Below are positions 1 through 34,720 of a stretch of DNA of 34,720 nucleotides, piece after piece (positions within the stretch are counted from its first letter, which is position 1; each line of letters starts with the position of its first letter). The translations under genes and the position numbers were made by a program. This stretch comes from Rhizobiaceae bacterium (GTDB lineage Bacteria > Pseudomonadota > Alphaproteobacteria > Rhizobiales > Rhizobiaceae), in NCBI GenBank assembly GCA_030065115.1, contig JASJDO010000028.1, positions 1 through 34,720 of the forward strand. Direction: 5' to 3'. The notes below the pieces were generated by a model, which was not told the origin of the DNA, did no database searches, and worked only from the letters and a program-made list of their open reading frames with translations.

Positions 1-2193
1 TGGGGAATCCATTAACTCAATGGAACCGCCATGATCTTCAATAATTTTTCGAACGATCGGCAAGCCGAGGCCGGTCCCCTTCTCCCGTGTCGTCATATAC
101 GGCTCAAGGAGTTTTTGCCGGTCGGTTTCGGGCAAACCTTTGCCATTATCGATGATATCCAGTCTGGCACGTTCATTCTCTATACTGAGATTGACTTCAA
201 TTTTGCCTTTTTCGTCACCCTCTTTGCCTTCTATGGCTTCCGCCGCGTTCTTGATCACATTGATCAAAGATTGCGAAATCATGCGTTCGTCATAGACAAC
301 AGACACTGCTTCGTCAGGCATTTGAAGTTGAATGTCGATTTCAGGAAAACCGACCTTTTGAAGGAATACAGTTTCACGAATGGTTTTCTTGATATTCCCT
401 TCGACCATTTCTGGTGCAGGCATTCTTGCGAATGAGGAGAACTCGTCAACCATGCGGCCAATGTCCCCAACCTGACGGATGATAGTGTCAGTACAATTGT
501 CGAACACTTCCCGATCATCATCGCTGATCTGACGACCGTACCGTCTCTTTATTCGTTCTGCCGACAATTGGATGGGAGTAAGGGGATTTTTGATTTCATG
601 CGCAATCCGCCGGGCAACATCTGCCCACGCAGTATTCCTCTGCGCCGAAACCAGATCGGTAATATCATCCAGCGTAAGCACAAAGGAATGAGATTCTGTT
701 GTTTCTTCCTCCATTGTCACCTGGACGTTGTATGTGCGTTCTCGCCCTTCCCTCACAAATGCAATTTGTTCGTGATATTGTGACTGTCCACTGCTGACAG
801 CCCGATCAAAAACCTCCCCCAATTCAGGTGCAATGTCATGCAATTGGGCGTTCTCAATTACTTTCTGATCATGGCCAAACAAAAGCGGCGAAGCAGACCG
901 ATTATTGATTGTTATCTTCCCATCTTGGGAAAGGCCGACCACACTTGCGCTAACGCCGGAAAGCACGGCTTCAATGAAACGGGCGCGTTGATCCATTAAG
1001 GTATTTGCTTCTACCAACTCACTTTGCTGATGTCGTAAATCGCCCAACATTTCGTTGAACGTTTCACCAAGAAAGCGCAAATCGCCCTCTGACTGACTGA
1101 CATCTACCGCCACATCCAGATTTCCGCCAGACACCTCGTTTGCGGTTCCTATCAACCGCCGTATAGGGGTAACAATGCGGGTCGCAACGCTGATGCCCAT
1201 CCAGATCGCACACAAAAGCACGATCACACATACTCCGAGATACAGCAGCGCGAATGCCAATTGGACCGGAAAACGATTTTCTTCCAAATTATTATATTCT
1301 TCGCTGTTGATCCTTGTGCTTTCTATTGCGTCATTTACTGCTGGATGAATGGCGATGACGGAATATAAATAGGAATTTGGAATCTGTCTGAGTTTAAATA
1401 CCGCGCCAATGAGATTATTGTTAGGTGGTGTCGGAACCGGATCTCCCTTATCAGCCAATTCCAGGGCAATTTCGGGCGGTTTGGGAATGTCCTGTTCTTC
1501 GTTCAAAGTTGCTTCGAATTGCGTTTCACCTTTTGTGTTAATGATCGCGGCGTACAAAAAACCACGACCTCTGGTTTCCAGTTCAAAAAGGCTCTCAAAA
1601 CCAAACCGGTCCAAGACGTATAAACGACGATTCCGGTCCAGATTGGAGGCCATGGAAAGCGTGTTTCCCAGCAAAACCCGCGTACTCTCGTTTCTGTAGG
1701 CACGTGCAATGCTTACCGAGGATTCGACGATGCGTTTGGTGCGAATTTCAAACCAGCGATCCAAGCCGAGATCCAGTGTCACGCCCGCAACAATGGCGAC
1801 CAGGACTGCGGGGAACGCCGCTACCAGGCAGAACAGGCCGATGATCCGCACGTGCAAGCGCGAAGCTGCCCTACCCTTGGCGCGAGACCTGAGGATTTTC
1901 AGCACTTCTCTTACAATCAGAAACACCAACACCAGAATGAGGATGCCATTAACCGCTGCTGCAGAATAAACGATGTACTGATTGTTCGGATTGATTGGGG
2001 TCAAACCGATCAGCACAAGAAAACTCAATGTACCGGTGATCATCAAAGCAATCACCGTTGCCAGACCAATTTTACGTCCCAATGACCCCTTCTCAGATCC
2101 GTATTCTTGTTTTGAAGATTGAGTTATGGGATCGGGCTCTGTGGAAGCAGAGCTTTCTGCGTCTTGATGGTTCAGAATATCTGCGGTTGTCAC
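1..2193 (-). CDS. ntrY: Nitrogen regulation sensor histidine kinase NtrY (C-terminal end beyond window)
   Basis: Membrane-bound sensor kinase, normally paired with the response regulator NtrX. I translated the minus strand by hand and found one open frame of 731 codons running off the left edge. Four hydrophobic segments lie in the N-terminal half, with a large extracytoplasmic loop before the fourth, followed by HAMP, PAS, HisKA and HATPase domains. The phosphoacceptor box reads [13 protein letters not shown], the N box NVIKNAAEAIEG, and the G boxes DNGKGLP and GTGLGLPIV, so the catalytic core is complete. Family members are about 750-770 residues, so only a short tail is missing. The start is taken as GTG at 2193, because a stop codon in the same frame lies three codons upstream and the ribosome-binding site is weak. 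It lies 127 bases downstream of ntrC on the same strand. ntrX would be expected just outside the window. Confidence 0.95.
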   Translation of the reverse strand, partial: MTTADILNHQDAESSASTEPDPITQSSKQEYGSEKGSLGRKIGLATVIALMITGTLSFLVLIGLTPINPNNQYIVYSAAAVNGILILVLVFLIVREVLKILRSRAKGRAASRLHVRIIGLFCLVAAFPAVLVAIVAGVTLDLGLDRWFEIRTKRIVESSVSIARAYRNESTRVLLGNTLSMASNLDRNRRLYVLDRFGFESLFELETRGRGFLYAAIINTKGETQFEATLNEEQDIPKPPEIALELADKGDPVPTPPNNNLIGAVFKLRQIPNSYLYSVIAIHPAVNDAIESTRINSEEYNNLEENRFPVQLAFALLYLGVCVIVLLCAIWMGISVATRIVTPIRRLIGTANEVSGGNLDVAVDVSQSEGDLRFLGETFNEMLGDLRHQQSELVEANTLMDQRARFIEAVLSGVSASVVGLSQDGKITINNRSASPLLFGHDQKVIENAQLHDIAPELGEVFDRAVSSGQSQYHEQIAFVREGRERTYNVQVTMEEETTESHSFVLTLDDITDLVSAQRNTAWADVARRIAHEIKNPLTPIQLSAERIKRRYGRQISDDDREVFDNCTDTIIRQVGDIGRMVDEFSSFARMPAPEMVEGNIKKTIRETVFLQKVGFPEIDIQLQMPDEAVSVVYDERMISQSLINVIKNAAEAIEGKEGDEKGKIEVNLSIENERARLDIIDNGKGLPETDRQKLLEPYMTTREKGTGLGLPIVRKIIEDHGGSIELMDSP

Positions 2194-2199
2194 TTTTCT

Positions 2200-2223
2200 T
2201 CAGAACCTGTTCACTGTCAGCAT
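2200..2223 (-). other. Possible seven-codon leader reading frame before ntrY
   Basis: A tiny frame, ATG to TGA, with seven sense codons, sits in the ntrC-ntrY gap and ends seven bases before the GTG start proposed for ntrY, in the same frame. Because the ntrY start is a GTG with a weak ribosome-binding site, coupled re-initiation is conceivable. Short frames like this also occur by chance, so this is only a suggestion. Confidence 0.15.
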
Positions 2224-2268
2224 GTGTTATTGCCGAACCTGAATCATCTTAAATTATGTTGCTCAATA

Positions 2269-2284
2269 GCCACGCGATTGTGGC
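2269..2284. repeat. Palindrome GCCAC-N6-GTGGC between ntrC and ntrY
   Basis: Two 5-base arms, GCCAC and GTGGC, are separated by six bases, upstream of ntrY on the minus strand. The size and dyad symmetry would suit a dimeric helix-turn-helix protein such as NtrC or NtrX, but the arms are short and no consensus match can be claimed. There is no U-run beside it, so it does not look like a terminator. Confidence 0.25.
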
Positions 2285-2320
2285 ATAAATGATACATTTT
2301 TGCCAGTCTTGATCTCAGTA

Positions 2321-3760
2321 TCATTTGGCTGTTCTGACGATACGAATGCCATGTTGCTTGATTTTTTTACGCAAAGTATTTCGGTTCAAGCCAAGCACCT
2401 TCGCGGCCTTGATTTGATTGCCGTTGGTTGCCTGTAACGTTGTGGTGATCAGAGGATACTCAAAATCCTGCAGAAAGCGGTCATATACACCGTCCGGCGG
2501 CATTGATGTTCCGTGTTCCTCAAAGTATCTGGAGATGAAATATTCAGTGGCGCTTTGCAGGCCGGTGAACCCTCCGCTACTGGCATCCATCATGCTTTTT
2601 CTGAAGAATCCACCATTCTTTATTTCGGTTTCGACTATCGTTGGTGTGATTGTTTCTTGCGGGTAGAGAACAGCAATCCGGCGAATCAAATTCTCAAACT
2701 CTCGAACATTTCCCGGCCACAAGTGATCGCGTAAAACAGAGAGGGCGTCGCTTTCAATAAATTTCGCCTTCGCTCCTTCCATTTCCGCCATTTTCAAAAA
2801 ATGCCGGGCGAGATCTGCGATATCTTCTCTACGATCTTTCAGCGCTGGCAAACGGATCGGCACGACGTTCAATCGGTAGTACAGGTCTTCGCGAAACAGC
2901 CCCTGATTGATAAGATGGTCCAAATCCTGTGTGGTCGATGACACAAACCTAATATCAAGCTTGAGAGGCATGGTGCTGCCGGTGGGCGTTGCTTCGCCTG
3001 TCTGCAAGACGCGAAGCAATCGCGATTGAACATTCAATGGTAGCCCTGCCACTTCTTCCAAATAGAGCGTACCCCCATCTGCCTTTCGCAGAATACCATG
3101 CTCCAATCCACCTTCCGGTTTTTGCCTTCCGAACAAGTGATCTTCAACCATTTCTTCTGGTATTGATGACAGATTGACTGTCACGAAGGGGCCGTGTTTA
3201 CGGCCACCAAAATCGTGCAAAACTCTCGCAGTAAGTTTTTTCCCCGTCCCAGACAATCCGGAAATCATGACCGCCATGTCTGATGCGGTCAGCCGGGCAA
3301 TTGAGCGATACACTTCCTGCATCGCCTGAGACCGGCCTACCAAAGGCATTTTGGCCGAATACTCATCTGGCGTTTGCGTTGTTCTATTATCCTTGGGTTC
3401 AAGAACGGCACGATTTACCGCCTCAACAAGCCTTTCCAGATCAAACGGTTTTGGAAGATACTCATACGCACCAGCTTCCTGGGCGTTCAACGCTGTCATG
3501 AATGTGTTCTGCGCACTGATCAAAATGACCGGTAAATCTGGTCTGTGATGTTTAATTCTGGGCAAAAGATCAAATGCATCACCATCCGGCATGATGACGT
3601 CGGAGACAACGCAGTCACCCTCACCTTCTTCCACCCATTCCCAGAGTTTTGAAACATTGGACGCGACCCTGACCTCGTAGCCAGCGCGGGTCAGTGCCTG
3701 ATTTATCACAAGACGAATCGCAGCATCATCATCTGCGACTATGATTGATCCCTTAGCCAT
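2321..3760 (-). CDS. ntrC: Nitrogen response regulator NtrC, atypical (GAFTGA loop lost)
   Basis: DNA-binding response regulator of the Ntr system, phosphorylated by NtrB; 479 residues. The receiver domain (about 1-120) has the acidic pocket D10-D12 and phosphoacceptor D54. The AAA+ domain (about 140-370) keeps a Walker A (GLSGTGKK, 168-175) and the FREDLYYRLN segment. The C-terminal Fis-type helix-turn-helix (NQIKAAKVLGLNRNTLRKKI) is intact. Unusually, the loop that normally reads GAFTGA is replaced: after LFG (209-211) comes RQKPEGGLEHG. Walker B is LYLEEVAG instead of the usual LFLDEIGD. The start is ATG 3760, with GGAGG seven bases upstream; the longer frame to 3871 would run deep into ntrB. 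The start overlaps the end of ntrB by eight bases, which suggests translational coupling. Identity is sure; the mechanism of activation is in doubt. Confidence 0.95.
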   Translation of the reverse strand: MAKGSIIVADDDAAIRLVINQALTRAGYEVRVASNVSKLWEWVEEGEGDCVVSDVIMPDGDAFDLLPRIKHHRPDLPVILISAQNTFMTALNAQEAGAYEYLPKPFDLERLVEAVNRAVLEPKDNRTTQTPDEYSAKMPLVGRSQAMQEVYRSIARLTASDMAVMISGLSGTGKKLTARVLHDFGGRKHGPFVTVNLSSIPEEMVEDHLFGRQKPEGGLEHGILRKADGGTLYLEEVAGLPLNVQSRLLRVLQTGEATPTGSTMPLKLDIRFVSSTTQDLDHLINQGLFREDLYYRLNVVPIRLPALKDRREDIADLARHFLKMAEMEGAKAKFIESDALSVLRDHLWPGNVREFENLIRRIAVLYPQETITPTIVETEIKNGGFFRKSMMDASSGGFTGLQSATEYFISRYFEEHGTSMPPDGVYDRFLQDFEYPLITTTLQATNGNQIKAAKVLGLNRNTLRKKIKQHGIRIVRTAK

Positions 3761-4880
3761 GCTTGCCTCCCGGTTTGACACCTTCATTGTCTTGCCAGGC
3801 GGGCAACATAATTCTGAATGTTGTCCCCTTTTTATGGCTGTCGCATTCAACAATACCGCCATGTTGACCAATCACCTTGGCAACCAGAGCAAGACCAAGG
3901 CCGCTACCGTTTATCCGACTGGTTACGAATGGCTCAAAAATATGAGCCTGCAATTCTTCTGGTATCCCCGGGCCGGTATCTGTCACACAAAACTCGAGTG
4001 GCAACGCGGCACGCTCCTGACTGCCGGGCCGCACAAATCGAATCCCCGGACGATAGGCCGAGGTAAATCGGACATGCCTTTTGCGCTGACCTGCCACGGC
4101 CTCAGATGCGTTTTTGGCGAGGTTTAAGAACACCTGAATGAGCTGATCCGTAGACCCCGAAACGAATGGAAGCGAAGGATCATAGCTTTCCGAAAATTCT
4201 ACATCCTGACCAAAACCGTTTTCCGCAATTTGACGCACGCGTCCCAATACAGAGTGCATGTTCACAGGTTCGCGTTCTATGGGCGTCTGATCAGAAAAGA
4301 TTTCCATACGATCAACAATCTTGACGATCCGGTCGGTCTCGTCACGTATCAGCTGCGCAAGTTCCTTGTCCTGCGCAGGGACAACAGTTTCCAACAATTG
4401 TGCAGCACCCCGAATGCCAGAAAGCGGATTCTTGATTTCATGCGCAAGCATGGCTGCCAAACCCGTTACAGAGCGCGCCGCGCCACGATGGGTAAGTTGC
4501 CGATTGATGCGTTCTGCCATGCTGCGCTCACGGAACGATATCAGCGCCTTTGTAGAATGTTGTGCCATTGGGGCAACATGTGCATCAACGATCTTGCCTT
4601 CACCGGTTCTCGGCGTAGAAATATCAATACGATATTCGTTTACGGGCGTGTTGGTGGAAAGTGTGCGAACGACCAGTTCCGGAATTGGGCTGCCATAGGG
4701 CAAGAGCGAAGCAAGCGGCTTGCCCAACATGTAGGTGGCAGAGGAACGGAAAATGTTCTCTGCGGTTGAATTTACATACTCAATGATGCTCTCTTCACTG
4801 ACAATGATCACAGCACCAGGCAGAGAATCGAGAATATCTCCAGGATCAAAATGTGCCTTAGTTTGTTCCACCAGTTTCAT
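3753..4880 (-). CDS. ntrB: Nitrogen regulation sensor kinase/phosphatase NtrB
   Basis: Cytosolic histidine kinase of 375 residues that phosphorylates or dephosphorylates NtrC in response to PII protein. An N-terminal PAS domain occupies about 10-120, with no membrane segments. The phosphoacceptor is H147 in [11 protein letters not shown]. The ATP-binding domain shows [20 protein letters not shown] and GSGLGLALV. Length and domain order are those of the family. The start codon overlaps the dusB stop (ATGA, 4877-4880), and the end overlaps the ntrC start by eight bases, so dusB-ntrB-ntrC form a tightly packed operon, as in other rhizobia. NtrB looks fully normal, in contrast to its partner NtrC. 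Confidence 0.96.
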
Positions 4881-5911
4881 GCCGCTTCTCCCGCTGCATC
4901 CGCTTCAAAGCCAAGCGAATGCAAGGCGTAAAGTTCCGGAACCAAAGCCTGGACTTCTTGAACATCGAAAGACGTCATGATTTTGCGTTTTAATGTACTT
5001 GCGCTTTTTGGCAGGTTCAGACCATCAAAATACCAACCCAGATGCTTCCGGGTCTGCCGAATACCACTTGCTTCACCATAGAATGAAAGCATCGCCTCAT
5101 GATGCGTCAGAACAAGATCAGGATCAGATTTGAGTTGTACTGCTTCTTCTTCAGTTACCTCACCGGATATTTGAGCCGGCAGCCAAGGTGCGCCATAGGC
5201 TCCACGCCCGATCATAACCGCATCCGCACCGCTGAATTGCATTGCTTTGTCTGCATCTGATTTTGACTTGATATCACCATTCACAACCAGCGGCACGGAA
5301 ACGACCTCACGCACTGCCCTTACTTTTGCCCAATCGGCATGGCCCTTGTAAAACTGACAACGGGTGCGGCCATGGATTGTGATCATCTGCACCCCTGCCG
5401 CTTCTGCGCGCTGTGCGAGTTCCGGCGCATTCAGGGATTGATCATCCCAGCCCAGACGCGTTTTCAACGTCACGGGAATTGAAACTGCAGCAACAGTAGC
5501 TTCGATCAACACCACTGCGTGATCCAGATCGCGCATTAACGCAGAGCCGGAATATCCCGTCGTGACGCGTTTTGCGGGACATCCCATATTTATGTCGATA
5601 ATTGAAGCGCCATTGTCTTCAGCCATCTTGGCAGCAAGTGCCATCCATTCTGCTTCTCTGCCTGCAAGTTGAACCACGTGCTGGGGTGAATGCCCCTGCA
5701 TGAGCTTTAATTGCATTTCCGCCTCGCCCTCCATAAGAGCCTGGCTTGCAACCATTTCAGAAACCACAAGCCCAGCCCCATATTTCCACGCCAAGTTACG
5801 AAATGGCACGTCTGTCACTCCTGACATGGGGGCGAGAATGGCTCGATTACGCACGTTGACATTTCCAATCTGGAAAGGCTCTGAAAGTGCATTTGATGAA
5901 ATATCATGCAT
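4877..5911 (-). CDS. dusB: tRNA-dihydrouridine synthase DusB
   Basis: Flavoenzyme that reduces uridine to dihydrouridine in tRNA; 344 residues, a usual length. The TIM-barrel start [13 protein letters not shown], the catalytic cysteine in [15 protein letters not shown], the FMN-phosphate region [13 protein letters not shown] and the NGDI strand are all present. It is the first gene of the leftward dusB-ntrB-ntrC unit, a linkage common in proteobacteria. The ATG at 5911 has no obvious Shine-Dalgarno sequence, and the leader just upstream is very AT-rich. No better start appears inside the conserved region. Confidence 0.95.
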
Positions 5912-5960
5912 AATTTTTAAATTCTCAGATGATGCCTATTTTTTGGGCAAAATTTGAAAC

Positions 5961-5989
5961 TTAATACCCAAAGTTGCGGCTTCGAACAA
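5961..5989 (-). promoter_or_regulatory. Candidate sigma-70-type promoter for dusB-ntrBC
   Basis: Read on the minus strand, TTGTTC (5984-5989) and TATTAA (5961-5966) are separated by exactly 17 bases. This would start transcription about 45 bases upstream of the dusB ATG. It is found by pattern only, in the 136-base divergent gap between dusB and ispDF. Confidence 0.4.
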
Positions 5990-5991
5990 GC

Positions 5992-6019
5992 TTGAATGCG
6001 GTTGCTACCATGCTATGAC
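5992..6019 (+). promoter_or_regulatory. Candidate sigma-70-type promoter for ispDF-cinA
   Basis: TTGAAT (5992-5997) and TATGAC (6014-6019) are 16 bases apart and lie about 30 bases before the ispDF ATG. It sits back to back with the candidate dusB promoter. This is a pattern match only. Confidence 0.35.
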
Positions 6020-6047
6020 GGTAACCGAATAAGGAATTGAGAAGTTT

Positions 6048-7235
6048 ATGAAAAACGCAGCGGTAATCGTGGCTGCCGGACGAGGGGAGCGGATTGGCGG
6101 ATCAGGTGGTCCGAAACAATACCGATTGTTGGACGATCGTTGCGTTCTGCAACATACAATCAATTGTTTCACGGCTCACCCGCAGATTGATGTCGTTCAG
6201 GTGGTAATCCATGCAGATGATCGCGAACTTTATGCCTCCCATGTCATGCACCATGATAAACTTGCAGGCCCTGTGATCGGAGGAGCAACGCGACAAGCGA
6301 GTTGCAAGGCTGGTGTCGATGCATTGGATGCTGGCACGCAGAATGTGTTGATTCACGACGCTGCAAGGCCTTTTGTAAGCGCTATAGTTATTAACAACGT
6401 CCTGAACGGCATTGCAAAAAACACCTGCGCCTTACCCGCAAATGCGATTGCAGATACCATCAAGCGCGCCGGGAGCGATCAAGTTGTTCTTGAAACCGTT
6501 TCACGTGACGACTTGTTTTTAGCGCAGACACCACAGGGTTTCTTGCTTTCAGAGATAGGCGCAGCACATGAGCACGCAGCAAACGAAAGTGACACGGATT
6601 TTACAGATGATGCTGCCGTGGGTGAATGGGCCGGCATGCAAGTTAAATTGGTTAAAGGTGACCGCGATAATTTCAAAATCACCACACAACAGGATTTGGA
6701 AGCAGCAAGAGAGCGGATGTCAGGTGCAAATATGATTGCAGATGTAAGAACCGGCAGCGGATATGATGTTCATACACTTGGGCCTGGCGATGGGGTAATA
6801 CTGTGCGGCATCAAGATACCGCATACCCAATCTTTACAAGGTCATTCTGATGCAGATGTTGGCTTACACGCGCTTACGGATGCACTGCTGGGCACCATTG
6901 GTGCCGGAGACATTGGCAGCCATTTTCCCCCTTCTGATCCCAAGTGGAAAGGTGCCGCTTCTGATCAGTTTCTTGCTCATGCGGTTCAAACGGTGCAGCA
7001 CGCAGGTGGAACCATAACCAATCTGGATGTCACGATTGTGTGTGAAGCACCGAAGGTTGGCCCTCACCGTGATCCCATGCGGAACCGTGTCGCTGAAATC
7101 TGTGGAATTGCGGATTTGTCACGGGTGTCGGTAAAGGCGACTACGAATGAGAAAATTGGGTTTATCGGTCGAGAAGAGGGCATAGCCGCTTTGGCAACGG
7201 CCACAGTGTGTTTTCAGGGGACAAAAGATGTTTGA
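6048..7235 (+). CDS. ispDF: Bifunctional IspD/IspF enzyme of isoprenoid synthesis
   Basis: A 395-residue fusion of two non-mevalonate pathway enzymes. Residues 1 to about 225 are IspD (2-C-methyl-D-erythritol 4-phosphate cytidylyltransferase), with the nucleotide-binding start IVAAGRGERIGG and PKQY. From about residue 232 comes IspF (2,4-cyclodiphosphate synthase), with the metal ligands in GYDVHTL and GHSDADVGLHALTDALLG and the IGSHFPP segment. This fusion is typical of alphaproteobacteria. The start ATG 6048 has GAGAAG and AAGGA upstream. The last eight bases overlap the next gene, so the two are probably cotranscribed. Confidence 0.97.
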   Translation: MKNAAVIVAAGRGERIGGSGGPKQYRLLDDRCVLQHTINCFTAHPQIDVVQVVIHADDRELYASHVMHHDKLAGPVIGGATRQASCKAGVDALDAGTQNVLIHDAARPFVSAIVINNVLNGIAKNTCALPANAIADTIKRAGSDQVVLETVSRDDLFLAQTPQGFLLSEIGAAHEHAANESDTDFTDDAAVGEWAGMQVKLVKGDRDNFKITTQQDLEAARERMSGANMIADVRTGSGYDVHTLGPGDGVILCGIKIPHTQSLQGHSDADVGLHALTDALLGTIGAGDIGSHFPPSDPKWKGAASDQFLAHAVQTVQHAGGTITNLDVTIVCEAPKVGPHRDPMRNRVAEICGIADLSRVSVKATTNEKIGFIGREEGIAALATATVCFQGTKDV

Positions 7236-7749
7236 CGAGGAACTTTTGGCGCTTGCTCAGATGGTTGTCAGTGAATTCGTCGAAGCCGGATTCAAGATCG
7301 CGACAGTAGAATCGTGCACTGGTGGCTTGATCGGCGGTTGCATAACAGCTGTATCGGGCTCGTCCGCCGTCTTTGATCGTGGTTTTTTGACCTATTCGAA
7401 TGATGCAAAGATTGATTTGGTGAATGTCGCGCCTGCTACACTCGAAGAACATGGCGCCGTTTCTGCAGAGTGTGCCTCGCAAATGGCTACGGGTGCCATC
7501 GCAGCTGCCGATGTAGACGCTTCTGTAGCAGTTACGGGCATCGCAGGCCCTGGTGGTGGAACGGATGAAAAACCGGTAGGACTTGTTTTTATCGCAGTCG
7601 CTACCGCCCGCGAAGAAGGAGCATTTGTCGAGCGGTTCGAGTTCGGGGATATTGGCCGCGATCAGGTCAGACGCGAAACAATACGCGAAGCGCTTGAGAT
7701 GCTTTTGGGTTACGGGATTGACGGAGACGATGAGGCCGAGCTCAATTAA
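7228..7749 (+). CDS. pncC: Nicotinamide-nucleotide amidohydrolase (CinA C-terminal domain family)
   Basis: Cytosolic deamidase that turns nicotinamide mononucleotide into nicotinate mononucleotide in pyridine nucleotide recycling. The 173 residues contain only the C-terminal domain of CinA; the N-terminal molybdopterin-binding-like domain is absent, as in stand-alone PncC/YgaD proteins. Family motifs seen are ESCTGGLIGG, GSSAVFDRGFLTYSN and TGIAGPGGGTDEKPVG. It starts inside the end of ispDF (eight-base overlap) with a G-rich site upstream. It is the last protein gene before the structured stretch and terminator at 7768-7903. Confidence 0.94.
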   Translation: MFDEELLALAQMVVSEFVEAGFKIATVESCTGGLIGGCITAVSGSSAVFDRGFLTYSNDAKIDLVNVAPATLEEHGAVSAECASQMATGAIAAADVDASVAVTGIAGPGGGTDEKPVGLVFIAVATAREEGAFVERFEFGDIGRDQVRRETIREALEMLLGYGIDGDDEAELN

Positions 7750-7763
7750 TTTTCTGAAACACT

Positions 7764-7903
7764 TGATGTGTGCATTCTGGCACACCCAACATTGCAAAGA
7801 GGAATTATATTCAAATCATCAAAGAGACAGATTGTCTTGGAGATATTTGATGTTACTCCCTATCCCCAACTCTACCCCGATGTTCGCATCGGGGTTTTCT
7901 TTT
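7764..7903 (+). ncRNA. Candidate small RNA or structured 3' UTR after cinA
   Basis: About 140 bases without a good reading frame but with a series of hairpins on the plus strand. The first is GTGTGC/GCACAC (7768-7773 with 7780-7785). The second has an outer stem CATCAAA/TTTGATG (7817-7823 with 7846-7852) enclosing AGACA/TGTCT (7825-7829 with 7833-7837). A C-rich single-stranded run ACTCCCTATCCCC (7855-7867) follows, then a strong terminator. A C/U-rich anti-Shine-Dalgarno-like stretch before a terminator is a common design of alphaproteobacterial trans-acting small RNAs. I found no convincing promoter inside, so it could instead be released from the cinA messenger. The 5' end is a guess. Confidence 0.4.
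7874..7903 (+). terminator. Strong Rho-independent terminator with UUCG loop
   Basis: CCCCGATG (7875-7882), a TTCG tetraloop, and CATCGGGG (7887-7894) form a perfect 8-bp stem, extended by an A-T pair, followed by TTTTCTTTT. It ends the ispDF-cinA transcript or the candidate small RNA. The U-tract lies on the plus strand only, so it does not serve the convergent gene that ends at 7918. Confidence 0.92.
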
Positions 7904-7917
7904 GTGTGAATGTAAAT

Positions 7918-8373
7918 TCAAACTGTCTTTGGGTAGATTTGATCTGCACGCGCTTCAAAAGCATCGACAAAACGGCCAAATGCCATATCGAACACAGTGC
8001 CAGCAGCCATTGCGAGCATTTTGCTGCGCAACTCATAATCGATCATGAAATGAACGCGGCATTCTGAACTGGTCAATTCTTCAAATTTCCAAGTGTTCTC
8101 TAAATGTTTGAACGGGCCGTCTATGTATTTGACATCAATTTCCAGCAATTCACTGTTCATCAGAACCTGCGTTGTGAAGGTCTCACTCAACATCTTATAG
8201 GCCATGGTCATGTCGGCCATGATCAGTGTTTTTGCACCCCGTTCCCGCTTGTCCTTGATGCTCAGTGACTGGCAGAGCGGCACGAATTCCGGATAGTGGT
8301 TCACATCGCACACAAGGTCGTACATATCTCGTGCCGAGTGCTTCACGACATGCTGCTTTTCGAGACGTGGCAT
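7918..8373 (-). CDS. COQ10/RatA family START-domain protein
   Basis: A 151-residue SRPBCC/START-fold protein (polyketide cyclase family). Relatives are annotated as coenzyme Q-binding COQ10 proteins or as RatA ribosome-association toxins; in alphaproteobacteria the lipid-binding role seems the more likely one, but that is inference. Visible features are the family start MPRLEKQHVVKHSARDMYDL, the DVNHYPEFVPLC segment and the C-terminal amphipathic helix FGRFVDAFEARAD. The start ATG 8373 is chosen because the family begins MPxL and AAGGG lies upstream; the longer frame to 8442 overlaps lipA. It lies 13 bases downstream of lipA, a neighbourhood conserved in rhizobia. Confidence 0.88.
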   Translation of the reverse strand: MPRLEKQHVVKHSARDMYDLVCDVNHYPEFVPLCQSLSIKDKRERGAKTLIMADMTMAYKMLSETFTTQVLMNSELLEIDVKYIDGPFKHLENTWKFEELTSSECRVHFMIDYELRSKMLAMAAGTVFDMAFGRFVDAFEARADQIYPKTV

Positions 8374-8386
8374 TGCAGATGGGCCC

Positions 8387-9340
8387 TTAAGAGAGTTTTG
8401 CTTCTCTGGCAGCGCGAAGCTTGGCGAAATCTTCACCCGCATGATGCGAAGAGCGTGTCAATGGCGTTGAAGAAACCATCAAAAATCCCTTGGCATAAGC
8501 GGTGGTCTCATAGGCCTTGAATTCATCAGGCGTAACAAAATCAATAACTTCGTGGTGATGCGGAGTCGGCTGAAGATATTGACCAATGGTGATGAAATCC
8601 ACATCTGCAGTGCGAAGATCGTCCATCAATTGCAAAACTTCGTTTCGGGTTTCACCAAGACCCACCATAATCCCGGATTTCGTAAAAATCGACGGGTCGA
8701 TTTCCTTCACCTGTTGCAGCAATCGAATTGAATGGAAATACCGTGCACCCGGCCGAACCGTCAGATAGTTCGATGCGACTGTTTCCAAATTGTGGTTGAA
8801 CACATCGGGCTTGGCCTTGGCGACAGCTTCAATGGCGCCTTCTTTGCGTAAAAAATCCGGTGTCAGAATTTCGATGGTTGTATCGGGCGAAGCAGCGCGG
8901 ATCGCCTCAATGGTTTCAACAAAATGCTGAGCGCCGCCATCGTCTAGATCATCCCGATCCACTGATGTGATGACGACATGGTTCAAACCGAGCTTGGCCA
9001 CAGCATTTGCAACATTTTCTGGTTCCTTTGCGTCCAATGCATTTGGAACACCCGTTCGGACATTGCAAAACGCGCATGCCCGGGTGCACGTATCACCCAT
9101 GATCATCATGGTTGCATGTTTTTGCGACCAGCATTCGCCGATGTTTGGGCATCCAGCTTCTTGGCAAACAGTTACCAGATTGTTTTCCTGTACAATCTTG
9201 CGTGTCTCTTCATACACAGGAGACCCGCCTGCCCTGACCTTGATCCATGCCGGTTTCTTTTTCACCGGATTGGCGGGCTTGTGCTCCTTTTCAGGATGCC
9301 GGGGCCTCACATCGCGTTGTGTGTCAATTACTGTAACCAA
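8387..9340 (-). CDS. lipA: Lipoyl synthase LipA (TTG start)
   Basis: Radical SAM enzyme that inserts two sulfurs into octanoyl groups on lipoyl domains, activating the pyruvate dehydrogenase complex encoded nearby. The auxiliary cluster motif [12 protein letters not shown], the radical-SAM motif [10 protein letters not shown] and the final [10 protein letters not shown] segment (RSSxxA) are all present. Rhizobial LipA proteins begin MVTxxDT. Here the aligned residues are (L)VTVIDT, so I place the start at TTG 9340, with AAGGA about 11 bases upstream. A further in-frame TTG at 9376 is the alternative and would overlap the gene before it. Length is then 317 residues. Confidence 0.93.
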
Positions 9341-9369
9341 GACGTCTTGTATCCTTATTTGATTGCTGC

Positions 9370-9798
9370 TCAGCAATCCCTCAAATATGTGAAAACCAGC
9401 TCATCCGAGGCCATTCGACCGGTTGGTTGACATTGTTTAAAAACTTCGCGGGTTCCCCTGACCGTGACTTCCAATTGATCAGAACGGACTGGTCCCTCGA
9501 CATAATATTCCAGTGGGTTACCCGGGCAGAACTTTGAAAATCGCCGCGCTGTTCCAGAATACCAATTCCCGCTCTTTATACCATTAAAGAGCAATGTGCC
9601 GCGTCTAACTCCTGCATTGCGCAAGACTTGTCGCGGGTTTTCATAATACATCCAGCGCTGATTGCCGGATGCTTTCAAACGCATCACTGATCCATTGTGA
9701 TTCCAGCAAGAATCAGCACTTGCAGACGTCATTGAAAAACCAAATGCAGTGCACGCAACCGCTAGTGAAAGGGCTGAAGAAATGAAAAGTCTTTTCAT
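9370..9798 (-). CDS. Secreted hypothetical protein, conserved in rhizobia
   Basis: 142 residues with a clear signal peptide: MKRLF, a hydrophobic stretch, then a likely cut after SASA before DSCW. The mature part has four cysteines, one near each end, which would suit disulfide bonds in the periplasm, and is rich in aromatic residues ([16 protein letters not shown]). I have an impression of similar uncharacterised proteins in other Hyphomicrobiales, but know no function. The start ATG 9798 is preceded by GAGGA and fits the signal peptide; the frame open to 9858 would put 20 charged residues in front of it. It lies between lpdA and lipA on the same strand. Confidence 0.85.
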
Positions 9799-9866
9799 GG
9801 TTCTATCCTCGATTTGGCCCCTGCTTGCAATTCTATCTCTAAAACCAGTTGTTTCCAACGAGAGAG

Positions 9867-11306
9867 TTACATGTGGATCACGCGGTCGTAAGCTTCAAGA
9901 ACACTCTCATGCATCATTTCCGATAAAGTAGGATGCGGGAAGACGGTGTGCATCAGATCTTCTTCCGTTGTTTCAAGTGTCATGGCAACGACATAACCCT
10001 GGATCAATTCAGTTACTTCAGCACCGATCATGTGCGCGCCGAGGAGTTGACCGTTCTTTTCATCAAAGACTGTCTTGATCAATCCATCCGGCTCTCCCAA
10101 GGCAATTGCCTTGCCATTGCCCAAAAACGGAAAGCGACCGACCTTGACCTTGTGACCCGCTTCCTTCGCCTGTGCTTCGGTCATGCCGACAGATGCGATT
10201 TGCGGATGGCTATATGTACATCCGGGAATTTTAGCCTTGTCCATGACATGTGGCTTTTTCCCCGTAATCGCCTCGACACAGATAACACCCTCATGTTCCG
10301 CCTTGTGCGCGAGCATAGGCGGCCCGGCTACATCGCCAATGGCAAATATGCCCTTTACGTTGGTTTTTCCATAACCGTCCGCAACAATACATCCGCGATC
10401 GGTTTTAACGCCAAGTTGTTCAAGCCCGAGATTCTCAATGTTTCCGACTACACCGACTGCAGAGATTAGTTTATCGGCAGACAGTTTTTCTTTCTTGCCA
10501 GACTTGTCTTCCACGTGCGCTATGATGCCTGTTGCCGTTTTCTCTACCTTGGTCACCTTTGATCCGGTGAGGATTTTCATCCCGGCTTTTTCAAACCGCT
10601 TTTGCGCAAGCTTGGAGATTTCTTCGTCCTCAACCGGCACCACACGGTCCATCAATTCTATGACCGTGACCTCAACACCCATGGCGTTATAGAATGACGC
10701 GAATTCAATGCCGATTGCGCCCGACCCCATGATCACCAGAGATTTAGGCATTTCTTTCGGCACCATTGCTTCAAAATAGGTCCAGATTTTATCCCCATCC
10801 GGCTCAATGCCCGGTATGACACGAGGACGTGCTCCGGTTGCCACAATGATATTATTCGCCTTGTAAGTTCCCTCACCCAATGCATTTTTGGGGGCTGGAT
10901 GTTGCGGCTCCGTTGGCGTTTTTGAAGATTTCGAAACCTGCACTTCGCCGGGCTTCGTAACTTTAGCCTCGCCCCAGATCACATCAACCTTGTTCTTCTT
11001 CAAAAGATGGCCAACGCCGCCATTTAGCTGGCCAGATACGCCACGAGATCGCTTGACTATCTCCGCTGGATTGAAACTGACATTGTCGGCTTTCAAACCA
11101 TAGTCAGAAGCGTGTTGCATGTAATGATAGATTTCAGCTGATCGCAGGAGGGCCTTGGTGGGGATACATCCCCAGTTCAGGCAAATGCCGCCCAAATGCT
11201 CACGCTCGACAATGGCAGTTTTTAACCCAAGTTGTGCTGCGCGAATTGCAGTTACATATCCACCAGGGCCTGAACCGATGATCAAAACGTCATATTCATT
11301 TGCCAT
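9867..11306 (-). CDS. lpdA: Dihydrolipoyl dehydrogenase (E3 of pyruvate dehydrogenase)
   Basis: FAD enzyme that reoxidises the dihydrolipoyl arms of the E2 subunit and passes electrons to NAD; 479 residues. It shows the FAD fold GSGPGGYV, the redox disulfide in GGICLNWGCIPTK, the NAD fold GSGAIGIEFAS, the second FAD motif FAIGDVAG and the catalytic HPTLSE. An extra loop of about 25 residues (near 120-145, KSSKTPTEPQ) occurs in rhizobial paralogues associated with pyruvate dehydrogenase. The start ATG 11306 begins MANEYDV and has AGGA upstream; the frame to 11345 would overlap the upstream acetyltransferase gene. It is separated from pdhC by two small genes. Confidence 0.96.
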   Translation of the reverse strand: MANEYDVLIIGSGPGGYVTAIRAAQLGLKTAIVEREHLGGICLNWGCIPTKALLRSAEIYHYMQHASDYGLKADNVSFNPAEIVKRSRGVSGQLNGGVGHLLKKNKVDVIWGEAKVTKPGEVQVSKSSKTPTEPQHPAPKNALGEGTYKANNIIVATGARPRVIPGIEPDGDKIWTYFEAMVPKEMPKSLVIMGSGAIGIEFASFYNAMGVEVTVIELMDRVVPVEDEEISKLAQKRFEKAGMKILTGSKVTKVEKTATGIIAHVEDKSGKKEKLSADKLISAVGVVGNIENLGLEQLGVKTDRGCIVADGYGKTNVKGIFAIGDVAGPPMLAHKAEHEGVICVEAITGKKPHVMDKAKIPGCTYSHPQIASVGMTEAQAKEAGHKVKVGRFPFLGNGKAIALGEPDGLIKTVFDEKNGQLLGAHMIGAEVTELIQGYVVAMTLETTEEDLMHTVFPHPTLSEMMHESVLEAYDRVIHM

Positions 11307-11317
11307 ATCCTGTTTCC

Positions 11318-11911
11318 TTAATAATCCGTGGCAAGGAGGAGCCACTTGTTCACTTTGTGACCGAGGCCAAAATCGATATATGGCCGCTCATCAATGGGTT
11401 GAAATCCATGTTTTTCATAAAGAGCCAAAGCACCGGTATTTGTGTCTTCAGCTACCAGCATCGCTTTCTCAGCGCCTGTATGCTTTCCCCGAAGCAAGCT
11501 GTTCTTCAATAAGGCATCGCCCCAGCCTTTTCCCTGGTGCTCTTCAAACACAGCGAAACTGTCAACAAACCAGGAGCCAGCTGCCTGTTCGTACAATTCA
11601 AACACGGGAACGAAAGGCGGTGCGTTCTTTTTGATCTCAGCCACTCCATCGACTTCACTCGGTGGCATGACATAACTCGTGATGCTTCCGGCCACCATGT
11701 CGTCTGCTATCGCAACATAGGCATTACGCCATGCAAATATCTCATAACTAGCAAACCTGCTGCGGCCAAAGTTTAATGCATCCTTGGCTTTGCCATTCTT
11801 GACCGCGCCCTGCCAAAACCACAATGAAATTCCAAACCCGGCCATGTTGTCGAGGATGGCGAGATCAGCAGCCTCTTTCTTTTGCGCTGGGCGGATGATG
11901 ATTTCGGTCAT
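11318..11911 (-). CDS. GNAT family N-acetyltransferase
   Basis: 197 residues with the GNAT fold. The acetyl-CoA-binding motif A is seen as QGKGWGDALL, followed by the ALALYEKHGFQ segment typical of the C-terminal half of the fold. The substrate is unknown. It lies 11 bases upstream of the lpdA start on the same strand, so the two are probably cotranscribed. The start ATG 11911 gives MTEIIIRPAQ, the usual first strand of the family. Ribosome-binding signal is weak. Confidence 0.87.
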   Translation of the reverse strand: MTEIIIRPAQKKEAADLAILDNMAGFGISLWFWQGAVKNGKAKDALNFGRSRFASYEIFAWRNAYVAIADDMVAGSITSYVMPPSEVDGVAEIKKNAPPFVPVFELYEQAAGSWFVDSFAVFEEHQGKGWGDALLKNSLLRGKHTGAEKAMLVAEDTNTGALALYEKHGFQPIDERPYIDFGLGHKVNKWLLLATDY

Positions 11912-11958
11912 ATAATCAAACTCGCTGAATCAACATTGCCAAGCGCGGAGCCGGAAAA

Positions 11959-12219
11959 ATGGACCTGATCGACTACCTGGTGAGCAACATCATCGAGTTG
12001 CCGCATATTGTCCGCTGGCCCGGTATATTTTTGATTGTTCTCTATCTGCTTCGTGCGGTCAGTCATATTTTCCGTCTCAGATTGATCTCGGTAGTTACCA
12101 ACATCCTCTATGCAACCATTGTTGCGCTTTTACTTGCTCAATATGGCAATGAAATTGCTGCGTTCATGGAAAATCAATGGATGCAGCTTCAAGCCAACAA
12201 GCCGAATGAATCCGGCTAA
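11959..12219 (+). CDS. Small membrane protein, unknown function
   Basis: 86 residues with two hydrophobic segments (roughly 20-33 and 40-62) separated by a basic stretch (FRLRL), and a short polar tail. GGAG stands eight bases before the ATG. It is the only plus-strand gene between cinA and the LprI-like gene, and its last four bases overlap the end of the convergent pdhC. The membrane-protein pattern and good ribosome-binding site make it likely to be real, but I do not recognise a family. Confidence 0.7.
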   Translation: MDLIDYLVSNIIELPHIVRWPGIFLIVLYLLRAVSHIFRLRLISVVTNILYATIVALLLAQYGNEIAAFMENQWMQLQANKPNESG

Positions 12220-13529
12220 ACCAACATTCCGATTGGTGATTCAATGTAGTGTTTGAACGCAACTGCGAGTTCAGCCCCCAATGCGCCATCGATCACACGG
12301 TGATCAAATGCAAAGGTCGCTGTCATCACAGTAGCCGGCACCAATTCTCCGTCTTTCACAACCGGTTGTTTTGTTCCTGCGCCAATCGAAACGATTGATG
12401 CATGCGGTGGGTTGATGATTGACGTAAAATTCGAAACGCCGAACATTCCAAGGTTCGACACAGCCGTTGAACCGCCCTGATATTCCTGTGGCTTCAATTT
12501 TTTCTCGCGAGCCCGTCCAGCCAAATCTTTCATCTCAATTGAAATCACAGACAGGGATTTCTCTTCGGCACGTTTGACGATTGGTGTGATTAAACCATCG
12601 GGAATGGCAACCGCTACGCCCACATCAGAATGTTTGTGGAGAATGCGTGCGCCTGATGTCCATGAAGCGTTGGCCATCGGCACGTCACGCAGTCCCAGAG
12701 CCATTGCCTTGATGATGAAATCGTTCACCGAGACTTTGTAAAGCGGTTTTTCATCGTCACCGGTGGGAGCAGCCTCATTGATTTGTTTGCGCAATGCCAA
12801 CAGCGCATCCAACTGGCAATCCATCGAGATATTGTAGGACGGAATGGTTTGCGTAGATTCTGTCAGACGCGAGGCGATTGTGCGGCGCATGCCATCATGC
12901 GGGAGAACCTCGTATTCATCTTCCTTGTAGAAAGCCAGCACCTGTTCATCGCTCATGCTGGTTGCTATCGGAGCTGCTAATGTTGTTGTGGCGGATTGCG
13001 ACGATGGTACGGATGAGATGTTAGACTTGCCTTCCACATCGGCCTTTACAATCCGTCCTCTTGGTCCGCTTCCTTTTATTGCGGCAAGGTCAATATTGTT
13101 CTGCTCTGCGATGCGCCGCGCCAATGGGGAGGCGATAATCCGGTCGCCGTTAGTCTGTGCGGCTGATATTGTTTCTGCAGGTTGTGTCGTAGGTTCTGCT
13201 TTCTCAGACTTTGTTTCTTGTTTTGATGTTGTAGCACCTTTGGGAGCTGCCTCGGGTGCAGAAGATGCGGCAGCGGAAACATCTTCACCGTCCTCTGCCA
13301 ATACCGCAATCACCTGATTGACTTTGACGCCATCAGTACCTGCAGCGACATGAATTTTGGCGATGGTTCCCTCGTCCACCGCTTCTACTTCCATGGTTGC
13401 CTTGTCGGTCTCGATCTCGGCAATCACATCGCCCGGTTCAACCTTGTCGCCCTCTTTCACTAGCCACTTGGCGAGGTTACCCTCCTCCATGGTGGGTGAA
13501 AGTGCTGGCATGGTAATATCAATCGGCAT
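12216..13529 (-). CDS. pdhC: Pyruvate dehydrogenase E2, dihydrolipoamide acetyltransferase
   Basis: Core subunit of the pyruvate dehydrogenase complex, transferring acetyl groups to CoA; 437 residues. One lipoyl domain carries the lipoyl-lysine in [13 protein letters not shown] (about residue 43). An Ala/Pro/Glu-rich linker follows, then the peripheral subunit-binding domain (ASPLARRIAEQ, GSGPRGRIVKADV) and the catalytic domain ending with the active-site HRVIDGALGAE. It is the last gene of the pdhA-pdhB-DUF-pdhC operon, 19 bases after the small DUF gene. The lipoyl domain is nearly identical to that of PdhB. Confidence 0.96.
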   Translation of the reverse strand: MPIDITMPALSPTMEEGNLAKWLVKEGDKVEPGDVIAEIETDKATMEVEAVDEGTIAKIHVAAGTDGVKVNQVIAVLAEDGEDVSAAASSAPEAAPKGATTSKQETKSEKAEPTTQPAETISAAQTNGDRIIASPLARRIAEQNNIDLAAIKGSGPRGRIVKADVEGKSNISSVPSSQSATTTLAAPIATSMSDEQVLAFYKEDEYEVLPHDGMRRTIASRLTESTQTIPSYNISMDCQLDALLALRKQINEAAPTGDDEKPLYKVSVNDFIIKAMALGLRDVPMANASWTSGARILHKHSDVGVAVAIPDGLITPIVKRAEEKSLSVISIEMKDLAGRAREKKLKPQEYQGGSTAVSNLGMFGVSNFTSIINPPHASIVSIGAGTKQPVVKDGELVPATVMTATFAFDHRVIDGALGAELAVAFKHYIESPIGMLV

Positions 13530-13548
13530 TGCCTGTTTCTCTCGCTAC

Positions 13549-13818
13549 TTAGTTTTCTGTTTCAAACCTGCCGTCATTCATCAGCATGTTTGTTGTAATG
13601 TGTATTTTGCCATCATCAGCCGGAACCCATTCCGCCAGCCGTGTCAGTCTCTTCTGCTCATCAGCCACCTTGCGTATGGCCTCGTCTTCCGAGAGCGCGC
13701 GGTTGCTCAAGGTTTCAAGCGCCTCATGGCTGATCTCCAAAACCACCTTGCGGCCATCGATCAGCACTGATTTTCCAAGCCGGTCATAGCGTAGTGATTT
13801 GAGGTCAAGGCGCTGCAT
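13549..13818 (-). CDS. Small DUF1488-like protein inside the pdh operon
   Basis: 89 residues, no signal peptide, no membrane segment. A compact start (VLIDGRKVVLEISHEALETL) followed by a charged helix containing RLTRLAEW resembles DUF1488-type proteins, but I hold this family call loosely. It lies between pdhB (five-base gap, with the pdhB stop next to its AAGGG site) and pdhC (19-base gap), so it must be cotranscribed and is likely coupled to pdhB. The position suggests an accessory to the pyruvate dehydrogenase complex; nothing in the sequence shows which. Confidence 0.72.
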   Translation of the reverse strand: MQRLDLKSLRYDRLGKSVLIDGRKVVLEISHEALETLSNRALSEDEAIRKVADEQKRLTRLAEWVPADDGKIHITTNMLMNDGRFETEN

Positions 13819-13823
13819 GACCC

Positions 13824-15212
13824 TTACCGATAACTCACTTGTTTAACTGCAGCGACGACCTCTTCAACGCTAGGCAACGCTAGCTTTTCAAGATTTTCAG
13901 CATACGGCATCGGCACGTCTTTCCCGCAAATGGTGACAACGGGCGCATCGAGATAATCAAATGCCTGCTGCACGATTTGCGCTGCAATATGGTCACCAAC
14001 CGATGATTGCGGAAAACCTTCCTCTACAGTCACAAGGCGATTGGTTTTCTTGACCGATGCAATCACAGTATCCATGTCCAATGGCCGAATGGTGCGCAGA
14101 TCAATGATCTCGACATCTACTCCGTCTTCAGCAAGCTGTTCTGCTGCCTTGACTGCATAGGTCATGCCGATACCGAAGGAGACGATCGATGCGTCAGTGC
14201 CCGATTTGTGAACTCTTGCCTTGCCAATTGGCAAAACCCAGTCTTCCACGTCCGGCACGTCAAAGGACTGTCCGTACAGAATCTCGTTTTCCAGAAATAC
14301 AACCGGGTTCGGATCACGGATTGCCGCTTTCAAGAGGCCTTTTGCATCGGATGCAGTATATGGCATCACTACCTTCAACCCCGGGATATGGCTGTACCAC
14401 GCGGCATAACATTGCGAATGCTGCGCTGCCACGCGTGCAGCCGCTCCATTTGGTCCCCGGAATACCATTGGCGCACCCATCTGACCGCCGGACATATAAA
14501 GTGTTTTGGCCGCTGAATTGATGATCTGGTCAATCGCCTGCATGGCGAAGTTGAAGGTCATGAACTCAACAATCGGCTTCAACCCAGCCATGGCTGCGCC
14601 GACACCGATACCCGCAAACCCGTGTTCGGTAATCGGCGTGTCGACCACCCGGCGCGAGCCAAACTCGTCCAGTAATCCTTGGGTGATCTTGTAGGCGCCC
14701 TGATACTCTGCGACTTCCTCACCCATGATGAATACGTCTTCGTCGCGGCGCATTTCTTCAGCCATGGCGGTATTTAGAGCCTCGCGGACCGTCATGGAAA
14801 CCATGGACGTGCCTTCCGGAATTTCCGGATCAGCGGCTATATCAGCCACTACAGGTTCCTGCGCATTCGCAGTTGGTGCTGAAGAAGCCTCCACTGTCCC
14901 AGAGTCTGGTTCAGCCGCCGGAGCTGCGCTTGCCGCTGCACTAGGCGCTTCAACAGTTGATGCGTCCTCGCCATCTTCTGCCAACATGGCGATGACAGAA
15001 TTCACCTTCACACCTTCAGAGCCTTCAGCGATCAGTATTTTCGCAATTGTTCCCTCATCCACAGCTTCCACTTCCATGGTCGCCTTGTCTGTTTCTATCT
15101 CAGCAATTATATCGCCAGAGGAGATCGTATCGCCCTCTTTTACGAGCCATTTCGCGAGATTTCCCTCTTCCATGGTTGGAGAAAGTGCAGGCATCAAGAT
15201 TTCTACAGCCAT
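13824..15212 (-). CDS. pdhB: Pyruvate dehydrogenase E1 beta with N-terminal lipoyl domain
   Basis: 462 residues. An N-terminal lipoyl domain (about 1-80, lipoyl-lysine in [11 protein letters not shown]) is joined by an Ala/Ser/Pro-rich linker to the transketolase-like beta subunit (from about 135, [42 protein letters not shown]) and its C-terminal domain. Carrying a lipoyl domain on E1 beta is a known alphaproteobacterial feature. It follows pdhA by two bases, and the GGAGG site lies inside the end of pdhA. Confidence 0.97.
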
Positions 15213-15214
15213 GA

Positions 15215-16258
15215 TTATGCCTCCACCAGAATATCGGTATAAAGCTCGGAAACATCCGGCTCAGGGTTGGTCTGCGCAAACTCCGCCGATTTAGCCACAA
15301 TGGCACGAATATCCTTGTCCATTGCCTTAAGCTCGTCTTCGGTCGCCATTTTGGCTTCGATCACACGCTGCTTGACCTGTTCAATTGGATCTTGCTCGGC
15401 CCGCATTTTCTGGACTTCATCCTTTGTGCGGTATTTCGCCGGATCAGACATCGAATGTCCACGATAGCGATAGGTTTCCATTTCAAGAATAATCGGTCCC
15501 TTACCGCCTCTCACGAACTCTACTGCGTGATCGGCAGCGGCCTTGACTGCGCGAACATCCATGCCATCAACATGCATGCCCGGAATGTTAAATGACGCGC
15601 CACGCTGTGAGAAATCGGTCAGGGCAGAAGATCGCGCTACTGCAGTGCCCATGGCGTAGCGGTTGTTCTCGATAATATAGATAACCGGCAAATCCCAGAG
15701 TGAGGCCATGTTGAAGCTCTCATAAACCTGACCTTGGTTCGATGCGCCGTCGCCAAAATAGGCGACACTCAAATTATCATTGCCGCGATATTTATTGGCA
15801 AATGCCAGTCCGGTACCTAGCGACACCTGAGCCCCCACAATGCCGTGACCACCATAGAAATGCTTCTCTTTTGAGAACATGTGCATGGAACCGCCCTTAC
15901 CTTTGGAATAACCATCCCTGCGGCCGGTAAGTTCAGCCATCACCCCATCCGGATCCATGCCACAGGCTAACATGTGGCCATGGTCACGGTATCCTGTGAT
16001 GACCTGATCACCATCCTTCAATGCCATCTGCATGCCGGTAACAACGGCTTCCTGACCAATGTAAAGGTGGCAAAAGCCTCCGATGAATCCCATCCCGTAG
16101 AGTTGTCCGGCTTTTTCTTCAAAGCGGCGGATCATCAGCATGTCATAATAAGCTTTCAGCTCCTGTTCTTTCGAGAACTTCTCAGGTGCTGGTGACTTTA
16201 CAACCGTTGTTTTGCGTGAAGAATTCCGAGTGTTGGTCTTCTTGGGTTTGGCTGCCAT
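15215..16258 (-). CDS. pdhA: Pyruvate dehydrogenase E1 alpha
   Basis: Thiamine diphosphate-binding subunit that decarboxylates pyruvate; 347 residues. The cofactor motif [15 protein letters not shown] leads to ENNRYAMGT. The phosphorylation-loop region [15 protein letters not shown], also found in eukaryotic E1 alpha, is present. A basic, Ser/Thr-rich N-terminus precedes the conserved [20 protein letters not shown]. It is the first gene of the pdh operon, with AAGGAG six bases before the ATG. That site lies in one arm of an inverted repeat. Confidence 0.97.
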
Positions 16259-16267
16259 ATAGAGACT

Positions 16268-16292
16268 CCTTGATTATCTGAGAATATCAAGG
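16268..16292 (-). promoter_or_regulatory. Inverted repeat covering the pdhA ribosome-binding site
   Basis: CCTTGAT (16268-16274) and ATCAAGG (16286-16292) are perfect 7-base arms around 11 bases. On the minus strand the promoter-distal arm contains the AAGGAG Shine-Dalgarno sequence of pdhA. The repeat could be an operator for a dimeric repressor or a messenger hairpin hiding the ribosome-binding site. Either would control entry into the pdh operon. Confidence 0.45.
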
Positions 16293-16311
16293 AAACTCTA
16301 TCAAAACACAA
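16283..16311 (-). promoter_or_regulatory. Candidate pdhA promoter
   Basis: On the minus strand TTGTGT (16306-16311) and GATATT (16283-16288) are 17 bases apart. The -10 element overlaps the upstream half of the inverted repeat. If this is the promoter, the leader is very short. The -10 match is imperfect and other spacings are possible in this AT-rich stretch. Confidence 0.28.
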
Positions 16312-16395
16312 TACGTATTTTTGCGGATTTTTCGCTATTTAACTTATTGTTTTTGTAGAAGTATTATACTATTAACTCGAAGATGGTTAATCGAC

Positions 16396-16704
16396 TTATC
16401 TCATCAAAACAATTTCGTCACCATGCAAAAGGTTGAGATTGTATCTTGCCTGCTCATCCAGCATGTCTCGCTCGATTGATCCGTTTTTGAGAAGCATCAC
16501 GCGTTTTTCCAGCTCCTCCCGGTCTTGCCGAAGGGATGCCAAACGAAACTCTAGTTCAAGCGAACGCTCAACGGTCTGACGATGTGATTCAAGACCGAAT
16601 TTTCCGATAGTCGAGTGGTAGTAAAAATACGCACTGAGTGTGAGACAGAATACCGGTATGACTAACCGATGCAAATTGCTGTTTTTTCGCTGCCGCGTAG
16701 CCAC
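16396..16704 (-). CDS. ftsB: Septum formation initiator FtsB/DivIC family
   Basis: 102-residue bitopic cell-division protein. A short basic cytoplasmic N-terminus, one membrane segment (about 13-29) and a coiled coil (about 40-75, rich in Leu and Glu, RQDREELEKRV) are followed by a C-terminal region (RDMLDEQARYNLNLLHGDEIV) typical of the family, which bridges FtsL and FtsQ in the divisome. The start is GTG at 16704, with GAGTAGG upstream. The place between eno and pdhA is conserved in rhizobia. Confidence 0.9.
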   Translation of the reverse strand: MATRQRKNSNLHRLVIPVFCLTLSAYFYYHSTIGKFGLESHRQTVERSLELEFRLASLRQDREELEKRVMLLKNGSIERDMLDEQARYNLNLLHGDEIVLMR

Positions 16705-16791
16705 TGTTGAACCTACTCAAAACCAAAACTGATCAACTGGTTAAAAATAGCCGTTTTGCATTAACAACTAGTTTACTGAAAAACATCTCGG

Positions 16792-18078
16792 CTAACGCCA
16801 ATTGAACAGAGCTTGACCTACACGGGGGTTTTCCAATCGTATCCAGATTGGCATATGATCGCTCACATCATGCTGAAACAGGGAATATTTTGGTTTGCTT
16901 GAGCCCGCTTTTGTTTCATCCGGCAAAACGTCAAAGAACAATTGGACGAAATCAAACATGCCATAATTGAACAGATCCGGTGCCTCTTGCCCGGCTTCGT
17001 CGTTTTTGTGCGGCGGCGGCAGTCGCCTGTCAGACGCGATAATCGCTATATGATCAAAAGTCTGGTTACGACGCGCATTGGTTCTGTAAACTTCCGCCAT
17101 GTCTGGATGAACACTCAGGAATGGCATGTTAATCTTCGCTGCCCGTTTGAGGCGGGTTTGGTTCAGCGATTTCAGATAGTTGGTCATCTGTTCTCGTTTG
17201 ACATGCGTTTTTTCAAAATCGAGATTCAGGTCTCCGAACAATATGAAATTTGGTTCAAACATGCGCTCCATTTTATCGGCCCGTATAATCAACCAATCCA
17301 TCAGCGCCTTGAATTCCCGCAGCCTCTCACCTTTCCAAACCGTATTTGATCCACCAAAAAGAAGATGGGCGTTAACCGCAATAAAGCGGTACGGATCTGC
17401 ATCACCGTTTTCCAGGGTTTTGAAAGAAACCATGTGTGGGCTACGGATGAACTGCAGGAACTCGGTTATTGAAAATGCTGGCTTTGACGGTTTTCGTGGC
17501 TTTTTAGTTCCGCCATCGGCGTTCAATCCGGTCTCCTCCCATTCTGCAACTTCCTGTTCCCACAGAGCAACCTTGGCATCAAAGGTCGCCATTTCTCCCT
17601 CGCGGGCAATCAAATCACTGCGGAAACTTTCCCGGTCGTCATACAACGTTCGGAGGATATCAGAGCGTTCATAGGCAAGATCAGACCCAAGTCCCGTTGG
17701 TTGCAGCTTGTCATTGCGATATACATACACCAATCGTTCGATATTGCCCCCTGCTCCCGGACTGCCACCGGAAATATCAGAGGCTGCAAAACTGTATTTT
17801 TCACCCAGTTCGTCAATCATGTGGCGAACACTCGTCAGGTCGTCGCCAACTTCCTGAATCGCTAGAAGATCGCATTTTTCGGCAAACCGTAACAGCAATT
17901 TCCAAGCCCCAGGAGTCCGCTTGAGCTTGCTGCCTGATTTCAACTTGCCGAACTTCCGAATATTGAATGAGGAAAATACCAGTGAGCCAGAACGCCTTTC
18001 GGGCATCCCGTATTTTTTTTCATCGCCATCCAGATGTGAGTGAATGCGCTCCCACTGCGCCGGGGTAAATTTTGCCAT
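16792..18078 (-). CDS. Endonuclease/exonuclease/phosphatase (EEP) fold protein
   Basis: 428 residues with the motifs of the DNase I/Mg-dependent phosphoesterase superfamily in order: SSFNIRKFG (N39), LLAIQEVGDD (E76), VNAHLLFGG, FGDLNLD, QTFDHIAI and the final SDHMPIW (D407/H408). The catalytic set therefore looks complete. A Lys/Pro-rich insertion (TKKPRKPSKP) splits the middle. There is no signal peptide, so it is probably cytosolic. The substrate (DNA, RNA, phospholipid or other) cannot be read from the sequence. It lies between eno and ftsB on the same strand and interrupts the usual eno-ftsB adjacency. Confidence 0.85.
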   Translation of the reverse strand: MAKFTPAQWERIHSHLDGDEKKYGMPERRSGSLVFSSFNIRKFGKLKSGSKLKRTPGAWKLLLRFAEKCDLLAIQEVGDDLTSVRHMIDELGEKYSFAASDISGGSPGAGGNIERLVYVYRNDKLQPTGLGSDLAYERSDILRTLYDDRESFRSDLIAREGEMATFDAKVALWEQEVAEWEETGLNADGGTKKPRKPSKPAFSITEFLQFIRSPHMVSFKTLENGDADPYRFIAVNAHLLFGGSNTVWKGERLREFKALMDWLIIRADKMERMFEPNFILFGDLNLDFEKTHVKREQMTNYLKSLNQTRLKRAAKINMPFLSVHPDMAEVYRTNARRNQTFDHIAIIASDRRLPPPHKNDEAGQEAPDLFNYGMFDFVQLFFDVLPDETKAGSSKPKYSLFQHDVSDHMPIWIRLENPRVGQALFNWR

Positions 18079-18084
18079 GCCCTA

Positions 18085-18135
18085 CTCCCACATAAGACCG
18101 AAAGCCCCTTTTTCCGAGCTTATCACATATGGGAG
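18085..18135. repeat. Imperfect inverted repeat before the EEP gene
   Basis: CTCCCACATAAG (18085-18096) faces CTTAT...TGGGAG (18119-18135), with six extra bases (CACATA) splitting the right arm. On the minus strand the arm near the gene includes the GGGAG that serves the EEP gene. It might also act as a weak 3' end structure for eno, but there is no U-run. Confidence 0.25.
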
Positions 18136-18146
18136 CGGGTACAAAC

Positions 18147-19547
<1,401 letters not shown>

Positions 19548-19598
19548 TCAAAATCCAGCATGACACTACCGGGAAAAATAAAAACGGAGAGGTGTCAA

Positions 19599-19949
19599 AT
19601 GTCCAAGCGAGCAATCAGCGCGCTCACAATTGCGGCTGCAATATCAATACCAACCACAATGATCAGTCTTACTACATCCGCACAAGCGCAATCATTTTCC
19701 TGTTCAAATGCTCAATTGCCAAGTGAAATGGCGATTTGCAACAGCGAGAGCCTTCTGGTCAAAGACGAACAGGTCGCCTCATTGTTGGCGTCAAAATTGG
19801 TAACTGCAACCGCAAGCGGAAAAATGCAGGATGTTTCTCAGGAACACGGCGATTGGATGAAACTCAGGAATGCATGTTTCAACGATTTCGAATGTCTTGA
19901 AGATGTTTATGACAAACGTATTCTGAGTCTGACCGGACGCGATCTGTAA
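19599..19949 (+). CDS. Secreted LprI/DUF1311-like protein
   Basis: 116 residues with a signal peptide (basic MSKR, hydrophobic core, likely cut after AQA at residue 30). The mature part has four cysteines (35, 47, 93, 99) in the pattern CSNAQLPSEMAIC ... RNACFNDFEC. This resembles the lysozyme-inhibitor LprI N-terminal/DUF1311 family, with its Cys-x(n)-E-x-x-IC start and helical body. That family includes periplasmic lysozyme inhibitors, but no inhibitory activity can be inferred here. The start ATG 19599 has GGAGAGG seven bases upstream; the earlier in-frame ATG at 19539 has no such signal. It converges with the channel gene 14 bases further on. Confidence 0.8.
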   Translation: MSKRAISALTIAAAISIPTTMISLTTSAQAQSFSCSNAQLPSEMAICNSESLLVKDEQVASLLASKLVTATASGKMQDVSQEHGDWMKLRNACFNDFECLEDVYDKRILSLTGRDL

Positions 19950-19963
19950 ACCTGACTTCTACT

Positions 19964-20785
19964 TTACTGCCGCTGCTTCGCTTGACGCTCAGCGCGAAGT
20001 CCCCTTAGCTCATCCAGTATCAGTTGGCTTTGAGCTTTCATTTTCTCGCGCTCAGCTTTTGCCTCAAGTTCTTGCTCGGTTTGCATGGCATTCACAATGA
20101 CACCGATAAACAAGTTCAACACGGTAAATGCAGTGACGACGATGAAGGGAATAAAAATCGCCCAAGCATAAGGGAATTCTTCCATCACAGGGCGCGCAAC
20201 ACCCATCGACCAACTTTCCAACGTCATGATCTGGAACAAGGTGAATGCCGAGGCACCGATGGATCCAAACCATTCCGGGAACGCGATCGCAAAGAGTTTC
20301 GTACAGATTACGGCAAAAACATAAAATACCAGAAACAACAGGAAGACAATTGACCCCATCCCCGGCAATGCAGACAAGAGACCTGACACTACCCGCCGCA
20401 AAGACGGGATCGTCGATACCAGCCTCAATACACGCAGAATTCTGAATGCACGTAAGACCGAAAGGCTTCCGGAAGCCGGTACCAAAGCAATTCCGACAAC
20501 CACGAAATCGAATATCCTCCAAGGATCGCGCCAAAACCCTTTGAAATTGTGAAAAAGACGCAGCGAGATCTCCATGATGAAAATGGACAATATCGCATGG
20601 TCCAAAGCCTTGAGGTGCGTCCCGTAATCGGATGCAATTGACGGCACGGTCTCCAAACCCAAGGTAATCGCATTGATCAATATCAACGCAATGATCGCTT
20701 TTTCAAACAATGGATTTTGAACGAAAAAACCAACTTGATCGCGAAATGATTGAGGTTCACGCACCTCTGAAACTACATCAGACAT
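19964..20785 (-). CDS. Bacterial voltage-gated sodium channel (NaChBac/NavAb type)
   Basis: 273 residues with six membrane segments. The S4 voltage sensor has arginines every third residue (R112, R115, R118, R121 in RAFRILRVLR). The pore loop carries the selectivity filter TLESWSM (188-194), the sequence of the sodium-selective channel NavAb. After S6 (FTVLNLFIGVIVNAM) comes a charged coiled coil (about 237-270) of the kind that holds the tetramer together. These match the BacNav family; potassium or calcium selectivity is unlikely from the filter. It lies on the minus strand 86 bases after kdsA. Related channels serve motility, chemotaxis and pH balance in marine and alkaliphilic bacteria. 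Confidence 0.93.
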   Translation of the reverse strand: MSDVVSEVREPQSFRDQVGFFVQNPLFEKAIIALILINAITLGLETVPSIASDYGTHLKALDHAILSIFIMEISLRLFHNFKGFWRDPWRIFDFVVVGIALVPASGSLSVLRAFRILRVLRLVSTIPSLRRVVSGLLSALPGMGSIVFLLFLVFYVFAVICTKLFAIAFPEWFGSIGASAFTLFQIMTLESWSMGVARPVMEEFPYAWAIFIPFIVVTAFTVLNLFIGVIVNAMQTEQELEAKAEREKMKAQSQLILDELRGLRAERQAKQRQ

Positions 20786-20871
20786 TACTACCCACCCGAT
20801 TATCCCTGACTGAGTATTACCTGTTTTTCCTTATATTATCGCTAAACCTTATTATTAATGATTTGATACTG

Positions 20872-21705
20872 CTAATTCTTGATCAAGGCATCAATTTGCA
20901 TCAGCTGTTCAATCAGGCCCTCTAAATCATTCAACCGCACCATATTTGGTCCGTCCGAAGACTTTGTATTGTCCGGGTCGTCATGCGTTTCGATAAATAC
21001 GCCAGCAACGCCAACGGCAACAGCGGCACGCGCCAGGGGGGGCACCATGTCTCGGTCACCCCCGGATGAACCGCCGAGACCGCCAGGCATTTGAACAGAA
21101 TGTGTTGCGTCGAATATGACCGGGTAACCTGTTTCTGCCATCTGTGGCAAAGCACGCATATCAGATACGAGTGTGTTGTATCCAAAACTTGCTCCGCGCT
21201 CGGTAAGCAGGATTTGATCATTTCCGGAATCGGCGACCTTTTTGGCCACGTTTTTCATATCCCAGGGCGCAAGAAACTGCCCTTTTTTCACATTGACCAC
21301 TTTGCCGGTTTTCGCTGCAGCAACCAGTAAATCCGTTTGGCGACAAAGGAAGGCCGGTATCTGCAGAACATCAACGAAAGGAGCAATTGTTGCGCATTGA
21401 TCTTCCGAATGAACATCAGTCAAAACCGGGGTTTCAAATTCCTGCCTCAAGTCGCTAAAAATCGAGGTCGATTCTTCCAGTCCAATCCCGCGTGTCGCGT
21501 CGATTGATGTTCGGTTAGCCTTGTCATAACTCGACTTGTAGATGAAGTTCGCTCCAAGCCGGTTGCAGATCTCCTTGATGCTGCCCGCCATATGAAACGC
21601 ATGTTCGCGGCTTTCCAGCTGACATGGTCCAAGTATAAAGGATACCGGCTTGTCATTGGCGAATTCGACATTGCCGACGGAAATCGTTTTCTGTTTAGCC
21701 ATCAT
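20872..21705 (-). CDS. kdsA: 3-deoxy-8-phosphooctulonate (KDO-8-P) synthase
   Basis: Condenses arabinose 5-phosphate with phosphoenolpyruvate for lipopolysaccharide KDO; 277 residues. Motifs: FILGPCQLES, YKSSYDKANRTS, TDVHSEDQC, IPAFLCRQTDL, NVKKGQFLAPWDM, FDATHSVQMPGG. The ATG at 21705 follows the stop of the upstream VOC gene after one base, with AAGG overlapping that stop, so the two are coupled. A longer frame reaches 21726 but lies inside the VOC gene. It belongs to the conserved pyrG-kdsA-eno neighbourhood. Confidence 0.96.
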   Translation of the reverse strand: MMAKQKTISVGNVEFANDKPVSFILGPCQLESREHAFHMAGSIKEICNRLGANFIYKSSYDKANRTSIDATRGIGLEESTSIFSDLRQEFETPVLTDVHSEDQCATIAPFVDVLQIPAFLCRQTDLLVAAAKTGKVVNVKKGQFLAPWDMKNVAKKVADSGNDQILLTERGASFGYNTLVSDMRALPQMAETGYPVIFDATHSVQMPGGLGGSSGGDRDMVPPLARAAVAVGVAGVFIETHDDPDNTKSSDGPNMVRLNDLEGLIEQLMQIDALIKN

Positions 21706-21706
21706 G

Positions 21707-22564
21707 TCAACCTTCGACAAAAGCAATCATAGCGCCCTGCCCTGATGCAGGATCAACGATCAAACGCTGTCCTACTTTTCTGGTTTCAATACCTGCATCT
21801 GACAACTGATCAGCCACCTTTGCCTGATCTTTCACCAACACGTCAAAAGCAACTGCCTTCATGCCTCGTTCGGTTGCAGCATCCACGCCGTAGTGCTGTT
21901 TCAGCCCAGCGGAGTTGAGTGCTGACACTTTGCCATTTGGCAGAGTGAATTCCATGCCAAAGGAATGCGAACGGATTTCACGCTGGCCGCTCATTGTTTG
22001 GAGATAGTATTGGAAATCTTCGGGCAATTGTTCGCACAAGGTCACTCGGGTAATACCGGTTGCGCCGTTAGCGTGTTTCGTAAGTTCTGACGGAAACGTT
22101 GGCGGCCCATCGGGTCTTTCGCACAGGAAACAAGCGAAATCCGGAGAACGTTCATCAATGCCCATGGCCACCTTGACCGCAACTCCGGGACGCCGAACCG
22201 TTACAAGCTTTCCTGTCTGCCAGCCCGCTTTCTTGATGTTTTTACGTTCTTTTCTGGGATCAGGTTCTCCGAACACCAAATACGTGAAGCCATCATCCCC
22301 GTTACGAAAACGGTAGGCCATATCTCGTCTTAGAAAAGGATTGCCCTTGTCGATGGCGGCTTCAACCGTTTCACGATGGCCAATGGCTATCGGTTCAATG
22401 AAGGTTCCATTTTCGAAAAAAACACAGGCATTTTCGGAACCAAATTTGTGCCGTGCATCAGGTGCGACAGTGAAGCCCAACGCCGTCAATCGTTGGCGCG
22501 CAACCTTGAGTGAAGGCACTGGTAAAACGACATGATCAATATTTCTCGGTGTAAGTTTTGTCAT
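21707..22564 (-). CDS. Glyoxalase-like VOC family protein
   Basis: 285 residues. The start NIDHVVLPVPSLKVARQRL is the first beta-alpha unit of the vicinal oxygen chelate fold, and FGSENACVFFENGTFIEPI follows as expected for the glyoxalase-3-like subfamily. A second domain of the same kind probably occupies about 165-285 (GITRVTLCEQLPEDF ... GMKAVAFDVLV). The reaction is unknown; such proteins bind a metal for isomerase, dioxygenase or lyase chemistry. It lies between a quinone-reductase-like gene (37-base gap) and kdsA (one base between stop and start), so probably in one operon. Confidence 0.85.
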   Translation of the reverse strand: MTKLTPRNIDHVVLPVPSLKVARQRLTALGFTVAPDARHKFGSENACVFFENGTFIEPIAIGHRETVEAAIDKGNPFLRRDMAYRFRNGDDGFTYLVFGEPDPRKERKNIKKAGWQTGKLVTVRRPGVAVKVAMGIDERSPDFACFLCERPDGPPTFPSELTKHANGATGITRVTLCEQLPEDFQYYLQTMSGQREIRSHSFGMEFTLPNGKVSALNSAGLKQHYGVDAATERGMKAVAFDVLVKDQAKVADQLSDAGIETRKVGQRLIVDPASGQGAMIAFVEG

Positions 22565-22601
22565 GTGTGCTGGATGCCTTATTGGCCGCGTTTTGACAAG
22601 A

Positions 22602-23576
22602 TTAAATCGTGAGAACGACGTTTCCGCCGGCTTGGCCGCTTTCTACAAGTTCATGCGCCTGAACAATTTCGTCCAAAGGAAGCGTGTGGGAAATTCTTGT
22701 CCGTGCATGACCGGATCGCATAAACCAGTTCAGACGATCAATCGCGGCCATGCGCTCTGCCCGATCCAGTTCATAAACGAGGAAAAACTGAAGACTGATT
22801 GATTTAAACAGGAGATCGCGAAACGGAACATCGATCGCGCCCATGTCGTTGGAACCATAGGAGTAAATCGTCCCTTTTGCTTGCAGGGCGGGAGCGGAGA
22901 TCAATTGAGACGTCGAATAAAAATCCATGTCTATGATTGCGCCAACGCCCTCTCCGCTAGTCAGTTCCAGGGTTCGGTCAGCAACATTTTCTGTTTTGTA
23001 GTCGATACAACCAATTGCGCCTGCTTCGAGCACAATATCATGCTTGACCGCTGATGCGGTGCCAATCACCTTCCGTCCCATCAGGGTCGTCATTTGCGTG
23101 ATGTAATGTCCCACAGCAGAAGCAGCTCCGGTGACCAGAACGGTTTCCGAATTGTCTGAAGCCAACAGATTGACTGCGTGCGCCGCAGTGAGGCCCGGAA
23201 TGCCGAAACACGCAGCTGTTTCAAAGGTGATCTCATCATCCAGCTTCACCGCCTGAAACTCAGGTACAGCGATGTATTCTGCTGCCGTGCCGTATTGGCG
23301 TTGCCATTGCCCGTTCCAAATCCAGACCCGCTCGCCAACTCTTGAGGTATCAGCGCCCTCACCAACAGCTTCGATTACCCCAGCGCCATCACTATGTGGG
23401 ATCACAAAGTCGAAGGCAGGTGCACGCCCTGCCCGTGATTTAACATCAGATGGATTTACACCGGATGTCGCCAGCTTGACCAATACCTCGCCAGTTCGTG
23501 GTTCGGGTATTGGCTTGTCAGCAAATTCAAGGACGGCATCAGCCGATCCATTGCGGGAATAGAGAACTGTTTTCAT
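22602..23576 (-). CDS. Zinc-independent alcohol dehydrogenase / NADPH:quinone reductase family
   Basis: 324-residue medium-chain dehydrogenase/reductase of the zeta-crystallin type. It has a GroES-like N-terminal half (PEPRTGEVLVKLATSGVNPS, PHSDGAGVIEAVG) and an NADP-binding fold (VLVTGAASAVGHYITQM). Structural-zinc cysteines are absent, as usual in quinone reductases. The start ATG 23576 gives MKTVLYS, the family start; the frame to 23594 adds six unlikely residues. It heads a leftward unit with the VOC gene and kdsA and is divergent from the Rieske oxygenase gene. Confidence 0.88.
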   Translation of the reverse strand: MKTVLYSRNGSADAVLEFADKPIPEPRTGEVLVKLATSGVNPSDVKSRAGRAPAFDFVIPHSDGAGVIEAVGEGADTSRVGERVWIWNGQWQRQYGTAAEYIAVPEFQAVKLDDEITFETAACFGIPGLTAAHAVNLLASDNSETVLVTGAASAVGHYITQMTTLMGRKVIGTASAVKHDIVLEAGAIGCIDYKTENVADRTLELTSGEGVGAIIDMDFYSTSQLISAPALQAKGTIYSYGSNDMGAIDVPFRDLLFKSISLQFFLVYELDRAERMAAIDRLNWFMRSGHARTRISHTLPLDEIVQAHELVESGQAGGNVVLTI

Positions 23577-23690
23577 GAGCAACCTGTAGCACACCTTGAT
23601 ATGATTTCACCCAAATTCCAAGAAGATGAAATGGTTTCAGTACTTGCAACCTCGCAAGGATCGTATTTTACTTCTGATTGGGAGGAAGAC

Positions 23691-24833
23691 ATGAACGTAC
23701 CAATCATCAAAATTCAGCCGGGCGACCAACCCTTTTGTGCAAATCCCGCGACTTCATTCACGATGCCTGCACGGTTTTATACCTCGCCCGAGATTTATGA
23801 AGCTGAGAAAGAGGCAATCTTTTACAAGAATTGGTATTACGTCTGCCACCAATCGCAGGTGAAAGACGCTGGTGAGTATGTCTCTGCTCAAATCCATAAT
23901 CAATCGGTCTTTGTAACCCGTGATCGATCTGGTGATTTGAATGCATTTTACAATGTTTGCCCGCATCGCGGTCATGAACTGGTTCAAGGGTCAGGCAAGA
24001 AGAACCTGATCGTATGCCCATATCATGCGTGGAGCTTTGATATGGACGGCACGCTCAAGGCGGCCCGAAACTCGGAGAACATTCTCAACTTTGACAAGTG
24101 CGACTTCTCTTTGAAAGCTATCCGCGTTGAGAGTTTCTGCGGCTTTGTGTTCGTCAATCTGGACGAAGATGCGATACCGCTTGCCCAACAAGCCTCTGAA
24201 CTTGAAGATGAAATTCGCAAATATTGCCCGAAAATCGATGATTTGGTGTTCGCTCAGCGCGATACGTATCATGTGGAATGCAATTGGAAGGTCATGATCG
24301 ACAATTTCCTTGAGTGTTATCATTGCGATCCTGCGCATCGGGACTTTGTGGACCTGGTCGACATGGATACTTATCGCAGCATCTGCAATGGCATATACTC
24401 CAGCCATGTGTCAGACAATGTGCGCACCACAGATGCTGCTGCATTCAGCTTTGAAAAGGGTGATGTGGATTTTGGCTATTGTGGTTGGTTCCTCTGGCCA
24501 AACCTTACTATTTGGGCCTATCCCGGCGAAACGAATATTTCCACCTTGCAAATGATCCCCGATGGCGTGGGAAACACAATCGAACATCAGGATTGGTTCA
24601 CTGAGACAGCAACACCCAGCAAGCAACTCAAAGACGCGATGGATTATCAAAAAGATGTCCTGCAGCCTGAAGATATTTCACTCTGCATCAATGTGCAGAA
24701 AGGGTTGCAGTCAAAGGGGTATAATCAGGGACGTTTTGTGGTCGATAAAGATCTGACCGAGCTTTCAGAACACGCCGTGCATCATTTCCAGAAAATGGTC
24801 ATGGAAGCCTTGGGTGGCGAGATACAAAGCTGA
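23691..24833 (+). CDS. Rieske oxygenase alpha subunit, CntA/YeaW (carnitine/betaine monooxygenase) type
   Basis: 380 residues. The Rieske [2Fe-2S] ligands are C90, H92, C109 and H112 (CPHRGH ... CPYHAWSFD). The mononuclear iron site is in NFLECYHCDPAH (H211, H216), with a carboxylate expected near D328 (QPEDISL). E208 sits where most ring-hydroxylating oxygenases have an aspartate; glutamate here is a mark of carnitine monooxygenase CntA. N-terminal PARFYT and C-terminal VQKGLQSKGY also match CntA/YeaW, so the substrate is probably a quaternary amine (carnitine, betaine or similar). The start ATG 23691 has a strong GGAGG six bases upstream; an open frame to 23601 lacks one. No reductase gene is nearby. 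Confidence 0.88.
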   Translation: MNVPIIKIQPGDQPFCANPATSFTMPARFYTSPEIYEAEKEAIFYKNWYYVCHQSQVKDAGEYVSAQIHNQSVFVTRDRSGDLNAFYNVCPHRGHELVQGSGKKNLIVCPYHAWSFDMDGTLKAARNSENILNFDKCDFSLKAIRVESFCGFVFVNLDEDAIPLAQQASELEDEIRKYCPKIDDLVFAQRDTYHVECNWKVMIDNFLECYHCDPAHRDFVDLVDMDTYRSICNGIYSSHVSDNVRTTDAAAFSFEKGDVDFGYCGWFLWPNLTIWAYPGETNISTLQMIPDGVGNTIEHQDWFTETATPSKQLKDAMDYQKDVLQPEDISLCINVQKGLQSKGYNQGRFVVDKDLTELSEHAVHHFQKMVMEALGGEIQS

Positions 24834-24837
24834 CGCG

Positions 24838-25242
24838 TCATTCGCAGATGTTTTTCTCAATGAAACAGTTGCTTCCGAGACAACCGTCCCAGCCTTCTTG
24901 TTTCTTGGCTTCTGATTTTTCACCGAAGGTTCCATCAATGGATACAACCGACTTAATCTTGTCAAAGCGGTAGGTCCGCATGGCTTCAAAGTCCCTGCCC
25001 TTTGTGCAGCCACGGCGTTGCCAGCCCCGCATATAGAGCTGGCCATTTTTGCCGATGGCTACCTGATGAACGTCTACGATGCGAGGCTCACAGCCTTTGG
25101 ATTTATCTTTGTCGTAGACCAGTTCAATTACTTGTTGGTTTTTAGCAGCGGCGCACAGGGGTGCTTCGAATTGGGTTTGGGCTTGGACAGCAGTTTCAAA
25201 TCCTGCGAATAAAACTGAAAAGAAAATGGCCTTTTTGATCAT
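24838..25242 (-). CDS. Secreted hypothetical protein with WYL-like core
   Basis: 134 residues. A signal peptide (MIKKAIFFSVLFAGFE, likely cut near AVQA, residue 21) is followed by a core that reads like a WYL domain: an IELVYD strand, then CEPRIVDVHQVAIGKNGQLYMRG, then the MRTYRFDKIKSV segment. Six cysteines (30, 51, 79, 121, 126, 133) suggest disulfides outside the cytoplasm. WYL domains are normally cytosolic ligand sensors in transcription regulators, so a secreted version is odd. The fold assignment is my reading of the pattern. The gene converges with the Rieske gene, with a four-base gap. Confidence 0.72.
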   Translation of the reverse strand: MIKKAIFFSVLFAGFETAVQAQTQFEAPLCAAAKNQQVIELVYDKDKSKGCEPRIVDVHQVAIGKNGQLYMRGWQRRGCTKGRDFEAMRTYRFDKIKSVVSIDGTFGEKSEAKKQEGWDGCLGSNCFIEKNICE

Positions 25243-25279
25243 GATAGTCATACCTAATTACAAAATATTACAACTGTTC

Positions 25280-25699
25280 CTACAATTTCCAATTATCAAG
25301 AATATTTTTATATGCATTTTCAACTTCTTCGCTATCAATGCTACAAGACATATAAACGATATTCAGTGCTGCAATTAATCCTTTGAATTTCGACACTTGA
25401 TACATTATCGCCAAAACTTCAGCTGGTGTAATTCGATACCCGTTGATCATTCTCAATGCCAGCGAACCTATCGACTCGGATAATGGGTGCGAAGTACGTT
25501 TTTTCCATTCATAAAGAGTGTTTGTTAGAGTAATCTCCGTTACAGCAACATTTTTTGGTGGCCGACATATTTCGTCAAGCACAATGAACATTGCATTATC
25601 TGATATTGAAGCAGCCAGTTCGATAATCTCCATGGATTTTGATCGATCTTCGTATGGAAATTTACAATCAATAAGTTCTAAAAAGCTATATTCATCCAT
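25280..25699 (-). CDS. Hypothetical protein in AT-rich DNA
   Basis: 139 residues, acidic, apparently cytosolic and mostly helical (MDEYSFLELID, LSESIGSLALRMINGYR, ENAYKNILDNW). I do not recognise a family. The size, isolation and low G+C (136 of 360 bases, 38%, counted over 25321-25680, against about half in neighbouring genes) suggest recent acquisition. No Shine-Dalgarno sequence precedes the ATG at 25699. It lies 38 bases downstream of pyrG on the same strand, so it may be read from the pyrG promoter. Confidence 0.65.
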   Translation of the reverse strand: MDEYSFLELIDCKFPYEDRSKSMEIIELAASISDNAMFIVLDEICRPPKNVAVTEITLTNTLYEWKKRTSHPLSESIGSLALRMINGYRITPAEVLAIMYQVSKFKGLIAALNIVYMSCSIDSEEVENAYKNILDNWKL

Positions 25700-25737
25700 C
25701 GAGTAATTTTATATATGCTGGTCTGGAAATAATAGTC

Positions 25738-27387
<1,650 letters not shown>

Positions 27388-27433
27388 CTAAACCTCTTCT
27401 TTCGATTCTGGTAGCAAAAAATGATTTCTTCAC

Positions 27434-27461
27434 AAAAAAAGCCCCGAAAAAATCGGGGCTT
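27434..27461 (-). terminator. Rho-independent terminator after secG
   Basis: On the minus strand AAGCCCCGA (27461-27453 read as its complement) pairs with TCGGGGCTT across a five-base T-rich loop, followed by a run of seven T (27440-27434). The 9-bp G+C-rich stem and U-run make a classic terminator that ends the tpiA-secG transcript before pyrG. Confidence 0.9.
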
Positions 27462-27483
27462 GTGAATTCCGATTTAAATTCGC

Positions 27484-27864
27484 CTACTCCGTAGTAGGAA
27501 CCTGTCCTTCTTCAGTCGCATTGTCCCCACCCAAATTGAGTGTATCACTGCCACCAAGCTGGTCGAGAATGCCCTCTCCTGTACCACCATCCTGGTTTTG
27601 CAGAGGAAGATTGTCCAGAACACTGCTGCCGCCATCAACACCAGAAAGAATACCAAGAGCGATTGATGTGGCAAAGAAACATGCCGCCAGAATTGCGGTT
27701 GTGCGAGTCAGTGCGTTGGCAGCTCCGCGCGCGGACATAAAGCCACCACCGCCTCCGCCGCCACCGCCGATGCCCAAAGCACCGCCTTCAGAGCGTTGAA
27801 GCAACACAACCACAACAAGCGCTACCACAATCAGCAAGTGGATTACGATAAGTACAGATTCCAT
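27484..27864 (-). CDS. secG: Preprotein translocase subunit SecG
   Basis: 126-residue inner-membrane partner of SecYE. There are two hydrophobic segments (about 3-22 and 56-74). Between them lie the conserved LLQRSEGGALG and a run of nine glycines before FMSARGAANALTRTT. The C-terminal tail is acidic and Gly/Gln-rich, as in alphaproteobacterial SecG. It follows tpiA at 128 bases and is followed by a terminator. A small hairpin lies in its leader. Confidence 0.93.
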   Translation of the reverse strand: MESVLIVIHLLIVVALVVVVLLQRSEGGALGIGGGGGGGGGFMSARGAANALTRTTAILAACFFATSIALGILSGVDGGSSVLDNLPLQNQDGGTGEGILDQLGGSDTLNLGGDNATEEGQVPTTE

Positions 27865-27891
27865 CTCAAATCCTGAAATTTAAGGGCACAT

Positions 27892-27908
27892 CGCCCACAA
27901 GTTGGGCG
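27892..27908 (-). repeat. Hairpin in the secG leader
   Basis: CGCCCA (27892-27897) and TGGGCG (27903-27908) form a 6-bp stem around five bases, about 27 bases upstream of the secG ATG. There is no U-run on either strand, so it is not a convincing terminator. Upstream on the minus strand, TTGCAT and TAAAGA, 16 bases apart, could be a secG promoter. Confidence 0.3.
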
Positions 27909-27992
27909 CTCTTTATCATGCTAACCCGATAATGCAAAGCTTATGCTGCATCTAACGATCAATACGTTGTGTTTCAAGGAAATCGCTAAAAA

Positions 27993-28760
27993 TCAGCAAA
28001 GTTTCTCATAGGCCGCGCAAATGCCCAGAAAATCTTCAGCTTTGAGGCTTGCACCGCCCACAAGCGCACCATCCACATTTGCTATTCCCATTAATTCCTC
28101 GGCATTTCCCGGTTTAACTGAACCGCCGTATAATAAACGCATTTTGGCGCCGTCACTGCCAAATCGGGCTGTCAGGTTTTCGCGCATGAAGGCGTGAGCT
28201 TCTTTCACATCCTCGACTGAAGGTACCAGACCAGTGCCAATGGCCCAAACTGGCTCATAAGCCACAACTACGTTTTTTGCCGTTGAAGCCTCTGGCATCG
28301 ATCCATCCAATTGATCTTTGAGGACTTCCAACGTCTCTCCTGCCTTGCGTTGGGCTTCCGTTTCGCCGATGCAAACGATGGTTATCAAGTCACCGCGCAA
28401 GCCTGCTTCGGCCTTTGACTTCACTATTGAATTCGTCTCGCCATGGTCTGTGCGGCGCTCAGAATGTCCAACAATCACAGCAGTACCTCCGCCATCGGCT
28501 ATCATTTCAGCGGAAATATCTCCGGTATGGGCACCATCCTGATTGAAATGACAATCCTGACCGCCAATTTGCACCCGGGTTCCCAGGGCAACATGGGCAG
28601 CCGAAAAGATCAGTGTTGCCGGTAGGCATAAAAGCATATCAATCCGGTTACGCATTGCCGCATCGTAGCCGGCTGTCACGTTTCCCAATTCAGTCAAAGA
28701 GTTCCTGAAACCGTTCATCTTCCAGTTTCCGGCCACGAGGGGTTTGATATCGGGGGTCAT
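27993..28760 (-). CDS. tpiA: Triosephosphate isomerase
   Basis: Glycolytic isomerase of 255 residues. Active-site landmarks: the substrate-binding lysine in AGNWKMNG, the catalytic histidine in VIVGHSERR, the catalytic glutamate in [13 protein letters not shown] and the phosphate loop [11 protein letters not shown]. The start ATG 28760 has GGAG nine bases upstream and fits the family; six extra codons to 28778 are unlikely. It is divergent from the ppiD-like gene. Confidence 0.97.
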
Positions 28761-28826
28761 GTCACATCTCCGCTGCATTTTTCTGCTTTATCCATGGTTC
28801 ACGCAGGAAAGGCAATTACCGCTTTT

Positions 28827-28869
28827 AAGCATTCACAAATCCTTTAAACTCCGGTCCTTGTGAATGTTT
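28827..28869. repeat. Long inverted repeat in the tpiA/ppiD-like divergent promoter region
   Basis: AAGCATTCACAA (28827-28838) and TTGTGAATGTTT (28858-28869) pair over 12 positions with one G-T wobble; the inner nine are perfect. The spacer is 19 bases. The right arm contains the -35 element proposed for the rightward promoter, so a protein bound here would block it. It may alternatively fold in a leftward transcript. Confidence 0.45.
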
Positions 28870-28886
28870 CATTCTGCCGATATACG
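28858..28886 (+). promoter_or_regulatory. Candidate promoter for the ppiD-like gene
   Basis: TTGTGA (28858-28863) and TATACG (28881-28886), with a 17-base spacer, lie 34 bases before the ATG at 28921. The -35 hexamer overlaps the right arm of the inverted repeat. Confidence 0.45.
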
Positions 28887-28920
28887 AAACCAAACAGATT
28901 CAGTTATTTCAGGGTGATTT

Positions 28921-30843
28921 ATGCTCGATTTTCTCCGCCGCGGCTCTACAGGATGGTTGGCCAAAATTTTGATTGGTCTTCTGGTGTTGAGTTTTGCCAT
29001 CTGGGGCATCTCCGGAAGCATTATATTCGGCAATCAAAACACTGTTGCACAGGTCGGTGACACCAAGGTGTCGACGCTTGACTATCGCCTTGCCTATGAG
29101 AACCAGTTGCTCGCACTTTCTCAACAAGTAGGACGGCGCCTCACCCAGCAACAGGCGGACGCATTTGGCCTGCGTCAGAACGTTTTGAACCAGGTGGTCG
29201 CCGGAGCAGTGTTGGATGAAAATACCAGAAAGATGGGGCTTGGCGTTTCCGAAGAAGAACTTGCCAAAGCAATCGCTGCCGATCCGACCTTCAGAGATCT
29301 GTCAGGGAATTTTTCAAGAAGCGCGCTGACTGCAACGCTCAGACAGTATGGCTTGTCGGAACAAGAGTATATCCAAAGCCGCAAGCTGGTCGCCATGCGC
29401 AATCAATTGCAGGATGGTACTGCGGCTTCTCTGGCGCTTCCCACTGCATTTGCTGATGCGCTTTCCAATTTCCAAAACGAAGAACGCGTTTTTGAATATG
29501 TCGAGTTCGGTGCCGAAGTCGTGGAAGAAAAGCCTGTCCCATCTGAAGCGGATATTGAAGCATACTACGAAGACAACAAATCCCGTTTTGTTGCACCGGA
29601 ATATCGTAAGGTGAATGTGCTGCAAATTGAAGCGGCAAAGCTCGTTAAGCCTGATGAGGTCACCGACGAAGATTTGCGGGCAGAGTACGAAAACCGCCAA
29701 AGCAATCTAACCACTCCGGAACGCCGTCGCGTCGAGCAACTCGTCCTGGCAAATGCGGAGGAAGCCGCTACAGTTTCAGCAGAATTGAAATTGGGCAAAA
29801 GTTTTGAAGATGTTGTTACAGGCCTCGGAAAAAAGGTGGAAGATCTTTCCCTAGGGCTCGTAAGCGCTGGCGAATTGCCTGACAAGTCCGTTTCTGATGG
29901 TGCCTTTGCAGCGACCCTCAATCAACCAACAGATGTGATCGAAGGCGTGTTTGGACCGGTCATTGTCCGTGTAACCGAAATCGAACAGGAACGGACGACC
30001 ACGTTCGACGAAATCAAAGACCAGCTCAGAAACGAAATAGCCTTGCGCGTTGCTGGCGACAGTATTTTTGAAACCTACGACCTCGTTGAAGAAGAACGTG
30101 GTGCAGGTGAAACTCTCAAACAAATCGCCGACAAATTTGAACTCGAATACCGGGTCGTTGATGCAATGGACAACCGGGGAGAAAACAAGGCGGGTGTCGT
30201 CGTTCCCGGAATATCAAATCCGAGGAACCTTGCACGAGCTGTTTTCGCATCTTCTGTCGATGAGGATAATGATCCACTGGAGATCGGTTCCGATGGTTTT
30301 GTCTGGTTTGAAGTTGCAGAAGTTATCCCGGAACGCCAGAAACCTCTGGATGAGGTACGTGAAGACGTCTCAGCATCCTGGATCTCAGATGAAACCAACA
30401 ATCAATCCAAAGCCATTGCTGATAAAATTGCAGAACGCGTTTCCAATGGTGAGGACTTCAACGCGGTCATTGCCGAAGAATTGCCTTCGGATTCATTGGG
30501 TGCCGCAGTCACTTTTTCAACGAGTGATGCTGTTTCCCGATCTGCGCAAACCTCAAACTTGAGCCGTGGCATCATTGAAGCCGGATTTGAAGCGAAAGTC
30601 GGTGATGTAACAACCGCTTCAACCGGCACCGAAACATTTGCCGTTCTTCGGGTAAAATCTGCCGAAACCAAGGACGGATCGAATCTTCCCACCGAGCAGT
30701 TGGAAAATCTGAACGCTCTGGCGACCCAGGACATGGTTGGCCAGTTTGTCCAAGACTTGCAATCTCGTGAAAGTGTCAGCATAAACCAGTCAGCCATTGA
30801 TGCCGCCTTCAATCCTTATGCTGGTGGCGGGCATGGCGGGTAA
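28921..30843 (+). CDS. Periplasmic peptidyl-prolyl isomerase, SurA/PpiD family
   Basis: 640-residue membrane-anchored folding helper. A short cytoplasmic N-terminus (MLDFLRRGSTGW) and one membrane segment (about 13-32) precede a SurA_N-like chaperone region (VAQVGDTKVSTLDYRLAYENQL) and a parvulin-like isomerase domain (about 265-350). A second related segment follows (KPLDEVREDV). The tail ends in a Gly-rich PYAGGGHGG. The size and topology are those of PpiD, which acts near the Sec translocon. AGGGTG precedes the ATG. In rhizobia the gene is regularly found between tpiA and trpD, as here. Confidence 0.9.
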   Translation: MLDFLRRGSTGWLAKILIGLLVLSFAIWGISGSIIFGNQNTVAQVGDTKVSTLDYRLAYENQLLALSQQVGRRLTQQQADAFGLRQNVLNQVVAGAVLDENTRKMGLGVSEEELAKAIAADPTFRDLSGNFSRSALTATLRQYGLSEQEYIQSRKLVAMRNQLQDGTAASLALPTAFADALSNFQNEERVFEYVEFGAEVVEEKPVPSEADIEAYYEDNKSRFVAPEYRKVNVLQIEAAKLVKPDEVTDEDLRAEYENRQSNLTTPERRRVEQLVLANAEEAATVSAELKLGKSFEDVVTGLGKKVEDLSLGLVSAGELPDKSVSDGAFAATLNQPTDVIEGVFGPVIVRVTEIEQERTTTFDEIKDQLRNEIALRVAGDSIFETYDLVEEERGAGETLKQIADKFELEYRVVDAMDNRGENKAGVVVPGISNPRNLARAVFASSVDEDNDPLEIGSDGFVWFEVAEVIPERQKPLDEVREDVSASWISDETNNQSKAIADKIAERVSNGEDFNAVIAEELPSDSLGAAVTFSTSDAVSRSAQTSNLSRGIIEAGFEAKVGDVTTASTGTETFAVLRVKSAETKDGSNLPTEQLENLNALATQDMVGQFVQDLQSRESVSINQSAIDAAFNPYAGGGHGG

Positions 30844-30899
30844 CTGAGTTTAATCGGGCTCTGCTACAGAATCCGGTTTTGATCGTCTCGGGGGAGTAA

Positions 30900-31919
30900 A
30901 TGTCCGACATCAAACACGTCATCAATCGACTTGCGAATGGTGAGAGCCTGTCGCGTGATGAAACGCAGTCGGTGTTCGATATCATCATGTCTGGCGACGC
31001 CACAAATGCGCAAATTGGGGCTGTCCTTATGGGCCTCAGACTGCGGGGCGAGACCGAAGACGAATTTGCAGGCGCAGTCGATGCGATGCGCGCCAAGATG
31101 TTGCCCGTGGATGCGCCAGCCGACGCAATCGATATTGTGGGCACAGGTGGCGATGCAAAAGGGTCTTACAACATTTCCACTTGTACAGCGCTTGTCGTTG
31201 CAGGTTGCGGTGTTCCTGTAGCAAAACATGGGAACCGTTCCCTGTCTTCAAAGTCAGGGGCGTCTGATGTTCTGACTTCCCTTGGCGTAAATATTGAGCT
31301 GTCACCAAGCCAGATTACAGATTGTATTAACGACGCAGGTATTGGCTTCATGTTTGCCCCTGCACATCATTCCGCCGTTCGACATGTAGGCCCTGCCCGT
31401 GTTGAGATGGCAACTCGGACTATCTTCAACCTGCTTGGCCCCATGTGCAATCCGGCTGGTGTGAAACGTCAATTGCTAGGCGTATTCGCTCCACAATGGG
31501 TGCTGACCGCTGCAAAAGTGTTGCAGAAGCTCGGCTCAGAGAAAGTCTGGGTTGTTTATGGAGAGGGATTTGACGAAGTAACTATTACTGGCACCACGCA
31601 GGTTGCTGAACTCAACAATGGATCTGTCAAAACGTTTGAACTAACCCCCAATGACTTTGGCTTTGATGTGGAAAGTGAAGACGCGATTGCAGGTGGTGAT
31701 GCCGATGTAAACGCCAAAGCGCTTCGCGCAGTTTTGGCCGGTGAACCATCAGCCTATCGCAATATGGTCATCATGAATTCAGCATGTTCTCTTGTGGTTG
31801 CTGAAAAAGCAAAGGATATCAAGGAAGGCACTGCAATGGCCAGCGAAGCAATCGACAGTGGCGCGGCGGCCAAGACGCTTGAAAAACTTGTAGCAGTTTC
31901 CAATCAGGGTAATGCGTAA
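30900..31919 (+). CDS. trpD: Anthranilate phosphoribosyltransferase
   Basis: Second step of tryptophan synthesis; 339 residues. Phosphoribosyl diphosphate binding is shown by [16 protein letters not shown], followed by [28 protein letters not shown] is also present. It starts at ATG 30900 behind a strong GGGGGAG, 56 bases after the ppiD-like gene. The stop and the trpC start share one base (TAATG), which suggests coupling. Confidence 0.96.
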
Positions 31920-32734
31920 TGGCCGATATTCTCAAAAAGATTGAACTCTACAAGCGCGAGGAGATCGCTGCCGCCAAAGAGTTTGTAGGCGTTGAAGACC
32001 TGAAGGCCCGCTGTCAGGACATTGAGGAACCACGCGGTTTTCTGAAGGCCATCCAAAGCAAGCTGGATGCCGGAGAGTACGGGTTAATCGCCGAGATCAA
32101 GAAAGCAAGCCCTTCCAAAGGTCTGATCCGCGAGGATTTCAATCCGCCCCTTCTCGCCAAGGCCTATGAAGCAGGTGGTGCTGCCTGCCTTTCTGTTTTG
32201 ACCGATACACCAAGCTTTCAGGGTGCTCCGGAATTCCTGACCAAAGCGAGATCCGCAACCACATTGCCCGCACTTCGCAAGGATTTCTTGTATGAACCGT
32301 ATCAGGTTTATGAGGCGAGAAGTTGGGGTGCTGATTGTATTTTGATCATCATGGCATCAGTTACCGATGACGAAGCCGTAGCGCTTGAAGAAACCGCGTT
32401 TGAATTGGAGATGGACGTACTGGTTGAAGTTCACGACGAAGAAGAGTTGGAACGCGCGCTTAAAATACTCAAGTCACCATTGTTTGGCGTGAACAACCGA
32501 AACCTCAAAACCTTCGAGGTATCGCTTGAAACAAGTGAGCGCCTTGCTGCCATGGTGCCAGATGACAAGGTGCTCGTTGGCGAAAGTGGATTGTTTGAAC
32601 CCGCCGATCTTGCAAGGTTGTCAAACTGCAATATTCGGACTTTCCTTATTGGTGAAAGCCTGATGCGCAAGGACGATGTTGAACTTGCAACGCGAACCCT
32701 GCTCGCCAACCCTGTTTCTGTTGCAGCGGAATAG
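31919..32734 (+). CDS. trpC: Indole-3-glycerol phosphate synthase
   Basis: Tryptophan pathway TIM-barrel enzyme of 271 residues, not fused to TrpF. Motifs: [19 protein letters not shown] with its catalytic lysine, [32 protein letters not shown] and LVGESGLF. It is coupled to trpD. The trpD-trpC-moaC-moeA order is common in Hyphomicrobiales. Confidence 0.96.
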
Positions 32735-32742
32735 AGGTCGTC

Positions 32743-33222
32743 ATGTCCACCCTCACCCACCTCGGAAAATCAGGCGAAGCCAACATGGTAGATGTCGGCA
32801 CCAAGGATACAACGCAGCGCGAAGCGAGTGCCATTGGGCATGTGAAGATGGACCCTGATACGCTTAAAATCGTGTTGGAGGGAAACGCCAAAAAAGGCGA
32901 TGTAATTTCTACAGCTCGCATTGCAGGGATAATGGCAGCAAAGAAAACATCTGATCTGATCCCGCTCTGCCACCCAATCGGATTGTCGAAGGTTTCCGTC
33001 GACATCATACCAGATGAGACTCTACCGGGCCTGCGGGTAACCGCTACAGCGGGTGTATCCGGACAAACCGGCGTTGAAATGGAAGCCCTTACCGCCTGTT
33101 CTGTAAGCTGTCTGACAATTTATGACATGGTGAAAGCCGTTGACCGGGGAATGGAAATCTCGGGCATTGTTTTGACCGAAAAGAAAGGTGGCAAATCAGG
33201 GCACTGGACACGAGAAGGCTGA
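32743..33222 (+). CDS. moaC: Cyclic pyranopterin monophosphate synthase MoaC
   Basis: Acts with MoaA in the first step of molybdenum cofactor synthesis; 159 residues. Motifs: [52 protein letters not shown] and the catalytic-lysine end [23 protein letters not shown]. It starts eight bases after trpC and is followed after eight bases by moeA, so all are likely one transcript. Confidence 0.96.
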
Positions 33223-33230
33223 GTGACGAG

Positions 33231-34478
33231 ATGTCGATCGACCGCCTTATCCCCGCTGAAGAAGCCCTTAATATTGTTCTTGATGACATAAGCCCAACCC
33301 AGACTGAAACAGTTACGCTTTATAACGCCTCAGGACGTGTCCTTGCAAAAGACCTTACTTCGAAACGTACTCAGCCTCCATTCGATGCCTCAGCCATGGA
33401 TGGTTATGCGGTTCGACAAAGTGATATTGCAACCCTGCCCGCGGTCCTGAAAATTATTGGAGAATCCCGTGCCGGGGTTCCTTTCGAAGGCAATATTCAA
33501 TCCGGTGAAGCGGTACGTATATTCACAGGAGCGGTGGTGCCATCAGGTGCAGACAGTATCGTTATCCAAGAAAATACAGAGTCAAGCGAACCGGAAACAA
33601 TCAGAATTCTCTCGGGCGTCCCGGAAGGTAAATTCATTCGCAAGGCTGGATTGGACTTCAAACAAGGGGAGACACTGTTGCGAATAGGTGAAGAGTTGAC
33701 GCCAAGTCGGTTAGCTCTTGCTGCCTCCATGAACTACGCGGAAATCCCAGTCTACAAGAAACCGAAAGTCGCCCTTCTTTCGACAGGTGACGAGCTGGTT
33801 CTGCCAGGAAAATCACTGGCCGATGGACAAATTATTGCATCCAACACGTTTGGTCTGATCGCCTCAGTTCAGAATTGTGGAGGCGAGGTTCTTGATTTTG
33901 GGATTGTCGAAGACACAAAAGACACGCTTCATGAAACATTCGAAAAGGCTCTTGAAGCGCGGTGCGATTTGATCGTCACAACCGGTGGCGCTTCGGTTGG
34001 CGACCATGATCTCGTCATGCCGGTCGCCCGTGAGATGGGATTTGAATTCGAAATCGCCAAAATTGCCATGCGGCCTGGAAAACCATTCTTGTTCGCAAAA
34101 CTGCGGGATGAAGATCACTCGGTTTGCCTGACCGGCCTTGCTGGAAACCCGGTTTCCTCCCTTGTGGCATTCAACGTCTTTGTGCGTCCGCTTATTCAGA
34201 TAATGGCCGGTGGAACCGCAGAAACTGCTTCCATGCGCAAGGCGATACTCGGCAGGAATTTGCCTGAGAATGACGAACGGGCGGAATATATGCGTGCCAC
34301 GTTGGAAACCGGGCCGGACGGGCAGTTGGTGGCGACCCCTTTTGATACTCAGGACAGTTCGATGCTTGCCAATCTGGTGCGCGCCGATTGTCTGGTCTAC
34401 AGAGCAGTAAAAGCAGCGGCTGTAAGCAAAGGCGAACCGGTTGAAATTGTTATTATTGCAGGATCAGGCGTGACTTGA
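33231..34478 (+). CDS. moeA: Molybdopterin molybdenumtransferase MoeA
   Basis: Inserts molybdenum into adenylylated molybdopterin; 415 residues. It shows PPFDASAMDGYAVR near the N-terminus, ALLSTGDELV, TTGGASVGDHDLV, MRPGKPFLFAKL and GLAGNPVSSLV, which are the family's ordered landmarks. The gene is complete. Its last 26 bases overlap the end of a convergent lysine-rich reading frame. Confidence 0.96.
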   Translation: MSIDRLIPAEEALNIVLDDISPTQTETVTLYNASGRVLAKDLTSKRTQPPFDASAMDGYAVRQSDIATLPAVLKIIGESRAGVPFEGNIQSGEAVRIFTGAVVPSGADSIVIQENTESSEPETIRILSGVPEGKFIRKAGLDFKQGETLLRIGEELTPSRLALAASMNYAEIPVYKKPKVALLSTGDELVLPGKSLADGQIIASNTFGLIASVQNCGGEVLDFGIVEDTKDTLHETFEKALEARCDLIVTTGGASVGDHDLVMPVAREMGFEFEIAKIAMRPGKPFLFAKLRDEDHSVCLTGLAGNPVSSLVAFNVFVRPLIQIMAGGTAETASMRKAILGRNLPENDERAEYMRATLETGPDGQLVATPFDTQDSSMLANLVRADCLVYRAVKAAAVSKGEPVEIVIIAGSGVT

Positions 34479-34720
34479 TCTTTGCGCGGAATGCAGCCTG
34501 ACTTCTGATGCTTTTCCTTCTCAAGACCAGTTGCTTTGTTTTGGATTTCTTCTGCGCTTGAAGCGTTGCCAATTTGATGGTCTTCGCTTTCTTCCTGGCG
34601 TTTGCCAGTTTTGTTTTCGGCTTCTGTTTTGTTTTTTTGGTCAGGTTCTTCCGTTTAATTGCAGAATTTCTGATCTTTTTCTTCGGTTCTGATTTCGATT
34701 CGTCCTCCAAAACTGAAACC
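34453..34720 (-). CDS. C-terminal end of a very lysine-rich protein (partial)
   Basis: A minus-strand frame stays open from the right edge to a stop at 34453, 88 codons. The only initiator near its beginning is a TTG at 34710, so the gene probably begins outside the window. The visible part is about one third Lys plus Arg, with repeats such as KKTKQKPKTK and KKSKTKQ, and no hydrophobic stretch. Such tails bind nucleic acids in histone-like proteins or basic tails of helicases; which one cannot be told. In many rhizobia moeA is followed by lexA on the plus strand, which is not seen here. It could also be a chance frame. Confidence 0.45.
   Translation of the reverse strand, partial: VSVLEDESKSEPKKKIRNSAIKRKNLTKKTKQKPKTKLANARKKAKTIKLATLQAQKKSKTKQLVLRRKSIRSQAAFRAKIKSRLILQ

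Follow-up and report, generated by a model that had tools for sequence, protein, structure and literature searches.

NtrC without the GAFTGA loop and the probable departure of glnBA from the sigma-54 regulon in a genus of Rhizobiaceae

Locus and NtrC sequence

The window (the whole stretch of DNA analyzed, 34,720 nucleotides) comes from the draft genome of a Rhizobiaceae bacterium (191 contigs, 3.18 Mb, 94% complete), in which it is contig C33. It carries the nitrogen regulator gene ntrC downstream of ntrB, with the following features.

1..2193, minus strand: ntrY, named from sequence and gene order, truncated by the contig end
2321..3760, minus strand: ntrC, 479 amino acids, ATG at 3760 (the listed 516-amino-acid open reading frame begins upstream, with TTG)
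2354..2419, minus strand: Fis-type helix-turn-helix of NtrC (Pfam HTH_8)
2873..2893, minus strand: RxDxxxR arginine-finger motif of NtrC (REDLYYR), intact in the window
3044..3076, minus strand: Walker B of NtrC (GGTLYLEEVAG), first acid changed from D to E, second (E) retained
3095..3130, minus strand: loop 1 of the NtrC AAA+ domain, G-RQKPEGGLEHG where the GAFTGA stretch is expected, 4 residues shorter than canonical
3236..3259, minus strand: Walker A of NtrC (GLSGTGKK), lysine retained, next glutamate (equivalent of PspF E43 by motif match) substituted
3413..3745, minus strand: receiver domain of NtrC (Pfam Response_reg), phospho-acceptor D53 at 3599-3601
3753..4880, minus strand: ntrB, sensor kinase with PAS, HisKA, and HATPase domains
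4877..5911, minus strand: dusB (sequence-based name), head of the dusB-ntrB-ntrC unit
5933..5949, minus strand: candidate NtrC-type operator TGCCCAAAAAATAGGCA, separated by 21 bp from the start codon of dusB, equaled in 0/300 shuffles

Codons were read on the minus strand. The segment immediately behind LF is G-RQKPEGGLEHG, as the original prediction had it, and the altered ATPase motifs that it named were read as well (Walker A GLSGTGKK versus canonical GESGTGKE; Walker B LYLEEVAG versus canonical LFLDEIGD). The frame is open, the receiver aspartate lies in VVSDVIMPD, and the helix-turn-helix reads NQIKAAKVLGLNRNTLRKKI; the receiver and DNA-binding domains are thus intact and, with all three of its domains found, NtrB is normal, both as predicted. 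With its receiver, AAA+, and Fis-type helix-turn-helix parts, the protein has by far its best NCBIfam match in TIGR01818 (ntrC), at 520 bits against a cut-off of 558.6. The genus-mate G003 reaches 542 bits, and the relatives G015, G012, and G018 lie above the cut-off (636, 663, and 694 bits). An AlphaFold2 model (37 sequences) has the AAA+ fold (mean pLDDT, 90.8), with loop 1 as a short hairpin (block pLDDT, 94 to 98). Among solved structures, the closest to the model are Brucella NtrX and NtrC-family activators; the best match in both structure and sequence, Brucella abortus NtrX (PDB 5m7n, 5m7o, and 5m7p), is a different orthologue, and the own genome has a separate NtrX, encoded at the start of contig C171.

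The original prediction had named a second, canonical NtrC as one finding that would count against it, and a Sigma54_activat profile search of the own genome (94% complete) returned none. Three proteins match across the whole domain (NtrC, NtrX on C171, and a response regulator on C88), and four more matches are weak and partial. The C88 regulator has GAFTGA and is 34% identical to NtrC; its best NCBIfam models are AtoC (411 bits), LuxO (393 bits), and ntrC (389 bits), each below its cut-off.

Loop loss in the genus, family, order, and class

The genus sample comprised 12 genomes, of which 11 yielded an NtrC; none was found in G010 (83% complete). GAFTGA is absent from 11/11. The loop is 4 residues shorter than canonical in nine genomes, 3 shorter in G007, and 7 shorter in G009, and its letters vary between species, with no visible replacement motif. 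The nearest relative, G005, has an NtrC 89% identical to that of the window and a loop of equal length. A sequencing or assembly artefact, which a 191-contig draft might invite, is refuted by the recurrence of the same state in 11 genus genomes, and we give it practically no weight; the original prediction had likewise thought a sequencing error improbable, from the unbroken frame. Between the own genome (G000) and G005, pN of ntrC is 0.076 and pS is 0.84, a ratio of about 1/10 with synonymous sites saturated, for which reason pN and pS are given and dN/dS per domain was dropped. By this sequence comparison ntrC is under purifying selection.

In the family and order, 206 genomes had an NtrC match and 150 were read: 137 have GAFTGA or GSFTGA, and the 13 without either are the 11 genus members, G015 (GVLGQT), and G082 (DVFSWA). 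At class level, 118 genomes besides the own matched at the strict cut-off (109 read first, G255 later), and 73/192 class genomes were unmatched at that cut-off, so that more diverged NtrCs lie outside this census. In 125 rows, made up of the 109 class genomes and the first 16 of at least 80 named loci, nine lack the motif (G298, G403, G315, G243, G354, G240, G353, G375, and G293). Loss of GAFTGA, as read from these sequences, is therefore recurrent in the class, and loop-less NtrCs of Rhodobacterales and Caulobacter are already in print (PMC10274813).

G082 belongs to another genus of the same family; besides DVFSWA in place of GAFTGA, it has no GlnB match at the cut-off, and rpoN was not found in it. 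It is possibly an independent and complete exit from sigma-54.

The NtrC tree, in which several loop-less rows form long branches, was set aside for counting losses, and GlnB-GlnA trees were used (rows with GlnB only: G045, G353, and G240 in a first tree; G257, G334, and G375 in a 70-row tree). In the first tree, the genus and G015 form one clade (100/95), adjoined by the canonical G012 (93/84). Within the clade, G015 groups with G007 and G009 (94/85), i.e., inside the genus as drawn; if this placement holds, shortened loops arose more than once. Because the loop of G015 is substituted at full length (GVLGQT) and its Walker motifs are intact, this genome may represent an early stage; the deletions and the decay of the ATPase would have followed, an order that we infer from the sequences. 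The original prediction had proposed a switch parallel to that of Rhodobacter capsulatus, and this distribution agrees with it: outside the genus, G015 and G082 are the only family members read whose loop is not canonical, and the genus and G015 make up a single clade.

Decay of the AAA+ domain

Positions constant in at least 98% of the 137 canonical rows were taken as invariant and compared in ten genus members (G002, with a partial NtrC, was left out). The share of changed invariant cells is 2% in the receiver (40 positions) and 5% in the DNA-binding part (17 positions), against 27% and 24% in the two AAA+ parts (43 and 70 positions) and 82% in loop 1 (8 positions). The ratio of AAA+ to receiver divergence is 1.47 in the genus versus 0.84 in canonical pairs. 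The glutamate behind the P-loop lysine (PspF E43, by motif match) is replaced in 10/10 and also in G002, the Walker B aspartate (PspF D107) in 5/10 (by E, E, K, Q, and Q), and the second arginine of RxDxxxR (PspF R168) in 2/10. The aligned rows retain the lysine of the P loop, the second acid of Walker B, and the first arginine finger. In PspF, the ATPase Vmax of 39.5 per min falls to 1.4 in E43A, 0.23 in D107A, and 0.17 in R168A; these are alanine variants, and in the part of the source cited, the D-to-E change of the window's Walker B is not among them (PMC3419264). As judged from the alignment, the receiver and DNA-binding domains are conserved while the ATPase domain decays, with its catalytic residues partly lost.

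Two other members of the class with loop-less NtrCs, G315 and G293, have a much altered Walker B (FINYIE and YLPDVAE), which suggests from sequence that ATPase decay following loop loss happened more than once.

Sigma-54 promoter at glnB and rpoN

The best -24/-12 site within 300 bp upstream of glnB was scored with a hand-made consensus (maximum, 15). The scoring was fixed at the point where a difference emerged in four outgroup genomes, before most genomes were scored; the loop states of the genomes compared were verified, and the cut separating the groups was read off the scores themselves. All 52 canonical genomes score 13.0 to 15.0, namely 25/25 in the family (13.4 to 14.4; 21 of the sites at 67 to 94 bp before the start codon) and 27/27 in the class (13.0 to 15.0). 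No loop-less genome (0/18, other lineages included) exceeds 11.9 within the 300 bp. The own genome reaches 10.7, equaled by 87/200 shuffles, and in G354, in which no rpoN was found, the best site scores 10.6, a value reached by only 2.5% of shuffles of that genome's sequence. G010 (best score, 11.4) was left out of the loop-less count, its NtrC not having been found; three further genomes went unscored, G082 with no glnB match at the cut-off and G298 and G330 with glnK-like matches only. Searches of G002 and G005 gave no glnB, leaving 10 genus genomes with this gene. Behind glnB, glnA was found in 67/70 loci.

Among 26 genomes searched, rpoN is present in 12/12 of the genus and in G015, G012, G018, G104, G298, G403, G375, and G293; it was not found in G082, G243, G354, G240, G353, and G315. 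Thirteen of the 18 loop-less genomes therefore lack the glnB sigma-54 site while having rpoN, so the missing promoter is not simply a matter of sigma-54 loss; in the other five rpoN was not found, and its absence alone would remove the promoter. The own genome has 43 sigma-54 consensus sites, versus 10 for a reversed control pattern, and because of this excess and the GAFTGA-bearing C88 regulator, sigma-54 seems, from sequence, to be still in use there. Since rpoN is kept, the change concerns NtrC and its promoters and not sigma-54 as a whole. The original prediction had pointed to both rpoN and the sigma-54 promoters; in the own genome the former was found, and upstream of glnB no sigma-54 site was.

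Loop and promoter states agree row by row and were for this reason entered as one trait on the 70-row GlnB-GlnA tree, a quick tree with many weak forks. Six state changes were counted. Supported branches give four independent pairs, each of them in agreement but too few for significance (sign test, P = 0.125). The association of loop and promoter rests on about six independent events.

These data bear on the idea that NtrC has not given up sigma-54 and engages it by means of the altered loop or some other part of its surface. It would fit the presence of rpoN throughout the genus and the enrichment of consensus sites, and in Caulobacter, whose NtrC also has no loop, mutants unable to bind DNA (HTH mutants) had raised sigma-54-dependent transcripts (PMC12421884); loss of GAFTGA therefore does not strictly exclude an effect on sigma-54. 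Against it stand the missing glnB site in every loop-less genome scored, loop letters unconserved between genus species with no visible substitute, the decay of catalytic residues, and the report that other activators mostly become inactive when a single residue of the motif is changed (PMC3162934). We consider it very improbable.

NtrC-type operators

A degenerate operator pattern occurs at four exact places in the 3.18-Mb own genome: in the window, at glnB on C166, on C81, and on C184. The C81 place lies upstream of an ammonium transporter gene, amtB, and has a neighboring site with one mismatch at a distance of 34 bp; the C184 place lies inside an open reading frame that by eye resembles an acyl-CoA carboxylase subunit. 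With one mismatch allowed, there are 24 places and the reversed control has 15, for which reason we give weight to the exact places alone.

Upstream of glnB, TGCCTAA-N3-TTAGGCA or a close form is present in 10/10 genus genomes, G010 included, and was equaled by 0/200 shuffles in each. Of the other loop-less genomes, 7/9 have a glnB operator at P ≤ 0.01 (G240 and G375, 0.075), and of the canonical family genomes, 18/25 at P ≤ 0.05, mostly farther upstream. The genus and most of the other loop-less genomes thus keep the NtrC-type operator where the glnB sigma-54 site is missing, in further agreement with the switch originally proposed. In Paracoccus, an NtrC consensus similar to the glnB palindrome of the genus is described at glnBA, amtB, and nasTS, and in the nasT leader up-regulation was lost when a site of this kind was altered (PMC5424462).

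The dusB operator is above chance (P ≤ 0.02) in the window, in 8/8 genus regions, in G015, and in 7/9 canonical regions (18 of the 20 regions fetched were readable; G022 and G044 yielded no dusB start). These sequences make autoregulation of dusB-ntrB-ntrC likely and, the operator being found in genus, G015, and canonical regions alike, autoregulation looks ancestral.

At glnB, the operator begins 143 to 194 bp before the start codon in 10/10 genus genomes and 85 to 88 bp before a CTTG/CTTA box in 9/10 (73 bp in G007). CTTG is a mark of the alphaproteobacterial -35 element. The box was chosen by eye from the alignment; CTTG is identical in 7/7 close relatives, where the mean majority share between operator and box is 0.55, and in the own genome the corresponding letters are CTTA. 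No clear sigma-70 -10 box was seen at glnB by eye, and the putative sigma-70 promoter is accordingly a weak one.

Operator position also bears on a rival reading, that NtrC is only a repressor, or a repressor/anti-repressor, and that glnBA is transcribed from an unassisted housekeeping promoter. The window operator, 21 bp before the dusB start codon, has a repressor-like position, and a repressor could let its ATPase and loop decay without any loss. The glnB operator, so far upstream and at a near-constant distance from the box, suits activation better than occlusion; moreover, amtB has two operator-like sites upstream, of which one is exact and the other has a mismatch, and the loop-less NtrC of Caulobacter activates glnBA (PMC10274813). 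We hold repression alone to be unlikely, though worth keeping in mind.

The same operators weigh on a further reading, in which ntrC is a decaying gene of little use and nitrogen is controlled by other systems, e.g., a LysR-type regulator. Decay of the AAA+ domain and the failure to find NtrC in G010 (83% complete) would agree with it, as would a glnK-amtB pair that faces a LysR-type gene and carries a different palindrome, one that is also present before glnK in G012, G015, and seven genomes of the genus. The gene has nonetheless kept 98% of invariant cells in the receiver and 95% in the DNA-binding part, its pN is about a tenth of pS between G000 and G005, and its operators persist at glnB, amtB, and dusB-ntrB-ntrC; we see little chance that it is merely decaying.

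Interpretation

The reading that we prefer, at a probability of roughly 0.77, is that the sequences describe the orthologous NtrC of an NtrB-NtrC system, in a lineage that took glnBA out of the sigma-54 regulon. Our confidence is slightly lowered by the position of G015 inside the genus and by G240 and G375, which have no clear operator. The kept operator and the lost sigma-54 site suggest that NtrC, controlled by NtrB, most likely still binds DNA and now has the housekeeping polymerase as its target. NtrB would phosphorylate the NtrC receiver, upon which NtrC would oligomerize, bind its palindromes, and act on RNA polymerase carrying the housekeeping sigma factor. Its effect is probably activation at glnB and probably repression at its own operon, as the operator position there suggests. 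The power stroke on sigma-54 is probably lost, but binding of ATP may continue to support assembly, given that the lysine of the P loop and the second acid of Walker B have been retained. The window NtrC is, then, probably a phosphorylation-switched regulator of sigma-70 promoters that is no longer ATPase driven; whether it activates or represses at a given promoter, and with which polymerase, we infer from operator and promoter sequences.

Loop-less NtrC is known already from Rhodobacterales and Caulobacter, and by sequence the genus is a further, more decayed case. The NtrC of R. capsulatus, in which the GAFTGA region is deleted as it is missing in the window, activates with sigma-70 and needs phosphorylation and ATP binding but not hydrolysis (PMC10274813). 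G240 and G353, which from their large deletion we guess to be Rhodobacterales, share with the genus the absence of the glutamate behind the P-loop lysine; they differ in that their deletion is larger (DLEGPARVL) and Walker B keeps DE, whereas genus members are mostly 4 residues short and five species have lost the aspartate. The genus also keeps rpoN, which was not found in G240 and G353. In Caulobacter crescentus, loop-less NtrC binds and activates glnBA, is both activator and repressor at sigma-70 promoters, and needs the Walker A lysine K178 and the Walker B aspartate D235 (PMC10274813); the counterpart of D235 is glutamate in the window, lysine or glutamine in three sister species, and aspartate in others. 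Canonical NtrCs of the family and order (137 rows) resemble that of the window in receiver, helix-turn-helix, and, in 7/9 readable genomes, type of dusB operator, and differ in having G[AS]FTGA, mostly intact GESGTGKE and LDEIGD, and the glnB sigma-54 site (25/25 family genomes). Other activators that left sigma-54 are TyrR, DhaR, and HupR (PMC3162934). A search of the open literature found no report of a loop-less NtrC in this family, a weak negative, and none of a class-wide pattern in which the loop and the sigma-54 promoter of glnBA are lost together.

Sigma-54 activators are the textbook example of transcription that needs ATP hydrolysis. The genus shows a probable way out of that regime and has canonical relatives close by. 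With the substituted loop of G015, species that have kept or lost the aspartate of Walker B, and matching promoter changes, it makes it testable which AAA+ functions (assembly, ATP binding, or hydrolysis) a response regulator needs once sigma-54 is gone. It also suggests an annotation rule, that an alphaproteobacterial NtrC without GAFTGA predicts a glnBA that is not sigma-54 dependent. More tentatively, and at somewhat less than even odds, the AAA+ ring may be naturally motor-less: an assembly platform that binds ATP without hydrolyzing it and needs no more than phosphorylation to activate sigma-70 promoters, a state reached stepwise by a G015-like loop substitution, loop deletions, loss of the glutamate behind the P loop, and repeated loss of the Walker B aspartate. 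On this proposal sigma-54 would be kept for other genes, and in Alphaproteobacteria the NtrC loop and the glnBA sigma-54 promoter would have been lost jointly in every sampled case.

Other observations

NtrX of the own genome (C171, 1-1269) is also without GAFTGA (LFGTEDADGEPRKVGALEEAHGGTLYLDEIAD), with Walker motifs that look intact, and NtrX of the five genus-mates read is likewise without it.

The glnK-amtB pair lies on C10 (1480-2914), opposite the divergent LysR-type gene (an arrangement checked in the own genome only), with the palindrome CGTTGCGTTTTTTGCAACA between them. This palindrome was considered as an NtrC site and rejected, as it adjoins the divergent LysR gene and is present in the canonical G012 as well. 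Ammonium uptake through this pair may answer to the LysR regulator instead of NtrC. On C81 (900-2277), a second ammonium transporter gene stands before a third PII gene and has the two NtrC-type sites described above, 34 bp apart, on its upstream side.
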